In this document: positions 1-64,000 of the stretch, piece after piece
Numbering within the stretch: position 1 is the first letter of the stretch
Layout of the letters: every line of letters begins with the position of its first letter
DNA from: Xanthomonas sp. CFBP 8443
Lineage (GTDB): Bacteria > Pseudomonadota > Gammaproteobacteria > Xanthomonadales > Xanthomonadaceae
Direction of reading: 5' to 3'
Assembly: GCF_025666195.1 (NCBI RefSeq)
Contig: NZ_CP102592.1
Location: 62,001 to 126,000 of the forward strand
Length of the DNA: 64,000 nt
The notes under the pieces: generated by a model
The model's input: only the letters and a program-made list of their open reading frames with translations
Databases searched by the model: none
What the model was told of the DNA's origin: nothing
Position numbers and translations under genes: made by a program

Positions 1-40
1 CCCCGAGAGTTACTACTACGATGTCCTCATTAGTGGCTAA
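1..40 (+). CDS. C-terminal tail of the preceding integron cassette gene (partial)
   Basis: An open frame runs from the left edge (first full codon at base 2) to a TAA at 38-40 and encodes a tail ending in YYYDVLISG. It stops 8 bases before an attC site, which is where a cassette gene normally ends. The product cannot be identified from 12 residues. Confidence 0.35.
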   Translation, partial: PESYYYDVLISG

Positions 41-47
41 GCAGTAG

Positions 48-107
48 CTTCTAACGATCGTCCAAGAAGACGCCGCTTCGCGTTACGACTTAACTCAGGT
101 GTTAGGC
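48..107 (+). other. attC site 1 of chromosomal integron
   Basis: The outer boxes are CTAACG on the left (51-56) and GTTAGGC on the right (101-107). Between them, CCAAG...GACGCCG is followed by CTTCG and then by CGACTTAACTCAGG. Layout and length match the site at 364-423, and the orientation puts the integrase to the left of the window. The inner stem is imperfect. Confidence 0.8.
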
Positions 108-134
108 CGCTTTTTCAAAATCACTGGAGTCTTT

Positions 135-368
135 ATGGATTTGAATGCACAAGTTATTGCGGCAGTTGCTCAGCGGAAAGAACGACCCAAAGGTATCCGC
201 TTCAGCGTCGCAGCCTTCCGAGAACTAGAGAGCGCGGGACACATCACTAGGGCAGATGGGGGGCCGCTTGGCCTAGGCTGGTTCCCAAACGTGCCGTGGT
301 TCGACAAGAACATATATGCATGGTGCGATCCGTCGTTTGGGGGAACCTTCGAGCTGCCCGCGGCCTAA
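135..368 (+). CDS. Integron cassette protein, 77 residues, unknown function
   Basis: This gene fills the cassette between two attC sites. The ATG at 135 is chosen over an upstream start at 99, because 99 lies inside the attC site. The product is a soluble-looking 77-residue protein with no signal peptide or membrane segment. It has a basic RKERPKG stretch near residue 15 and a tryptophan/proline-rich centre (GWFPNVPWFDK). I recognise no family. Its stop codon overlaps the beginning of the next attC, as is usual for compact cassettes. Transcription is probably from an upstream promoter outside the window. Confidence 0.6.
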   Translation: MDLNAQVIAAVAQRKERPKGIRFSVAAFRELESAGHITRADGGPLGLGWFPNVPWFDKNIYAWCDPSFGGTFELPAA

Positions 369-423
369 CAATTCGTCCAAGCCGACGCCGTTTCGCGGCG
401 CGGCTTAATTCAGGCATTAGGGC
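364..423 (+). other. attC site 2 of chromosomal integron
   Basis: The left box is CCTAACAATTCG and the right box is GCATTAGGGC. The arms CAAGCCG and CGGCTTA, and inside them CGCCG and CGGCG, make a clear imperfect palindrome around a small TTTCG loop. This is the best-preserved attC in the window and serves as the reference for the others. The right box has ATTAGG where the consensus is GTTAGG. Confidence 0.88.
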
Positions 424-431
424 ATCTGCAC

Positions 432-1259
432 ATGGCACAGAACTTCTTCGATCGACTTCGCAGCTACTACCTAAAAGTAGCCGAGGTGCTTCGCGGTGAA
501 GCCGATGCGGCATCAGTATTCGCGAATACAACAGATATTGGAATGTCCCGCGAGTTGGCCTATGCAGAGTTTCTGAAACAGCACGCGCCATCGAAATGCA
601 ACGTATTATTGGGTGGTTTCCTATTCGATGATGATGGCGCCGAATCCAAGCAACTCGACATCATCATTACTACCGACACCGCCCCCCGTTTTAATTTCCA
701 CAACAAGGATGGCTCCGGAAAATCCTTTTCGCCGGTTGAAGGTACGCTCGGCGTTGTGTCAGTCAAGTCAACGCTAAACCGCGCCGAACTTTTTGATGCG
801 CTTGGCGGCATCGCTTCCATCCCACCGACGAGAGCGTTGGATGGACGAGTAAATGTTCTTCTAAAAATCAAGAACTATGACGATTGGCCGGTGAAAATCG
901 TGTACGCCTCAAAGGGTATTGCGCCGGAGACTTTACTCGCGCACATAAACGAATACTACGGCACGCATCCTGAGATTCCACTGAGCAGGCGCCCGAACTT
1001 CGTTCACGTCGCAGGTTCCTGTCTCATCGTCCGTGCACAGGAAGGCATGACTCTGCATGATCGCAGAACCGGTGCAGCCGAGCCTATCGCTCTTGGCACA
1101 TACCATCTTTTGACGACTGACTCAGATCTACAAGCAATTGTTTGGACGCTCAATCAACTTCAACAGAACGCAAGCGCGTCTACGCACATACTCCTTTCGT
1201 ATGATTCTCTCATCAACAAAGTTAGCGGACTGCACTCGGTGACGCCGATAGCCGACTAA
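432..1259 (+). CDS. DUF6602 domain protein in an integron cassette
   Basis: This is a 275-residue cytoplasmic protein that is the only gene in its cassette. Residues 59-113 carry the pattern of the DUF6602 family: a glycine-rich GGFLFDDDG, then SKQLDIIIT (Asp76) and VEGTLGVVSVKS (Lys112). The pattern resembles the D...ExK core of restriction-endonuclease-like folds. Here the residue before VK is Ser110 where a Glu would be expected, so a nuclease activity may be lost. The role of the family is not established, and a link to DNA processing or defence is only inference. The ATG at 432 lies 9 bases after the attC boundary, so the cassette has essentially no leader. Confidence 0.75.
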   Translation: MAQNFFDRLRSYYLKVAEVLRGEADAASVFANTTDIGMSRELAYAEFLKQHAPSKCNVLLGGFLFDDDGAESKQLDIIITTDTAPRFNFHNKDGSGKSFSPVEGTLGVVSVKSTLNRAELFDALGGIASIPPTRALDGRVNVLLKIKNYDDWPVKIVYASKGIAPETLLAHINEYYGTHPEIPLSRRPNFVHVAGSCLIVRAQEGMTLHDRRTGAAEPIALGTYHLLTTDSDLQAIVWTLNQLQQNASASTHILLSYDSLINKVSGLHSVTPIAD

Positions 1260-1314
1260 ATCATTCAACTGGACCTGCGCAAGGAGCCGCACAGGCCAGT
1301 TCAAACGTTAGGCA
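1255..1314 (+). other. attC site 3 of a different sequence subfamily
   Basis: The right box is ACGTTAGGC (GTTAGGC at 1307-1313). A strong imperfect stem is formed by TTCAACTGGaCCTG and CAGGcCAGTTCAA around AAGGAGCC. The left box (GACTAAATC) is degenerate. The stem sequence is unrelated to sites 1 and 2, as expected if this cassette came from another source. Confidence 0.7.
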
Positions 1315-1495
1315 AAAAAATAGGGATCGGAGTGCACTTCCCCGCGGCCCGCACTCTAAAAAATTCACTCTGACCTCAGTTCTCCCTTTTGGGAGTACCC
1401 CGTAGGTTTCGAGGGTCACAGCAATACCCATTTTCCCAGTGAAGTCACTTTAGTCATGGACATTATCTATGGCTTGGTGCACGATCCTGACTTAC
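1315..1495 (+). other. Gene-less integron cassette body with a diverged GGGGTCAGAGTGCAC repeat
   Basis: About 180 bases lie between two attC sites and hold no convincing coding frame. Bases 1322-1382 are a diverged copy of the inverted repeat seen intact at 3784-3841 (GGATCGGAGTGCAC on the left, CACTCTGACCTC on the right). It is either a cassette that lost its gene or a non-coding cassette. Confidence 0.45.
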
Positions 1496-1602
1496 GGGTC
1501 TAACAATTCGTTTACGCCGAGACAGCTTCGCTGCCTCGGGGGCGTCTTAGACTGTGCCATCACCGCGGCCACAAATCGGTCCGGCTTAACCATGCGTTAT
1601 GC
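1496..1602 (+). other. attC site 4, long form
   Basis: The left box is GTCTAACAATTCG and the right box is GCGTTATGC (1594-1602). The site is about 105 bases, longer than its neighbours. An internal hairpin GAGACAGC-TTCG-CTGCCTC is followed by an extension before the right arm GGCTTAACCATGC. The left and right sequences match site 2 well, and the middle does not. Confidence 0.65.
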
Positions 1603-1618
1603 ATCACAGGGGGGCATC

Positions 1619-2380
1619 ATGGATCGTCGAGCTCTAAAAATTCCTTTCACGACTGAGAATACGCCCGATTGGTCGTGTCCGCGTTGCGATAAGGGTCTAC
1701 TCCGATTCGTGGAAGGAAAGTTCCACGCCGAGGAACGCAAAGGCTCAAAAGAAGCGAGGAGCCACGAGGCGTGGGACCCGGACTGGATCGAGTACGTGTA
1801 CTCCGGCATTCTGCAATGCGGCAATGGCAACTGTGGCGAGTTCGTTGCTAACTCTGGCACCGGTGGTGTTGATATCGATGTAGAGATTGACGAGTCCGGT
1901 GAGCCGGAACAAACCTGGGCAGACTTTTTCCGTCCGAAGTATTTTGAGCCGCCATTGCGTCTTATAGATATTCCCAAAGAATGCCCTGATTCCGTCTCTT
2001 CACCGCTGCAGGAGTCATTTCGCTTGTTCTTCAGCAGCCCCGCTGCTGCATCCAACAACGTTCGTGTTGCTCTGGAAGCTTTGTTGACAGAGTTGGGTGT
2101 GAAGCGTTTCAACACTCGTTCCGGAAGGAGGATATTTCTCAACTTACATTCTCGCATCAGCCTCCTTCCACCTAAACACTCGGATCTTGGAGAGCTGTTG
2201 CTTGCCATTAAATGGCTCGGGAATGCTGGAAGTCATGCAGACAGCATTGTTACGATCGATGATGTGATGGACGCATATGAGCTAATAGATCACGTGCTGC
2301 AGGAGCTCTACATGCAGAAGGCCAAGAAAGCTAAGGCCCTTGCGAAGATGATCAACAAGAAGAAGGGGCCTAAAGGGTGA
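1619..2380 (+). CDS. DUF4145 domain protein with N-terminal zinc ribbon, integron cassette
   Basis: This is a 253-residue cytoplasmic protein. The ATG at 1619 follows an AGGGGGG ribosome-binding run, and the frame stays open further upstream only by running through the attC site. A four-cysteine zinc ribbon (C20-P-R-C23 ... C67 ... C72) precedes the DUF4145 region at about residues 130-235, which contains the typical LLLAIKWLGNAGSH segment. The C-terminus is lysine-rich. DUF4145 domains often occur in or beside restriction and other defence proteins, but what this one does is unknown. It is the last clear gene of the cassette array. Confidence 0.75.
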   Translation: MDRRALKIPFTTENTPDWSCPRCDKGLLRFVEGKFHAEERKGSKEARSHEAWDPDWIEYVYSGILQCGNGNCGEFVANSGTGGVDIDVEIDESGEPEQTWADFFRPKYFEPPLRLIDIPKECPDSVSSPLQESFRLFFSSPAAASNNVRVALEALLTELGVKRFNTRSGRRIFLNLHSRISLLPPKHSDLGELLLAIKWLGNAGSHADSIVTIDDVMDAYELIDHVLQELYMQKAKKAKALAKMINKKKGPKG

Positions 2381-2382
2381 CG

Positions 2383-2439
2383 CATAACAATTCGCGCAAG
2401 CTGACACCGCTTAGCTATATGGCTTAAATCAAGCGTTAC
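2383..2439 (+). other. attC site 5, distal end of the recognisable cassette array
   Basis: The left box is CATAACAATTCGCG and the right box is GCGTTAC (2433-2439). Arms CAAGC and GGCTTAA flank a degenerate centre. The right box has drifted from GTTAGGC. Bases 2440-2628 beyond it hold no gene, only a partial GGGGTCAGATT repeat at 2513-2523, so the clear array ends here. Confidence 0.7.
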
Positions 2440-2628
2440 TTTCCTAGACACACATCGGATTACAACGGATGCAGGCTACACATCTTGATGCTTGGCTAGT
2501 CGTTGCGGATAATGGGGTCAGATTAAATTAGACACTTGCTACTAAGTCGCTTTTTGGGGCTTGACATGCCATTCAATGAGTAGCAATCTCTAAGTCAAGG
2601 AGCGTAGAAACTCCTCAGACAGCGGTAC

Positions 2629-2656
2629 CCACCTCCGACAAACCGGTGGTTTTTTT
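2629..2656 (+). terminator. Rho-independent terminator
   Basis: CCACC (2629-2633) pairs with GGTGG (2645-2649) and is followed at once by seven T residues. It ends whatever transcript crosses 2440-2628 and isolates the symE leader that follows. Confidence 0.6.
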
Positions 2657-2689
2657 GTGCCAGATGCTCAGGTGCAATCCGATGCGATG

Positions 2690-2820
2690 CCTGCGTCGGG
2701 AGGGCGGCTAATACAACACCCTTCGGGGAAATACGCCCGCCGTCTGTCTGCGGTTTCTAACCTCCCGACATCCCATCGCCGGTCGGCGGCGGGTTTCTGG
2801 CCGTCAAGGAGGGCTTCGCC
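2690..2820 (+). promoter_or_regulatory. Structured leader of symE, candidate antisense-RNA region
   Basis: A long hairpin is closed by GTCGGGAGG (2695-2703) and CCTCCCGAC (2761-2769), with an inner pair GGGCGG/CCGCC and the loop ACCCTTCGGGG. A second GC-rich segment (GCCGGTCGGCGGCGGG) and an AAGGAGG ribosome-binding site follow just before the symE ATG. SymE-type toxins are controlled by an antisense RNA over the 5' leader. This structure fits such control, but no antisense promoter was identified with confidence. Confidence 0.5.
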
Positions 2821-3171
2821 ATGCATCCACCGTCATCCCGTCCCGCTCCCGCGCGCAAGCGTGCCACGCGCAAGGCAACCTGCTGCCCGAATTGGACCAT
2901 CGTCGATTCCGAGCTCATTCCCATGCTGACGCCCGAACAGATCGCCGCGGCCGACGCCGCCGATCTCGCCCGCCAGCAACGCGCGCCGCGCCGCACGCGC
3001 CCGCCGCAGCACTGCACCGTCGGCTGCGGCCATGCCGCCAACGGCAAGCGCATGCCCGCGTTGCGCCTGGCCGGCCGCTGGATGGAGGAACTGGGCTTCG
3101 CCATCGGCAAGAAGCTGCACGTGCGCGTGCGCGACGGCGAACTGGTGGTAAGCCTGACCACCGAGGATTGA
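2821..3171 (+). CDS. symE: SymE-like type I toxin
   Basis: The protein has 116 residues. Residues 78-112 (MPALRLAGRWMEELGFAIG, then KKLHVRVRDGELVVSL) match the SymE toxin domain, an AbrB-like beta fold in which the GRW-EE-GF-IG pattern is characteristic. The first 77 residues are a basic, low-complexity extension with cysteines (CC at 21-22; CTVGC at 65-69). SymE of E. coli is an SOS-associated protein that degrades RNA or binds nucleic acid when over-expressed. Here the gene is preceded by a structured leader with an AAGGAGG ribosome-binding site. A truncated second copy lies at about 5.4 kb. Confidence 0.82.
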   Translation: MHPPSSRPAPARKRATRKATCCPNWTIVDSELIPMLTPEQIAAADAADLARQQRAPRRTRPPQHCTVGCGHAANGKRMPALRLAGRWMEELGFAIGKKLHVRVRDGELVVSLTTED

Positions 3172-3326
3172 ATCGGTCCGCTTCCTGCAACCGACTTGCC
3201 TGAATACTATCGAAGGTGCCTTCACCTTGATCCTGGCCGACCTACCGATGACGAATGGGACGATCCGCTCATCCACCCGATCAGACACCGCCTTTGAACC
3301 CCTTGGCCCATCGAGGTTTGTACTGC

Positions 3327-3770
3327 ATGAAAACAGCAACCAGGATACTCGTCCTCTGCCTTGCCCTTCTTGTGAACGGGCAAGCATTGGCATATGAAAG
3401 CACCGCTCAGGTCATCAAAGGTCAAGCGCCCAAGGGAATTACCAATGCGTTCTATGGATGCATTGAAAAAGCAGAATCAGACAACATCGCGCTTGCCACA
3501 TGCCAATCTGCGGAGAAAAAGAGACAAGATGCGCGATTGAATGCTGCGTACAAGTCGCTCCTCAGCAAGCTGCGTGACACGTCCAAGGACAACCTGGTTC
3601 ACGCCGAGCGCGCCTGGCTCGAGCTCCACGGCACCAGCGAGGCCTTTGAGTCGTCGCTTTATGGCAGCGAAAGCGTGAGCAGCTTTCAAGTCATGCAGAA
3701 CGAAATTTTCCGCCTCTGCGAACGTGCCAACACGCTCGAAGGATATCTGTCTGTCGCAGACGATCGGTAG
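3327..3770 (+). CDS. LprI/DUF1311-family secreted protein, possible lysozyme inhibitor
   Basis: The start at 3327 gives a 147-residue protein with a clear signal peptide (MKTATRILVLCLALLVNGQ, cleaved after ALA). An earlier in-frame start at 3255 would bury the signal and is rejected. The mature part shows the DUF1311 pattern: C-IEK, later AT-CQ, then LN-AYK-LL and W---(R/L)-C, with three conserved cysteines positioned for disulfides. LprI-type proteins are periplasmic, and some inhibit lysozyme. Here the role is inferred from family only. A hairpin repeat follows the stop. Confidence 0.75.
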   Translation: MKTATRILVLCLALLVNGQALAYESTAQVIKGQAPKGITNAFYGCIEKAESDNIALATCQSAEKKRQDARLNAAYKSLLSKLRDTSKDNLVHAERAWLELHGTSEAFESSLYGSESVSSFQVMQNEIFRLCERANTLEGYLSVADDR

Positions 3771-3783
3771 CCACACCAAGCCA

Positions 3784-3841
3784 CAGGGTCAGAGTGCACT
3801 TTCTATCCGTCCGAAACCCTAAACAGTGCACTCTGACCCTG
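3784..3841. repeat. GGGTCAGAGTGCACT inverted repeat
   Basis: CAGGGTCAGAGTGCACT (3784-3800) and its exact reverse complement (3825-3841) flank a 24-base loop. Diverged copies occur at about 1322-1382, 2513-2523, 4317-4332, 7925-7988 and 10443-10465, all within the first 11 kb. It is an interspersed palindromic repeat and may also end transcription after the upstream gene. Confidence 0.8.
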
Positions 3842-3891
3842 GTTCTTGATTCAAAAGATGCTTGCCGCATCCACTATCTTCGAGGGTTGAA

Positions 3892-4209
3892 ATGCCAAGG
3901 TTCTACTCCAATGAATTCCCTCGGTTTTCGCATGACAAAGTGACTCTAGAGCCCAAAGAGCTACCTGGCCTTGAGCTTCCCGCATCGACGCTGGGCGAAT
4001 TTTTGGCAGGCATAGAAGCTGCATCGGGAATCCGTATTGTTCCACACGATCCGCCGAAGTACTTCCGCTATTACCCCAAGGGCTCCGCGGATTTCTATCT
4101 AGTAGATGTGCACGTAGACCGTGGCGGCCTTGAGATCTGCCCCAAACAGGATCTCAGCTTCCTGCTTGAAGATGGAGACGCGGTAGAGGCAGGCTTGTTG
4201 GCTTGCTAG
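3892..4209 (+). CDS. Hypothetical protein, 105 residues
   Basis: The ATG at 3892 is preceded by GAGGGTTGA and is preferred to a TTG 30 bases upstream. The product is soluble, with an acidic C-terminal half (LEDGDAVEAG) and a proline/tyrosine segment (HDPPKYFRYYP) at about residues 54-64. No signal peptide, membrane segment or family is recognised. It sits alone between two copies of the GGGTCAGAGTGCAC repeat. Confidence 0.5.
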   Translation: MPRFYSNEFPRFSHDKVTLEPKELPGLELPASTLGEFLAGIEAASGIRIVPHDPPKYFRYYPKGSADFYLVDVHVDRGGLEICPKQDLSFLLEDGDAVEAGLLAC

Positions 4210-4316
4210 CGTTAAACAAGTATCAGGCCAGGATGTGAGCATTTCAGATCTTCAAATATTTTCGGAAATTTCTGACGAACTTGTGCTTCCTTTAGCGCAG
4301 GCATTGGCAAAGGATG

Positions 4317-4332
4317 GGGTCAGAGTGCACTC
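4317..4332 (+). repeat. Half copy of the GGGGTCAGAGTGCACT repeat
   Basis: GGGGTCAGAGTGCACT is intact, but no right arm follows before the converging gene ends at 4348. Bases 4210-4316 hold no recognisable feature. Confidence 0.7.
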
Positions 4333-4347
4333 CTAGTTGCAAACGAG

Positions 4348-4776
4348 CTACGGCGCAGCGGCCTTGACGTCATACACGACCACGCGCTGCCACAGGTGCT
4401 CGCAATCGGCGACGAACTGCTTGTGAATGGGATGGACCTGATAAGCGTTCTGTCCGGCGACATCGTCAAAGAACAGGAGTTCCGAGACGCTGTAGCTGCC
4501 ATCGACGACGCCGCGCTGCTCGGTATCGGCCGGCACGCCGATGTGGATGCCTCGCACGGTGTCGATGCCGGCCAACGTGCGCAAACCGGCGAGCAGCTTG
4601 GCAAGATCCTCCTTGGAATTCGGATGCTTCAGCCAGAAGAACACGTGGTGCACGACCGGCGGGAACAATGCGTTGTCGGCGGGCATGGACGTAGCCGCGC
4701 GGGAGCCGGTGGCAACCACGCCGGCAGCCAAAGCGGTGGCGGCAACGATGAGATCTCGGCGCGTGCGATCGGTCAT
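4348..4776 (-). CDS. Dabb-domain (stress-responsive alpha/beta barrel) protein with Tat signal
   Basis: The protein has 142 residues. The chosen start gives [19 protein letters not shown], a twin-arginine signal (TRRDLI), and has a GGAAGGG ribosome-binding site; an ATG 21 bases upstream is possible. The mature part begins with [10 protein letters not shown] and contains [17 protein letters not shown] and HPIHKQFV, the pattern of the Dabb ferredoxin-like dimeric domain. Such domains occur in stress proteins and small cyclases. Export of the folded protein by Tat is predicted, and tatABC is present at about 38 kb. Function is not known. It faces the plus-strand genes convergently. Confidence 0.75.
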
Positions 4777-4865
4777 GATCCAGGCCCTTCCGTTCATGGT
4801 CTGCGAGACTGAGAGTATAGGACGGTATCGTCGTCACCGACCGGCTAGCACCCAGGCATATCGTT

Positions 4866-4911
4866 GATTGACGGGTGTCAGCGACTCGGCGAGGATCGTC
4901 CTATGCCGTGG
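4866..4911 (+). promoter_or_regulatory. Shared promoter module, copy 1
   Basis: TTGACG (4868-4873), a 17-base spacer and GAGGAT (4891-4896) form a sigma70-like promoter. The same block recurs at 8037-8080 and 14424-14470, with conserved spacer bases (CTCGG) and a conserved CGT after the -10. The next ATG is 91 bases downstream of the -10. Confidence 0.55.
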
Positions 4912-4987
4912 GGAAGCGGCCAGTCTTCGCTGCGCAACTGCACAAGTCGGAAGTGCCTCACCACGCCTGGACCAGCTAGAGACACTC

Positions 4988-5137
4988 ATGGAAAACCCGT
5001 ATCAAGCCCCGCGGCACAACGGCACCGATCAGGCGCGAACGGCACGCGGCAAGCTGCACGATGTCGTCTGCGTGCTCATTGCGTTGTTCTGCATCCTGCA
5101 GTTCGTCGGCGTGTGGACCCTGGTGCTCCGTTCGTGA
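4988..5137 (+). CDS. Small membrane protein beginning MENPYQAP, possibly the N-terminal part of a frameshifted gene
   Basis: The product has 49 residues: a short soluble head (MENPYQAPRHNG) and one membrane helix at about residues 25-46 (VVCVLIALFCILQFVGVWTL). Xanthomonad membrane proteins often begin with an (M)(D/E)NPYQAP head followed by several helices, so this may be the first quarter of a four-helix protein. Its stop overlaps a GTG start of the next frame by four bases (GTGA at 5134-5137), which also allows translational coupling of two genes. Confidence 0.5.
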   Translation: MENPYQAPRHNGTDQARTARGKLHDVVCVLIALFCILQFVGVWTLVLRS

Positions 5138-5403
5138 AGGACCATGGGCTTGATGAAATGCCCTTGCTTCTCCTGGCACAGAAGACGGCGTTGCCGTTCA
5201 CCTTGGCGCTGGGCGGTGTGTTTCTGGTCTTCGGGCGCAGGCTCGCGGCGATCTTCTTCGCCGCCTACCTGGTCCAGTACGCGGTTGCGTTCGGCGCCAA
5301 CGGCAAGTTCAACGTGTTGACAGTCGCACTGGCGATGGCATTCCTGGCGTACGCACTTTGGCTGTGGAAAGTGGGACTTCTGCGCGGCTGGCCTGGCAAA
5401 TAG
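5134..5403 (+). CDS. Small multi-helix membrane protein, coupled to or frameshifted from the previous gene
   Basis: From the overlapping GTG at 5134 the frame encodes 89 residues with about three membrane helices (ALPFTLALGGVFLVF, LAAIFFAAYLVQYAVAF, VLTVALAMAFLAYALWLW). An internal ATG at 5158 is an alternative start. Together with the previous frame it would make a protein of about 137 residues. Without homologues I cannot tell a natural overlap from a frameshift. The gene ends exactly where the symE remnant begins. Confidence 0.45.
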   Translation: MKDHGLDEMPLLLLAQKTALPFTLALGGVFLVFGRRLAAIFFAAYLVQYAVAFGANGKFNVLTVALAMAFLAYALWLWKVGLLRGWPGK

Positions 5404-5523
5404 GCAAGCCGCACCCGCTGTCCGGCCGCTGGTTGGAAGAACTGGACTTCGCCATCGGCCAGACGCTGCACGTGCGCGTACGCGATGACGAGCTGGTGGA
5501 TGAGCGTGGCCAAAGAGGACTGA
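5403..5523 (+). pseudogene. symE remnant (C-terminal domain only)
   Basis: The frame reads HPLSGRWLEELDFAIGQ then TLHVRVRDDELVDERG, clearly homologous to residues 82-112 of the intact SymE at 2821-3171. The N-terminal extension, the start codon and the structured leader are missing. The frame continues into unrelated sequence to 5729. It is a truncated second copy fused to the end of a membrane-protein gene. Confidence 0.75.
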
Positions 5524-5621
5524 AGCGGACACTGCGCACCGCTGCAATTCGCTTGGCGGCTCGCGTGTCTCCCGTTTTCGTCCAGCCAGTTGATGGAAGC
5601 GCGAGGAGTAGGTGCCAAACG

Positions 5622-5645
5622 TGCAATTGCGACGCATTCTCATGT
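5622..5645 (+). promoter_or_regulatory. Fur-box-like site upstream of the TonB-dependent receptor
   Basis: TGCAATTGCGACGCATTCTCAT resembles Fur boxes found before proteobacterial siderophore receptors: the ATTCTCAT right half is strong, while the left half (GCAATTGCGA) is imperfect. It lies about 80-100 bases before the receptor start. Confidence 0.55.
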
Positions 5646-5722
5646 AAGATCCCGCTCCGAAACACACATCGGGGCTGGGCGCGACGCCCGCCCATGCCGG
5701 GCTTCGCCCCAGGGGACGTCAC

Positions 5723-7912
5723 TTGTTGATTCAGCACTCGACTCGCGCGTGGATGCCGCAGCGCACCGCGCTCTCGCTGGGCCTGCTGCTCGCGGCGTTC
5801 GGCGCGCAGGCGCAGGAGGCCGGGCAGGCGGATCCCGACACGGCGGCGCAGGCCACCGACCAGCGCGATCACCCCGCGGACGCAGACGTCCGGCAACTGG
5901 ATGCGTTGCTGGTACACGGCGAACGTCCCAGCCTGCAACTCGACCAGACCGCGGTCGCCGGCGCATTGGGCGCGAAGCGGCTGCTCGACACGCCGTTCTC
6001 GGTGACGGTGGTCGGCCAGGACGAGATCGCCAAGCGCCAGGCCACCACGCTGGGGCAGGTCTTCATCAACGATCCGGCGGTATTCGCCGCCGAACCGTCG
6101 GCCAGCACCAACTGGTGGGGTACGCAGATCCGCGGCATCGGGGTGCAGAACCATTACGTCGATGGCGTGCCGATGCTGATGGAGTGGGGCGGGCAGTTCC
6201 CGCTGGAGGCCGTGGAGTCGGTGCAGGCGCTGAAGGGCCTGGGCGGCTTCATGTACGGGTTCGGTTCGCCGGGCGGCATCATCAGCTACCGGACCAAGCG
6301 CCCCACCGATGCGCCGCTGCTGGCGACCACGGTGGGCTATCGCAACGACAGCGTGTTTTCCGCGCGGGTCGATGCGGGCGGGCGGCTGGACGGCCCGCAG
6401 TCCCTGGGTTACCGGCTCAATGCCGCGGTCGAGAACGGCGATGCCTACAACGGCGCCGGCATCGACCGGAAGATGGTGTCCCTGGCGGTCGACCACCCGA
6501 TCGGCGAGCGGCTGACCTGGCACGCGGAACTCGTCCACGAAGACAACACGCTCAAGCACGAGCCGCTGTACTTCTATTGGGACGCCTACCAGGGCGAGCG
6601 CCTTCCGGACCCCACCTATGCGTACCAGAATTTCAGGGTGGGCAACTCGTCGTACACCTCCCGCACGCTGCACGCCACGACCGGCCTGAAATGGCGCATC
6701 AACGACGCGTGGGATGCAGACCTGACGGTGGGGAAGAGCCGCAGGGAGCACGAATCGGACAAGATGTTCGCCAACCTGCTGAACGACGCCGGCGACTATG
6801 CGGGGTACGTGTACGACTTCGCGGCCGTGCTGCGCAGCAGCGTCGTCCAGCTCGTCGTCACCGGCAACGTCGCGACCGGCCCCGTCGAGCACGAGCTGGT
6901 GTTCGGCGCGTCCCAGCAGCGCACCTGGGACCAGTGGAGCAACGCGTTCTATTACAGCCACGATTTCGACGGGAACCTGTACCAGCGCCAGCGCTTCCTG
7001 TCGGCGCATACGCCGGACTACCGTCTGGCGCCGGTCAGCTCGGACCTGCGGCAGAAGGCGCTGTTCGTCAGTGACACGCTGCACTTCGGCGAACGGTGGC
7101 AAGCCATCCTCGGCGCGCGCCACGTGGACTACGAACAGCGCGACCTGGACGGCGACCCGGACGTGGACAGCCGCTACACCACCTCCGTGGTGACGCCGAC
7201 GGTGGCGCTGATCTACAAGCCGGTCGATGCGCTGTCGCTCTACGGCAGCTATGTGGAGTCGTTGGAGCCGGGCACACGGGTCGGCACCGATGCCACGCCC
7301 GCGTACGCCAACGCCGGCGAGATCCTCGATCCGACCACCAGCAAGCAGTACGAAGTCGGCGCCAAGTACCAGACGGGGAAGATCGGCCTGACCGCCGCGG
7401 CGTTCCGGGTGGAACGTGCGGCGCAGATCGATCAGCTGCGCGACGGCCTGCGCTATCTGACCCAGGACGGCATGACCCTGTACCGGGGGCTGGAACTCAG
7501 CGGCAGCCTGGCCGTCACCAACCGCCTCGACCTGGGCCTGGGCGGCCTGTGGCTGGACGCGAGCCTGGAGGATCTTTCCCCGGGCAACGCGGCACTGCAG
7601 GGCAATCGTCCTGCCGGCTCCTCGCGCCGCCAGCTGCTGGCCAACGCCGAGTACCGACCCGCCGCCGTGAACGGCCTGAGCCTGCATGGCAACGTCCGCT
7701 ATTCCGGCGATGCCTACTACGAAGACCAGAACCGCATCCTGATCCCCGGCCACACCGTGGCGAACGCTGGCTTCCAGTACGCCATGACGCTCGCCGGGCG
7801 TGCCGCGGTGGTGACCGGGAACATCAACAACCTGTTCAACCGCAAGTATTGGAACCTCAACACCATGGGCGAGGAAATCAACGGCTCATTGGATCTGCGT
7901 ATCGAGTGGTGA
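5723..7912 (+). CDS. TonB-dependent siderophore-type outer-membrane receptor
   Basis: The protein has 729 residues from a TTG start, or 719 from the ATG at 5753, which begins directly at the signal (MPQRTALSLGLLLAAFGAQA) and is equally likely. The plug domain is at about residues 60-200 (LLDTPFSVTVVGQDEI, QIRGIGVQNHYVDGVP, GGFMYGFGSPGGIISY). The rest is a beta-barrel that ends in an aromatic terminus (DLRIEW). The family imports ferric siderophores or other scarce ligands across the outer membrane using TonB-ExbBD energy. The Fur-like site just upstream supports iron regulation. The ligand is unknown, and no siderophore biosynthesis or FecIR-type genes are adjacent. Confidence 0.85.
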   Translation: MLIQHSTRAWMPQRTALSLGLLLAAFGAQAQEAGQADPDTAAQATDQRDHPADADVRQLDALLVHGERPSLQLDQTAVAGALGAKRLLDTPFSVTVVGQDEIAKRQATTLGQVFINDPAVFAAEPSASTNWWGTQIRGIGVQNHYVDGVPMLMEWGGQFPLEAVESVQALKGLGGFMYGFGSPGGIISYRTKRPTDAPLLATTVGYRNDSVFSARVDAGGRLDGPQSLGYRLNAAVENGDAYNGAGIDRKMVSLAVDHPIGERLTWHAELVHEDNTLKHEPLYFYWDAYQGERLPDPTYAYQNFRVGNSSYTSRTLHATTGLKWRINDAWDADLTVGKSRREHESDKMFANLLNDAGDYAGYVYDFAAVLRSSVVQLVVTGNVATGPVEHELVFGASQQRTWDQWSNAFYYSHDFDGNLYQRQRFLSAHTPDYRLAPVSSDLRQKALFVSDTLHFGERWQAILGARHVDYEQRDLDGDPDVDSRYTTSVVTPTVALIYKPVDALSLYGSYVESLEPGTRVGTDATPAYANAGEILDPTTSKQYEVGAKYQTGKIGLTAAAFRVERAAQIDQLRDGLRYLTQDGMTLYRGLELSGSLAVTNRLDLGLGGLWLDASLEDLSPGNAALQGNRPAGSSRRQLLANAEYRPAAVNGLSLHGNVRYSGDAYYEDQNRILIPGHTVANAGFQYAMTLAGRAAVVTGNINNLFNRKYWNLNTMGEEINGSLDLRIEW

Positions 7913-7924
7913 GCGTGAGTTTGG

Positions 7925-7988
7925 AACATGGGGCAGGAGCGCACTTTTCTCTGTGCCCGGCGCCTTGAAGCTGCGCTCCGATTCCAGT
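7925..7988. repeat. Diverged GGGGTCAGAGTGCAC-type inverted repeat
   Basis: GGGGCAGGAGCGCACTT on the left and GCTGCGCTCCGATTCC on the right can pair imperfectly. It follows the receptor stop and may act as a terminator. Confidence 0.4.
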
Positions 7989-8036
7989 TCCTACACACTG
8001 CGTTGGCAAAGGCCAGGTACGCCCAGGCCTTGGGCT

Positions 8037-8080
8037 GATTGACGGCAGTCAACGGCTCGGCGACGATCGTTGTACGCCGC
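8037..8080 (+). promoter_or_regulatory. Shared promoter module, copy 2
   Basis: TTGACG (8039-8044), 17 bases, GACGAT (8062-8067), then CGT. The following ATG is 43 bases after the -10. Spacer and downstream bases are shared with the copies at 4866 and 14424. Confidence 0.6.
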
Positions 8081-8110
8081 GTCGAGGCGGTCCACCAGTG
8101 GTTCGTCCCC

Positions 8111-8551
8111 ATGCCCCGATACCTCGCTTGTCTGCTGCCTTTGCTGCTCGCGGCAACGACTAACGCGGATGCCCAGTGCCTGCCCGGCCAGCCATCGGTG
8201 GTCCGGCTCACCGGCGTACTCGAGCGGGTCACGTTCGCAGGCCCGCCCAACTACGAAAGCATCCAGGACGGCGACGAGGCCGAGACCTACTTCGTCCTGC
8301 GGCTGCCGGCGCAGGTATGCGTACGCGATGCCGACCAAGGCGTGGTCTCCGCGGACCGCCTGCAACTGCTGCTGGAGCCGGGGCAGTACGCGCTGTTCCG
8401 CCCCCGGCTCGGCACACGCATCACGCTGCCGGGCGAACTGTGGCCGGCCGAAAGCGGGCACCACCACACACCGCTGATGTTCACGCCGGTACCGGACAAG
8501 GCGGGTGCCAACGATGCGCCCACCCCGGCGCCACCTCGGGGCGCGGGTTGA
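8111..8551 (+). CDS. DUF4431-family secreted protein
   Basis: The protein has 146 residues. The ATG at 8111 gives a signal peptide (MPRYLACLLPLLLAATTNADA); the frame is open further upstream only across the promoter module. The mature part has the DUF4431 pattern: VRLTGVLERVTFAGPPNYES, an acidic GDEAE, LRLPAQVCV, LQLLL and a histidine-rich GHHHTPLMF near residue 118. Function is unknown. The likely location is the periplasm or outside. It has a distant paralogue at 18086-18511. The run of histidines might bind metal, but that is only a guess. Confidence 0.65.
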   Translation: MPRYLACLLPLLLAATTNADAQCLPGQPSVVRLTGVLERVTFAGPPNYESIQDGDEAETYFVLRLPAQVCVRDADQGVVSADRLQLLLEPGQYALFRPRLGTRITLPGELWPAESGHHHTPLMFTPVPDKAGANDAPTPAPPRGAG

Positions 8552-8568
8552 CGCGGAGATAGGCCCAG

Positions 8569-8865
8569 ATGAGCAACGCCGCCTCAAGGAAGAGCGACTT
8601 GAACTTCGCCGTGTTCCTGATGGGAGAAAACGTCCTCGTCGCCGGATGTCCGGAGCTCCAGGGCTTCTTCATCACCAAGAGGATCGAAGCATCCGGTGAG
8701 GAGGCAGCGGCTGCACAGGCCGTCTCGGCAATCGAGGTCGGCCCCCGGTGGGGCCTGGCGGCTTCCGTGGCGCCCACCATTACCGTCAAGGTCGTTCACC
8801 AGCTTGACGCGTCGATCCGTATGAAAGACAGGGACTATCTGTTCTTTCCCATGGAGGACGCATGA
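8569..8865 (+). CDS. Hypothetical protein, 98 residues
   Basis: It starts 17 bases after the DUF4431 gene, with GGAGATAGG upstream as a ribosome-binding site, and is probably in the same transcript. The product is soluble and has no signal peptide. An alternating hydrophobic pattern (NFAVFLMGENVLVAG, VAPTITVKVVHQL) suggests a small beta-rich fold. No family is recognised. Confidence 0.5.
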   Translation: MSNAASRKSDLNFAVFLMGENVLVAGCPELQGFFITKRIEASGEEAAAAQAVSAIEVGPRWGLAASVAPTITVKVVHQLDASIRMKDRDYLFFPMEDA

Positions 8866-8889
8866 GCGGGTGGTGCGTCTGCGGCCGCG

Positions 8890-8951
8890 GTCCTAAGAAT
8901 GCATTCGCGCCGCCGCCGCTTCGCCCCGCGACGTCGCTCAGGCGCTAAGCG
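8890..8951 (+). other. Degenerate attC-like site
   Basis: The left end is TCCTAAGAATGCATTCG and the right end is CTCAGGCGCTAAGC, around CGCCGCCGCTTCGC. Order, spacing (about 61 bases) and loop (CTTCG) match the intact attC at 364-423. It lies just before the ATG of the next gene, as in the cassette array. Confidence 0.5.
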
Positions 8952-8952
8952 C

Positions 8953-9417
8953 ATGGGAACGACCGAACGTCGACGCACGTCGCGCAGTGCCGTCATCGCA
9001 GTCGCGGTCCTGGTAATGGTCGTCGCAACCATCCTTCGCCCGACATGGCCGCAAGACGTGTGGTTCGCCGCCACAACCAAAGAGGTACCGTTCGCGTTCG
9101 CATCCCTCGGCGTGTGCGAGGAGCGAGACCCCTATCAACCGGATACGATGGCGCTCAGCAGCGACAGGCGCTCCATTCAGGTCTTTGCCTCGCTCAACTG
9201 TGCAGATACACCCGGCCACCCGAGCGTCAGCCAACGGGCGAACACGCTCTTTCTCCGGACCAGGCCGGTCCCTATCGACCCCGACGCAGGCCTCGCTGCG
9301 TCGTGCTATTGCAGCAACAAGATCACGTTCGCACTGAGATCGCCAGTTCGACCCGGCCAACAGGTGATTTTCCTCAGTGGCAACTCCGAGGAGGCCAGGC
9401 TGATTGTTCCCAAGTAG
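8953..9417 (+). CDS. Hypothetical membrane-anchored or exported protein
   Basis: The ATG at 8953 gives 154 residues; a start at 8899 would lie inside the attC-like site. After a basic head (TERRRTSR) there is one N-terminal membrane segment (AVIAVAVLVMVVATIL). The remaining roughly 125 residues, presumably periplasmic, contain four cysteines (including CYC near residue 117). No family is recognised. The next gene is preceded by another attC-like sequence, so this may be a decayed cassette. Confidence 0.55.
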   Translation: MGTTERRRTSRSAVIAVAVLVMVVATILRPTWPQDVWFAATTKEVPFAFASLGVCEERDPYQPDTMALSSDRRSIQVFASLNCADTPGHPSVSQRANTLFLRTRPVPIDPDAGLAASCYCSNKITFALRSPVRPGQQVIFLSGNSEEARLIVPK

Positions 9418-9514
9418 CCCGTTGGTCTACAGTCGATGCCATCCATACCAGCCAAGAACGCGCGGACGCAACGTGCAACGTGCAAATGCATCGGAATGGC
9501 CCGTTGGGCGGCCA

Positions 9515-9575
9515 TCCGACTTTTCCATTCAAGCCACGCCGCTTCGCGGGGGCAGGATTCAGACACCAGGCATCG
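9515..9575 (+). other. Degenerate attC-like site before the Imm10 gene
   Basis: CATTCAAGCCACGCCGCTTCG and then GGATTCAGACACCAGGC align with the inner arms and right side of the attC at 364-423. The right box has lost GTTAGG. The left box is not clear. Confidence 0.4.
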
Positions 9576-9577
9576 GA

Positions 9578-9976
9578 ATGGCGTCATTCGAGTTCGAAGC
9601 AAGAAGCGTAGTGGTGGATCACCCTGACGGCGAGTGCCATCTGGCCGGTTTCGCTGACCGCGCGTTCGATTCCACAACCTATCTCCTGCTCCAGCGTGCG
9701 TTGGCGTTCGACGAGCGGGATGTGGTCCTTGGCATGGATACCTATCACGTCGAGTGGTGCGGCCAGGAGACTTCAGGCTATGGCGGTATCTCGCAGTTCC
9801 TGCTGCGGCCCGGTCATGCGCAGATTGCGTTTGCTCCAAACGCGCCAGCGGCACTGGCCGGCATAGAGCTTCTCACCATATCCTTCCGGTTGACGTCTTC
9901 GGAGCACCTGGCGTTGCGGGAAGCCCTTGGCCACATCTTCGAGGGCAGCGGCTGCCTCGTGGTGGCCGACTCCTGA
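9578..9976 (+). CDS. Imm10-family immunity protein (orphan)
   Basis: The protein has 132 residues. The start at 9578 gives MASFEFEARSVVVDHPDG. The sequence follows the Imm10 pattern: HLAGFADRAFDSTTYLLLQR, DERDVVLGMDTYHVEW, SGYGGISQFLL, then a C-terminal strand/helix pair. Imm10 proteins neutralise polymorphic toxins delivered by contact-dependent or secretion systems. No toxin gene is adjacent, so this is an orphan immunity gene. Its position directly after an attC-like sequence suggests arrival as a cassette. The target toxin is unknown. Confidence 0.7.
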   Translation: MASFEFEARSVVVDHPDGECHLAGFADRAFDSTTYLLLQRALAFDERDVVLGMDTYHVEWCGQETSGYGGISQFLLRPGHAQIAFAPNAPAALAGIELLTISFRLTSSEHLALREALGHIFEGSGCLVVADS

Positions 9977-10026
9977 CATGCACTCTCACCGAACCGCTTC
10001 GCGGGTGGGGCCGGTTCAACGGTTGG
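9971..10026 (+). other. Degenerate attC-like site
   Basis: TCCTGACATGCACTC, ACCGCTTCGCGGGT and GGTTCAACGGTTGGC follow the attC order. Base pairing of the outer boxes is poor. It separates the Imm10 gene from the next exported-protein gene. Confidence 0.35.
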
Positions 10027-10043
10027 CGGCCATGGAGGCCTCG

Positions 10044-10400
10044 ATGCGATTTGTCTTTGCCACTGCACTGTTCTTCGCCGCATCCTCGGCCTCGGCCAGC
10101 AGCACCATGTGCATGTTCTACGCGCCGCCCGGCGCGCCCGTGCCCGATCTGGAGTTCCTGGGGTACGACCAGCTTGGCGGGATGCTGGTTCCCGGCAACG
10201 GCGGACCCCGCAGTCTGCCTGCGGGCTCGTACAAGGTCGCGAAACTGGATCAGCACGCTCCGCGTATCGATCTCGTCTACACCAATCCAGATGACCCCAC
10301 GCTCCCACCGAGCTTCACGCTCAAGGGCTCAGCTGCGAACACGGTGCTGACCGTGCGCGGCAAGACATACCGGGGCAAGCTGGAATGCGGTCAATGGTGA
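10044..10400 (+). CDS. Hypothetical secreted protein, 118 residues
   Basis: The ATG at 10044 has GGAGG five bases upstream and begins a signal peptide (MRFVFATALFFAASSASA); an ATG 12 bases earlier is less likely. The mature protein is about 100 residues with cysteines near both ends (CMFY, KLECGQW), rich in proline and glycine, and probably a small disulfide-bonded beta protein. No family is recognised. Confidence 0.55.
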   Translation: MRFVFATALFFAASSASASSTMCMFYAPPGAPVPDLEFLGYDQLGGMLVPGNGGPRSLPAGSYKVAKLDQHAPRIDLVYTNPDDPTLPPSFTLKGSAANTVLTVRGKTYRGKLECGQW

Positions 10401-10530
10401 CGTCGCGGACGCGGACTACTCGTCCAGCCTGGCGCGGCAGAAGTGGTGTCAGAGTACAATTTTCTCTGGCTACTCGAAGAGCGTCCAGAGTGGCGACGCA
10501 CCCAATCTGGCCGTTGGGGATCTCGGCCAC

Positions 10531-10785
10531 ATGGAGTGCTGGGATGACATGATGCAAATCGCACGGCTCATCTTGGTCACGCTCATCTGCTGGAGCCTTG
10601 TATGGTTCCTGTGCCGAGAGATCTATTCTGGCGTCAGGTCCGGAGAGATTGCTCATTCTCCGTATCGTCGGCGCTGTCGACGGAACAGTAATCCCATCGG
10701 CTTTTGGCTGCTTGTACTATTGTTCGCTTGCTTCGCCTCAATAGCGATATATGCGTGGTGGTGCGCGATCATTCAGTCGCTCTAG
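10531..10785 (+). CDS. Small membrane protein, 84 residues
   Basis: Two hydrophobic segments (ARLILVTLICWSLVWFL and PIGFWLLVLLFACFASIAIY) are separated by a basic loop (YRRRCRRNSN). The start could be any of three nearby ATG codons (10531, 10549, 10552). A diverged GTGTCAGAGTACAA repeat half lies just upstream at 10443. No family is recognised. Confidence 0.5.
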   Translation: MECWDDMMQIARLILVTLICWSLVWFLCREIYSGVRSGEIAHSPYRRRCRRNSNPIGFWLLVLLFACFASIAIYAWWCAIIQSL

Positions 10786-10792
10786 AGAGTAT

Positions 10793-10863
10793 TGCGCCAA
10801 CGCATTCTATCGGTCTTCCCAGGCCCCCTTAGCGGCCAGTTCTATCCAACCGCTAGGCGGCCA
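10793..10863 (+). other. Degenerate attC-like site
   Basis: GCCAACGCATTC on the left and CCAACCGCTAGGCGG on the right resemble attC outer boxes (consensus GCCTAAC and GTTAGGC). The centre contains AGGCCCCCTTAGCGGCC. Spacing is about 65 bases and it lies between two unrelated small genes. Confidence 0.4.
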
Positions 10864-10886
10864 ACACTCCAGCAGGATCGCGATCC

Positions 10887-11405
10887 ATGCACGGTTCCAT
10901 TCTCGCTGTTGCCGTTATTGCCTTCATGCTGATGGCCGCGCCAGTCGTCGCACAAAACACGCCTCATCCGGCCATATCCCCAGAGTTCCGCGATGTCCGC
11001 TTGCCACCTCCACTGGACCGTGTACTTCGCGACTATGAGCGCGCATGGCGCGCAGGGGATGCGGCAGCGCTCGCCTCGCTCTTTGCAGACGACGGATTCG
11101 TGCTGCAAAGCAATCGTCTGCCCATCCGCGGTCGTCCGGCCATCCGGGCGGCCTATGCTAACCAAGGGGGCGGTTCATTGAGGCTACGTGCGTTCGCGTT
11201 TCATGCCGGAGACACGAGCGGCTACATCATCGGCGCGTACGGATATGGAAATTCTCCCAACGACACAGGAAAATTCACCCTAACTTTGCATCGTGATGCG
11301 CCCGACGGGCCGTGGTTGATCTTTTCCGACATGGACAGTTCAAATACGGCGCCGAAGCAGCAGAGCGCACCATCCGTCTCTTCCCCGGTACCATCCGAGG
11401 CGTGA
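10887..11405 (+). CDS. Secreted SnoaL-like/DUF4440 protein
   Basis: The protein has 172 residues with a signal peptide (MHGSILAVAVIAFMLMAAP, cleaved after VVA). Residues about 45-140 follow the NTF2/SnoaL-like DUF4440 pattern: VLRDYERAWRAGDAAALASLFADD, GRPAIRAAY, then strands ending in PWLIFSDMDSS. The fold makes a cone-shaped pocket and serves many roles, and no catalytic residues can be assigned here. The C-terminal tail is serine/proline-rich and probably disordered. Confidence 0.7.
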   Translation: MHGSILAVAVIAFMLMAAPVVAQNTPHPAISPEFRDVRLPPPLDRVLRDYERAWRAGDAAALASLFADDGFVLQSNRLPIRGRPAIRAAYANQGGGSLRLRAFAFHAGDTSGYIIGAYGYGNSPNDTGKFTLTLHRDAPDGPWLIFSDMDSSNTAPKQQSAPSVSSPVPSEA

Positions 11406-11464
11406 CAAGCTTCCAACCCGCCGCTGCATACGGCACGGCATGATCCACGGATAAGGACGCGCAC

Positions 11465-11914
11465 ATGATCCCGCTCCTCCTCTTGCTTCACTCCGCGGCA
11501 CAACACCCTCCCGCGCCGCCTGTGCAGCCTCAGGCGTTCTGCGCCAGGACCTCCCGTGAGCACTTGCCGGCACCCGTAGACGTGTCGTACACGGTCATCG
11601 GCAAGGAACCGCGGAGCGGCAGGTTGTATGCGGGTTCGTTGTCCGCGCGGTTCTTGCAGGGGCGCTACGTCTTGGTGCGCGAGGCCGATGGTGCCGCTGT
11701 CCCAGGCGAGGCCTGGGCGGTGCTGTGCGGACCGGACAAGGTACCGCTGCTGGAGGTCCGCTACGAGACGAAGCCGGTTGCCACGCATTTCTACTGCACC
11801 ATGAGCGTCAACTACGACAACTACTCGCTGGCCAGCTGCGGACCGACCTCCAATGCCTCTCAATCCGCCGTCGGGCTGGAGGCGTGGTATCCCGCGCCTT
11901 CAGGCGCGCCATGA
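11465..11914 (+). CDS. Hypothetical exported protein, 149 residues
   Basis: A short hydrophobic N-terminus (MIPLLLLLHSAAQ) suggests export. The body has four cysteines (CART, LCGP, YCTM, SCGP) that could pair in the periplasm, and an alternating beta pattern. It starts 59 bases after the DUF4440-like gene and may share its transcript. No family is recognised. Confidence 0.5.
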   Translation: MIPLLLLLHSAAQHPPAPPVQPQAFCARTSREHLPAPVDVSYTVIGKEPRSGRLYAGSLSARFLQGRYVLVREADGAAVPGEAWAVLCGPDKVPLLEVRYETKPVATHFYCTMSVNYDNYSLASCGPTSNASQSAVGLEAWYPAPSGAP

Positions 11915-11974
11915 GCTCCGAGCCACTGCGGTTGCCCGGATGGCCATGAGGCGGTCCGTCTTGTTGTGGCCCAA

Positions 11975-11994
11975 AGTGACACTGTAGTGTCACT
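11975..11994. promoter_or_regulatory. Perfect palindromic operator of the decayed toxin-antitoxin locus
   Basis: AGTGACACT and AGTGTCACT are exact reverse complements with a GT centre, and end two bases before the antitoxin ATG. Its position is that of the autoregulatory operator of Phd/YefM-type antitoxins. Confidence 0.65.
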
Positions 11995-11996
11995 CC

Positions 11997-12219
11997 ATGC
12001 GTACCGAACTCGTCACCACTCTCAAGCGCCAGGCGACCGACTGAGAGCGGCAGCCGCCCGCCGGAGTTGGGCCGTTCCCGCCACCGTCAGATCGTCGAGC
12101 CGCCCTGCCGCGTCTTCTACCGGTTCGATGGACACAAGGTGTTCGTCCTGCACGTCATGCGTTCGGAGCGCGTGCTACGCAAGGCGTGCCTTGCCTCCGC
12201 TGCCGGCAAGAAAAGGTGA
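11997..12219 (+). pseudogene. Decayed Phd/YefM antitoxin and ParE-type toxin pair
   Basis: The antitoxin begins normally (MRTELVTTLKRQATD) but meets a stop after 15 residues (12042-12044), and most of the gene is missing. Immediately after, frame 12061-12219 reads IVEPPCRVFYRFDGHKVFVLH and MRSERVLRK, the C-terminal half of a ParE/RelE-fold toxin, ending naturally at TGA 12217-12219. A deletion has therefore joined the antitoxin head to the toxin tail. The operator is perfectly preserved. Bases 12220-12473 hold no gene, only a GGTGCC/GGCACC palindrome at 12374-12389. Confidence 0.75.
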
Positions 12220-12473
12220 TTGCCGGCGAACTGCTCGGCTAAGCGCTCCTCGCGCGGTACACCAGTGCCGTCTGCCTGGCAGGGTTGGATGCGGCGGTGG
12301 CGTTTCATCCGCTCCATTACACAGCAGATGTGCGGGAAAACATGGGTGAGCGATCCACGTAGCGATGGCCGTTGGTGCCGTATGGCACCACGGTGGTGTC
12401 GGCGTTCGTGGCATCATCCGCCCCGGCGCCGCGTCGGCGGCGTCGCCCGATCTACATGACCTAAGGAGAGTTC

Positions 12474-12989
12474 ATGCGTCTCATCGCCGTCGCCATCTTG
12501 GCCCTTTTGCCCGCACTTGCCGCTGCGCAGCCGAAGGCGGATCAGATCACACGGGTACGCAGCGACGATGCGGAGATGAACCAGGCGATCGCGCAGGCGC
12601 AGGCGTCCCTGGATGACTTCCTCGCCCTGGCGCGCAATCCGCCCAGCGGCGCCGACACCTTCAAGCTCAAGGTGAAGTTTTCCGACGCGCACGGGGCCGA
12701 ACACATGTGGGTCATCCCGTTCCAGCAGAACGGGAAGGGGTTCAGTGGCGTGCTGGCGAACGAGCCGCAGACCGTGCGCAACGTGCAGTCGGGGCAGACG
12801 GTGCGCTTCGCGCGCGCGGGCATCAGCGACTGGGGCTATCAACGCGACGGCAAGCAATATGGCAGCTTCACCGTCTGCGTGATGCTCAAGCACATGTCGC
12901 CAGAGCAGGCCGCGGCGTACCGGTCGTACGGCTTCCAGTGCGACGGACACCGCCCAGGCAACCTGAAGCCGGTACGCGGCACGCGTTGA
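12474..12989 (+). CDS. DUF2314 (YegJ-like) secreted protein
   Basis: The protein has 171 residues, preceded by AAGGAGAG. The signal peptide MRLIAVAILALLPALAAA is followed by the DUF2314 pattern: DDAEMNQAIAQAQASLDDF, EHMWVIPF, GVLANEPQTVRNVQSGQ, ISDWGY and GSFTVCVMLKHM. The family is common in proteobacteria and of unknown function, and is thought to be periplasmic when a signal is present. It lies within the plus-strand run of small secreted genes. Confidence 0.75.
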   Translation: MRLIAVAILALLPALAAAQPKADQITRVRSDDAEMNQAIAQAQASLDDFLALARNPPSGADTFKLKVKFSDAHGAEHMWVIPFQQNGKGFSGVLANEPQTVRNVQSGQTVRFARAGISDWGYQRDGKQYGSFTVCVMLKHMSPEQAAAYRSYGFQCDGHRPGNLKPVRGTR

Positions 12990-13184
12990 TCCGGCCGCTG
13001 CGCATTGGTCTGCAGATATACCAGGGCAACGCTGACGCGATCCGGGCGTCGTTCCACTGGTCCGACAATCACGGCGGCCAGTTCCTGATCTGATCGTCGG
13101 CACAGGCAATCGGCTCACGGGATCGTGCGTTGGATGCACAATCCGGGTGACGTTCCCCATCGTTCGCCTTCCGGAGCCGCCGCA

Positions 13185-14174
13185 ATGAACGCTCGTTCCC
13201 GATGGATCATCGCGCTGGGCTGCCTGGCGTTCCCGTTCGCCGCGAACGCGACATTCTCGGTCGTGGCGTGCGCGCCGGACGGAACGTGCGGCGCCGCAGT
13301 GGCCACCAACAACCTGGCGGTCGGCGCGAGCGTCATCCATGCCAAGGCCGGCGTGGGGGCATTGGCGACCCAGTACGAAACCAATCCGACCTATGGCCCG
13401 CGCGGGCTTGAGCGGCTTGCCGCCGGCTCGGCACCTGCGGACGTGATGTCCGACCTGCTGGCGAACGACGGGAATTTCGACGGAACCACGACTGCCGCGC
13501 GCCAGGTCGGCATCGTGAGCGCCGCTGGTGAGTCGGCGACCTACACGGGCGAGGAAGCGGCAGCTTCGGCCTGGGCGGGCGCCCGCCATGGAAAGGGATA
13601 CGCGGTCCAGGGCAACGGCTTGGCATCGGCGCGCGTGTTGGCGGCGATGGAGACGGCATTCCTGTCGTGCCGCGCGACGTTGGCCAACTGCCTGATGTCG
13701 GCGCTGGAAGCGGGCGAGCAGGCGGGCGGCCAGACCACCGGCAGGCTGTCCGCCGCGTTGCTGGTGCGAACGCCGGGCGGCGGATGGGAAGACATCGACC
13801 TGCGTGTCGATGCCTCGGCATCCCCGGTGCCGGATCTGCGCCGGCTGCTGGACCGTTACTACGCGCACCAGGCGATGATCAAGGCCGAGCGCCTGGCCGG
13901 TCGGGGCAAGATCGCCGAGGCCAAGCTGGCGCTCGCCGAGGCGCTGCATCTGAGCTGGCACTGGGACCGCATCTGGCGCCGCGCCGCCCGGCTCTCGATG
14001 CGGCTCGGTGCGCTGGACGATGCCCTCGCCCAACTCGGTGTGTTCGCATCCGAGAATCCGGTCTGGGCGAGGATCGAACTGCAGGACCCGATCTACCGGC
14101 CGCTGCGCGACAACGCGCTGTTCAAAGCCTGGGCTGGCGAGCCGGGCGCTGACGCTGGCGCGAAACCGAAGTAA
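13185..14174 (+). CDS. Secreted DUF1028 protein with C-terminal helical repeat region
   Basis: The ATG at 13185 gives a signal peptide (MNARSRWIIALGCLAFPFAA, cleaved after ANA) and a 329-residue protein. The DUF1028 domain spans roughly residues 22-215: TFSVVACAPDGTCGAAVATN, QYETNPTYGPRGLERL, GIVSAAGESATYTG, YAVQGNGLAS. DUF1028 proteins have an Ntn-hydrolase-like fold with a nucleophile-like residue after signal removal, but the reaction is unknown. Residues about 225-310 form TPR-like helices (IAEAKLALAEALHLSWHWDR). Bases 12990-13184 hold nothing clear apart from a weak match to the shared promoter module near 13110. Confidence 0.75.
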   Translation: MNARSRWIIALGCLAFPFAANATFSVVACAPDGTCGAAVATNNLAVGASVIHAKAGVGALATQYETNPTYGPRGLERLAAGSAPADVMSDLLANDGNFDGTTTAARQVGIVSAAGESATYTGEEAAASAWAGARHGKGYAVQGNGLASARVLAAMETAFLSCRATLANCLMSALEAGEQAGGQTTGRLSAALLVRTPGGGWEDIDLRVDASASPVPDLRRLLDRYYAHQAMIKAERLAGRGKIAEAKLALAEALHLSWHWDRIWRRAARLSMRLGALDDALAQLGVFASENPVWARIELQDPIYRPLRDNALFKAWAGEPGADAGAKPK

Positions 14175-14423
14175 GGGTGGCTGCCGATGCAGGCGCGCCG
14201 AGCGTAGCGGCGGTTGGCGGCATCAGGCACTTGCCGGCGTTGGCGACACTGGAGGCTTCTGCTAGTGGAACACGGACACCTGGCGCAGTAGCCGGGTCGA
14301 TCTGTGCGTCGTATGTGGCGGTGCTGGTGCGCGATGGGCGTTGATCTCCACCATCCGCTGGGACTGGGCTGACACGGGCTGGGGCTGCCTATCGGCCAGT
14401 CGAGCGGCGCTATCCGCATGCGC

Positions 14424-14470
14424 GATTGACGGCATGCGCCGGCTCGGAGACGATCGTGCATGCCGCAGTC
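14424..14470 (+). promoter_or_regulatory. Shared promoter module, copy 3
   Basis: TTGACG (14426-14431), 17 bases, GACGAT (14449-14454), then CGTGCATGCCGC. The ATG of the next gene is 39 bases downstream of the -10. Apart from this module, the gap from 14175 to 14493 contains nothing I can identify. Confidence 0.6.
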
Positions 14471-14493
14471 GGCGGCCCGCCAGGTCTTGCGTC

Positions 14494-14805
14494 ATGGACG
14501 ACTACACCAGCCCCGTGGCGCTGCTGCTGAGCCTGCAGCGTGGCCTGCTCGGCGAGGTGCATCCGCAACTGCGCCAGGCCTCGATCGAGGCCGACCGTGC
14601 GCATCGCGTGGTCCGCCTGCGCTTCGAGTACGACGGCCCGCCGGGGGAAGTGCCGCGCGACAGTTGCTCGTGCGCCGCCACCGAGGTGATCGCCGATTTC
14701 CCGGACGGCTGGGACCTGGACGAAGTGCACGTGTCTGTGCCCGCGCCCGCGCCGCTGTGCGGGCTGCAGCACGTGGCCTACCGCCGCGCCGAGCCTGCGG
14801 ATTGA
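14494..14805 (+). CDS. Hypothetical protein, 103 residues, immunity-protein-like pattern
   Basis: The ATG at 14494 follows the shared promoter. The sequence begins SPVALLLSLQRGLLGEVHPQ and continues with VVRLRFEYDGPPGE, ATEVIADFPDGWDLDEVHV. A leading helix, strands and the TEVIADFP segment resemble small proteins found beside polymorphic toxins as immunity partners. I cannot assign a family with confidence, and no toxin is adjacent. It is cytoplasmic, with no signal peptide. Confidence 0.5.
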   Translation: MDDYTSPVALLLSLQRGLLGEVHPQLRQASIEADRAHRVVRLRFEYDGPPGEVPRDSCSCAATEVIADFPDGWDLDEVHVSVPAPAPLCGLQHVAYRRAEPAD

Positions 14806-14879
14806 CGGGCATCCGCGCCGTGTCAGGCTTGGCGGCAGGGGTGCTGCCAGGCGTGGTCGAATCACATGGGAGAAAACGT

Positions 14880-15206
14880 ATGCGAAACGCTTTCATCGCG
14901 GTGGGCATGGTGGTCGCGCTTGCCGCGTGTCAATCCGTCGCACCCGTCTCGGCACCGCGCGCCGCTGTCGTGCATGGGGATGGTTCTTCTCCGGAGCGGA
15001 CGGTCGATCTGTCCAGCGCGCACAGCGAAGGCGCCGGCATGCGGGCACAGAAAGAATGGCTCGATCGGCACTATCCCGGCGCGCGGGTGACCGGGCAGGC
15101 GCTCCTGTTCGGGCCGCCGGTCATGGATGAGATCACGCTGTCGTTGCCGTCCGGCGAGGAGCGGAAGATCTACTTCGACATCTCGTCGTACTTCGGAAAA
15201 TGGTGA
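14880..15206 (+). CDS. Small lipoprotein, unknown function
   Basis: The ATG at 14880 is preceded by GGGAGAA. MRNAFIAVGMVVALAACQS is a lipoprotein signal with lipobox LAAC (Cys17). The mature protein has about 92 residues, including GARVTGQALLFGPPVMDEIT and a hydrophilic end (IYFDISSYFGKW). It should be anchored in the outer or inner membrane. Bases 15207-15468 after it contain no recognisable gene. Confidence 0.6.
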   Translation: MRNAFIAVGMVVALAACQSVAPVSAPRAAVVHGDGSSPERTVDLSSAHSEGAGMRAQKEWLDRHYPGARVTGQALLFGPPVMDEITLSLPSGEERKIYFDISSYFGKW

Positions 15207-15468
15207 CTGGGCGCGGACGGGCGCCGCCGTACGCACGCTGATCGGCGCGATTCCCGGGCTGCCGGTTCGCGCGCTCCTTGCCACAGCGCTGGCGGCTCAT
15301 CCATAGCGTGGCCGCCGGCCGCGATCGATCGCCTCGCGAGCGCGGTGCCTGAAGCGCCGGTGGCACTGTCGTCGCGCTGGTCGTAATCTTGTCCCGACGC
15401 GCCGCATCCGGTGTGCCGGACCCGGCGCATCGCCTCTGGCCAAACCCGCGCACTGGACGTACGCCGCC

Positions 15469-15906
15469 ATGACAACCGACGATGTATGCCGCACCGCCAG
15501 GCACACCTTCGTGCAACTGCGTAGCCGGATCGACGAGGATGCCACCCTCATGTTGACGATCGAGGGCATGATCGCGGTCGAGCGGGAGCATTTCCCGGAC
15601 GAGGCGACGTACGTGGCCGCGACGCACATCGAAGCGTGCCCGGCGTGCCAGGGCTGGGTCGGCAGCTGGCTGGACGCGCAGTTCCCGGAGCGCGTGGCCC
15701 ATCGCGAACGCCCGCAGAAATACTGCTGCAGCCACATGTTCCATGCGGTGGTGAGCCCCGACGCCGAGGTCCGGTTTTCGTTCGAGATGTTCCGCGGCGA
15801 AGATCCGAGCTGGTGCATCAATGGCGACTATTCGTTCGCGCGGTTCTGCCCGTGGTGCGGCCACGACCTGCCGAACCAGGCGTTCGAGCCGGAGCGCAGC
15901 GCATGA
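15469..15906 (+). CDS. Cysteine-rich probable zinc-binding protein (DUF6980-like C-terminus)
   Basis: The protein has 145 residues. An N-terminal helical part includes a CPAC pair near residue 57. The C-terminal 60 residues carry KYCCSHMFHAV, VRFSFEMFRGED, INGDYSFARFCPWCGHDLP, a pattern I associate with DUF6980, with CC/H and CPWC as likely metal ligands. Its stop overlaps the next start (ATGA at 15903-15906), so the two are translationally coupled. Function is unknown. Confidence 0.6.
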   Translation: MTTDDVCRTARHTFVQLRSRIDEDATLMLTIEGMIAVEREHFPDEATYVAATHIEACPACQGWVGSWLDAQFPERVAHRERPQKYCCSHMFHAVVSPDAEVRFSFEMFRGEDPSWCINGDYSFARFCPWCGHDLPNQAFEPERSA

Positions 15907-16298
15907 ACGCGCCCCGGCCCGTCCACGCGCTGACCGTGATCTATGCCAGGAACATGGAGCGGGTGGCCGAGTTCTACCGGCGCACGCTGTCGCTGGAACT
16001 GGTGGAGCAGGGCGATTGCTTCGTGGTGGTGGGCAATGCGCACTACGAGATCGCGGTGGTCCATGCGGCCGGCGAGCGCGCGCGGGGTCCAGAGTCCGGC
16101 TCGCACCATCTGCGGGCCGAGACGCCAATCAAGGGCTCGTTCCTGGTCGAGAGCCTGGAACGCGCATGTTCCGCCGCCGAAGCGGCCGGCGGCGCCTTCA
16201 AGCCCATCGACTTGGCGTGGCGGTGGCGCGATCAACTCCACTTGGACGGCCACGATCCGGAAGGCAATGTCGTGCAGCTGCGCGCGAGCGCTGTCTGA
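15903..16298 (+). CDS. VOC/glyoxalase-fold protein
   Basis: The protein has 131 residues and starts within the stop of the upstream gene. It shows the vicinal-oxygen-chelate pattern: ALTVIYARNMERVAEFYRRTL, LVEQGDCFVVVGNAHYEI in the first beta-alpha-beta-beta-beta unit, and FLVESLERACSAAEAAGG, LDGHDPEGNVVQLR in the second. The DPEGN motif before the last strand is typical. Such proteins bind a metal and catalyse glyoxalase, dioxygenase or resistance reactions; the substrate is unknown. The coupled zinc-ribbon gene may be a partner. Confidence 0.75.
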   Translation: MNAPRPVHALTVIYARNMERVAEFYRRTLSLELVEQGDCFVVVGNAHYEIAVVHAAGERARGPESGSHHLRAETPIKGSFLVESLERACSAAEAAGGAFKPIDLAWRWRDQLHLDGHDPEGNVVQLRASAV

Positions 16299-16309
16299 GG
16301 AGGCCGGCG

Positions 16310-16435
16310 ATGAACCCGCTCCCGTGCAGACCCTGGCGCGCGGCTGGTGCGGCTGCCGGCGGTGAAGTCGTCCGCCGGCTCGACGAGGAAGTGGCGATGC
16401 CGCGACACGTGGTCCGACCGCCACTCGCCGCATGA
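16310..16435 (+). CDS. Possible 41-residue peptide bridging two genes
   Basis: An ATG with GAGGAGGCC upstream opens a frame of 41 residues whose TGA overlaps the ATG of the next gene (ATGA at 16432-16435). The ribosome-binding site and overlap suggest a real coupled leader peptide, but the composition is not informative and no homology is recognised. Confidence 0.3.
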   Translation: MNPLPCRPWRAAGAAAGGEVVRRLDEEVAMPRHVVRPPLAA

Positions 16436-16749
16436 CGCAATCCTCCGCCTATGCCCTTGCAGGCAGCGCCGTCTTCTTCGCGCTGGGGTACGGAATGATC
16501 CATGTCACATGGATCAATCCTCGATCCCGCTTGCGGCCCTTGTGCTGCGCGCGCTGGAAGCTGTTCGGTCGAGCGGCATCGAACTTCGGTGCCTTGGCGC
16601 AATCGCTGCCCCTGTTGTCGCTCGGCCTTGTCTCCCTGCTCACCGCGCTGCACTCGCCCTTCGTCAAGGCGGCCTTGGTCCTCGTTGGGGTCAGTTTCCT
16701 GGCGACCGGGATCGCGCGGCTGGCAGACCTGCGTGACGATGAGATCTGA
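16432..16749 (+). CDS. Small membrane protein, 105 residues
   Basis: About three hydrophobic segments are visible: SAYALAGSAVFFALGYGMI, FGALAQSLPLLSLGLVSLL and AALVLVGVSFLATGIARL. The start overlaps the stop of the short upstream frame. A basic cytoplasmic loop (NPRSRLRPLCCARWK) lies between helices 1 and 2. No family is recognised. Confidence 0.5.
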   Translation: MTQSSAYALAGSAVFFALGYGMIHVTWINPRSRLRPLCCARWKLFGRAASNFGALAQSLPLLSLGLVSLLTALHSPFVKAALVLVGVSFLATGIARLADLRDDEI

Positions 16750-16879
16750 TCTGTCGCGCAGGCCAAGTCCGCTGCTGTCGAGTCTGCAGCGTACGGCTTG
16801 CTGTCGGTGCTGGCGTCGCGCCGCAGCACGTCTTCTACCGATGTGCGTAGCGTGGCGCTTTGATGGACATCGATCACGC

Positions 16880-16903
16880 AAGATTCGCTTCAGGCGTTAG
16901 GAG
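16880..16903 (+). other. Isolated attC right-end-like sequence
   Basis: AAGATTCGCTTCAGGCGTTAGG matches the right arm and right box of the attC sites. The left half cannot be recognised in 16750-16880. It lies 13 bases before the next ATG. Confidence 0.35.
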
Positions 16904-16915
16904 TTCAAGCCGCCC

Positions 16916-17437
16916 ATGCCATCCGCAACGTTCTGCACCGAGATCGATCCCTCCTCATTGATTGGAATCACGGTGGACGCCTATGCCCAGCACGATGGGT
17001 ACTGGCACTTCTTCGTCGCGCTTCGCGACATCGGAGGCGACCCTCTTGTCTTCACCACGGTAGAGATGCTTGCCGGTCCGCGATTTGATGTCTTCCCAAT
17101 CGCCATGGCGCGTGAGGCGACGAGCGAGCATGTTTGGCGTGCTTTGCCGCATGCCATCGTCATTCAAAATGCCACCGCGCTCCGGCGTAATGAGTGGGCG
17201 GTACGCGGCGCAGTGCACGCAACATTGGGCGAGGACCCATGGACGCACCATGCCGGACGAGGCCCGGCCTCCCTTGATGCAATCGTGAGCGCTAGGGTTC
17301 TGGCGGGCGTTCTGATCGAGGGCCTGCATGGCGAAAAGATGGTCATCGCCTCCTCGGATTCCGCCCCTTTTAACGTGGAGATCTTTCTCCCGGGCCAGGC
17401 GGCAGAGCAGGCGCTCGAACGCTTTGAAGTTCCGTAG
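16916..17437 (+). CDS. Hypothetical protein, 173 residues
   Basis: The ATG at 16916 follows an attC-like end. The product is soluble, with no signal peptide. It has regular strand-like segments (SLIGITVDAYAQHDGYWHFFVAL, KMVIASSDSAPFNVEIFLP) and a central helix (ASLDAIVSARVLAGVLIEGL). No family is recognised. Size and position are those of a cassette-borne gene. Confidence 0.55.
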   Translation: MPSATFCTEIDPSSLIGITVDAYAQHDGYWHFFVALRDIGGDPLVFTTVEMLAGPRFDVFPIAMAREATSEHVWRALPHAIVIQNATALRRNEWAVRGAVHATLGEDPWTHHAGRGPASLDAIVSARVLAGVLIEGLHGEKMVIASSDSAPFNVEIFLPGQAAEQALERFEVP

Positions 17438-17657
17438 CGCGCTTGATCGTCTTTCATGCTGGGATTGCCGATTCAAAACGGAGCGGATGGCGTGACAAGT
17501 GCGCGCAAGCCTGGACAGGTTACAAACCGCTGCGCCGAAGTCGAAGATGCCGCGCGACGTGAGTATGTCGATGGGCTGCGCCGGCACGGTCGCATCTGCA
17601 CTTTCCGCTGAACCCTCTTCGCCCGCGGCCCGGTTTCGCAAAAATGGGGTCATTCAA

Positions 17658-17978
17658 ATGTTTATACCGCTGTTGAGCTGCCTGTCCGTCGCATTGTTCG
17701 GCGCCATCATCGCCAACGACTGGCTGCTGGCCAGGAAGATCCGCAGTGCGATAGCGCCGCAACGGCTGCGGTCGCCGGATCTCGACGGCTACAGGTTCGG
17801 CGGCTCGCCGCTCGGGATCGCGGTCAACCTGTTCCGCCTGCGGAAGATCCCCGCGACCCATGATCTGTCGGATCCCGAGCACATCGCGATCCGGCGTCAC
17901 TATCGTGGCCAGCGGGTGCTGGTTGCAGCGCTGATGGCTTCGGTTGCCGGCCTGTTGCTTCTCCAGATCGCCCGTTAG
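17658..17978 (+). CDS. Small membrane protein, 106 residues
   Basis: The frame is open from 17499, but the ATG at 17658 begins directly at a membrane segment (MFIPLLSCLSVALFGAIIA). A second helix lies at the C-terminus (VLVAALMASVAGLLLLQIA). The soluble loop between them is about 65 residues and basic. No family is recognised. Bases 17438-17657 hold nothing else clear. Confidence 0.5.
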   Translation: MFIPLLSCLSVALFGAIIANDWLLARKIRSAIAPQRLRSPDLDGYRFGGSPLGIAVNLFRLRKIPATHDLSDPEHIAIRRHYRGQRVLVAALMASVAGLLLLQIAR

Positions 17979-18085
17979 CGCTGTCCTGTGCCGTTCGCGA
18001 TGGACCGGTAGTGTCCGCATCTGCAGTACCACCGCCATCAAGCTTGGGTATGCTCGCGCGGTCTTTCCTGCCGACGTGTAGCCCG

Positions 18086-18511
18086 ATGCCGATCCGCGTG
18101 TTGTCGCTGTTCTCGTTGCTGTTGCTGGGCGCCGTACCGGGCGCGCAGGCGGCGCAAAAGCATTGCCTGCCCTATGGGCCGATCAAGGTGACCTTGTCCG
18201 GCACCTTGGAGCGGGCGCGGGCTGCGCCCCATGACCATGCCAGTGCCGCACCAGGCGACGGCGCGGCGACGCGCGAGGAGGTGCTGGTGCTGCCGGCGCG
18301 GCTGTGCGTGGCGCCTTCGGCCGATGGCCGGATGGCGGGCCATGACGAGGTGCGTCGCCTGCGCCTGGCGCTGAGCGCCGACCAGGCGGCGCACCTGGGC
18401 GAGGAGGGGGCGGGCCAGATCGTGCGGGTCACCGGCATGTTGTCGCAGGTCGCGGCCGGCGAGGGGGAACCTGCGTTGCGGTTGACGGTGGTTGGCGTCG
18501 ATAGCGACTGA
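18086..18511 (+). CDS. Secreted protein, distant DUF4431-like paralogue
   Basis: The ATG at 18086 gives a signal peptide (MPIRVLSLFSLLLLGAVPGA, cleaved after QA); another ATG at 18050 is possible. The mature part has CLPYGPIKVTLSGTLERA, then VLVLPARLCVAP, LRLALS and IVRVTGMLSQV, the same order of elements as the DUF4431 protein at 8111-8551, but without its histidine run. It is 141 residues. Function is unknown. It is the last plus-strand gene of the accessory island. Bases 18512-18719 contain only a partial REP (near 18590). Confidence 0.5.
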   Translation: MPIRVLSLFSLLLLGAVPGAQAAQKHCLPYGPIKVTLSGTLERARAAPHDHASAAPGDGAATREEVLVLPARLCVAPSADGRMAGHDEVRRLRLALSADQAAHLGEEGAGQIVRVTGMLSQVAAGEGEPALRLTVVGVDSD

Positions 18512-18719
18512 GTCGGCCACACTGGGCCGAGGACACGCCATCGGCGGAGGCATCCGAACAACTCCATCTCTCCGTGCGATGCCGAGGTTGGGGACTGCTT
18601 GAAGCCGCTCCTGCAGCATCACTAGAGCACGTCACTATCCGCATCCGAATCGGATCCGCACGTGCGCCGCGCGCCATCGGCCGCTCCGCCTGCCCGACGA
18701 CGCGTGCCCGCACCGCACG

Positions 18720-19484
<765 letters not shown>

Positions 19485-19654
19485 GCGGTGTCTCCAGCGG
19501 GACGGCACGATCGCTCCGAGCATCGGCCTGCGCGGGTGAAACGTCCGTCGCCGTCGTGTCGTCGCCAGGTCGCGAGCGGGTCGAGGCCGCACGAACACAC
19601 GTGTGCGGCGGCGATGGCCAACGGGACTGCGCCGAGCGTCGAGCACCCGTCCGC

Positions 19655-19673
19655 ATTGCAACCGGGATGCAAT
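19655..19673. promoter_or_regulatory. Inverted repeat in the divergent region before the second receptor
   Basis: ATTGCA (19655-19660) and TGCAAT (19668-19673) are separated by seven bases and lie about 100 bases before the receptor start. It is a possible operator; no family of regulator can be named. Confidence 0.35.
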
Positions 19674-19775
19674 ACACATGACATATCGTGCCGCGCTACG
19701 CCATATCATGGCGCGCCGTCGCGGGCTGCTGCGCAAGCCGAACGGAATCGTCATCCAGCGCCCAAAGGAATCCTC

Positions 19776-22172
19776 ATGCTGTTGCACCCTCATCTCTCCG
19801 CGAGCCGTCCGGCCGCGCGTTCCTCGCGCCTGTCCGGCACCCCGGTCCGCCATCGCCTGGCGCAGGCCTGCGCTGGGCTGCTGCTGGCGTCGATCGCCAG
19901 CGCGGCCGTGGCGCAGGATGCGGCGCCGTCGCTGGCCGGTACCGCACCGCAGGCCGCGCGCGGCGCGGCGGCGGGCGATGCGGCGACCTCGCTGGATACC
20001 ATCACTGTCACCGCCGAGCACCGCGAGCAGAACTTGCAGGAAGTGCCGGTGTCGGTCGGCGTGGTGCAGGGCGATGCGATGCGCAACTACACCGCCGGCG
20101 GCGACGATACGCTGCTGGCGCTGTCCGGCCGGGTGCCCAGCTTCTATGCCGAGACCACCACCGGGCGCATCTTCCCGCGCTTCTACATCCGCGGCCTGGG
20201 CAACATCGATTTCTATCTCGGCGCTTCGCAGCCGGTGTCGATCATCCAGGACGACGTGGTGCTGGAGCACGTGGTGCTGAAGTCCAATCCGGTCTATGAC
20301 CTGGACCAGGTGGAAGTGCTGCGCGGTCCGCAGGGGTCGCTGTTCGGCCGCAACACCACCGCCGGCATCGTCAAGTTCGACAGCATCAAGCCCAGCGAGG
20401 ACTACAGCGGCCGGCTCAGCGCCAGCTACGGCAGCTATGGCACCACCTCGCTCGACGGCGGCTTCGGCGGGCCGGTCAACGACGTGCTGTCGTTCCGCGT
20501 GTCGGCGCTGTACCAGCACCGCGACGACTGGGTGGACAACACCTACAGCGGCCCCAGCGCCGACGGCACGGTCACCCCGAAGAAGGACGCGATGGGCGGC
20601 TACAACGACCGCAACGCGCGCCTGCAGCTGCTGCTCAAGCCGAGCGAGAACTTCTCGCTGCTGGCTTCGGCGCACACCCGCGACTACGACGGCACCTCCA
20701 CGCTGTTTCTCCGCAATGCGATCACCAAGGGTTCGGACAAGGTCGACGTGCCGCGCGATCAGGTCGCCTACGACGAGGCGCACGACAATCCGCAGGCGTA
20801 CAAGACCCACGGCGGCTCGGTCAAGGCGGTGTACGACTTCGGCGGCGTGTCGCTGACCTCGATCAGCGCTTACGAGACCACCTCCGGCTACAGCCGCGGC
20901 GATACCGACGGCGGCGCGGCGGCGAACTATCCGGTCAACGGTGTGGCCAACGGCTTCGGCCAGTCGATGGGCCAGGTGCGCGATCTGGACCAGTACACCC
21001 AGGAGCTGCGCCTGGCCAGCGAAGGCGATGCGGCGCTGCAGTGGCAGGCCGGCGCGTTCTACTTCGACGGCAAGGACACCACCGATTTCTACCAGCGCGC
21101 GTACTTCCTGCAGACCGCCGCGCGCAACCCGAACAACTGGGTGCGCCTGCGCAACAGCAACACCTCGTGGGCCGGTTTCGGCCAGCTGACCTACAAGGCC
21201 ACCGACGCGCTGACCCTGACCGCCGGCGTGCGCCAGACCCGCGACAGCAAGGAAACCCGGCTGCTCAAGACCGCCGACACCGCCGCCGGCGTAGTCACCT
21301 ACCGCGGCCGCACCGACGTGCGCATGGCCGACACCCAGCCGAGCTGGGACTTCAGCGCGATGTACGCGATCGACGACAACGTCAGCGTGTACGCCAAGGT
21401 CGCCCGCGGCTTCCGCGGCCCGACCATCCAGGGCCGCTCGGCGGTGTTCAACTCCGACTTCACCACCGCCGATTCGGAGACGATCCTGTCGTGGGAAGCG
21501 GGCATCAAGAGCAGCCTGTTCGACAACCGGCTGCGCCTGAACGTCACCGGCTTCACCTACACCGTCGACGACATCCAGCTCAACGGCAACGACTCTAACG
21601 GCAACGGCGTGCTGTTCAATGCCGACAAGGCCAAGGCCTACGGCCTGGAAGCGGACCTGGACTGGCGCCCGATCCCGAACCTGTCGCTGAGCGCCGGCCT
21701 GAGCCTGCTGCACAGCGAGATCCAGGACAAGCGCGTGTATGCGCAGGTGTGCGCGTTGAACGGCGTGGTGGTGTGCACGGTGAACGATCCGACGATCAAG
21801 GTCGGCGCCAACACCTTCGCCCAGATCGACGGCGACCCGCTGCCGAACGCGCCGACCTACAACGTGAACCTGGCCGCGCGCTACGACATCCCGGTGTCCG
21901 ACGGCGGCACGTTCTTCGTCGCCACCGACTGGAACAAGCAGGGCAAGACCAACTTCGTGCTGTACGACACGGCGGAGTTCAAGTCCAAGGGCAATTTCGA
22001 GGGCGGGCTGAAGCTGGGCTACAGCGGCGACTACGGCGCGTGGGAAGTGGCGGCGTTCGCGCGCAACATCACCAACGAGAAGAACCTCAAGGGCGTGATC
22101 GAGAACTACATGGCGGCGGTGTACAACGAGCCGCGCATCGTCGGCGTATCGGTCGACGTGCATTGGCATTGA
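19776..22172 (+). CDS. TonB-dependent outer-membrane receptor
   Basis: The protein has 798 residues. The ATG at 19776 has AAAGGA upstream and opens a long signal region ending in SAAVAQ. A TonB-box-like segment (LDTITVTAEHREQNLQEVP) is followed by the plug (SVGVVQGDAM, FYIRGLGNIDFYLGASQPV, VEVLRGPQGSLFGRNTTAG) and a 22-strand-type barrel ending VDVHWH. The last residue is His rather than the usual Phe or Trp, which is slightly atypical. The family imports iron complexes, sugars or other ligands across the outer membrane; the substrate is unknown. There is no Fur-type site comparable to that of the first receptor. Confidence 0.85.
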   Translation: MLLHPHLSASRPAARSSRLSGTPVRHRLAQACAGLLLASIASAAVAQDAAPSLAGTAPQAARGAAAGDAATSLDTITVTAEHREQNLQEVPVSVGVVQGDAMRNYTAGGDDTLLALSGRVPSFYAETTTGRIFPRFYIRGLGNIDFYLGASQPVSIIQDDVVLEHVVLKSNPVYDLDQVEVLRGPQGSLFGRNTTAGIVKFDSIKPSEDYSGRLSASYGSYGTTSLDGGFGGPVNDVLSFRVSALYQHRDDWVDNTYSGPSADGTVTPKKDAMGGYNDRNARLQLLLKPSENFSLLASAHTRDYDGTSTLFLRNAITKGSDKVDVPRDQVAYDEAHDNPQAYKTHGGSVKAVYDFGGVSLTSISAYETTSGYSRGDTDGGAAANYPVNGVANGFGQSMGQVRDLDQYTQELRLASEGDAALQWQAGAFYFDGKDTTDFYQRAYFLQTAARNPNNWVRLRNSNTSWAGFGQLTYKATDALTLTAGVRQTRDSKETRLLKTADTAAGVVTYRGRTDVRMADTQPSWDFSAMYAIDDNVSVYAKVARGFRGPTIQGRSAVFNSDFTTADSETILSWEAGIKSSLFDNRLRLNVTGFTYTVDDIQLNGNDSNGNGVLFNADKAKAYGLEADLDWRPIPNLSLSAGLSLLHSEIQDKRVYAQVCALNGVVVCTVNDPTIKVGANTFAQIDGDPLPNAPTYNVNLAARYDIPVSDGGTFFVATDWNKQGKTNFVLYDTAEFKSKGNFEGGLKLGYSGDYGAWEVAAFARNITNEKNLKGVIENYMAAVYNEPRIVGVSVDVHWH

Positions 22173-22280
22173 TGCGCAAAAGGCCGGTATTCCTGTAACG
22201 CGGCGCCGGCTGGCCTCGGGTGGCCAGCGCCGCGATGGCACAGCCTGCCGGTTGGCGGGTTGTGCCGTCTCACCAGCCTC

Positions 22281-22345
22281 TGTAGGAGCGGCTTCAGCCG
22301 CGACAGGATCTATCGGTAACGCCTGTCGCGGCTGAAGCCGCTCCT
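22281..22345. repeat. REP pair (head-to-head hairpin), second member split by IS110 element
   Basis: TGTAGGAGCGGCTTCAGCC and then CTGTCGCGGCTGAAGCC run in opposite directions and can form a long hairpin. The second unit is interrupted after GCTCCT (22345). Its continuation ACAAAGGG is found at 23577, on the far side of the IS110 element. Confidence 0.8.
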
Positions 22346-22399
22346 TGTATCTGGACATGGCGCCCCTGAAGGCGTTATGTCTTCCGACTGATCATCGGG

Positions 22400-22540
22400 G
22401 GAGGTGCGGGAAGTCCAGTCGCTCCTGAAGCTTCGAGCTTGTGCTGTAGATCGGCTCCCGCCCTCCATCTGCTGGCCCTGTGGTGTCCGCACGGTATCCA
22501 GAGTCCGCCGCTGGCGTGAACTCGCATCCACAAGGCAGGA
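22400..22540 (+). ncRNA. Predicted bridge RNA of IS110 copy A
   Basis: The target loop is closed by GGAGGTGCGGG (22400-22410) and CCCGCCCTCC (22457-22466). Inside it are AGTCGCTCCT (22417-22426), equal to the left side of a REP target, and CTGTAG (22444-22449), the reverse complement of the right side CTACAG, with an AAGCT-TCG-AGCTT hairpin between. The donor loop holds ACGGTATC (22491-22498), which matches the element's right end (GACGGTATCT), and ACAAG (22530-22534), complementary to the left end CTTGT. Order and pairing rules are those of IS110 bridge RNAs. Exact ends are not visible. Confidence 0.72.
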
Positions 22541-22587
22541 CCGGGCGCAGCGATGATCGTGATCACCCATCCGATGGAGGAGTCCTT

Positions 22588-23559
22588 ATGTCCCCAGTCG
22601 TCGGCATTGACGTCGCCAAGCGCAGTTTCGATCTGGCCATCGACCTGGCCAACGGCAAGTACCGCACCAAGGCCAAGCTTCCCAACGATCCGAAGGGCTT
22701 CCAGGCCCTGCACGCGTGGCTGCAGACGCACGCGCAGGCGGACAGCTGGATCGTGATGGAAGCCACCGGCACCTACCACGAGGCGCTAGCCGAGTTCGTG
22801 CATGGGTTGGGCTACCGCGTGTGCGTACTCAACCCAGCGCAGATGGCGCTGTATGCACGCAGCCAGCTGACCCGGGTCAAGACCGACCGCAGCGATGCCA
22901 AGCTGATCGCCAGCTACGGCCAGCGCCATGCGGCGCAGCTGCGGCCCTGGCAGCCCGACCCGCCGGCGCTCAAGCAGCTCAAGGCGCTGGTGCGGCGCCG
23001 GGACGACCTGCTGCAAATGCTGCAGATGGAGCGCAACCGCCTGGACGTGGCCGCGCCGGTGGTGCGCGACTCGCTCCTGGAGAACATCGGCCAGTTGCAG
23101 GCGCGCATCGCGCAGATTGAACGGGCCATCGACGACCAGATCGACCAGGACCCGACCTTGCGCGGGCAGCGCGACCTGCTGGTGAGCATCGATGGGATCG
23201 CCGACACCAGCGCGGCGTTGATGCTGGCCGAACTTGGCAATGTGGAGCGCTTCGCCCACGCCTCGGCGGTGACCGCCTTTGCCGGGCTCAACCCCCGGCT
23301 GCAGGAGTCCGGCAAGCGCCAGGGCCAGGTCTGCATCTCCCGCACCGGCTCCCCGCGGCTGCGCGCGGGCCTGTACATGCCGGCCCTGGTCGCCATGACC
23401 CACAATCCGGTCGTCCGTGCGCTGAAGCAGCGCCTGCGCGAACGCGGCAAAGCCGGCAAGCAAATCGTCTGCGCCGCCATGCGCAAGTTGCTGCATCTTG
23501 CCTACGGCGTCCTCAAATCAAACACGCCCTTCGATCCTCAAAAGGCCATTGCCTGTTAG
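22588..23559 (+). CDS. IS110-family transposase (DEDD RuvC-like recombinase)
   Basis: The protein has 323 residues and an ATG at 22588 with GGAGGAG upstream. The N-terminal RuvC-like domain shows the DEDD set at Asp8 (VVGIDVAK), Glu58 (VMEATGTYHEA), Asp100 and Asp103 (KTDRSDAKLIA). A coiled-coil region spans about 125-200. The C-terminal Transposase_20 domain has LLVSIDGIADTSAALMLAEL, FAGLNPRLQESG and SRTGSPRLRAGLYM, including the serine-bearing segment. Full length for the family and apparently intact. With the bridge RNA encoded just upstream it should recombine donor and target at CT cores. Confidence 0.92.
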   Translation: MSPVVGIDVAKRSFDLAIDLANGKYRTKAKLPNDPKGFQALHAWLQTHAQADSWIVMEATGTYHEALAEFVHGLGYRVCVLNPAQMALYARSQLTRVKTDRSDAKLIASYGQRHAAQLRPWQPDPPALKQLKALVRRRDDLLQMLQMERNRLDVAAPVVRDSLLENIGQLQARIAQIERAIDDQIDQDPTLRGQRDLLVSIDGIADTSAALMLAELGNVERFAHASAVTAFAGLNPRLQESGKRQGQVCISRTGSPRLRAGLYMPALVAMTHNPVVRALKQRLRERGKAGKQIVCAAMRKLLHLAYGVLKSNTPFDPQKAIAC

Positions 23560-23608
23560 ACGGGAAGACGGTATCTACAAAGGGCTCGCGGCGAACATGC
23601 CGAGTGCA

Positions 23609-23746
23609 CTGTAGGAGGGACTTCAGTTCCGACACTTTCGCGCCGCTGCACAGTGGCCGGCTTCGCTCGTCGCGGCTGAAGCCGCTCCTACAGGAGGCGC
23701 GCGGACAACCCGCTGGGTGCACTGTGGGAGGGACTTCAGTCCCGAC
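23609..23746. repeat. Three REP monomers between the IS110 element and the Sel1-repeat gene
   Basis: REP units are at 23609-23633 (forward), 23669-23693 (inverted) and 23722-23746 (forward). Forward and inverted units alternate, so pairs can fold into long hairpins. No gene lies here. Confidence 0.85.
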
Positions 23747-23788
23747 GCTTCAGCAACGCCGCGCACGGAGCGGCGCCGTCGGGGCGCC

Positions 23789-24547
23789 TCAAGGCTTGGC
23801 CGGCTCCTGCGGCTTCGGCGCGGTTTCCTGGGTGATGTCCTCGACATCGCCGATATCCACGCGGCCGGGCGTGCGGCCATCCCAGACCCGGTCCTGCAGC
23901 TTCCAGTACGCCGCCGGTTCCCAGAATTCCTTGGCGTAGAACACTTCCGGATCGATGCTGCCGCCGCGCGGGCCGTTGATCTGCACGCCGGAGGCGCCGG
24001 AGTAGCCGAGCATGCTGCCGGTGCTGCGTTTGGCTTCGCGGCGCAGCACTGCTTCCTGGCGCGGCTTGGCCACAGCATCGCCATACGTGGCCAGCATCTT
24101 CTTGTCCTGCTTGATCGCGCGCTGCCGCTCTTCGGGCGTCAGCTGCTCCCAATACTCCATCTTGCGCGTCTTGAACGCGTCGTAGCCGCGCTCGGAGGCC
24201 AGTGCCATCCACAGGAACCCCATCGCGCGATCTTGCGCTCCGCCCTGGCCTTCCCAGTACATCTCGCCCAGCCGCGCCTGCGACGGCTTGTCGGCATAGC
24301 GCGCGGCGAGCTGGTAGTTCTTCTTGGCCTCGGCGAACTCGCCCTTCTTGTCGGCGCGGATCCCGGCGCGACGGTAGAACAGGTCCAAGTGCGCCTCGAG
24401 GAAGCCGTCGGTCATCACCTGCGCCGGAATGTCCTCGAACGTACGCGCATTGTCGGCGGCGGCGGCGGCCGTGCCGGGCAGCGCCAGCAGAACCGCCATG
24501 GCCAGGGCGGTGCAACCGCCGACGGCATATCCCTTGAACTGATGCAT
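23789..24547 (-). CDS. Sel1-repeat/TPR-like secreted protein
   Basis: From the ATG at 24547 the protein has 252 residues with a signal region (AVGGCTALAMAVLLALPGTA, cleaved after AAA). Residues about 45-125 contain TPR/Sel1-like helices (GEFAEAKKNYQLAARYADK, ARLGEMYWEGQGGAQDRAMG, FLWMALASERGY), usually a protein-protein interaction surface. The C-terminal half is charged and proline-rich (TAPKPQEPAKP). An upstream in-frame start at 24652 is rejected because it puts the signal inside the protein. It is probably periplasmic; partner unknown. Confidence 0.7.
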   Translation of the reverse strand: MHQFKGYAVGGCTALAMAVLLALPGTAAAAADNARTFEDIPAQVMTDGFLEAHLDLFYRRAGIRADKKGEFAEAKKNYQLAARYADKPSQARLGEMYWEGQGGAQDRAMGFLWMALASERGYDAFKTRKMEYWEQLTPEERQRAIKQDKKMLATYGDAVAKPRQEAVLRREAKRSTGSMLGYSGASGVQINGPRGGSIDPEVFYAKEFWEPAAYWKLQDRVWDGRTPGRVDIGDVEDITQETAPKPQEPAKP

Positions 24548-24827
24548 AGAACTCTTCCCATGAGTGCGATCGCCGCCGATTCTAGACGTGCGCAGCGGCG
24601 GCGATCCATAGACTGATGGCCTATGCGGCCCGTGCCCCGCATGCGTCGTCAATCGCCGTTCATGATCGGCGCATCCGCGCCTGCAGTCGCGCCGAAGCCG
24701 CGGAGGTAAGCACCAAGTCAGTGCATCGCTCGCGGCGGTTGTCGCCTACGCATGCGGCCAACGCGCGCAACCGGGGGCGATCGTCCTACCGGCCGACGCC
24801 CTGACGCGCTATCTCGAGCGCAGAAGG

Positions 24828-25448
24828 CTAAATCGGCAACGCGATCTGCAGCGGATCGATGCGGCCTTCGCCGCGCATGATCTTCTTGAACTCGGCGCGG
24901 CTCACCGACACGTAGCGCTCGTTGCCGCCGATCTCCACCTGCGGACCGTCCTGTACGGCATGGCCGTCGGCATCCACACGCACGGTCATCGTCGCCTTGC
25001 TGCCGGTGTGGCAGATGGTCTTGATCTCCTGCAGCTCGTCGGCCCAGGCCAGCAGGTACTGGCTGCCCTCGAACAGCTCGCCGCGGAAATCGGTGCGCAG
25101 GCCGTAGCACAGCACCGGGATGCGCAGCCGGTCGACCACCTCGCTGAGCTGCCAGACCTGCGCGCGGCTGAGGAACTGCGCCTCGTCCACCAGCACGCAA
25201 TGCAGCGCGCCGTCGCGCGCGATGTCGTCCTGCAGCAGCGCCAGCAGGTCGGTGTCCGGCACGAAGGTGTTGCCATCGGCGCGCAGGCCGATGCGCGAGG
25301 CGACCACGCCGCTGCCGTCGCGGTGGTCCAGGCGCGGGGTCAGGATCGCGGTGCGCATGCCGCGCTCGCGATAGTTGTGCGCCGACTGCAGCAGCGTCGT
25401 GGTCTTGCCGGCGTTCATCGCCGAATAGTAGAAATACAGTTTCGCCAT
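24828..25448 (-). CDS. tdk: Thymidine kinase
   Basis: The protein has 206 residues and catalyses ATP-dependent phosphorylation of thymidine for salvage. The Walker A loop is at residues 10-18 (AMNAGKTTT), the Walker B/catalytic segment is LVDEAQFL near residue 85, and the thymidine lasso region is [11 protein letters not shown] near 185. The zinc-ribbon cysteines of type II kinases are mostly lost: the first pair reads CHTG and the second site reads SVSR where SVCR is common. Cytoplasmic. Length is normal for the family. It is convergent with nothing and divergent from rep. Confidence 0.93.
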
Positions 25449-25583
25449 GCTGCGATTCTAGCGCGGCGGCCGGCCCCGCCGCAGGCCGGCCGCGGCCGGT
25501 AAAACCCGTTCAGCGCCGGCGCGCCCGCACCGGCATCGCCGCCCGCCGGCGCCCGTTACAATGCGCGGCCCAGGGAAGTCTTC

Positions 25584-27560
25584 ATGCACGGTCTCAATCC
25601 CCCCCAACGCGCCGCGGTGCTGCATTGCGAAGGCCCGTTGCTGGTGCTGGCCGGCGCCGGCAGCGGCAAGACCCGCGTGATCGTGGAAAAGATCGCGCAC
25701 CTGATCGCCACCGGCCGCTACCCGGCCAAGCGCATCGCCGCGATCACCTTCACCAACAAGTCGGCCAAGGAAATGCGCGAGCGCGTGGCCAAGCGCATCC
25801 GCGGCGACGCCGCCGACGGCCTGACCATCTGCACCTTCCATGCGCTGGGACTGAAGTTCCTGCAGATCGAGCACGCCGCGGTCGGCCTGAAGCGCGGCTT
25901 CTCGATCTTCGACGCCGACGATGCCGCCGCACAGATCAAGGACCTGATGCACGGCGCCAAGCCCGATGCGATCGACGATGCCAAGAACCTGATCTCGCGC
26001 GCCAAGAACGCCGGGCTATCGCCGGAGCAGGCGATGGCCGCGGCGCGCAGCAACCGCGAGCAGGAAGCGGCCAGCCTGTACGAGCGCTACCAGGCGCGGC
26101 TGAGCACGTTCAACGCGGTGGACTTCGACGACCTGATCCGCCTGCCGGTGCAGGTGCTGGAGGAGAACGAGGACATCGTCATGGCCTGGCGCGAGCGCAT
26201 CGGCTACCTGCTGGTGGACGAGAGCCAGGACACCAACGACGCGCAGTACCGGTTGCTGAAGATGCTGGCCGGCCCGCGCGGAAACTTCACCTGCGTGGGC
26301 GACGACGACCAGAGCATCTACGCCTGGCGCGGCGCCAACCCGGAAAACCTGATGCAGATGGGCCGCGACTATCCGGCGCTGCAGATCGTCAAGCTGGAGC
26401 AGAACTACCGCTGTTCCAACCGCGTGCTGCGCGCGGCCAATGCGCTGATCGCGCACAACCCGCACGAACACCTGAAGACCCTGTGGAGCGACCAGGCCGA
26501 CGGCGAGCGCATCCGCGTGTGGGAATGCCGCGACAGCGAGCACGAGGCGGAGAAGGTCGCCGCCGAGATCGCCTACCTGGGCGCCGCCAAGCAGGCGCCG
26601 TGGAGCGATTTCTGCATCCTGTTCCGCGGCAATTTCCAGTCGCGGCCGCTGGAAAAGGCCTTGCAGATCGCCGGCGTGCCGTACCACATCACCGGCGGCA
26701 CCGCGTTCCTGGAGCGGCAGGAAGTGAAGGACGTGCTGTCGTGGCTGCGGCTGTTGGTCAATCCCGACGACGATGCCGCGTTCCTGCGTGCGGTGCAGGC
26801 GCCCAAGCGCGAAGTCGGCGCCACCTCGCTGGCCAAGCTGGCGGAACTGGCGTCGGCCAAGCATCTGCCGATGTCGCGCGCGGCCGAGTCGATGGGTGCG
26901 CTGCAGCAGCTGCCGCCGCGCGCGGCCAACGGCCTGAGCGATTTCGTCGACGTCCTGCACGAGTTGCGCACCGCCTCGCTGACCCTGTCCTCGGCCGACG
27001 TGGTACGCCAGCTCGCCGAGCAGTCGGGCCTGATCCGCGAGCTGCGCAGCCAGTGCAAGGACGAGACCACCTTCCAGCGCCGCCGCGGCAACCTGGAAGA
27101 ACTGGCCAAGTGGTTCGAGGGCGGCCCGCGCGGCGCCACCGTCGGCGACCTGGCCGCGCAGCTGGCGCTGCTGTCGCGCAACGACAAGGACGACGGCGGC
27201 AACCAGGTACGGATGATGACGATGCACGCGTCCAAGGGCCTGGAGTTCCGCTACGTGTTCATCGTCGGCTGCGAGGACGGCGTGCTGCCGCACGAGGTCA
27301 GCCTGGAGGAAGGCAACCTGCAGGAAGAGCGGCGGCTGCTATACGTGGGCATCACCCGTGCCAAGGAGCAGCTGTGGATGAGCTACAGCAAGCTGACCCG
27401 CAAGTTCGGCGAACACATCCGGCTCAAGCCCAGCCGCTTCTTCGACGAGATCCCGGCCGAGGAGATGCAGCGCGACGGCGCCGACCCCGTGGCCGACGCC
27501 GAGCGCAAGAAGGAGCGCGCCACGGCCGGGTTGGCAGCGATCCAGGCGTTGTTTGATTGA
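25584..27560 (+). CDS. rep: ATP-dependent DNA helicase Rep
   Basis: The protein has 658 residues and is a superfamily 1A 3'-5' helicase that helps restart stalled replication forks and removes proteins ahead of them. Walker A is GAGSGKTRV (about residues 23-31), motif Ia is ITFTNKSAKEM, Walker B is LLVDESQDTN, motif III is VGDDDQSIYAWRGA, motif IV is LEQNYRCSNR, motif V is TMHASKGLEFRYVF and motif VI is RRLLYVGITRAKE. The order and the length fit Rep better than UvrD (about 720-730 residues). GAAG before the ATG is a modest ribosome-binding site. Confidence 0.93.
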   Translation: MHGLNPPQRAAVLHCEGPLLVLAGAGSGKTRVIVEKIAHLIATGRYPAKRIAAITFTNKSAKEMRERVAKRIRGDAADGLTICTFHALGLKFLQIEHAAVGLKRGFSIFDADDAAAQIKDLMHGAKPDAIDDAKNLISRAKNAGLSPEQAMAAARSNREQEAASLYERYQARLSTFNAVDFDDLIRLPVQVLEENEDIVMAWRERIGYLLVDESQDTNDAQYRLLKMLAGPRGNFTCVGDDDQSIYAWRGANPENLMQMGRDYPALQIVKLEQNYRCSNRVLRAANALIAHNPHEHLKTLWSDQADGERIRVWECRDSEHEAEKVAAEIAYLGAAKQAPWSDFCILFRGNFQSRPLEKALQIAGVPYHITGGTAFLERQEVKDVLSWLRLLVNPDDDAAFLRAVQAPKREVGATSLAKLAELASAKHLPMSRAAESMGALQQLPPRAANGLSDFVDVLHELRTASLTLSSADVVRQLAEQSGLIRELRSQCKDETTFQRRRGNLEELAKWFEGGPRGATVGDLAAQLALLSRNDKDDGGNQVRMMTMHASKGLEFRYVFIVGCEDGVLPHEVSLEEGNLQEERRLLYVGITRAKEQLWMSYSKLTRKFGEHIRLKPSRFFDEIPAEEMQRDGADPVADAERKKERATAGLAAIQALFD

Positions 27561-27661
27561 AGGCGGGGATTGGGGAGTGGGGATTGGGGATTCGTAGCGG
27601 CGGTTGTGCACCGTGCCGCGATTGGCGGGTACTGTGATGTAGCGTGCGTATGTGCTGGAGT

Positions 27662-27814
27662 CCCCTTCTCCCTGCGGGACCACGGCCCCCTTTTCGGGGG
27701 AAGGTGCCCCGAAGGGGCGGATGAGGGTACGAGCGCAGCCTCGTGCCCCCAAACTCCGCGAGACGCTTCGCGCCGTACCCTCACCCCAACCCCTCTCCCG
27801 AGGGGAGAGGGGCT
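27662..27814. repeat. CCCTTCTCCC / GGGAGAGGGGCT intergenic repeat, copy 1
   Basis: CCCCTTCTCCCTGCGGG, GGTGCCCCGAAGGGGCGGATG and CCCTCACCCCAACCCCTCTC occur in the same order as at 30574-30705. The ends are mutually complementary, so the whole unit can fold. It is an interspersed non-coding repeat of the ERIC/REP kind. Confidence 0.75.
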
Positions 27815-27848
27815 CAACCCGGTGCTTTTACATGGCCGGTCGAGTGCA

Positions 27849-28263
27849 CTGTAGGAGGGGCTTCAGCCCCGAACGCTTTTTTCTCAGCACGACGGGGATT
27901 GCAGCTTCGCGCGTCGCGACTGAAGTCGCTCCCACAAGAAGCGGTGTCGCCGGAGGCTGCGGCTCCCTCGAGCAGAGTCGCTCGGCGGGCGCTAGGAAGT
28001 AGCTGGCTGGGTGCACTGTGGGAGGGACTTCAGTCCCGACGCGGTTCACTTGGCCGTGGCTGCTGCCTGCTTCGTTCGTCGCGACTGAAGTCGCTCCCAC
28101 AGGAAGCGGTGTTGCCAGAGGCTGCGGCTCTCTCGAGTAGAGTCGCTCGGCAGGTGCTTGGTAATAGCTAGCCGCGGGCACTGTGGGAGGGACTTCAGTC
28201 CCGACGTTGTTTCACTTGGCCGCTGCCAGCTTCGAGCGTCGGGACTGAAGTCCCTCCCACAAA
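27849..28263. repeat. REP array, three tandem units of about 166 bp
   Basis: Six REP monomers alternate in direction: forward at 27849, 28016 and 28181; inverted at 27913, 28078 and 28239. The sequence between the pairs (CTCGAGcAGAGTCGCTCGGC and neighbours) is also repeated, so the whole 165-167-bp unit is duplicated. Several inverted units carry AGTCGCTCCCACA, close to the target sequence read in the IS110 bridge RNAs. There is no gene between rep and glyS. Confidence 0.9.
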
Positions 28264-28290
28264 AAAGAAGAGGCCGCTTTCGCAGCCTCT
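28261..28290 (-). terminator. Rho-independent terminator of glyS
   Basis: Read on the minus strand, AGAGGC and GCCTCT (28269-28290) form a hairpin around TGCGAAAGCG, followed by TCTTTTTT. It lies 24 bases after the glyS stop. Confidence 0.8.
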
Positions 28291-28313
28291 ACATGTACTG
28301 TCCGCAGGCCTGC

Positions 28314-30551
28314 TTACGACGACAGGTGCTCGATCGCCGCGACGCTGCCGAGGCGGTCGCCCAGGCGCTTGAGCAGGGCCAGGCGGTTGCCGCGCAGCTC
28401 TTGGTCGTCGACGTTGACCATCACCCCGTCGAAGAACGCGTCCACCTGCGGCCGCAGCCGCGCCAGGAAGTTCAGTACGGTGACGTAGTCGTGCTGGCGC
28501 AGCGCGCCGTCGGTTTCCACGATCGCCGCTTCCACCGCTTCGGCCAGTGCGCTTTCGGCCGGCTCGCGCAGCAGGGTCGGGTCGATCTGCGCAGGAATCG
28601 CGCCTTCTGCCTTGCGCAGGATGTTGCGGATGCGCTTGTTGGCCGCAGCCAGCGCCTCTGCCTCTGGCAGCGTGGCGAAGATGCCGATCGCGTCGATGCG
28701 GCGGTCGAAGTCGTACAGCGATCCGTGGGTGGCGGTCGCGGCTGAAGCCGCTCCTACAGAAGCCGCGCTTCCTTCAGCCCCGACCGAGAACAAGGCGGCC
28801 ACCGCGTTGAAATGCGTCGCCGGCACGCCCTTGTCGGTGTAGTAGCCGCGCAGGCGGTCGAGGATGAAGTCAAAGACTTCTGCTGCGACTTCATGGTCAT
28901 TTGCCATGTGCCCGCCTCCGACTTGTACGTCAGCGACTTTTACGCCCTTGCGCTTGGCACTATCGGCCTCAGCCTGCTGTTTGGCTGCTTTGGAGAACAA
29001 CATGGCAGTACTGGAAGAATGAACCGCTGCGCCTAATGCGTCTCGCAGATTCAGATCAAATCCACTCTCAATGATAGTCCGCGCCAACCCCAGCGCATTG
29101 CGCCGCAGCGCGAACGGGTCCTTGTTGCCGGTCGGCTTCAGGCCCGCGGCGAAGCCACCGGCCAGCGTGTCCAGGCGTTCGGCAATCGCCAGCACCTTGC
29201 CCAGCGGCGACAGCGCGATGTCGTCGCCGGCGAAGCGCGGCTGGTAGGCCTCGTCGATCGCCAGGGCGATCTCGCCCGGTTCGCCGGCGGCCTTGGCGTA
29301 GTGGCGACCGGCGATGCCCTGCAGTTCCGGGAATTCGTTGACCATGCGCGACTGCAGGTCGTTCTTGCTCAATTCGGCGGCGCGGCGCGCCTGCGCCGCG
29401 TCCACGCCGACCAGCGGCGCGATCGCCTCGGCCAGCGCGGCCACGCGCTGTACCTTGTCGGCGATGCTGCCGAGCTTGGCCTGGTAGGTCACGCTGGCCA
29501 ACCCTGCGCCCATCGCGACCAGGCCCTGCTTGAGGTCCTCGTCGAAGAAGAACTTGGCGTCGGCGAAGCGCGGGCGGATCACCCGCTCGTAGCCCTTGGC
29601 CACTTCGGCCACGTCGCGCGAGACGATGTTGGCGATGCCGATGAAGTGCTCGGTGAGCTTGCCGCCGGCGTCGAGTACGGGGAAGAACTTCTGGTTGCTC
29701 TCCATCGTCTCGATCAGCGCTTCCTGCGGCACCGCCAGGAACGCCTGTTCGAAATGGCACAGCACCGCCGACGGCCATTCGACCAGGTTCACCACCTGCT
29801 CCAGGTTGTCGTCGGAAATGCGCGCGCTGCCGCCGGCCTGGCGCGCGGCCTGCTCGACCTCGGCGACGATGCGCGCGCGGCGCGCGTCCGGATCCACCAG
29901 CACCTGCGCGGCTTGCAATGCGGCCACGTAGTCGCCCGGCTGGGCCAGTGCGACCGGTGCGTCGTGCAGGAAGCGGTGGCCGCGGCTAATGCGGTCGGCC
30001 TGCACGCCGAACAACTGCACCGGCACCACCTCGCTGCCGAACAGCAGCACCAGCCAGTGCACCGGCCGCGCGAATCCGTAATCGTGGTCGCCCCAGCGCA
30101 TCGGCTTGGGGATCGGCATCGCCGCGATCGCCTCGCGCAGGATCTCCGGCAGCAGCGCGGTCGTCTGCGCGCCCGGGGTCACCGCGCGGTGCACGAAACG
30201 TTCGCCCTTGGCGTCGCTGGTGCGCTCCAGCGCGGTCCAGTCGATGCCGGCCTTGGCGGCGAAGCCGGCCAGCGCCTTGGTCGGCTGGCCATCGGTGTCC
30301 AAAGCGATGTTGAGATACGGGCCGAGCACTTCCGAACGCTGCTCCGGCTGTTCCGCAGCCACGCCCGGCAGCAGCACCGCCAGCCGGCGCGGGGTGGACA
30401 GCGGCCTGGCGTCGCCGCGCTCGACCGCGATGCCGCGCTTCTCCAGCCCGGCGATCACCCCGTCGAACAAGGCCTGCGCCAGGCCCGGCAGCGCCTTGAC
30501 CGGCAGTTCCTCGGTACCCAGTTCGATCAGCAGGGGATGTAGTGCGCTCAT
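28314..30551 (-). CDS. glyS: Glycyl-tRNA synthetase beta subunit, with REP-derived insertion
   Basis: The protein has 745 residues, longer than the usual roughly 690. It forms the alpha2-beta2 enzyme with GlyQ and recognises tRNA-Gly. It begins [16 protein letters not shown] and ends with the anticodon-binding-like domain ([32 protein letters not shown]). Near residue 595-620, where homologues pass directly from ALF to the DFDRRI segment, there is an extra stretch [18 protein letters not shown] encoded by an in-frame REP. A second extra segment near residues 540-575 ([19 protein letters not shown]) is also unusual. glyQ lies 160 bp upstream. Confidence 0.92.
28735..28759. repeat. REP element inside the glyS coding sequence
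   Basis: GTCGCGGCTGAAGCCGCTCC followed by TACAG is a full REP monomer. On the coding strand it gives the VGAASAATA part of GlyS without breaking the frame. Confidence 0.85.
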
Positions 30552-30573
30552 GTGTCGGACCTTGCTAGCAGTT

Positions 30574-30705
30574 CCCTTCTCCCTGCGGGAGAAGGTGCCC
30601 CGAAGGGGCGGATGAGGGTACGGGCGGAGCTCTGGGAAATTCAGGTCTGCAGGGCTTCGCCCCGGACCCTCACCCCAACCCCTCTCCCGGAGGGAGAGGG
30701 GCTTT
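30574..30705. repeat. CCCTTCTCCC / GGGAGAGGGGCT intergenic repeat, copy 2, between glyQ and glyS
   Basis: Same arms and internal GGTGCCCCGAAGGGGCGGATG block as at 27662-27814. It fills the gap between the two glycyl-tRNA synthetase genes and would form a large hairpin in their shared transcript. Confidence 0.75.
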
Positions 30706-30711
30706 ACAGCC

Positions 30712-31620
<909 letters not shown>

Positions 31621-31695
31621 GCAGCAAAGGCCGGCAAAAGGGGTGCGCTAGTATAGCGACCGACTTGCGGGGACTTCCGCGCACCGGACCTGACC

Positions 31696-33516
31696 ATGGA
31701 TTCGCGACCTGCCGCGCAGCCGCCCGCCGTGCCCGTACCCGCTGCCGTGTCGCTGCCGCCCGGGCGCCTGAGTTTCGAGCGCGTGGCCGCCGCGTTGCTC
31801 GCCGACGGCCTGGTCGCGCCGGCCGAGCGCGGCCGCATGCAGTTCTCGGCGCAGTCCGCGCGCACCGTCAGCGACGTGCATCCGCTGGTGCTGCTGTCCA
31901 ACCTGAAACTGGCCGCGACCCGCCCGCCAGGCAGCGAACTGGGCCTTGAACGGCTGACCGAATGGCTGGCGCAGCGCTGCGGCCTGCGCTACCTGCGCAT
32001 CGACCCGACCCGGGTCGACGTGGCCGCGGTCACCGCCGTGGTCTCGCACGCCTACGCGCGCCGCCACCGCATCCTGCCGCTGGCGCTGGACGCCGAGCGC
32101 GTGCTGGTGGCGACCAGCGAGCCGCTGGCGCTGGACTGGCTGGCCGACGTGCAGCACCTGGCGCGGCGCCGGATCGAGATCGCGGTGGTCAACCCGCTGG
32201 ACCTGCACCGCTACACGATGGAGTTCTTCGGCGTGACCCGCTCGGTGCGCGGCGCCAAGGACGGGCGCAACGAGCAGAGCAGCGGCCTGCCCAGCTTCGA
32301 GCAGCTGGTGGAACTGGGCCGCGGCGGCGACGTCAACGCCGACGACCACCACATCGTGCACATCGTCGACTGGCTGCTGCAGTACGCCTACGAGCAGCGC
32401 GCCAGCGACATCCACCTGGAGCCGCGGCGCGAGGCCGGGCGCATGCGCTTCCGCATCGACGGCGTGCTGCACAAGGTGCTGGAAGTGCCGCCGGCGGTGA
32501 TGACCGCCATCGTCAGCCGGATCAAGGTGCTCGGGCGCATGGACCTGGCCGAGCGCCGGCGCCCGCAGGACGGGCGCATCAAGACCCGCTCGCCGGGCGG
32601 ACGCGAGACCGAGATGCGCCTGTCGACGATGCCCACCGCGTTCGGCGAGAAGTGCGTGATGCGCATCTTCGACCCGGACGCGGCGTTCAAGAGCGTGGAC
32701 CAGCTTGGCTTCAGCGCGCAGGAGGCGGCCGGCTGGTCGGCGCTGGTCGAGCGCCCGCACGGCATCGTGCTGGTCACCGGCCCGACCGGCTCGGGCAAGA
32801 CCACCACGCTGTATTCCACGCTCAAGCGCCTGGCCACCCCCGACGTGAACGTGTGCAGCGTGGAGGACCCGATCGAGATGATCGCGCCGGAGTTCAACCA
32901 GATGCAGGTGCAGACCAACATCGACCTGGACTTCGCCAGCGGCGTGCGCACCCTGCTGCGGCAGGACCCGGACATCATCATGATCGGCGAGATCCGCGAC
33001 CTGGAAACCGCGCAGATGGCGGTGCAGGCCTCGCTGACCGGGCACCTGGTGCTGTCCACCCTGCACACCAACGACGCGCCCTCGGCGATCACCCGCCTGC
33101 TCGACCTGGGCGTGCCGCACTACCTGGTCGCCTCCACCCTCAACGGCGTGCTGGCGCAGCGCCTGGTGCGCACCCTGTGCAGTCACTGCAAGCGCCCGCA
33201 CGCGCTCAGCGACATCGAGTGGGACGCGCTGCGCGAGCCGGGCGAAGCGCTGCCGGAGGAGTTGCACACGCACGCTCCGGTCGGCTGTCTGGAATGCCGC
33301 CGCACCGGCTACCTGGGCCGGGTCGGCCTGTACGAACTGCTGCCGGTGACGCCGCGCCTGCGCACGCTGATCCGCGCCGACATGGACCTGGCCGGCTTCA
33401 GCCGCGCCGCGCAGGCCGAAGGCGTGCGCAGCCTGCGCCGCGCCGGCCTGGAAAAGGTCGCCGCCGGGCTGACCACCATCGAGGAAGTGCTGTCGGTGCT
33501 GCCGCCGCGCGAGTAG
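31696..33516 (+). CDS. GspE/PulE/PilB-family secretion or pilus ATPase
   Basis: The protein has 606 residues and is a hexameric ATPase that powers type II secretion or type IV pilus assembly at the inner membrane. The N-terminal MshEN-like domain is at about 60-180. Walker A is GPTGSGKTTTLYSTL (about residue 365), the Asp box is near SVEDPIEM, Walker B is DIIMIGEIRD and the His box is LSTLHTND. A tetracysteine zinc motif (LCSHCKRP ... CLECRRTGY) follows and is typical of GspE/PilB. No other secretion or pilus genes are adjacent, so it is an orphan copy and its system cannot be named. Confidence 0.88.
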   Translation: MDSRPAAQPPAVPVPAAVSLPPGRLSFERVAAALLADGLVAPAERGRMQFSAQSARTVSDVHPLVLLSNLKLAATRPPGSELGLERLTEWLAQRCGLRYLRIDPTRVDVAAVTAVVSHAYARRHRILPLALDAERVLVATSEPLALDWLADVQHLARRRIEIAVVNPLDLHRYTMEFFGVTRSVRGAKDGRNEQSSGLPSFEQLVELGRGGDVNADDHHIVHIVDWLLQYAYEQRASDIHLEPRREAGRMRFRIDGVLHKVLEVPPAVMTAIVSRIKVLGRMDLAERRRPQDGRIKTRSPGGRETEMRLSTMPTAFGEKCVMRIFDPDAAFKSVDQLGFSAQEAAGWSALVERPHGIVLVTGPTGSGKTTTLYSTLKRLATPDVNVCSVEDPIEMIAPEFNQMQVQTNIDLDFASGVRTLLRQDPDIIMIGEIRDLETAQMAVQASLTGHLVLSTLHTNDAPSAITRLLDLGVPHYLVASTLNGVLAQRLVRTLCSHCKRPHALSDIEWDALREPGEALPEELHTHAPVGCLECRRTGYLGRVGLYELLPVTPRLRTLIRADMDLAGFSRAAQAEGVRSLRRAGLEKVAAGLTTIEEVLSVLPPRE

Positions 33517-33523
33517 GCGGCGC

Positions 33524-34162
33524 CTACCCCGGGATCACCGCGGTCGCGAACGGCGAGAGTGCCTGCCAGCCCAGCGCGCGGTAGAGCGCACGGCCTTCGT
33601 CGGTGGCGACCAGGATCTGCTGATCCGGCGTGCGGCATGCCGATCCCAGCGCCTGCATCAGACAGCGGCCCAGGCCGCGGCGGCGGTGTGCCGGCGCGAC
33701 GGCGATGCGGTCGTAGACGAACACGCCCGCCGCGGCGATCGCGTAGCCGCTGGCGGCGACATCGCCGCCGCACAGGATCGCCACGGTCCAGACCGGGCCT
33801 TGCGCCGACCGTTCCATGCGATAGCCGGCCGGCAAGGTACAGCAAGGCGGCGCCGCCGACCGGCTCTGCATCACCCAGCGCATGGGCTGCAGCTGCCAAC
33901 GCGGCGGCAGGTGTTCGGCCAATTGCCGCGCGCTGCCGCACAACTTCAGGAACACGCGCGGTTGCTCGATGCGCGCGGCCAATGCGGCCAGCCCCGCAAC
34001 CGGTTCGGCGAAGACGTAGCGGATGCGTTCCTGCGCCTGGCCGGTATCCACCCGCAGCCCGCCATGATCGGGCACCGGCAGGGGCAGTTCGCGCCCTACC
34101 GAGCGCGCATGCAGCCAGGCCTGGACGAGCGGCAGGTCGATCGCAGAGGATGAAATGGCCAT
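33524..34162 (-). CDS. GNAT-family N-acetyltransferase
   Basis: From the ATG at 34162 the protein has 212 residues. The acetyl-CoA-binding motif A is FVYDRIAVAPAHRRRGLGRC near residue 145-165, followed by DEGRALYRALGW, the C-terminal GNAT helix/strand. The N-terminal half (about 120 residues) is not clearly a second GNAT domain. Substrate unknown. The stop is only 7 bases from the end of the converging GspE-type gene. A longer start at 34252 would overlap the divergent neighbour. Confidence 0.75.
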   Translation of the reverse strand: MAISSSAIDLPLVQAWLHARSVGRELPLPVPDHGGLRVDTGQAQERIRYVFAEPVAGLAALAARIEQPRVFLKLCGSARQLAEHLPPRWQLQPMRWVMQSRSAAPPCCTLPAGYRMERSAQGPVWTVAILCGGDVAASGYAIAAAGVFVYDRIAVAPAHRRRGLGRCLMQALGSACRTPDQQILVATDEGRALYRALGWQALSPFATAVIPG

Positions 34163-34250
34163 GGCGCCGCAGCAGTCGATGCTGCTCCGATGATAGCGCC
34201 GGACGCGGCGAGGCTTGAAAAGCGCCTGCCGATGCTGTCTAAATCGGGTC

Positions 34251-35021
34251 ATGCCGCTGGGATCCTACCGTCCGTCCGCCGCGCCCTTCCTGATCCTCGA
34301 GACCGGCGAGCCGGTGGCGACGATGCGGCGCTATGGGCGCTTCCCGCACTGGATCCGCGTCGCCGCCGGCCTGGCCGAGCGCGACACCGTGGTCGCCAAT
34401 GTCGCCGCTGGCGCCGCGCTGCCCGCGCGCGCGGGCTTCGCCGGGATCATCGTCACCGGCTCGGCCGCCTTCGTCACCGACCGCGCCGACTGGAGCGAGC
34501 GCTCGGCCGACTGGCTGCGCGAGGCCGCTCACGACGGCACGCCGCTGCTGGGCATCTGCTACGGCCACCAGCTGCTGGCGCATGCGCTGGGCGGGGAGGT
34601 CGCCTACAACCCGGCCGGGCGCGAATCGGGCACCGTGCATATCGACCTGCACCCGCCGGCGTTCGACGATCCGCTGTTCGCCGGCCTGCCCGAACGCTTC
34701 CCGGCCCACGCCACGCACTTGCAGACGGTGCTGCGCGCGCCGGTCGGCGCCACCGTGCTGGCGCGCTCGGCGCAGGACCAGTGCCATGCCTTCCGCTGGG
34801 GCGAGGCAGCCTGGGGCGTGCAGTTCCACCCGGAATTCGCCACCCACCACATGCGCGGCTACGTGCACGCCCGCGCCGACTGTCTACGCAGCGCCGGCCG
34901 CTGCGCCCGTACCATCGCCCGCGAGGTCAGCGCCGCGCCATTGGCGCGCAAGCTGCTGCGGCGCTTCGTTCAGCACGCGCGCGGCCAGCAAACCGCCGGC
35001 GGCCAGGCAAAACCGCGATAA
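34251..35021 (+). CDS. Class I glutamine amidotransferase-like protein
   Basis: The ATG at 34251 gives 256 residues. The triad is visible: the nucleophile elbow LGICYGHQLL (Cys near residue 101), and HPEF with the following acidic position (GVQFHPEFATHHM near 195). It resembles stand-alone GMP-synthase-like amidotransferases (also seen in YfeJ-type proteins) that hydrolyse glutamine or gamma-glutamyl compounds. No synthase domain is attached. The actual substrate is unknown. The next gene begins 47 bases later on the same strand. Confidence 0.82.
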   Translation: MPLGSYRPSAAPFLILETGEPVATMRRYGRFPHWIRVAAGLAERDTVVANVAAGAALPARAGFAGIIVTGSAAFVTDRADWSERSADWLREAAHDGTPLLGICYGHQLLAHALGGEVAYNPAGRESGTVHIDLHPPAFDDPLFAGLPERFPAHATHLQTVLRAPVGATVLARSAQDQCHAFRWGEAAWGVQFHPEFATHHMRGYVHARADCLRSAGRCARTIAREVSAAPLARKLLRRFVQHARGQQTAGGQAKPR

Positions 35022-35068
35022 TCTGTGCAGGCGCCGCGTCGTACGGCGCCCCCCACTTCGGATTGGCA

Positions 35069-35968
35069 ATGATCGAGATTCGCAAGCTGCCGGCCTCGGC
35101 CGGCGCGGAATGGCTGTTGAGCGGGATCGCGCTGCTGCGCCGCGCGCCGCTGGCGCTGGGCCTGTTGGGGGTGATCTGGGGCCTGGCGGCGCTGCTGGCG
35201 TTGCTGATGGGCGCGCTGAGCCCGACCCTGGGCATGCTGGCGCAATTGCTGCTGGGCCTGGCCGGGCCATTGCTGTTCGGCGGGCTGGTGTGGGCGGTAC
35301 GCGAAGTGGACCAGGGCCGCACCGCGCAGCCGGCGCACCTCCTGCAGGGCGTGCACGACGGCCGCGCGCCGAGTCTGCTGGTGGCGCTGCTGCCGCAGGT
35401 GGTGGTCGGCCTGGCGCTGGGCGCCCTGGCCCTGGTGGTGGTCGGCCAGAGCGGCTGGGAGCAGCTGGCGACGGTGATGACCAAGCTCAACGAACTCGGT
35501 CAGTCCAGCGCCCAGCCGGATCCGGCGCAGGTCGAGCAGCTGGTGGCGACGCTGCCGGCGATGCGCATCCTGCTGTGGCTGCTGCTGGTGTTCGTCGGCT
35601 TCGTGGCGGTGACCCTGACCCTGTTCGTGCTCGCCCCGCAGGTGATGTTCGACGGTCGCGGTGGCCTGGCGGCGATGCGCAACAGCCTGCGCGCCTGCCT
35701 GCACAACCTGCCGGCGATGCTGGTGTTCTTCATCCTGGCCTTCATCGCGATGTTCGCGCTGTATTTCGCCCTGGTGCTGGTGATCCTGCTGGTGCAGGCG
35801 CTGGCCGGGCCGACGATCGCGGCCCTGGTCGCGCAATTGCTGCTGATGGCGCTGGCGATGCCGGCGCTGGCCGGCGCGGTGTACGCGGCATGGAAGCAGA
35901 TGTTCGTGCACACCGGCGATACCGCGCCGGCGGTGCCGCCGCCGCCTTCCAATGTGTTTGTGGCCTGA
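35069..35968 (+). CDS. BPSS1780-family membrane protein
   Basis: The protein has 299 residues and starts MIEIRKLPASAGAEWLLSGI, the characteristic opening of this family. About six membrane helices are grouped as LALGLLGVIWGLAALLALL, ALLPQVVVGLALGALALVV, ILLWLLLVFVGFVAVTLTLF, MLVFFILAFIAMFALYFALV and LVAQLLLMALAMPALAGAVY. It is an inner-membrane protein of unknown role, common in beta- and gammaproteobacteria. The proline tail (AVPPPPSNVF) is cytoplasmic or disordered. Confidence 0.8.
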   Translation: MIEIRKLPASAGAEWLLSGIALLRRAPLALGLLGVIWGLAALLALLMGALSPTLGMLAQLLLGLAGPLLFGGLVWAVREVDQGRTAQPAHLLQGVHDGRAPSLLVALLPQVVVGLALGALALVVVGQSGWEQLATVMTKLNELGQSSAQPDPAQVEQLVATLPAMRILLWLLLVFVGFVAVTLTLFVLAPQVMFDGRGGLAAMRNSLRACLHNLPAMLVFFILAFIAMFALYFALVLVILLVQALAGPTIAALVAQLLLMALAMPALAGAVYAAWKQMFVHTGDTAPAVPPPPSNVFVA

Positions 35969-36040
35969 GCAGCCGGGACTCGGGACTCGGGACCGGGGAC
36001 TCGGAAAAGCGGGGCTCCCGCTCTCTGTAGGAGTCAACTG

Positions 36041-36970
36041 TCATGCAGAAGCGATCTCCGGAGGAGCGTAAGGCGCCTGGTCTCGGGCAATGGCATTGAG
36101 CCATCGCAGGTACTTGTGCATGCACGCGACAATGGCGACCTTGGCGGGTTTGCCTGCGGCGGTCAGGCGGGCGTAGGTGTGTGACAGCGGGGAGCCGGTG
36201 CGGATGGAGGCCCACGTGGCCATGTACAGCACTCGTCGCACGTCGGCGCGTCCGCCCTGGATGCGGCGTTGGCCGCGCCAGCGGCCGCTATCGCGATTGA
36301 ACGGCGCCAGCCCGACCAAGGCGATGATCTTGCGCGGATGCACGGTGCCCAGCTCGGGGAGCCGGGCTGCCAGGGTGGCGCGCAGGATCGGGCCAAGCCC
36401 AGGCAATTTGGGCAGGCTGGAGCAGGCAGCCCCCGCCTGTGCGATCTGCCGGGACACGTTACAGATGCGCTGCTGCAGCAGCGCGATCACCTCGAGCCAT
36501 TGGTCGCGCACCGCCTTGCAGGTCACGTGCTCCATGCAGCGGCGCTGCGCATCGCGCTGGGCGACCAGGGTGCTGCGCAGGTGGAGCAGTTCGCGCAGCG
36601 CCTGCAGCGGCGCAGGGAGCACCGCGGTGGGCTGAGCGTGGATGCACTGGGCCGCCACAGCCAGCAACCGCGCATCCAGAGCATCGGTCTTGGCCTTGAG
36701 TCCCAACGCGTGCGCCAGCGCACGAGGACGCTGGGCAGGCAGCCGGACCGCGGGCAGACCAGCCTGCGTCAGCACCTGCACTATCGCCCGTTCGTAGCCA
36801 CCGCTGGCCTCCAGCACGATCCGCTCGCATCCCAGCAAGGCCAGGCGTTCGGCCAGGCCGGCGTGCCCCTCGGGCGTATTGGCCTGAGTCCAGGTCAGCC
36901 CATCCGGCAAGACGTGAACGACCAGCTCGGCCTTGGAGACATCGATCCCGACAAAGCGCTGCATAGACAT
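36041..36970 (-). CDS. IS110-family transposase (DEDD RuvC-like recombinase)
   Basis: The protein has 309 residues. The DEDD residues are Asp10 (FVGIDVSKAEL), Glu54 (IVLEASGGYE), Asp96 and Asp99 (KTDALDARLLA). The C-terminal Transposase_20 domain has LPKLPGLGPILRATLAARLPE, LVGLAPFNRDSGRWRG and GGRADVRRVLYMATWAS. It is full length and apparently intact. The sequence is clearly distinct from the transposase at 22588-23559, so the two elements are not recent copies of one another. It is divergent in strand from the surrounding plus-strand genes and precedes the tat operon. Confidence 0.92.
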   Translation of the reverse strand: MSMQRFVGIDVSKAELVVHVLPDGLTWTQANTPEGHAGLAERLALLGCERIVLEASGGYERAIVQVLTQAGLPAVRLPAQRPRALAHALGLKAKTDALDARLLAVAAQCIHAQPTAVLPAPLQALRELLHLRSTLVAQRDAQRRCMEHVTCKAVRDQWLEVIALLQQRICNVSRQIAQAGAACSSLPKLPGLGPILRATLAARLPELGTVHPRKIIALVGLAPFNRDSGRWRGQRRIQGGRADVRRVLYMATWASIRTGSPLSHTYARLTAAGKPAKVAIVACMHKYLRWLNAIARDQAPYAPPEIASA

Positions 36971-37005
36971 AGGCGTTCTCCGCAGTAAACTCAGGGACGA
37001 GAGAT

Positions 37006-37148
37006 CTCCTGCCGATGCCCATGCTTGTAGGTTCGAGCTCGCGGCTCAGGCAACTGTTCGGGCTTGCTGGCAGGAGAAACGGAGTGCGGCGGCCCTGACT
37101 CCTACTCGTGCTCGTGAGGCACTGCGACTTAGCGGCCTGCCGCACTCC
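37006..37148 (-). ncRNA. Predicted bridge RNA of IS110 copy B
   Basis: Coordinates are on the plus strand and the RNA reads on the minus strand. The target loop is closed by GGAGTGCGGC/GCCGCACTCC (37134-37148 with 37081-37094). Inside it are AAGTCGC (37124-37130), identical to the left side of the REP target, and TAGGAG (37099-37104), the reverse complement of the right side CTCCTA. The donor loop is closed by CTCCTGCC/GGCAGGAG (37069-37076 with 37006-37013). It holds ACAGTTG (37051-37057), identical to the element's right end, and ACAAG (37024-37028), complementary to the left end CTTGT. Confidence 0.75.
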
Positions 37149-37269
37149 GCTCTCACCTCAACGATAGACCTGCGTAAGACACAAGCGACTTCAGTCGCGA
37201 CGGGCTTTACCGGAGCTGCTTGGTCACGGCAGACGCACTGACGCTAGGCAGCGCCAAGCGGGAAATCCG

Positions 37270-38013
37270 CTAGTCGCGGACTTCCACTTCCGGCGGCTTC
37301 CTGGTCACCGCCGCCGCGGCGATGATGCCCAGTTCGTACAGCAGGCACATCGGGATCGCCAGCATCAGCTGCGAGACCACGTCCGGCGGGGTCAGCACCG
37401 CGGCCAGCACGAAGATGCCGACCACCGCGTAACCGCGGCCTTCGCGCAGCTGCTGTGGGGTCACCCAGCCGAGCAGGGCCAGAATCACCAGCGCCACCGG
37501 CAGTTCGAAGCTGGCGCCGAAGGCGAAGAAGATCGCCAGCACGAAATCCAGGTACGCGCCGGCGTCGGGGGTGAGCTGGATGATGTCCGGCTTGAACGTG
37601 GTCAGGAAGTGGAACACCGCCGGCAGCACCAGGAAATAGGCGAAGGCGCAGCCCACGTAGAACAGCAGCACTGCCGAGGCCAGCAGCGGCAGCGCCAGGC
37701 GCTTCTCGCGCTGGTACAGGCCCGGGGCGACGAAGGCCCAGGCCTGGTACAGCAGCCACGGCACGGCGATGAACACGCCCACGAAGAAGGTCAGCTTGAG
37801 CGGGGCGAACACCGCGCCGGCCGGGTGGGTGGCGATCACGCTCTGGCCGATCGGCAGCTGCGCCAGCATCGGCGCGGCCAACCAGGTGTAGATGGGCTTG
37901 GAGAAGGGCAGCAGCGCCAGCACCACCACGCCCAGGCCGAGCAGCGCGCGCACCAGGCGCGCGCGCAATTCGACCAGGTGTTCGATCAGGCTGCTTTCGG
38001 CTTCCGGATTCAT
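37270..38013 (-). CDS. tatC: Sec-independent translocase subunit TatC
   Basis: The protein has 247 residues and is the six-helix core that binds twin-arginine signal peptides. It begins SSLIEHLVELRARLVRALLG, the conserved cytoplasmic N-terminus with the EL-R motif. Conserved VFAPLKLTFFVGVFIAVPWL, WAFVAPGLYQREKR and FAFGASFELPVAL (Glu of the signal-binding site) follow. It overlaps tatB by four bases (stop/start ATGA), so translation is coupled. At least one exported protein with a Tat signal is encoded in the window (4348-4776). Confidence 0.95.
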   Translation of the reverse strand: MNPEAESSLIEHLVELRARLVRALLGLGVVVLALLPFSKPIYTWLAAPMLAQLPIGQSVIATHPAGAVFAPLKLTFFVGVFIAVPWLLYQAWAFVAPGLYQREKRLALPLLASAVLLFYVGCAFAYFLVLPAVFHFLTTFKPDIIQLTPDAGAYLDFVLAIFFAFGASFELPVALVILALLGWVTPQQLREGRGYAVVGIFVLAAVLTPPDVVSQLMLAIPMCLLYELGIIAAAAVTRKPPEVEVRD

Positions 38014-38537
38014 CGCGGCGCCTCAGGAGTGCCGTTGGGCGGTGTGGCGCCAGGTGCCGGTGCTGCGGGCGCGGCGTCGTGCGGGACGGGCCGCGGTTCG
38101 GTGGAGGCGTGCGTGGGCGCAGCGGGCTGCGGCGCCGCGGACGGCTCCGCAACGGCGGGCACGCCGGCCGGCGGCAGCTGCTCCACCGGCTGCGCCGGGG
38201 CCTGCGGTTCGGCGGATGCGGCGTCGGCGAACGGCTCCGGCCCGGTCGGGTCGATCTCGCGGCGCAGCGCCTCGGTCTCGCGCTGCAGCTGCTGGCCGCC
38301 GTCGCGCAACTGCGATTCGGCCTGGCGCAGCGAGGCCTGCACGTCCTGCAGGCTGCGCTTGAGTTCTTCCGCTTCCAGTTCGCGCTCCAGTTCCTGCTTC
38401 ACCGAGTCCCACTGCGCGCGCGCGCGGCGCACCCACAGCCCGGCGAAGCGCGCGGCCTTGGGCAGCCGTTCCGGGCCGAGCACCACCAGCGCCACCACAG
38501 CGATCAGCAGCAGTTCGCTGAATCCGATATCGAACAC
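38010..38537 (-). CDS. tatB: Sec-independent translocase subunit TatB
   Basis: The protein has 175 residues, with an N-terminal helix MFDIGFSELLLIAVVALVVL containing the conserved Glu, then GPERLPKAAR and an amphipathic helix. A long proline/alanine-rich C-terminal tail makes it larger than the E. coli protein. It forms the receptor complex with TatC. It lies 15 bases after tatA and overlaps tatC. Confidence 0.93.
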   Translation of the reverse strand: MFDIGFSELLLIAVVALVVLGPERLPKAARFAGLWVRRARAQWDSVKQELERELEAEELKRSLQDVQASLRQAESQLRDGGQQLQRETEALRREIDPTGPEPFADAASAEPQAPAQPVEQLPPAGVPAVAEPSAAPQPAAPTHASTEPRPVPHDAAPAAPAPGATPPNGTPEAPR

Positions 38538-38552
38538 GCCAGCGGCTTCCGA

Positions 38553-38777
38553 TCAGCGCGCGTCGCGGTCGCGTTCGGCCTGGGTCTCGCGGGACTGTTC
38601 GCTGCGCGACTCGTCGCCGAGCTGGCCGGCGGGCTTGTCTTCGTCGCGCATGCCTTTCTTGAATTCCTTGACCGCACTGCCGAGATCCTTGGCGCCGCTG
38701 GTCAGCCGCTTGGTGCCGAACACCAGCAGCACGATCACCAGCACCACAAGCCAGTGCCAGATGCTAAAACCGCCCAT
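38553..38777 (-). CDS. tatA: Sec-independent translocase subunit TatA
   Basis: The ATG at 38777 gives 74 residues: one helix ([20 protein letters not shown]) followed by [20 protein letters not shown], the conserved FG hinge and amphipathic helix. The tail is very charged. TatA oligomers make the translocation path. It is the first gene of the tatABC operon; a start 45 bases upstream is less likely because it delays the membrane helix. Confidence 0.93.
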
Positions 38778-39118
38778 GATCCGCTCGCAGAGAAGTCGTA
38801 AGGAACGCGCAGGATAACGCACCGCGCCGCGGTGCGTTCGGTGCGGCGCGCCGAAGGCGTGTCAACGCATTTCCGGAGTGGGCTGTGCCGCTGTTGCGCG
38901 TGCACGCGGCAAGGAACAGGGGGAGACGTGGCGCTGTCCACACCTGGCGCTGACGCGGCGGCCGGCGCATGCCACCGCCGCCCTGCCGGATGCGGGCCTG
39001 GCGGGCCGTCAGCCGCGCTCGCGGCTGGAATCGACTGGCCACAGTCAGGCACTGCGCCACGCGGCACCGGGCGACGGCCTGTCAGGCCGTCGCCGCCTAT
39101 TCGGGAATGAATGGGCGC
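38778..39118. other. Intergenic region between tatA and the SYLF gene, with a hairpin at 39070-39094
   Basis: No gene is visible. GGCGACGGCCT (39070-39080) pairs perfectly with AGGCCGTCGCC (39084-39094) around GTC, at the 3' side of the minus-strand SYLF gene. It is a likely transcription-end hairpin, though no T-run follows on that strand. The tat promoter must lie just above 38778 but no convincing -35/-10 pair was seen. Confidence 0.45.
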
Positions 39119-40027
39119 CTAGCGATTGCCGTCGAGCGATTCGGTGCGGATCTCGCCTTCGGATACCGGCTGGAAGCCGCCCTGCGGCGGCGGCGTCTGC
39201 GGCGGCGCCTGCAAGGGCGCGGTGCTGGCGCCGTCGGCGGGTTCGGCACCAGTCGCTGGCGCGGCCTGCGCCGAGGGCTGCGGCCGCGGCGGCGGGGCGC
39301 TGGCGGTGCGGGTGGCGCCGCCGTCGGTGCCGCGGCTCTGCCGCGCCGCGTAGGTGGCTTCCTCGAGCTTGTCGCGGAACGCGACCACGTCGTTGGACGG
39401 CAGGCTGGTGGTGCGGCCTTCGAAGATCATGCGCGGGGTGGTGTTGCTGCCGTACACGTTGAGATCGGCGGCATCGTCGATCTGCAGCGCGGCGCCGTCC
39501 AGCGCCACGCCGGCGAACAGGCCGCGCGCGCGCGACCACGACCAGATCTCGGCCTTGAGCTGGCCGTCGGTGGCGGCCGAGGCGTTGCGCCCGACCGGGC
39601 CGGCGGCGACGCCGGCATCGGCGCCGAGGGTGAACTTGCCGTTGACGATGTTGTCCAGGCTGCGGTCGTTGCGGAACACCAGCACCACGTCGGAGGACTG
39701 CACGCCGACCTGGAAGCCGATGCTGCCGCCGGTGAGCTTGACGAACACCGGGTTGGACCAGGTGCCGTCGGGACGCTTGACCGACATCAGGCCGTGGCCG
39801 CGGCGCCCGCCGATCACCAGGCCGGCCTTGAGCGTGTCCGGGATCACCACGATCGCGCGGCCCTCGTCGAGCAGCTTGTCGGGGATGGACTGCTCCGGGA
39901 TCTCCTGGATGTCGCTCAGCACGCGCAGCGCGTTGCGCGCGCGCTCGTCTTCTTCCGGGCCGGCCACGGCATGGCCGACGAACAGCGTGGTGCTCAACAA
40001 CAGGGCGATGCGCGGCAGGCGAGGCAT
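39119..40027 (-). CDS. SYLF-domain (YSC84-like) lipid-binding protein, exported
   Basis: The ATG at 40027 gives 302 residues with a signal peptide (MPRLPRIALLLSTTLFVGHA, cleaved after VA). The SYLF domain lies at about residues 60-200: KAGLVIGGRRGHGLMSVK, SNPVFVKLTGGSIGFQVGVQ, SSDVVLVFRN, and AGPVGRNASA with AEIWSWSRARGLFAGVALDG. The last 90 residues are low-complexity Pro/Ala. SYLF proteins bind phospholipid or actin in eukaryotes, and the bacterial role is unclear. The longer upstream frame is rejected because it runs through the hemH promoter region. Confidence 0.82.
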   Translation of the reverse strand: MPRLPRIALLLSTTLFVGHAVAGPEEDERARNALRVLSDIQEIPEQSIPDKLLDEGRAIVVIPDTLKAGLVIGGRRGHGLMSVKRPDGTWSNPVFVKLTGGSIGFQVGVQSSDVVLVFRNDRSLDNIVNGKFTLGADAGVAAGPVGRNASAATDGQLKAEIWSWSRARGLFAGVALDGAALQIDDAADLNVYGSNTTPRMIFEGRTTSLPSNDVVAFRDKLEEATYAARQSRGTDGGATRTASAPPPRPQPSAQAAPATGAEPADGASTAPLQAPPQTPPPQGGFQPVSEGEIRTESLDGNR

Positions 40028-40193
40028 GGCGGGCTTCCGAAATAGGTCCGCAGCAAGATACTGCAAGTCCTTGAACTTAGTCACAGCGCAATGAATCGGC
40101 AATGAGCGATGGCGCTGCGCGTGCGGGCATGCCGATCGTTTCGATAGACACGATCGCAACGCGCGCGACGGGCGCCTCTGCCACAATGCGTGC

Positions 40194-41153
40194 ATGTCCG
40201 ACGCACCCGATACCGCCGTGCTGGTGGTGAACCTAGGCACGCCCGAGGCGCCGACCGCGCCTGCGGTCGCCCGCTACCTGGCCGAATTCCTCGGCGATAA
40301 ACGCGTGGTGGCGATTCCCAAGCTGTTCTGGTGGCCGCTGCTGAACTGGATCATCCTGCCGCGCCGCTCGCCGCGCTCGGCGGAGAAGTACGCCCTGGTG
40401 TGGCTGCCGGAAGGCTCGCCGCTGGCGGTGTACACCCGGCGCCTGGCCGAGGGCATGCAGCGCGAACTGCCCGACCACCGCGTGGCCTGGGCGATGCGCT
40501 ACGGCACGCCGGCGCTGGCGCCGGCCCTGGACGCGCTGCGCGACGGCGGCGTGCGCCGGATCGTGGTGTTGCCGCTGTACCCGCAGTATTCGACCACCAC
40601 CACCGCCTCGATCGAGGACGTGGTGCAGGCCTGGCAGGCGCGCAATCCGCAGCTGCCGGTGACCCTGATCGAGGACTATCCGACCGACCCGGGCTGGGTC
40701 GAAGCGGTCGCCGACAGCGTGCGCGCGCACTGGGCGCAGCACGGCCGCGGCGAGACCCTGTTCTTCTCCTTCCATGGCCTGCCGCAGCGCGTGGCCAACA
40801 ACGGCGATCCGTACCCGCAACGCTGCGAGGCCAGCGCGCAGGCGATCGCCGCAGCGCTGGGCCTGGACGCCGGCGAGTGGCAGCTCGGCTACCAGTCGCG
40901 CTTCGGCGCCGAGCGCTGGCTGCAGCCCTACGCCGAGCCGAGCCTGTGGCAATTGGCCGAGCAGGGCACCAAGCGGGTCGACGTGATCTGCCCGGGCTTC
41001 GCTACCGACTGCCTGGAAACGCTGGAGGAAGTGGCCATGGGCTTCGTCGAGACCTGCGCCGCGCGCGGCATGCAGGTGCGTTACATCCCCTGTCTCAACG
41101 ACGCCCCGGCGCACGCGCGCGCGCTGGCGCAGCTGGCCGCGCGCGCCGCATGA
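40194..41153 (+). CDS. hemH: Ferrochelatase
   Basis: The protein has 319 residues and inserts Fe2+ into protoporphyrin IX, the last step of haem synthesis. Conserved segments are [13 protein letters not shown] at the start, [49 protein letters not shown] (with the metal-binding His) and the C-terminal [17 protein letters not shown]. Normal length. Its stop overlaps the start of the next gene (ATGA). Confidence 0.95.
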
Positions 41154-41992
41154 CATTGCGTCCGTTCGCCTGCCCGTCGCGGGTGGGCATGCTGGCCGGG
41201 CTGCGCAGCGGCGATCCGCAGGGCCCCAAGGTGCTGGCGCTGCACGGCTGGCTGGACAATGCCGCCAGCTTCGTGCCGCTGAGCGCGCAGCTGCCGCAGC
41301 TGGACCTGGTGCTGCTGGACCTGCCCGGCCACGGCCACAGCGATCCGCTGCCTGCCGGCGCCGACTACCTGCTGACCGGCGCGCTGCATCCGCTGCTGGA
41401 CGCGGCCGACGCGCTGGGCTGGGAGCGCTTCGCGGTGATCGGCCATTCGATGGGCGCGGCGATCGCCAGCACCCTGGCCGCGGCGGTGCCGCGGCGGGTC
41501 GCCAAGCTGGTCGCGATCGAGATGCTCGGCGGCCTGGCCGAGACCGTGGAGGGCACGCTGGAGCGGCTGCGCGACAGCGTCGACGCGACGCGACGCGCGA
41601 ACACCGCGCCGCTGCGCGTGTTCCCCGACCTGGCCGCGCCGGTGCGCGCGCGGATGCAGGCCAACCAGCTCAGCGAGCCGGCGGCGCGCCTGCTGGTGGA
41701 ACGCGGGGTGCGACCGGTCGAGGGCGGCTACGTCTGGCGCAGCGACCGGCGCCTGACCCTGCCCACCGCGGTGCGGTTGAGCGAGGCGCAGGTGCAGGCG
41801 CTGCTGGCCGGCATCGAGTGCCCGACGCAGGTGATCTACGCCGATCCGGCGCAACCGTACTTCCCCGAGCCGCTGCGGCGCGAGCGCGCGGCGCGGCTGC
41901 GCCACGGCCGCGTGCACGTGCTACCGGGCACCCACCACCTGCACATGGAACAGCCGGCCGCGGTGGCGGCGCTGCTGCGCGACTTCCTCTGA
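41150..41992 (+). CDS. Alpha/beta-fold hydrolase
   Basis: The protein has 280 residues and its start overlaps the hemH stop by four bases, so it is translationally coupled. The oxyanion region is [13 protein letters not shown] and the nucleophile elbow is [11 protein letters not shown] (Ser near residue 102). The catalytic His is probably in GTHHLHME near residue 265, and the acid lies after VIYADP. No lid domain identifies a substrate. Coupling to hemH suggests co-expression, but no haem-related role is known. Confidence 0.85.
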
Positions 41993-42084
41993 GCCGCCGG
42001 CCTGCGCCGCCCGGCTAGGCTCCCTATCGCTGAATGACGAACCTGCACAATCTCCGTGAAGCTTGTGTGTAGAAAAGATTTCGC

Positions 42085-42111
42085 TTAAGTTCCCGCCACG
42101 CCTGCCGACAA
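42085..42111 (+). promoter_or_regulatory. Sigma-28 (FliA)-type promoter with no obvious gene
   Basis: TTAAGTTC (42085-42092), an 11-base spacer and GCCGACAA (42104-42111) match the flagellar sigma consensus TAAAGTTT-N11-GCCGATAA with only small deviations and exact spacing. It reads rightward into a region with no recognisable gene. Confidence 0.6.
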
Positions 42112-42439
42112 AACAGGCATAGACGCGATACGTCTTGCGTACGCGGCCCGATCCCGGCGTCATGACATGCCGGCGTAGTGCCGCTCGGACCGTATCGCTC
42201 GCTGGCGCCGGAGGCCGCGCCAGGTGTGAGGTAGGCGGGGAGAGGGGGCCTGCCGGGCGCTGCGCGTGGAGTTCTTCTTCCGCAGCGCTGAGGCGAAATC
42301 CGCCGATCCGACCCGTCGCTGCATTGTCGACGCCGCTGCGTCGCATCGAGACGAACACCCACTCCGAACAGGTTTGCCGGATCAGCCCGGCGGCATCGCG
42401 CTGTGGGCCGACTGCCCGGTCGGCGAACGGCTGGCTACA

Positions 42440-42830
42440 TCTGCAGGCCGGCGTTGCCGGCATCCGCGCGCCTTGCCGTTGTCGGCTTGAGTTGATGACG
42501 GCGAGGCGCCGGGTCGCCCTGGGCCGCCGGTCGTGCCCGGTGTGCGAAGGCCCGCTGTGACCGGAGCCGCACACCCGGCTGGCCCAACGACCGCCGATCG
42601 AGCGGTCGGCCGACGGTACGGTCGCATCTGCAGGCCGACGTTGCCCGGCATCCACGCGCGCTGCAGTCCGGCCCGGTGAGCGACGCAACAAAGTCGGCGC
42701 TGCCGGTTCTTGGGCCGATGCCGATGACGGCATGCGGGAGCGGCCCGGGTCGCCCCGGACCATCGTCGCGACCGGCGTTGCCGAGAAAGCCTGCTGCGAC
42801 CGGAGCCGAATGCCCGGCTAGCTCAACAAC
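42440..42830. repeat. Degenerate duplicated non-coding block
   Basis: CATCTGCAGGCCGGCGTTGC at about 42440 recurs with few changes at 42628. GATGACGGC...CGGGTCGCC...GACCGGAGCCG...CCCGGCT at 42495-42580 recurs at 42722-42822. The two copies are offset by about 190-230 bp because of indels. No reading frame is conserved between them. The remaining 41993-42439 contains only the sigma-28-type promoter. Confidence 0.6.
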
Positions 42831-43603
42831 CGTCGCATTTGCGCCTTCAGGCGCCGCCCGTGCGCGTGGAAATAGTCGCGCTCGGCGCGCCAGGCCGGGA
42901 ACCGCGCTTCCACTTCGCGCCAGAACGCGGGCGAGTGGTTGGCCTGGATCAGGTGGCACAGCTCGTGGACCAGCACGTACTCGAACGCCGACGGCCGCCC
43001 CAGCACCAGCGCCAGGTCCAGCGCCATCGAGCCGTCGGGCGCCAGCGAGCCCCATTGCGAGGACATCACCTTCAGCCGCACCCGCGCCGGCGCGCGCGGC
43101 AGCGACGGCAGGTACCTGGGCAGCCAGCGGCCGACGTCGGCGCGCGCCTGCGCTTCATAGAACTCGCGCAGCGCCCGCGCGATGGCCGCATCGCCGGCGC
43201 GCGCCGGCAGCTGCAGCTGCGCGCCCTCGGCATCGACCTGCAGGTGCGCGTAGCGGCCTTCGCTCCAGCGCAGCGGCAGGCGCTCGCCGCGCAGCGGCAG
43301 CCAGCCGGGCACGCCGCGTTCGAGGCCCGGTTCGTTGTCTTCGTCCTGGTAGCGCGCCAGCTGCTCGCCGAGCCAGTGCCGGTGCTCGAGCAGGAACCGC
43401 TCGCCGGACACCAGGCTGGCGCGCAGCGGCAGGGTCAGGCGCGCGCCGCGTTCGTCGACGCTGAGCTTGATCCGCCGCGCGCGCGGGTCGCGCACGCGCA
43501 GCACCTCGATCTCGCGCTCGTCCAACCGCAGGCGGACGAGGTCGCGTTCGACCGCCGCGGCAGGCGGCGCGATCAGGCGACGAAGGAAATCGGGCATGCG
43601 CAC
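42818..43603 (-). CDS. YgjP/SprT-like zinc metallopeptidase
   Basis: The protein has 261 residues (255 if the ATG at 43597 is used). The N-terminal half has the beta-rich part with RARRIKLSVDERGARLTLP. The C-terminal half holds KVMSSQWGSLAPDGSMALDL, then FEYVLVHELCHLIQANHSP (HExxH-type HELCH near residue 215) and a following FWREVEARFP with the third metal ligand. This is the YgjP-like (M48-type, DUF45) pattern. It is presumed cytoplasmic, and the natural substrate is unknown. Confidence 0.85.
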   Translation of the reverse strand: MRMPDFLRRLIAPPAAAVERDLVRLRLDEREIEVLRVRDPRARRIKLSVDERGARLTLPLRASLVSGERFLLEHRHWLGEQLARYQDEDNEPGLERGVPGWLPLRGERLPLRWSEGRYAHLQVDAEGAQLQLPARAGDAAIARALREFYEAQARADVGRWLPRYLPSLPRAPARVRLKVMSSQWGSLAPDGSMALDLALVLGRPSAFEYVLVHELCHLIQANHSPAFWREVEARFPAWRAERDYFHAHGRRLKAQMRRLLS

Positions 43604-43731
43604 AGCATACCGCTCATGCGTGCGTGCACGGTGACTGCGCGCACCGATCGCGCCGCATGCTTCAGCTGAATTCCGTCACGGGCGCCCCCGATCGTTCGGC
43701 AGGGGATCCGAGCAGCGCATGCCACGGCCCC

Positions 43732-44552
43732 TGTAGGAGCGGCTTCAGCCGCGACGAACGAAGTCAGGAAGCCGGCCGGTTTGGCAGCAGTCGGGACTGA
43801 AGTCCCTCCCACAGTGCACCCAGTCGGCATGCTGGGGCTCCTTTGTGGGAGCGACTTCAGTCGCGACGAGCGAAGTCAGGAAGTTGTCCGGCTTCGGTAG
43901 CTGCTGGCCGGGGCTGAAGCCCCTCCTACAGTGCACCTAACCAGCAGGCGCGGCTTGTGTAGGAGCGGCTTCAGCCGCGACGAACGAAGTCAGGAAGCCG
44001 GCCGGTTTGGCAGCAGTCGGGACTGAAGTCCCTCCCACAGTGCACCCAGCCGGCATGCTGGGGCTCCTTTGTGGGAGCGACTTCAGTCGCGACGAGCGAA
44101 GTCAGGAAGTTGTCCGGCTTCGGTAGCTGCTGGCCGGGGCTGAAGCCCCTCCTACAGTGCACCTAACCAGCAGGCGCGGCTTGTGTAGGAGCGGCTTCAG
44201 CCGCGACGAACGCAGCCGGAAAATTGCTCGGCTCCGGCAGCAGTCGGGACTGAAGTCCCTCCCACAGTGCACCCAGCCGGCATGCTGGGGCTCCTTTGTG
44301 GGAGCGACTTCAGTCGCGACGAGCGAAGTCAGGAAGTTGTCCGGCTTCGGTAGCTGCTGGCCGGGGCTGAAGCCCCTCCTACAGTGCACCCAACCAGCAG
44401 GCGCGGCTTGTGTAGGAGCTGCTTCAGCCGCGACGAACGCGGCCGGAAAATTGCTCGGCTCCGGCAGTCGGGACTGAAGTCCCTCCTACAGTGCACCCAG
44501 CGGGCATGCTGGGGCTCCCTTGTGGGAGCGACTTCAGTCGCGACGAGGGGAG
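43732..44552. repeat. Tandem array of 226-bp units, each with four REP monomers
   Basis: TGTAGGAGCGGCTTCAGCC starts units at 43732, 43958, 44184 and 44411. Each unit carries four REP types in order: GGAGCGGCTTCAG, GGGACTGAAGTCCC, GGGAGCGACTTCAG and GGGGCTGAAGCCCC, separated by spacers that are also conserved. The first two units are nearly identical, the third has a changed spacer, and the fourth is shortened, ending at 44552. Short minus-strand frames across it are repeat-derived and not genes. Confidence 0.92.
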
Positions 44553-44586
44553 CCGCCAGGTCGAGCGACTCGCTGCCGGCCTTGCC

Positions 44587-45495
44587 TCAGGCCTCTGCCT
44601 TGCTCAGCTTCAGCGCCTCTTCCAGCAGCAGGAACAGGCGCCGCACTTCGGCGCTCATCAGCGCGAAGCGGGCGTCCAGTTCGGCGCGCACGCCGTCCTG
44701 GTCGGCGTTCTCCAGTTGGTCCAGGGCGCCGTCGAGGAATTTCAGCTTGCGGATCACCAGGTCGTCGCCGAGCACGAAGGAGACGTGGTCGTCCAGGATC
44801 AGCGCCAGCTTGGTGACCTGCTTGCCGGCTTCCAGGTGCTTGTCGATCTCGTCGCAGCGCAGTTCCTGGTGCTGGCACTTGACCACCGCGCCGCCTTCGA
44901 TCGGATCCTTCATCTCGCACTCCTCGCCCAGGCTCAGGCCTTCGGGCAGGGGCTCGCCGGCGATCCAGCCGGTCAGGATCGAGCGCGGCGCCACTTCCGC
45001 GTTCAGCGGCAGCGCCGGGAAGCTGCCCAGCACGCCGCGGATCTCGGACATCACGTTCTCGCCGCTCTTGCGGCTGGAGGTGTCTACCGCGACGTAGCCG
45101 TGCTGCAGGTCGAGCATCGCGTCGGTGCGCGAGGTCTTGACGAAGGCGCGCGGCAGCAGCTCGTGGATCAGGTCGTCCTTGAGCCGCTTGCGCGCCTTGC
45201 CGCCGGGCCGGCGCCCTTCCTTCTCCTCGATCTCGGCGACCTTGCGCTCGAGCAGGTCGTTGACCACCGAACCGGGCAGGATCTTGTCCTCGCCGCCGAC
45301 GGTCAGCCACAGGAACTCGGCGATGCGGTGCGACAGCACCTCGCGCTCGTCGCGGCCGAACGGGGAGATGAAGCCGCGCGAGCTCATTTCCAGCGGGCCG
45401 ACCGGCTTGAGCTGGACCTCCGGCAGGAGCTTGTCGATCTCGGAGAAGTCGAGGGTGGTGGGGAAGCGGAACAGGGTCAGGTTGCGAAAGAACAT
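44587..45495 (-). CDS. rdgC: Recombination-associated protein RdgC
   Basis: The ATG at 45495 gives 302 residues beginning MFFRNLTLFRFP, the conserved start; an upstream start at 45567 adds non-conserved residues. Conserved segments are GFISPFGRDE, ILPGSVVNDLLERKVAEIEE, RPGGKARKRLKDDLIHELLP and MSAEVRRLF. RdgC is a ring-shaped dimer that binds double-stranded DNA and restrains RecA. Length is normal. Confidence 0.94.
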   Translation of the reverse strand: MFFRNLTLFRFPTTLDFSEIDKLLPEVQLKPVGPLEMSSRGFISPFGRDEREVLSHRIAEFLWLTVGGEDKILPGSVVNDLLERKVAEIEEKEGRRPGGKARKRLKDDLIHELLPRAFVKTSRTDAMLDLQHGYVAVDTSSRKSGENVMSEIRGVLGSFPALPLNAEVAPRSILTGWIAGEPLPEGLSLGEECEMKDPIEGGAVVKCQHQELRCDEIDKHLEAGKQVTKLALILDDHVSFVLGDDLVIRKLKFLDGALDQLENADQDGVRAELDARFALMSAEVRRLFLLLEEALKLSKAEA

Positions 45496-45612
45496 CGAGC
45501 ATCCAGCAGAAGGAAAACGGAACGGCCCGGCGCCAGGCGCAGGGTGGGGCAGCGGGCATTGTCGCATCGCTCCCGCCCCGATACCGCAACGCGCGGTTCA
45601 GCGGCCGATGCG

Positions 45613-46485
45613 TCAGGCCCCGTCGTCCAGCGGCCAGCCGGCGGCGGACCCGCCAGCGGCGGCGCCGAGCGTGCGGAAATCGAACAGGGCCGGGTCGGCC
45701 AGCTGCGCCGGCTGCACGTTGCCCATGGCGCGCGCGATCTGCTCGATGCGGCCCGGATGCTCGCGGTCCCACTGCTGCAGCATCAGCCCGACCTGGCGCC
45801 GCTGCAGGTTGTCCTGGCTGCCGCACAGCGTGCACGGGATCAGCGGGAAGCCGCGTGCCTGCGCGTACTCGGCGATGTCGGCCTCGCGCACGTAGGCCAG
45901 CGGCCGGATCACCACGTGCTGGCCATCGTCGCTGCGCAGCTTGGGCGCCATCGCCGCCAGCTTTGCGTGGAAGAACAGGTTCATGAAGAACGTGGCGACG
46001 AGGTCGTCACGGTGATGGCCCAGCGCGATCTTGCTGATGCCGTTCTCGGCGGCGTAGCGGTACAGCGCGCCGCGGCGCAGCCGCGAGCACAGCGAACACA
46101 GGGTCTTGCCCTCGGGCACCACGCGGCTGACCACCGAATAGGTGTCCTGCTCGATCACGTGCCAGGCCACGCCGAGCGCGCGCAGGTAGTCGGGCAGCAC
46201 CTGCTCGGGAAAGCCGGGCTGCTTCTGGTCCAGGTTCACCGCCACCAGCTCGAACGGCACCGGCGCCTTGCGTTGCAACTGCAGCAGGATGTCCAGCAGC
46301 GTGTAGCTGTCCTTGCCGCCGGACAGGCACACCATCACCTTGTCGCCGGCTTCGATCATGCCGAAATCGGCGATCGCCTGGCCGACCTGCCGGCACAGGC
46401 GCTTGCCCAACGCCGACGGCGTACGCCGCTCGCGCGGGGCGGGATCGGCAAGGCGTTGCGGCAGGGGCAGGGGCGTGGACGGCAT
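45613..46485 (-). CDS. ttcA: tRNA 2-thiocytidine synthetase TtcA
   Basis: The protein has 290 residues and thiolates cytidine 32 of tRNA using a [4Fe-4S] cluster. The PP-loop is [16 protein letters not shown] (about residues 50-65), and the cluster cysteines are in the pairs CSLCSR and [24 protein letters not shown] is the second conserved block. The ATG at 46485 is preferred because the earlier frame is arginine-rich and not conserved-looking. Confidence 0.94.
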
Positions 46486-47033
46486 CGGCGCGCATTGTAG
46501 TCGGCGCGACGCGGGGCGCGTTGCAATGGAAGCACGCACCGCGCTCAGGAGGCGCTGCGCGTGATCCCGACAACGGCACGGCACCGGGGTGGTGCGCACG
46601 CGATGCGCATGGATGGCGCAGCGCAGCAAGCGTTTCGCCGATGGGCTGGGTAAAGTCGGCGTGTCCCCGGCTTGCGAACGCATCTGATGGCCCCGTCGGC
46701 TTCCCTCCGCAGTGAAGCTTTTTTTAGTCCGGTTTCTGGTAGCGCTACCATAACGTTGCGTCCGTCACGGTTCGCTCGCGGCAGCGGCCGTCGGTCGTCG
46801 TTCGGCATCGCCTGCGCTGGCACCAGGCCGCGCCGCCACGGCGGGCAAGGTGCCTGCGCCATCTGTATCGAACATCCGCGCGTCGCCGCTGGCGCTCACC
46901 AGCCGTGGCTGTGCGCACTGCCCCATCCATTCGCGGCCGCGTCGGCCGCCGTCTCGGCTGCCGGCATCGTGCCGGCCCGGCGGCGGCAACGCGCGTCCTC
47001 TTCTTCCTCCCACTGCACAGGACTCCATCTCCC
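46486..47033. other. Leader region of xylA, no gene visible
   Basis: This 548-bp region lies between divergently oriented ttcA and xylA. Its only clear element is the XylR box at 46737-46750. Several open frames cross it but none has a plausible start or composition. The long distance from box to xylA start (about 285 bp) implies a long untranslated leader or a second promoter. Confidence 0.5.
46737..46750. promoter_or_regulatory. XylR operator (xyl box)
   Basis: TGGTAGCGCTACCA is a perfect 14-bp palindrome. It is the expected half-sites-with-CG-centre type of LacI-family operators and matches the xyl box known for xanthomonad XylR (TGGTAGCGCTAACA) at 13 of 14 positions. It is the only perfect copy in the locus. 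Confidence 0.85.
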
Positions 47034-48374
47034 ATGAGCAACTCCGTCTATATCGGCGCCAAGGAATACTTCCCGGGCATCGGCCGCATCGCGTTCGAAG
47101 GCAAGGCCTCGGACAACCCGCTGGCGTTCAAGGTCTACGATGCGACCAAGCGCATCGGCGACAAGACCATGGCCGAGCACCTGCGCTTCGCGGTGGCGTA
47201 CTGGCACAGCTTCTGCGGCAACGGCGCCGATCCGTTCGGGCCGGGCACGCGCGCCTATCCGTGGGACGCCGGCAGCGATGCGCTGGGCCGCGCCGAAGCC
47301 AAGGCCGACGCGGCGTTCGAGTTCTTCACCAAGCTCGGCGTGCCGTACTACTGCTTCCACGACATCGACCTGGCGCCGGACGCGGACGACGTCGGCCAGT
47401 ACGAGAAGAATCTGCAGCACATGGTCGGCATCGCCAAGCAGCGCCAGGCCGACACCGGCATCAAGCTGCTGTGGGGCACGGCCAACCTGTTCTCGCACCC
47501 GCGCTACATGAACGGCGCGTCGACCAACCCGGACTTCAACGTTGTCGCGCGCGCGGCGGTGCAGGTCAAGGCCGCGCTCGACGCCACGGTGGAGCTGGGC
47601 GGGGAGAACTACGTGTTCTGGGGCGGCCGCGAAGGCTATGCCAGCCTGCACAACACGCAGATGAAGCGCGAGCAGGACAACATGGCGCGGTTCCTGACCA
47701 TCGCGCGCGACTACGGCCGCAGCATCGGCTTCACCGGCAATTTCCTGATCGAGCCCAAGCCGATGGAGCCGATGAAGCACCAGTACGATTTCGACAGCGC
47801 CACGGTGATCGGCTTCCTGCGCCAGCACGGCCTGGACCAGGACTTCAAGCTCAACATCGAGGCCAATCACGCCACGCTGTCGGGCCACAGCTTCGAGCAC
47901 GACCTGCAGGTCGCGTCCGATGCGGGCCTGCTGGGCAGCATCGACGCCAACCGCGGCAACCCGCAGAACGGCTGGGACACCGACCAGTTCCCGACCGACC
48001 TGTACGACACGGTGGGGGCGATGCTGGTGGTGCTGCGGCAGGGCGGGCTGGCGCCGGGCGGGCTGAACTTCGACGCCAAGGTGCGGCGCGAGTCGTCCGA
48101 TCCGCAGGACCTGTTCCTGGCGCACATCGGCGGCATGGACGCGTTCGCGCGCGGGCTGGAGGTTGCGCATGCGCTGCTGACGGCCTCGCCGCTGGAGCAG
48201 TGGCGCGCCGAGCGCTACAGCAGCTTCGACAGCGGCGCCGGCGCGGCGTTCGCCGCCGGCAGCAGCACCCTGGCGGACCTGGCGGCGCACGCGGCCAAGG
48301 CCGGCGCGCCCCAGCAGGCCAGCGGCCGCCAGGAAGCCTACGAGAACCTGATCAACCAGTACCTGATTCGCTGA
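47034..48374 (+). CDS. xylA: Xylose isomerase
   Basis: The protein has 446 residues and converts D-xylose to D-xylulose. Conserved sites include [11 protein letters not shown] (active-site His and Asp), [30 protein letters not shown] (metal-binding Glu), [17 protein letters not shown] (second metal site) and [19 protein letters not shown]. The ATG at 47034 begins the conserved [13 protein letters not shown]. No xylulokinase gene is adjacent, so the next step must be encoded elsewhere. An upstream xyl box suggests repression by XylR without xylose. Confidence 0.96.
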
Positions 48375-48400
48375 TGCGGAGCAGGCCGACCGCCGCCGCG

Positions 48401-49477
48401 TCAGCGCCGCTCGGCGCGCGCGGTGGCCGGTGCGGCGACCGAATCGCGCTTGACCAGCTGATGAGCGAGCACATGATCGATCCTTGCCCGAGCCGTGTGT
48501 TCCTTGCTGCGGATGCTGCGCAGCAGGATGTCGATCGCCGCGTCGGCCATCGCCGCGATCGGCTGGCGGATGGTGGTCAGTTCCGGCCACACCGCGGTCG
48601 CGGCCGAGGTGTCGTCGAAGCCGACCACCGACAGGTCGCGCGGCACGTCCAGGCCGCGCCGGTGCGCGACCGAGATTGCCGCGGCGGCCATGTCGTCGTT
48701 GCTGGCGATGATCGCGCTGGGCCGCTGGCGCCGCGACAGCAGCTTCTCGGCGGCGTCCAGGCCGGAGCGGTAGGTGTAGTCGCCCGGCTGCAGCAGGTGC
48801 CGGTCCAGGCGCAGGCCGGCCTCGGCCAGCGCCGCCTGGAAGCCTTCGAAACGGCGCGCGCTGGCCGACAGGTTGGAGCGGCCGGCGATGTAGCCGATGC
48901 GGGTATGGCCCTGCGCGATCAGGTAGGCGGTGATGTCCTTGCTGGCGTTGAACTCGTCCACGCGCACGCAGGCCACCCGGTCGCTGAAACGGTCGGAGGC
49001 GATCGCCACCACCGGCACCTTGGCACGCACCAGTTCGTGGATCGCGGCCTCCGATTCGCACAGCGGCGGCGGCAGGATCACCCCGGCCACACCGCTCTTG
49101 GCCAGCTTGCGCGCGGCCTTGCGTTCGACTTCGGCGCCGAGGTCGTCCCAGTAGTCCACCACCACCTGGATCGAGGTGCGCGAGGCGGCGCGCAGCACGC
49201 CGACCAGCAGCTCGCCCAGGTAGGCGCCGCTGGGATTGCTGTAGATCAGCGCGACCCGCGTGCTCTGCGCGGCGGCCAGGGCGCTGGCCGCCAGGTTCGG
49301 CGTGTAGCCGAGCGTGTCGACCGCGCGCATGACCTGCTCGCGGGTGGTGTCGCGCACGTTGCCCTGGCCGTTGATCACCCGCGACACGGTCATCGGCGAG
49401 ACCTTGGCGAGCGCGGCCACCTCGTCGATGGTCACGGCAAGGCTCTTGCGGCGAACCGATTTCCTGACCTTCTCCAA
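48401..49477 (-). CDS. xylR: LacI-family regulator XylR
   Basis: The TTG at 49477 gives 358 residues (MEKVRKSVRRKSLAVTIDEV). The frame is open further upstream to 49657, but that part is arginine-rich and unlikely to be translated. The HTH is TIDEVAALAKVSPMTVSRVI, followed by the hinge helix (LAASALAAAQS). The ligand-binding domain contains VALIYSNPSGAYLGELL, GYIAGRSNLSAS, AIIASNDDMAAAAI and LSVVGFDDTSAA. It lies between xylA and the hydrolase operon, transcribed opposite to both. This is the position of XylR, the repressor of the xylan regulon in xanthomonads. Confidence 0.9.
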   Translation of the reverse strand: MEKVRKSVRRKSLAVTIDEVAALAKVSPMTVSRVINGQGNVRDTTREQVMRAVDTLGYTPNLAASALAAAQSTRVALIYSNPSGAYLGELLVGVLRAASRTSIQVVVDYWDDLGAEVERKAARKLAKSGVAGVILPPPLCESEAAIHELVRAKVPVVAIASDRFSDRVACVRVDEFNASKDITAYLIAQGHTRIGYIAGRSNLSASARRFEGFQAALAEAGLRLDRHLLQPGDYTYRSGLDAAEKLLSRRQRPSAIIASNDDMAAAAISVAHRRGLDVPRDLSVVGFDDTSAATAVWPELTTIRQPIAAMADAAIDILLRSIRSKEHTARARIDHVLAHQLVKRDSVAAPATARAERR

Positions 49478-49659
49478 GATGTGCCTCTTCGCTGGCTTGC
49501 GGGCGTGGATCTCGACCGGGGACGTCCTGCGCAAGCCCCGTGTGCGGCGGCGCCGCGGCACGGTGTGGATCCCGATGCGAGTGAGGCCTGCATGGTACCG
49601 GGAAGCCGGGTGGGCGGCGACCGCCGGCGGACGCCGGCGCCGCGCAGCGGGGCGCACGC

Positions 49660-51864
49660 ATGAGCGCCATCGTCACGCCGCAGCGCGCGCAATCGCCGCA
49701 GCGCCCCGCGCGCGGCGGATGGCTGCGCTGCGCCGTCCTGTGGCTGGCGCTGCTATTGCCGGCCGCCGCGGCGCAGGCCGAGGATGGCTACGACCTGTGG
49801 CTGCGCTACCAGCCGCTGCCAGAGGCGCAGGCCGCGCCGTGGCGCGCGGCGGCGACGCAACTGGTGGCCAGCGCCGACACGCCGATGCAGGTGGCCGCGC
49901 GCGATGAGCTGCGCCGCGGCCTGGGCGGCCTGCTCGGCGCAGAACCGCCGCTTGCCCCCAGCGCCGACCGCGCCGGCGCGATCGTGCTCGGCACCCCGGC
50001 CACGCCGGCGATCGCGCGGCTTCGGCTGGACACGCGCGGCCTGGGCGAGGAGGGCTACCTGATCCGCAGCGTGGTGGTGGACGGGCGCCCCGCGACCGCG
50101 ATCGTCGGCGGCGGCGAGCGCGGCGCGCTGTATGCGGCCTTCCGCTTCCTGCGCCTGCTGCAGACCGGGCAGGCGCCGGCGCCGCTCGCGTTGCGCGATG
50201 CGCCGCGGGTGAAGCTGCGCGTGCTCGACCACTGGGACAACCTGGACGGCGTGGTCGAACGCGGCTACGCCGGCGCCTCGCTGTGGGACTGGCAGAAGCT
50301 GCCCGGTTACGTGGACCCGCGCTATACCGACTACGCGCGCGCCAACGCCTCGATCGGTATCAACGGCGCGGTGCTGAACAACGTCAATGCCAACGCCTGG
50401 AGCCTGACCCCGGCGTACCTGGACAAGACCGCGGCGCTGGCTGCGGCGCTGCGTCCGTACGGCATCCGCGTGTATCTGAGCGCGCGCTTCAGCGCCCCGA
50501 TCGAGATCGGCGGACTGGCCACCGCCGATCCGCTGGACCCGGCGGTGCGGCGCTGGTGGCGGACCAAGGCCGACGAGATCTACGCGCGCATTCCCGATTT
50601 CGGCGGCTTCCTGGTCAAGGCCAATTCCGAAGGCCAGCCCGGCCCGCAGGACTACGGGCGCAGCCACGCCGACGGCGCCAACATGCTCGCCGATGCGCTG
50701 GCGCCGCACCGCGGGGTGGTGATGTGGCGGGCCTTCGTCTATTCGCACGAGCAGCCGGACGACCGCGCCAAGCAGGCCTACAGCGAGTTCGTGCCGCTGG
50801 ACGGCAAGTTCCGCGACAACGTGGTGGTGCAGGTCAAGAACGGCGCCATCGACTTCCAGCCGCGCGAGCCGTTCCATCCGCTGTTCGGGGCGATGCCGAA
50901 GACGCCGCTGATGCTGGAATTCCAGATCACCAAGGAGTACCTGGGCTTCGCCACGCACCTGGTCTACCTGGGCACGCTGTACCAGGAAACCCTGCAAGCG
51001 GATACGCAGCGCGGCAAGCGCGCGACGGTGGCGCGGGTGGTGGAGGGTGCGGTGGACAAGCACGCGCTCAGCGGCATCGCCGGGGTCGCCAACATCGGCG
51101 CCGACCGCACCTGGTCCGGCTCGATCTTCGACCAGGCCAACTGGTACGCGTTCGGGCGGCTGGCGTGGGATCCGCAGGGCGATGCGCAGGCGATCGCCGA
51201 GGACTGGGTGCGGATGACGTTCGGCAACGACCCGGCGCTGGTCGCGCCGGTGGTCGGGATGATGATGGCTTCGCACCAGGCGGCGGTCGACTACATGACT
51301 CCGCTCGGCCTGCATCACCTGATGGGCCGCGGCCACCACTACGGCCCGGCGCCGTGGGATGCGGGCAGCGCGCGGCCGGACTGGGACCCGGTGTACTACC
51401 ACCGCGCCGACCGCAACGGCATCGGCTTCGACCGTAGTGCGACCGGCAGCAACGCGGTGGCGCAGTACGCGCCGCCGCTGGCGCGCCGCTTCGGCGACGT
51501 GCGCACGGTGCCGGAGGAATACCTGCTGTGGTTCCACCACGTGCCGTGGGACCACCGCATGGCCTCGGGCCGGCCGCTGTGGGACGAACTGCTCGGCCGC
51601 TACGACCACGGCGTGGCCGAGGTGGCGCGGATGCGCGCGACCTGGGCCGGGTTGGCACCGTACGTGGATGCGCAGCGCCATCGCCAGGTCGCCGATTTCC
51701 TGGCGATCCAGCAGCAGGAGGCGCAATGGTGGCGCGATGCCAGCATCGCCTATTGGCAACACGTGTCCGGGCGCGCGCTGCCGCCGGGGACCGCGCCACC
51801 GGCGCATCCGTTGCCGTACTACCAGGCACTGCGTTTTCCGTACGCACCGGGGAATCCGAAATGA
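49660..51864 (+). CDS. agu67A: GH67 alpha-glucuronidase
   Basis: The protein has 734 residues with a signal peptide (AVLWLALLLPAAAAQAEDG). It removes (4-O-methyl)-glucuronic acid from the non-reducing end of xylo-oligosaccharides. The GH67 domains follow in order: N-terminal beta domain, TIM barrel from about 170, helical C-terminal domain. The catalytic acid is in KANSEGQPGPQDYGR and the catalytic carboxylate pair is in VQVKNGAIDFQPREP. It is the first gene of the operon; the 182-bp divergent region with xylR shows no perfect xyl box, only GGTACC-like half sequence. Periplasmic. Confidence 0.95.
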   Translation: MSAIVTPQRAQSPQRPARGGWLRCAVLWLALLLPAAAAQAEDGYDLWLRYQPLPEAQAAPWRAAATQLVASADTPMQVAARDELRRGLGGLLGAEPPLAPSADRAGAIVLGTPATPAIARLRLDTRGLGEEGYLIRSVVVDGRPATAIVGGGERGALYAAFRFLRLLQTGQAPAPLALRDAPRVKLRVLDHWDNLDGVVERGYAGASLWDWQKLPGYVDPRYTDYARANASIGINGAVLNNVNANAWSLTPAYLDKTAALAAALRPYGIRVYLSARFSAPIEIGGLATADPLDPAVRRWWRTKADEIYARIPDFGGFLVKANSEGQPGPQDYGRSHADGANMLADALAPHRGVVMWRAFVYSHEQPDDRAKQAYSEFVPLDGKFRDNVVVQVKNGAIDFQPREPFHPLFGAMPKTPLMLEFQITKEYLGFATHLVYLGTLYQETLQADTQRGKRATVARVVEGAVDKHALSGIAGVANIGADRTWSGSIFDQANWYAFGRLAWDPQGDAQAIAEDWVRMTFGNDPALVAPVVGMMMASHQAAVDYMTPLGLHHLMGRGHHYGPAPWDAGSARPDWDPVYYHRADRNGIGFDRSATGSNAVAQYAPPLARRFGDVRTVPEEYLLWFHHVPWDHRMASGRPLWDELLGRYDHGVAEVARMRATWAGLAPYVDAQRHRQVADFLAIQQQEAQWWRDASIAYWQHVSGRALPPGTAPPAHPLPYYQALRFPYAPGNPK

Positions 51865-53849
51865 CATCGCACCGATCGCTTGCCGCGCGTGCGCGCCGCC
51901 TGTTGCTGGCGGCGCTGTGCGTGCCCGCATTCGCGCATGCGGGCGAAGCGCCGTTGTTGCATCCGCTGTTCCAGGACCACGCGGTGCTGCAGCACGATGT
52001 GCCGATCCGCGTGTGGGGCCAAGCCGCGGCGGGCGAGACGGTGACCGTGCAGCTGGCGCAGCAGCGGGTGCAGGCGCGTGCCGACCGCCAGGGCCGCTGG
52101 CAGGCGCAGCTGGCGGCGTTGCCGGCCGGCGGGCCGTACACCTTGCAGGCCAGCACCGCGCGCGGCCGCACGCAGCGCGCCGACGACGTGCTGCTCGGCG
52201 ATGTGTGGCTGTGCTCGGGCCAGTCGAACATGGAACTGTCGGTGCAACGCTCGCTGGACACGCGCAGCGAGATCGCCGATGCGCAGCAGCCGGCGATCCG
52301 CATGTTCAAGGTGCCGGCGCAGTCCAGCCCGACGCCGCAGGCGCAGTTCGGCGGCGCGGCCGCATGGCAGCCGACCACGCCGGAGACGGTCGGCGCGTTC
52401 TCCGCGGCCTGCTATTACTTCGCCCGCGAACTGCGCAAGAGCGTGGACGTGCCGATGGGACTGATCAACGCCTCCTGGGGCGGTTCGCAGATGCAGGCGT
52501 GGATCGGCGATTCGGCGCTGCGCAAGGTCGATGGCAACGCACCGGCGCTGGACGTGCTGGCGCGCTACGCCACCGATCCGCAGCAGGCGGCGCCGCGTTG
52601 GGGCAGGCTGTGGGAAGCGTGGTGGCGCGCGCACGGCAGCGGTGCACCGTGGCAGCCGGACGACGCCGGTGGCGACTGGCGTGACGTCCCGGCGCTGGAC
52701 GCCTGGGACGACTGGGGCGTGCCGCAGCTGGTCAATTTCAACGGCATGGTCTGGTACCGCAGCACGGTCACGTTGAGCGCCGAGCAGGCGAAACAGCAGG
52801 CGACGCTGGCGCTGGGGCCGGTGGACGAACTCGACCAGACCTGGGTCAACGGCCAGGCGGTGGGCAGCAGCTACGGCGCCGACCAGCCGCGCAGCTACCG
52901 CCTGCCGCGCGGCGTGCTGCACGCGGGCAAGAACACCATCGTGGTCAACGTGTACAACAGCTACCGCCGCGGCGGCCTGCTGGGCGGTGCGCAGGCGCAG
53001 CAGCTGCAACTGGGCGACGGCAGCCGGGTGGCGTTGGCCGGGTGGCGGTACCGCAGCGCGCCGCCGCAGCTGGGCACGCCGCCGCGCGCGCCGTGGTCCT
53101 CGGCCGCGGGCCTGACCACGCTGTACAACGGCATGATCGCGCCGCTCGGCCGAGTCGGCCTGCGCGGGGTGCTGTGGTACCAGGGCGAATCCAACACCGG
53201 CGACGCGGCGGGCTATCCGGCGCTGCTCGACGCCTGGCAGCGCGACTGGCGGCAGCGCTTCGGCGCGCAACTGCCGCTGCTGCTGGTGCAGCTGGCCAAC
53301 TACGGCGCGCCGCCCACCCAGCCCGGCGACAGCGGCTGGGCGCAGCTGCGCGAGGCGCAACGGCGCTTCGTCGCCGCCGACCCGCATGCCGGCCTGGCGG
53401 TGGCCATCGACATCGGCGACCGCTATGACATCCATCCGGCCAACAAGCAGGAACTCGGCCGCCGCCTGGCGCGCGCGGCGCGGCATGTGGTCTACGGCGA
53501 GGCGGTGGCGCCGTCCGGGCCGGTGCCGCATGCGCTGCGTCGCGAGGGCGCGGCGCTGGTGGTCGATTTCGACGATGTCGATGGCGCCTTGCAGGTCTAC
53601 AGCGCTGCTGCACCGATCGGCTTCGAACTGTGCGGCGCGGCATCCGGCAGCTGCCGCTACGCGCAGGCCGAACTGCAGGGCCGCAGCGTGCGCCTGCCGG
53701 TTCCCGCCGGCGCCGCGCCTACCCGCGTGCGCTACTGCTGGGCCGACAGCCCGGTGTGCACGCTGTTCGATCGCGCCGGATTGCCGGCCGGTCCGTTCGA
53801 ACTCTCCCTCCCGACCGCGGCCCGTGCGGCCACGGCTTCTTCTCCCTGA
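51861..53849 (+). CDS. SGNH-type sialate O-acetylesterase-like enzyme
   Basis: The protein has 662 residues and overlaps the GH67 stop by four bases (ATGA). It has a signal peptide ([15 protein letters not shown]). The catalytic serine is in [11 protein letters not shown] near residue 120, and the His/Asp pair is in the C-terminal part ([18 protein letters not shown]). A galactose-binding-like beta domain ([13 protein letters not shown]) is inserted in the middle. Homologues were named for sialate acetyl groups, but in this operon deacetylation of xylan is the likely task. Periplasmic. Confidence 0.88.
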
Positions 53850-53859
53850 GCGACCCGCG

Positions 53860-55119
53860 ATGACCCAGACTTCCGACAGCGCTTCTTCCGCCCAAGGCTC
53901 GGCCCGCGATCGCGAGATCGTCGAGGCGCGGGTCATCGTCACCTGCCCGGGGCGCAATTTCGTCACCCTCAAGATCGTCACCCGCTCCGGCGTGTACGGC
54001 CTGGGCGACGCCACTCTCAACGGCCGCGAACTGGCGGTGGCGTCCTACCTGCAGGACCACGTGGTGCCGAACCTGATCGGCCGCGACGCCGGCCGCATCG
54101 AGGACATCTGGCAATTCTTCTACCGCGGCGCGTACTGGCGGCGCGGGCCGGTGACGATGACCGCGATCGCCGCGGTGGACGTGGCGCTGTGGGACATCCT
54201 CGGCAAGATGGCCGGCATGCCGCTGTACCAGCTGCTGGGCGGGCGTTCGCGCGAAGGCGCGCTGGTCTACGGCCACGCCAACGGCCGCGACATCGCCGAG
54301 ACCAGCGAGGAAGTCGCGCGTTTCCGCGAACTGGGCTTCATCGCCATCCGCGCGCAGTGCGGCGTGCCCGGGATCAAGAAGACCTACGGCATCTCCAGCG
54401 GCGGCAAGCCCTACGAACCGGCCGAAAGCGAGCTGCCGACCGAGACCGTGTGGTCCACGCCGCGCTATCTCAGCGTGGTGCCCAAGCTGTTCGAACAATT
54501 GCGTGCCGACCACGGCGACGAAATCGAGCTACTGCACGACGCGCACCATCGGCTGACCCCGATCGAGGCGGCGCGGCTGGCGCGCGACCTGGAACCGTAC
54601 CGGCTGTTCTGGCTGGAAGACGCCACGCCCGCGGAAAACCAGCGCGCGTTCGAGACCATCCGCCAGCATTCTGTGACGCCGCTGGCGGTGGGCGAGGTGT
54701 TCAATTCGATCTGGGACTGCAAGCACCTGATCGAGCGGCAGCTGATCGACTACATTCGCACCACCATTGTCCATGCCGGTGGCATCACCCACGTGCGCCG
54801 GCTGGCCGATTTCGCCGCGCTGCACCAGGTACGCACCGGCTTCCACGGCGCCACCGACTTGTCGCCGGTGTGCATGGGCGCGGCGCTGCACTTCGACACC
54901 TGGGTGCCGAACTTCGGCATCCAGGAATACATGTTCCATTCCGACGAGGCCAACGCGGTGTTCCCGCACGACTACACGTTCCATGCCGGCCGCCTGCATT
55001 GCGGCGAGACGCCCGGGCACGGCGTGGACATCGACGAGGCCCTGGCCAAGCGCTACCCGTACGCGCCCAAGCAGCTGCCGGTGGCGCGGCTGGAAGACGG
55101 CGCGATGTGGGACTGGTGA
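53860..55119 (+). CDS. manD: D-mannonate dehydratase, enolase superfamily (ManD type)
   Basis: The protein has 419 residues and dehydrates D-mannonate to 2-keto-3-deoxygluconate; some members also act on D-gluconate. It starts after the esterase with an 10-bp gap. Signatures are [30 protein letters not shown] (mobile loop), [14 protein letters not shown] (base His after the first metal Asp), [19 protein letters not shown] and HGATDLSPV. The order and metal ligands are those of the ManD family, not of the unrelated UxuA enzyme. Cytoplasmic, no signal. It converts the product of UxuB downstream of glucuronate. Confidence 0.93.
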
Positions 55120-56825
55120 TGCGCATGCGCTGGGGACGCGCACTGGTTCTGGCGCTGCTGTGTGTCGTGGCGATGCAGACTGCATCGGCGCAGCGCGGGC
55201 AGGCCGCCAGCATTGCCGAATTCGATTGGTTCGAATACCGCGGCGACGACGCGGTGTTTGCCGAACCGCTGCCGCCCGGCCACTACCGCAACCCGGTGCT
55301 GGCCGGTTTCTATCCCGACCCCAGCGTCGTCCGCGCGGGCGATCGCTACTACCTGGTCAATTCCACCTTCGCCTATTTCCCGGCGATCCCGGTGTTCGAG
55401 AGCCGCGACCTGGTGCATTGGCGGCAGGTCGGCAACGTGGTCGAGCGCGCCGAGCAGCTGGATTACGACGGCCTGCGCGTGTCGCGCGGCATGTTCGCTG
55501 CCAGCATCGCGCACCATGACGGCCGCTTCTACGTGGTCGGCACCGCGGTGGACAGCGGCGGCAACTTCGTCGCCACCGCCGACGAGCCGGCCGGGCCGTG
55601 GTCGGCGCTGCACTGGTTGCCGGACATCGACGGCATCGATCCGTCGCTGTTCTTCGACGACGACGGCACCGCCTACCTGCTCAACAACGGTCCGCCGGAA
55701 GGCGCGCCGCTGTACGAAGGCCACCGCGCGATCTGGATGCAGCGCATCGACCTGGCGCGGATGCAGCCGGTGGGTCCGCGCAAGGTGCTGGTCAACGGCG
55801 GCACCGACCTGGCCAGCAAGCCGATCTGGATCGAAGGCCCGCACCTGTACAAGCGCGACGGCTGGTACGTGCTGTCCTGCGCCGAAGGCGGCACCGGTCC
55901 GCAGCACTCGCAGGTGGCGCTGCGCAGCCGCACGCCATGGGGTCCGTACGTGCCGGCGCCGCACAATCCGATCCTGACCCAGCGCGACCTGTCCGCCGAA
56001 CGCGCCAACCCGATCAGCAACGCCGGCCATGCCGATCTGGTCGAAGGTCCGGACGGGCAGTGGTGGGCGCTATTCCTGGCCAGCCGCCCGTACGCGGGTG
56101 ATCGCTACAACACCGGCCGCGAGACCTTCCTGCTGCCGGTCACCTGGCACGACGGCTGGCCGTCGATCCTGCCCGCCGGGCAGCCGATTCCCTACGTCGC
56201 GCCGGGGCCGGCCGGACTGCGCGCCGATGCCGACGTCGCACCATTGAGTGGCAACTTCACCTGGCGCGATAGCTTCGACGCGCCGCAACGCGACCGCCGC
56301 TGGTTGCAGCTGCGCACGCCCAAGCGCGAATGGCTCGACCTGCGCGCGCGTCCCGGCTGGTTGACCCTGCAGCCCGACACGCAAGGTCTGGAACGCAGCG
56401 GCAATCCCGCGTTCCTGGCCTACCGGCAACAGCACACGCGCTTCGATGTCAGCACCGCCGTACAGATACCGGCGCAGACGGGCCTGGTCGCGGGCCTGGC
56501 CGCATTCCAGAACGCTGATGCCTGGTACGTGCTCGGCGTGCGCCGCCGCGGCGCGCGCGCCGAGGTGTTCCTCGACAAGCGCGACGGCAAGCGCACCACC
56601 ACCGTCGCGCGCAGCGCGGTCGAGGCCAAGGGCGCGCTGCGCCTGAAGATCGCCGGCGACGGCGGCCGCTATGCCTTCGCCTACGCCGCCGATGGCCAGG
56701 ACTGGCGCTGGCTACGCCGCGACGACGACGCGGCGATGCTCAGCACTGCCGTGGCCGGTGGCTTCACCGGCGTCACTCTTGGGCCGTACGCCCGCCGCGA
56801 ACCGGATCGATCCAAGGAGCAATGA
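55119..56825 (+). CDS. GH43 beta-xylosidase/arabinofuranosidase
   Basis: The protein has 568 residues with a signal peptide (GRALVLALLCVVAMQTASAQ). Start overlaps the ManD stop (TGATG). The five-bladed propeller has catalytic base Asp in FYPDPSVVRAGDRYYLVNST, pKa modulator Asp in DIDGIDPSLFFDDDG and acid Glu in WIEGPHLYKRDGWYVL. The C-terminal part (residues about 370-560) is a beta-sandwich of the kind found in GH43 xylosidases. It trims xylose or arabinose from xylo-oligosaccharides in the periplasm. Two ATG codons, at 55119 and 55125, are possible. Confidence 0.92.
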   Translation: MRMRWGRALVLALLCVVAMQTASAQRGQAASIAEFDWFEYRGDDAVFAEPLPPGHYRNPVLAGFYPDPSVVRAGDRYYLVNSTFAYFPAIPVFESRDLVHWRQVGNVVERAEQLDYDGLRVSRGMFAASIAHHDGRFYVVGTAVDSGGNFVATADEPAGPWSALHWLPDIDGIDPSLFFDDDGTAYLLNNGPPEGAPLYEGHRAIWMQRIDLARMQPVGPRKVLVNGGTDLASKPIWIEGPHLYKRDGWYVLSCAEGGTGPQHSQVALRSRTPWGPYVPAPHNPILTQRDLSAERANPISNAGHADLVEGPDGQWWALFLASRPYAGDRYNTGRETFLLPVTWHDGWPSILPAGQPIPYVAPGPAGLRADADVAPLSGNFTWRDSFDAPQRDRRWLQLRTPKREWLDLRARPGWLTLQPDTQGLERSGNPAFLAYRQQHTRFDVSTAVQIPAQTGLVAGLAAFQNADAWYVLGVRRRGARAEVFLDKRDGKRTTTVARSAVEAKGALRLKIAGDGGRYAFAYAADGQDWRWLRRDDDAAMLSTAVAGGFTGVTLGPYARREPDRSKEQ

Positions 56826-59584
56826 CCATGCACAACGGCACCGACCGTCGCCGCGCTGCGGCCCGCACCACCCTGGCGACGACCCTGTTGCTGGCCCTGG
56901 TTCCCGGCGTCGCCGGCGCGGCGCCCGCCAAGGCATCCGCACCGCCGCCGTACCTGGACACCCAGCGCAGTTTCGAACAGCGCGCCGCCGATCTCGTCTC
57001 GCGGATGACGCTGGAGGAAAAGGCCGCGCAGATGCAGAACGCCGCGCCGGCGATCCCGCGCCTGGGCGTGCCGGTCTACGACTGGTGGAACGAGGCGCTG
57101 CACGGCGTGGCCCGCGCCGGCGGCGCCACCGTGTTCCCGCAGGCGATCGGCATGGCGGCCACCTTCGATGTGCCGCTGATGCGCGAGGTCTCCACCGCGA
57201 TCAGCGACGAAGCGCGCGCCAAGCACCACCAGGCCCTGCGCCAAGACCAGCACGGCCGCTACCAGGGCCTGACGTTCTGGTCGCCGAACATCAACATCTT
57301 CCGCGACCCGCGCTGGGGCCGCGGCCAGGAAACCTACGGCGAGGACCCGTTCCTCACCGCGCGCATGGGCGTGACCTTCGTGCAGGGCCTGCAGGGCGAC
57401 GGCACGGATGCGCCGAAGAACGCGCAGGGCGAGACCTACCGCAAGCTCGACGCCACCGCCAAGCACTTCGCCGTGCACAGCGGCCCGGAGGCCGACCGCC
57501 ACCACTTCGACGCGCACCCGTCGCAGCGCGACCTGCACGAGACCTACCTGCCGGCGTTCGAAGCGCTGGTCAAGGAAGCCCGCGTGGATTCGGTGATGGG
57601 CGCCTACAACCGCGTGTTCGGCGAATCGGCCAGCGCCAGCAAGTTCCTGCTGCGCGATGTGCTGCGCGAGCAGTGGGGCTTCGACGGCTACGTGGTGTCC
57701 GACTGCTGGGCGATCGTGGACATCTGGAAGAACCACAAGATCGTCGCCACCCGCGAGGAAGCCGCCGCATTGGCGGTGAAGAACGGCACCGAGCTGGAAT
57801 GCGGCGAGGAGTATTCCACGCTGCCGGCCGCGGTGCGCAAGGGCTTGATCAGCGAAGCCGAAGTCGACAAGGCGTTGCAGAAGCTGATGTACGCGCGCAT
57901 GCGCCTGGGCATGTTCGATCCGCCGGGCCAGCTGCGCTGGGCGCAGATTCCCGCCTCGGTGAACCAGTCGCCCGAACACGACGCGCTGGCGCGGCGCACC
58001 GCGCGCGAGTCGCTGGTGCTGCTGAAGAACGACGGCGTGCTGCCGTTGTCGCGCGCCAAGATCAAGCGCATCGCCGTGGTCGGCCCCACCGCCGACGACA
58101 CCATGGCGCTGCTCGGCAACTACTACGGCACGCCGGCCGCGCCGGTCACCGTGCTGCAGGGCATCCGCGAGGCCGCGCCCGACGCCGAAGTGCTGTACGC
58201 GCGCGGCGCCGACCTGGTCGAAGGCCGCGACGACCCCAACGCCACGCCGCTGATCGAGCCGCAGTACCTGCGCCCGTCGGCCGACTCGCCCGAGCGCGGC
58301 CTGCGTGGCGAATACTTCCGCAACCACGACCTGTCCGGTACCCCGGCGCTGGTGCGGACGGATGCGCAGATCGGCTTCAAGTGGGACCGCGGCTCGCCCA
58401 CCGACAACCTGCTCGCGCGCGGCGAAGCCGGGCCAGGCCAGGCCATCCCGGCCGACAACTTCAGCATCCGCTGGAGCGGCAAGCTGGTGCCGCCGGCGAC
58501 CGGCACCTACCACCTGGAAACCGCGGCCGACGACGGCGTGCGCCTGTACCTGGACGGCAAGCGCCTGATCGACCGCTGGAGCGCCAGCGACCGCCTGCAC
58601 GCCGACGGCATCGACGTGCGCCTGGAAGCCGGCCGCAGCTACGACCTGCGCCTGGAGTATTTCGAAGGCGAGCGCGACGCCGGCGTGCGCCTGGCGTGGC
58701 GCCAGCCCGGCGCCAAGCCGCCGCTGCAGGACGCGCTGGACGCGGCGCGGCGCGCCGACGTGGTGGTGTTCGTCGGCGGCCTGACCGGCGACGTCGAAGG
58801 CGAGGAGATGAAGGTCAACTATCCCGGCTTCGCTGGCGGCGACCGCACCGACCTGCGCCTGCCGAAGCCGCAGCGCGAGCTGCTCGAAGCGCTGCACGGC
58901 ACCGGCAAACCGGTGGTGGCGGTGCTGACCACCGGCTCGGCGCTGGCCATCGACTGGGCGCAGCAGCACGTGCCGGCGATCCTGCTGGCCTGGTACCCCG
59001 GCCAGCGCGGCGGCAGCGCCGTGGCCGACGTGCTGTTCGGCGACGCCAGCCCCGGCGGCCGCCTGCCGGTGACGTTCTACAAGGAAAGCGAAAAACTGCC
59101 CGCGTTCGACGACTACGCCATGCGTGGCCGCACCTACCGCTACTTCGCCGGCACCGCGCTGTACCCGTTCGGGCATGGCCTGGCGTACACGCAGTTCGCC
59201 TATTCCGACCTGCGCCTGGACCGCACCAAACTGGCCGCCGACGGCCAGCTGCGCGCGACGCTGAAGGTGAAGAACACCGGCAAGCGTGCGGGCGACGAAG
59301 TGGTGCAGCTGTACCTGCAGCCGCTGTCGCCGCAACGCGAGCGCGCGAACAAGGAACTGCGCGGCTTCCAGCGCATCGCCCTGCAGCCCGACGAAACCCG
59401 CGAGGTGAGTTTCGCCATCTCCCCGCAGACCGACCTGCGCATCTACGACGAAGCGCGCAAGGCCTACGTGGTGGACCCGGGCGACTACGAACTGCAAGTC
59501 GGCGCCTCCAGCAGCGACGTACGCGCCCGCCAGCGCTTCAGCGTGCAGCCGTCGCCCGCGGCGGAGGCAACGCCGCACAAGTGA
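56822..59584 (+). CDS. xyl3A: GH3 beta-xylosidase/glucosidase with PA14 domain
   Basis: The protein has 920 residues, overlaps the GH43 stop (ATGA) and has a signal region (TTLATTLLLALVPGVAGAA). The N-terminal TIM barrel ends with the nucleophile segment GFDGYVVSDCWAI (Asp near residue 296). The alpha/beta sandwich carries KNDGVLPL. A PA14 domain is inserted at about residues 495-640 (GEYFRNHDLSGTPALV, FEGERDAGVRLAW) and limits or shapes the sugar site. The fibronectin-like C-terminal domain begins near DLRLDRTKL. It releases xylose or glucose from oligosaccharides. Periplasmic. Final gene of the overlapping operon. Confidence 0.93.
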   Translation: MTMHNGTDRRRAAARTTLATTLLLALVPGVAGAAPAKASAPPPYLDTQRSFEQRAADLVSRMTLEEKAAQMQNAAPAIPRLGVPVYDWWNEALHGVARAGGATVFPQAIGMAATFDVPLMREVSTAISDEARAKHHQALRQDQHGRYQGLTFWSPNINIFRDPRWGRGQETYGEDPFLTARMGVTFVQGLQGDGTDAPKNAQGETYRKLDATAKHFAVHSGPEADRHHFDAHPSQRDLHETYLPAFEALVKEARVDSVMGAYNRVFGESASASKFLLRDVLREQWGFDGYVVSDCWAIVDIWKNHKIVATREEAAALAVKNGTELECGEEYSTLPAAVRKGLISEAEVDKALQKLMYARMRLGMFDPPGQLRWAQIPASVNQSPEHDALARRTARESLVLLKNDGVLPLSRAKIKRIAVVGPTADDTMALLGNYYGTPAAPVTVLQGIREAAPDAEVLYARGADLVEGRDDPNATPLIEPQYLRPSADSPERGLRGEYFRNHDLSGTPALVRTDAQIGFKWDRGSPTDNLLARGEAGPGQAIPADNFSIRWSGKLVPPATGTYHLETAADDGVRLYLDGKRLIDRWSASDRLHADGIDVRLEAGRSYDLRLEYFEGERDAGVRLAWRQPGAKPPLQDALDAARRADVVVFVGGLTGDVEGEEMKVNYPGFAGGDRTDLRLPKPQRELLEALHGTGKPVVAVLTTGSALAIDWAQQHVPAILLAWYPGQRGGSAVADVLFGDASPGGRLPVTFYKESEKLPAFDDYAMRGRTYRYFAGTALYPFGHGLAYTQFAYSDLRLDRTKLAADGQLRATLKVKNTGKRAGDEVVQLYLQPLSPQRERANKELRGFQRIALQPDETREVSFAISPQTDLRIYDEARKAYVVDPGDYELQVGASSSDVRARQRFSVQPSPAAEATPHK

Positions 59585-59696
59585 CCGCGATCGGTGGTGC
59601 GAGCCGTCAACGCTCGCACCACCGAAGGAGCGGGCGCGGAAGGCCGAGGTCAGCCCCACGCACGTCACCGACCACGTACCAGACCCACGCGATCCC

Positions 59697-59905
59697 CTGT
59701 AGGAGCGGCTTCAGCCGCGACCGCCTCACCGGCCAACCCCCAGCCCACCTCAGCTCCCCTGTGGGAGGGACTTCAGTCCCGACCGCCTTACCGACCAAAC
59801 CCAGCTCGCCTCAGCTCCATTGTGGAAGGGACTTCAGTCCCGACGGCTCTACCGACCAAACCCCAGCTCGCCCCAGCTCCCTGTGGGAGGGACTTCAGTC
59901 CCGAC
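59697..59905. repeat. Four REP monomers in tandem between xyl3A and uxuB
   Basis: REP units in the same direction begin at 59697, 59759, 59820 and 59881. The spacers (GACCGCCTTACCGACCAAAC and CAGCTCGCCTCAGCTCC) are also repeated, giving a unit of about 61 bp. The first unit is of the GGCTTCAGCC type and the other three are of the GACTTCAGTC type. It splits the operon but lies on the transcript path to uxuB. Confidence 0.88.
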
Positions 59906-59952
59906 AGCCCTACCGACCAAGCCTCAGACCGAAAAATCCTCCTGGATCCCCC

Positions 59953-61416
59953 GTGACCGAACCACGCCTAACCGCCGCCACGCTCCCCAACCTGCCGCCA
60001 GCCATCGCCCGCCCAACCTACGCTCTGGGCGCCGTGGGCATCGGCATCGTCCACCTCGGCGCCGGCGCCTTCCACCGCGCCCACCAGGCCGTCTACCTCG
60101 ACGACCTGCTCGCCGACGAACCGGACTGGGCAATCAGCGCCGTCTCCCTGCACAGCCCGCAAGTGCGCGACGCCCTGCGCCCGCAGGACGGCCTCTACAC
60201 CCTCGCCCTGCTCGACGAACCCCCCGAACTGCGCATCATCGGCGCCATCCGCGAAGTGCTGTGCGCGCAGGACGAACAGCCCGCCGTCCTTGCCCGGTTA
60301 GCCGACCCGGCGGTACGCCTGGTCACCCTCACCGTCACCGAGAAAGGCTACTGCCTGGCCGGCGAACAGCTCGACTTCGCGCATCCGGACATCGTCCACG
60401 ACCTCGCCACCCCGCATGCCCCGCGCAGCGCCATCGGCTACCTCGTCGCCGGCCTGCGCGCACGCCTGCGCCTGGGCCTGGCGCCGTACACCGTGCTCAG
60501 CTGCGACAACCTGCCCGACAACGGCGGCAAGCTGCGCCGCGCCGTGCTGCAGTTCGCGCACACCATCGACCCCGCACTGGCCGCCTGGATCGAAACCGAA
60601 GCCGCGTTCCCGCGCTCGATGGTCGACAGCATCACCCCGGCCAGCGACGACGCCCTGCGCGAACGCGTCGCGGCCCAACTCGGCTGCCACGATGCCTGGC
60701 CGATCCAGCGCGAGCGCTACAGCCAATGGGTGATCGAAGACAACTTCTGCAACGGCCGCCCCGCCTTCGAGCGCGCCGGCGTCACCTTGAGCGACGACAT
60801 CGCCGGCTACGACCGCGCCAAGCTGCGCCTGCTCAACGGCCCGCACTCCGCGCTGGCCTACCTCGGCTCCCTGCTCGGCCTGGACACCGTCGCCGACGCC
60901 ATGCGCCACCCGCAACTGGCCGCCTTCGTCGAAACCCTGATGCGCGAAGACATCGCACCGACGCTACAGCCAATGCCCGGCTTCGACCCGCAGCACTACA
61001 CCGGCGCCATCCTCGCCCGCTTCCGCAACCCTGCCATCGCCCACCGCCTGGCGCAGATAGCCTGGGACGGCTCGCAGAAACTGCCGGTGCGCCTGCTCGG
61101 CACCATCGCCGACGCCCTGTCCGCCGGCCGCCGCATCGACCGCCTGTGCCTGCCGATCGCAGCGTGGATGCAGTTCGTGCGGCGGCAGGCGCGGAACGGC
61201 GTGGCGCTGGTGGACCCGCTGAGCGAGGTGCTGACCGAGATCGGGCGTAGCGCGACTGGCGATGCTGGCCACGATGTGGAGGCATTCCTCGCACTGGGCG
61301 CGGTGTTCGCGCCTCTGTCGGGGGATGCACGTTTCATCGAGGCGTTGCGCAGTGCTTACGCCGCGCTGGGCGATGCTGGCGCGACGGGTGCGCAGCAAGC
61401 GCTCGCGCTCACGTAG
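59953..61416 (+). CDS. uxuB: Fructuronate reductase/mannitol-dehydrogenase family protein
   Basis: A GTG at 59953 opens 487 residues; the frame is fused upstream with non-coding sequence. It is a long-chain NAD-dependent dehydrogenase: GIVHLGAGAFHRAHQAVYLDD (Rossmann start), LSCDNLPDNGGKL, FPRSMVDSITPA, and the catalytic Lys/Asn/His set in AKLRLLNGPHSALAYLG. It reduces D-fructuronate to D-mannonate, the substrate of ManD. The position after the xylan operon fits the fate of glucuronate released by Agu67A. An isomerase (UxaC) is not in the window. Confidence 0.9.
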   Translation: MTEPRLTAATLPNLPPAIARPTYALGAVGIGIVHLGAGAFHRAHQAVYLDDLLADEPDWAISAVSLHSPQVRDALRPQDGLYTLALLDEPPELRIIGAIREVLCAQDEQPAVLARLADPAVRLVTLTVTEKGYCLAGEQLDFAHPDIVHDLATPHAPRSAIGYLVAGLRARLRLGLAPYTVLSCDNLPDNGGKLRRAVLQFAHTIDPALAAWIETEAAFPRSMVDSITPASDDALRERVAAQLGCHDAWPIQRERYSQWVIEDNFCNGRPAFERAGVTLSDDIAGYDRAKLRLLNGPHSALAYLGSLLGLDTVADAMRHPQLAAFVETLMREDIAPTLQPMPGFDPQHYTGAILARFRNPAIAHRLAQIAWDGSQKLPVRLLGTIADALSAGRRIDRLCLPIAAWMQFVRRQARNGVALVDPLSEVLTEIGRSATGDAGHDVEAFLALGAVFAPLSGDARFIEALRSAYAALGDAGATGAQQALALT

Positions 61417-61547
61417 TTGTTGTAGTTGCCCCCCGAGTCAAGTGACAGCGTCTGCAGTGCCGTAGACTTGCAGGGAATCCTACGGCGGGGCCATCGAACG
61501 GGCGCAGCGTCCCCCCGGTCCATTTCAACGCAAGGACGCATACTTTC

Positions 61548-61841
61548 ATGGCACGATCGGACGGGAACAACGACGAGTACGACCGGCTGCAGCAGGATCT
61601 GATGCGCCAGCTGGACGTCATCGCGAACGATATCGACGCAGGCAGGCTGACGCTCGAGGAAGCCTCGGCGCGTTCCAATGCGCTCATCGAAGAGACGCAG
61701 GCCAAGAGTGCGCCGTTGCTCGCCTCACGCATCGGGCAACATCGGCGAACACAACGCAGGTCGCGCGTAATCGTCGTGATCGTGGTGCTGCTCTTCGTTG
61801 CCTATCTGGGCATCAAGACCTGGGCAAACCTGTCGGGCTAG
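61548..61841 (+). CDS. Small tail-anchored membrane protein, unknown function
   Basis: The protein has 97 residues: a charged helical region (EYDRLQQDLMRQLDVIANDI, EEASARSNALIEE) likely to form a coiled coil, a basic stretch (HRRTQRRSR) and one C-terminal membrane helix (VIVVIVVLLFVAYLGI). The ATG at 61548 follows a 130-bp gap after uxuB. No family is recognised. Confidence 0.55.
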   Translation: MARSDGNNDEYDRLQQDLMRQLDVIANDIDAGRLTLEEASARSNALIEETQAKSAPLLASRIGQHRRTQRRSRVIVVIVVLLFVAYLGIKTWANLSG

Positions 61842-61937
61842 GCGTTCGCTCGCGCGGCCGCCGCCGCCGGGTCGTTCGGTCTCCCATGAAGATCGAACCT
61901 GCAGCGGTACGTTTCCGCAACGCACGGCGCATCGCCA

Positions 61938-62603
61938 TCAGCCGATGCGCATCGACAGCTCCACATCCTCGGCGAACGGGATGGACAGGTAGCCCGCGTC
62001 GGGCGAGCGTACCTGCGCCAGGTACTCGGGGCTGTAGTCGGCATTGTCGGCGACGATCAGTGCGCCGGGCCTGAGACGCGTTTCCAGCAACGCCAGCACC
62101 TGCGGGTACAAGGCCTTGGCGCCGTCGAGCAGCAGCAGGTCGATGCTGTCGGGCAGGTTGCTGCGCAGCGTCTGCAAGGCATCGCCCTCGCGGATCTCCA
62201 CCAGGTCGTCGAGTCCGCCGGCGCGCAGGTTGTCGTGGGCGCGCAGCACCTTGGACGGCTCGAACTCGCTGCCGATGAGCTGCCCGCCGCCGTTGTCGCG
62301 CAAGGCCGCGGCCAGGTGCAGGGTGGAGATGCCGAACGAGGTGCCGAATTCGACGATCGTGCGTGCGCGGCAGCTGCGCGCCAGCATGTATAGCAGCACG
62401 CCGGTCTCGCGCGAGACGGCCAGCGGCAGATCCTTCAGCTGGCTGTATAACTCCACGTAGTCGGTCTTGCTGCGCATCAGGCGCTCCCGCTCCTCGGTCG
62501 GGATTTCGGCGAATGCGGACATCGCCGTCGCCGTCGTCGCAGCGGCCTCGTCGAACAGGCGGTCGAGCAGGGGGGCGAGCGGTGCAGTGGTCAGGGTACT
62601 CAT
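61938..62603 (-). CDS. Class I SAM-dependent O-methyltransferase
   Basis: From the ATG at 62603 the protein has 221 residues; another ATG at 62633 is possible. Motif I is TIVEFGTSFGISTLHLAAAL, followed by LIGSEFEPSKVLRAHDNLR, and the DLLLLDGAKALYP segment is typical of class I O-methyltransferases of the catechol type (OMT_3). Substrate unknown. It is divergent from a TetR-type regulator, with an inverted-repeat operator between, so it is probably regulated by that protein. Confidence 0.82.
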   Translation of the reverse strand: MSTLTTAPLAPLLDRLFDEAAATTATAMSAFAEIPTEERERLMRSKTDYVELYSQLKDLPLAVSRETGVLLYMLARSCRARTIVEFGTSFGISTLHLAAALRDNGGGQLIGSEFEPSKVLRAHDNLRAGGLDDLVEIREGDALQTLRSNLPDSIDLLLLDGAKALYPQVLALLETRLRPGALIVADNADYSPEYLAQVRSPDAGYLSIPFAEDVELSMRIG

Positions 62604-62640
62604 CGATCGTTGCCGTTTTTGTGCGTCCGTCATCGGACCG

Positions 62641-62676
62641 GAATAGAATGCGACTGATCCGTCACATTCGCTATTC
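62641..62676. promoter_or_regulatory. Inverted-repeat operator between the methyltransferase and the TetR gene
   Basis: GAATAG, AATG and GAC on the left are mirrored by GTC, CATT and CTATTC on the right across TGATCC. The site lies between the two divergent starts and 16 bases before the regulator ATG. Confidence 0.65.
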
Positions 62677-62691
62677 GCATTGGCCTGCCGC

Positions 62692-63333
62692 ATGAACGAT
62701 CGCCGGAAAACCAGAATTTCTCCGAGAAAACGGCCGCAACAGGCGCGCTCCAACCTGCTCGTGGCGGTCATCCTGGAAGCGGCAGCTCAGGTTTTGGCCA
62801 AGGAAGGGATGCAGCGCTTCACCACCGCGCGGGTGACCGAGAAGGCCGGGGTGAGCATCGGCTCGCTGTACCAGTACTTCCCGAACAAGGCGGCGATCCT
62901 GTTCCGGCTGCAGAGCGACGAATGGCGGCAGACCAGCGACCTGTTGCGCGGCATCCTCGAGGACGCGCAGCGTCCGCCGCTGGAACGGCTGCGCCTGCTG
63001 GTGCACGCCTTCGTACGCTCGGAATGCGAGGAGGCGCAGATGCGCACGGCGCTCGCTACCGCCGCGCCGCTGTACCGCGACGCGCCCGAGGCGCAGCAGG
63101 CGCGCGCCTCGGGAAAGCGCACGTTGCGACGCTTCATGCGCGAGGTCCTGCCCGATGCGCCGGCAGCCACCCGCACCCTGGCCGGCAACCTGATCAAGAC
63201 GACGCTCGGGGCGGGGGCCAAGGAGTTTTCGGAAACGCCGCGTAGCGCCGCCCAGATCCGCGCCTATGCCGACGCCATGGCGGATATGTTCTGCGCCTAC
63301 CTGCAGCGGCTCGCGTCGCGTTCTGTGGCATAG
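62692..63333 (+). CDS. TetR/AcrR-family transcriptional regulator
   Basis: The ATG at 62692 gives 213 residues. The N-terminal HTH is at about residues 20-60: LVAVILEAAAQVLAKEGMQR, FTTARVTEKAGVSIGSLYQY and FPNKAAIL. The C-terminal ligand domain is helical, with no recognised ligand. The inverted repeat just upstream is its probable operator, and the divergent methyltransferase is its probable target. Bases 63334-63549 downstream show nothing clear. Confidence 0.88.
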   Translation: MNDRRKTRISPRKRPQQARSNLLVAVILEAAAQVLAKEGMQRFTTARVTEKAGVSIGSLYQYFPNKAAILFRLQSDEWRQTSDLLRGILEDAQRPPLERLRLLVHAFVRSECEEAQMRTALATAAPLYRDAPEAQQARASGKRTLRRFMREVLPDAPAATRTLAGNLIKTTLGAGAKEFSETPRSAAQIRAYADAMADMFCAYLQRLASRSVA

Positions 63334-63549
63334 CCGGGAGCGGCCCATGAAAGCGGCTGCGAACGCTGGTGCAGCGCTGCCAGCGCACCGGGCTCTGTCC
63401 GCGCGGGCAGATGAGCTTGGTCGAGGCATCCCGGACCGCATATGCTGCTCTAGCCGAAGACGTCCCGGTGATAGGCGGCAAGCGCTCGTGCCGATGTAGA
63501 GCGGTAGCGCTCGCCTTGCTGAAATACCTCCATCAACGCAGGTAGCCCA

Positions 63550-63912
63550 ATGTTCAAGAACCTCATCCCGAAGATCTTCTACGACAAGCTGCAGGACGGA
63601 CTCGACTTCTTCGTCGATGGCCTGGGCTTTGCCGTGCAGTACCAAGACGCCACGATGGCCGTCGTCGCCCGCGACGGCGCCAAGGCCTATCTGGTCGAGA
63701 ACCCCGAGTGGGCGGCGAAGGACCGTCCGGAGCTCAGCATCGACACCGACGATGTCGATGCGATCTTCGCGGAAATGTCCGCACGCGTGCCGCATCTGCT
63801 ACACCCGAATTGCAACACCGTCGCGCTCAGGCCCTGGGGTTCGCGCGAATTTGCGATGCTGGACAAGACCACGGTATGCGTGAACTTTCGCGAGTGGCCG
63901 GCGGAAGGTTGA
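63550..63912 (+). CDS. VOC/glyoxalase/bleomycin-resistance-fold protein
   Basis: The protein has 120 residues: LIPKIFYDKLQDGLDFFVDGL, DATMAVVARDGAKAYLVE, SIDTDDVDAIFAEMSARVP, and RPWGSREFAMLDKTTVCVNF, the normal two-unit VOC order with the REFAMLD segment before the last strand. Substrate unknown. ACGCAGG upstream is a weak ribosome-binding site. From 63913 to the end of the window no gene is recognised. Confidence 0.8.
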   Translation: MFKNLIPKIFYDKLQDGLDFFVDGLGFAVQYQDATMAVVARDGAKAYLVENPEWAAKDRPELSIDTDDVDAIFAEMSARVPHLLHPNCNTVALRPWGSREFAMLDKTTVCVNFREWPAEG

Positions 63913-64000
63913 GCATGTTCGCCGCGGCCACGGCAGTCGCGTTGGCATGACGGCAAGGGTCAGGCAGCGCTGCAGCGCCTTCGGCGCAAAGCCGCGCGGT

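Follow-up and report, generated by a model that had tools for sequence, protein, structure and literature searches.

The element that we call A, an intact member of IS110, interrupts a REP at a CT dinucleotide, at positions 22346-23576 on the plus strand of the window (the whole 64,000-nucleotide stretch of Xanthomonas sp. CFBP 8443 DNA analysed here), and the question which this locus raises is how the element is directed to that point of the repeat. We hold with high confidence that A is an IS621-type member of IS110, whose left-end bridge RNA directs insertion by the recombinase at the CT core of the REP. This reading is built from features of sequence, namely the ends, the core, the match to an RNA model, the co-variation of guides and targets and the empty site. 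The element and the REP around it are composed as follows:

22325..22345, plus strand: left part of the interrupted REP, GTCGCGGCTGAAGCCGCTCCT, read directly; the first core CT (22344-22345) closes it.
22346..23576, plus strand: IS110 element A, 1231 bp including the second CT, starting with TGTATC; ends set by seven own-genome copies and by the ends common to 87 related insertions.
22588..23559, plus strand: IS110 recombinase of element A, 323 aa (PF01548, 2.5e-33; PF02371, 4.9e-21), with D8, E58, D100, D103 and S241 located.
23568..23576, plus strand: right end of element A, ACGGTATCT, including the second core CT (sequence reading and comparison of copies).
23577..23583, plus strand: start of the right part of the REP, ACAAAGG (read directly; empty site in relatives).

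The first-pass annotation had placed the element between two CT dinucleotides, with a REP restored by its removal, and direct reading agrees: excision in silico restores a normal REP with one CT. The same core dinucleotide is present at both flanks and single in the empty site, as in the IS621 type. The recombinase has the domains of the IS110 family, an N-terminal DEDD domain (PF01548) and a C-terminal PF02371 domain with its serine, and it matches two solved relatives, ISCro4 (9t56, 2.8e-65) and IS621 (8wt6, 1.1e-64). Residues D8, E58, D100, D103 and S241 align with ISCro4, and we take them to be the catalytic residues. The non-coding DNA comprises 242 nt 5' of the gene and 17 nt past the stop codon, unlike in the IS1111 group (seekRNA), which has its guide RNA downstream of the gene.

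The comparison with related genomes that had been proposed for the empty site bore out the predicted REP with a single CT at part of the loci. The neighbouring gene (23789-24652, minus strand) was found in 18 of the 20 genus genomes, own genome included, and the window minus element A was set against 17 loci (L143-L159). The junction aligned at four of them (L143, L146, L147 and L149), where GTCGCGGCTGAAGCCGCTCCTACA is found, an uninterrupted REP with a single CT, and at the remaining 13 the junction REP was aligned in another register only, or was unaligned. Because several REPs are present in the spacer, it is the DNA on the right-hand side of the junction that supports the empty-site alignment; these genomes differ from the window on the other side, left of the REP.

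As Rfam at the gathering threshold gave nothing at element A, with its one match in the window located elsewhere, a dedicated covariance model was built from 20 of 23 distinct Pseudomonas-side sequences (Pseudomonas, Stutzerimonas and L023, which is labelled Rhodoferax), with no Xanthomonas among them. The earlier reading that the non-coding 5' end encodes a bridge RNA, for which such a search had been suggested as a check, is supported by the match of this held-out model, and the left end then divides as follows:

22353..22382, plus strand: first hairpin of the left end, 12-bp stem (minimum-free-energy fold; outside the covariation count).
22382..22549, plus strand: predicted bridge RNA core, with a hairpin, a target-binding loop and a donor-binding loop (covariance model, 122.2 bits, E 8.5e-29; covariation in the hairpin and donor loop).

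In the window, the Xanthomonas-free model scores the RNA of element A at 122.2 bits and that of a second element, B (described below), at 43.4 bits, the next match being at 9.6 bits (E 0.42). Across the whole own genome, with the best 150 first-look candidates scored, 12 matches were obtained, which are seven A and five B elements; six of eight genomes have matches (best 150 of 829 to 1456 first-look candidates scored per genome), and none was found among the best 150 candidates of either G001 or G004. Together with the pair counts, this points to a structured RNA in the left end, 5' of the gene, as in the IS621 type. The counts were made for the hairpin and donor loop on a chosen subset of 32 aligned sequences, in which 97.4% of cells are paired, falling to at most 46% when the partners are slid by one column. 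Nine of 22 pairs are changed on both sides (6.3 in shuffles; 5 of 500 as high) and 68 cells carry both-side changes versus 23.7 in shuffles, although kinship among sequences can beat such shuffles even without structure. One of the five structure measures is unsupportive: further pair types number 20, the shuffles averaging 21.3, and 476 of 500 shuffles equal or exceed the real count. The target-loop stem is present in the window sequence's own fold and was not recovered in the 32-sequence consensus fold. Elsewhere in the window, at 2695-2777, Rfam finds sRNA-Xcc1 (RF02221, 76.5 bits), which, like the Xanthomonas fragments among the tblastn loci used below, fits a Xanthomonas host.

Within this predicted RNA, four guide words can be read:

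22417..22426, plus strand: left target guide, AGTCGCTCCT (guide-target table, co-variation).
22444..22449, plus strand: right target guide, CTGTAG, the complement of CTACAG (guide-target table).
22491..22499, plus strand: left donor guide, ACGGTATCC, which copies the right end ACGGTATCT except for the last base.
22530..22534, plus strand: right donor guide, ACAAG, the complement of CTTGT at the left end (sequence reading, shuffle test).

It had been claimed that the target and donor guides both match, and all four words are indeed present, but the claim was overstated at two bases. The interrupted REP at this locus reads AGCCGCTCCT, and the left target guide consequently has one U.G wobble against it, while the last letters of the left donor guide are ATCC where the right end has ATCT, so that it misses the second core base. 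With the one wobble, the target guides fit the insertion site including the core, as in the IS621 type; likewise, the donor guides (ACGGTATC at 22491-22498, and ACAAG) fit the joined ends of the element, except that the second core base differs. When the left target guide (10/10), the right target guide, the left donor guide (at least 8/9) and the right donor guide were required in this order, with wobbles counted for the left target and left donor, the complete set appeared in 0 of 20,000 dinucleotide-shuffled versions of the 242-nt non-coding end. The left-target word alone appeared in 253 of the 20,000 shuffles, and the loose left-donor criterion alone in 4942, with another place in the real sequence scoring equally, so that weight is given only to the four-guide combination.

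The guides were then compared with their targets in a table of 87 insertions with both ends known, into which 33 of 79 tblastn loci entered; outside it stayed contig-end fragments, tblastn matches with no usable 5' end and L037, which has no left end, and L099 was skipped. For the 12 left-guide types, guide and commonest target agree at 82 of 84 positions (in one tie the non-matching target was taken), and permutations of guides against targets gave a mean of 46.6 and a maximum of 73, with 0 of 100,000 reaching 82, although types that share descent are not independent, and two of the 12 have identical seven left letters and differ at the core only. Both of the remaining differences are compatible with wobble, one being U on target C in the Xanthomonas type and the other G on target A (L015, whose guide matches exactly in L028). 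Individual insertions are found off their guide, L035 at three of seven left positions and L139 at two. The donor guides are near-invariant within the A family, and because they hardly vary, co-variation gives no test of them there. The 54 Xanthomonas-type insertions comprise 50 at GCCGCTC, three at GTCGCTC (L105, L141 and L124) and one at GCTGCTC (L139). L124 (G010) has 83 bp from the 5' end of the element repeated exactly, up to the CT of the left guide, between a REP and a full element; we considered this as an insertion into the guide DNA of another copy, but slippage between shared CGCTCCT words explains it more simply, and it is therefore not counted as evidence of aim.

On the right side, the guide base agrees with the A/G make-up of the host REPs. 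It is A in G000, G008 and G018, where GCCGCTCCTAC is followed by A and G in ratios of 357:2, 433:13 and 565:11, respectively, and G in G009, G010, G011 and G012, with ratios of 155:151, 131:237, 96:153 and 16:18. The genomes form about two groups, and the agreement may represent a single change. All 20 A-guide insertions (six rows of G000, 13 of G008 and G018, and a frame-broken copy) are at ACA, in hosts where 98% of sites are ACA anyway. A preference of G guides for CTACG sites within G009 and G010 was not accepted, as 23 of 32 insertions at ACG (L124 included) versus 18.5 expected is a trend only (P 0.07). REPs are also found in the window at 43783-44462, inside three tandem 227-bp units which are 94-100% alike.

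The same kind of REP is occupied in the window by a second element:

36032..37183, minus strand: IS110 element B, at another CT of the same REP kind (five-copy shared stretch 36026-37187, trimmed by REP bases at both ends).
37006..37168, minus strand: predicted bridge RNA of element B (same covariance model, 43.4 bits, E 2e-9).

Element B has five copies in its own genome, and its recombinase is 32% identical to that of A. Both are IS110 elements with an upstream bridge RNA on the same REP kind, but they differ in donor ends and guides, and the targets of B (GAAGYCG-CT-CCTACA or close variants) have their CT three bases upstream of A's core. At the C/T position of the target, the left-guide base of B is T in G000 (four C targets, one T) and G003 (one C, four T), and C in G008 (10/10 C) and G010 (8/8 C). 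The guide base of B thus goes with the REP variant used, with 0 of 18 guide-C insertions at T sites versus 5 of 10 for guide T (Fisher p 0.0026). With 250 GCCGCTCCTAC sites and 10 GTCGCTCCTAC sites in G003, abundance fails to account for the T-site insertions of B in that genome; of nine guide-T insertions at CCTAC sites, four are at GTC versus 0.48 expected (P 0.0008), in a post hoc test conceived after the data were seen and with one G003 copy at a CCCAC site excluded. We suggest tentatively, at somewhat less than even confidence, that Xanthomonas bridge RNA guides track the allele make-up of the host's REP family, the right-guide base following the A/G composition of the REPs in each genome, and that two distant IS110 elements share one such family through CTs spaced by three bases, both having a U able to read the C and T variants.

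For the conserved U in the left guide of A, there is about an even chance that it is ancestral, stemming from a host with GTC REPs, and not an adapted two-variant wobble, which would still be compatible with the guidance of A by its bridge RNA. The U is common to all 54 tabulated Xanthomonas-type copies, probably by descent, and only a small share of the host sites read GTC; nor does A clearly prefer the exactly matching GTC REPs, a preference for which a test gave no support (2 of 54 insertions versus 0.89 expected, P 0.22, with L124 excluded and the frame-broken copy included). Against ancestry stands the distant B element of the same genome, which has U at that same REP position, while its G008 and G010 relatives have C.

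A match to element A at E <=1e-60 is present in eight of the 20 genus genomes, own included, and G019 has a partial match only. The own genome (G000, 5.24 Mb) has seven copies, all at the same REP position with GTCGCGGCTGAAGCCGCTCCT before and ACA after, and 359 uninterrupted REP sites of this type. One copy, L007/L008 at about 829821-832830, has its recombinase split in two frames, with its ends and REP target intact; it was part of the seven-copy comparison and stands outside the table of 87. This broken copy might speak for A as a dead relic with its bridge RNA out of use, which we regard as very unlikely, as the recombinase frame is open and full-length in six of the seven copies and five, the window copy among them, are identical across 1231 bp at separate loci. 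Such identity suggests recent movement, and element A is probably functional. Least probable of all, and only barely credible, is that the REP is recognised by protein-DNA contact or as a hairpin, the non-coding end being a regulatory leader with accidental or by-product guide matches, for although REPs are palindromic and protein contact could yield seven of seven insertions at one point, guides and targets change together across the 12 types, some of the targets, for instance TTTCCACCCT and GCAGCGGCT, bearing no likeness to the REP of A, and among B elements the guide base is associated with the REP variant used, at the frequencies given above.

To return to guidance by the bridge RNA, the 242-nt left end would encode an RNA with guides for the host REP, GYCGCTC-CT-ACA, in one loop and guides for the joined element ends, ACGGTATCT-TGTAT, in the other. 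With this RNA, the recombinase would join the circular element to a REP at its CT core, so that either flank ends up with one CT. Circle formation, transcription from a joined-end promoter and RNA-guided strand exchange are presumed by analogy with IS621, for which a natural sigma-70 promoter in the joined ends is described (PMC11208160). The corresponding candidate in element A is as follows:

23549..23554, plus strand: possible -35 box, TTGCCT, which would pair with a -10 box, TATCTT, found only on joined ends (circular form).

TATCTT arises where the two ends meet in all 44 distinct junctions, and a -35-like word 17 bases 5' of it scores at least 4/6 in 32 of 44, although this word overlaps the gene end and its conservation may come from coding. 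In the left end as integrated (22300-22620), a scan for consensus promoters found none.

Element A belongs to the known IS621 type and is not a new kind. It shares with IS621 of Escherichia coli (PDB 8wt6) the recombinase family, the upstream bridge RNA with target and donor loops, the CT core, a REP target and a natural wobble. IS621 is described as inserting in REPs, with a tolerated rG:dT pair at position 4, where its usual natural target deviates from the guide, which the authors relate to that pair (PMC11208160). In contrast, A uses another REP sequence, has a U.G wobble at the second of seven left positions, and its guide agrees with the host REP for at least one base beyond CTAC. ISCro4 (PDB 9t56) is the best sequence match among solved structures (2.8e-65), with a different host and target. 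In Pseudomonas, REP-occupying elements are described at one fixed point (ISPpu9 7/7, ISPpu10 7/7, ISPa11 6/6; PMC1525189), and ISPpu10 and other such IS110-family elements resemble A by this description; these reports predate the bridge RNA. Small RNAs of ~180 nt are reported for ISPpu9 on Northern blots (PMC8450116), while the RNA of ISPa11, an IS1111 member, is mapped downstream of the gene (PMC11187229), unlike the upstream RNA of A. No description of element A was found in the titles and abstract starts of open-licence literature on IS621/IS110 in Xanthomonas, and Xanthomonas is unmentioned in the available text of PMC1525189 and PMC11208160. What is mildly new is the agreement of the right-guide base with the host REPs and the second IS110 element at a CT three bases away, with a variant-matching guide base.

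Element A extends the well-documented natural systems of the IS621 type to a further group of bacteria, its host offering hundreds of ready targets, and the 87 insertions with known guides and targets provide a natural test of guide rules such as wobbles and guide length. The best new part is that there are two IS110 elements with the guides of both going with the same host REP family, and with A and B side by side, the adaptation of RNA-guided elements to a repeat family could be followed. If the guides do track the REP alleles, REP families would serve several RNA-guided elements as a shared set of addresses that itself evolves.
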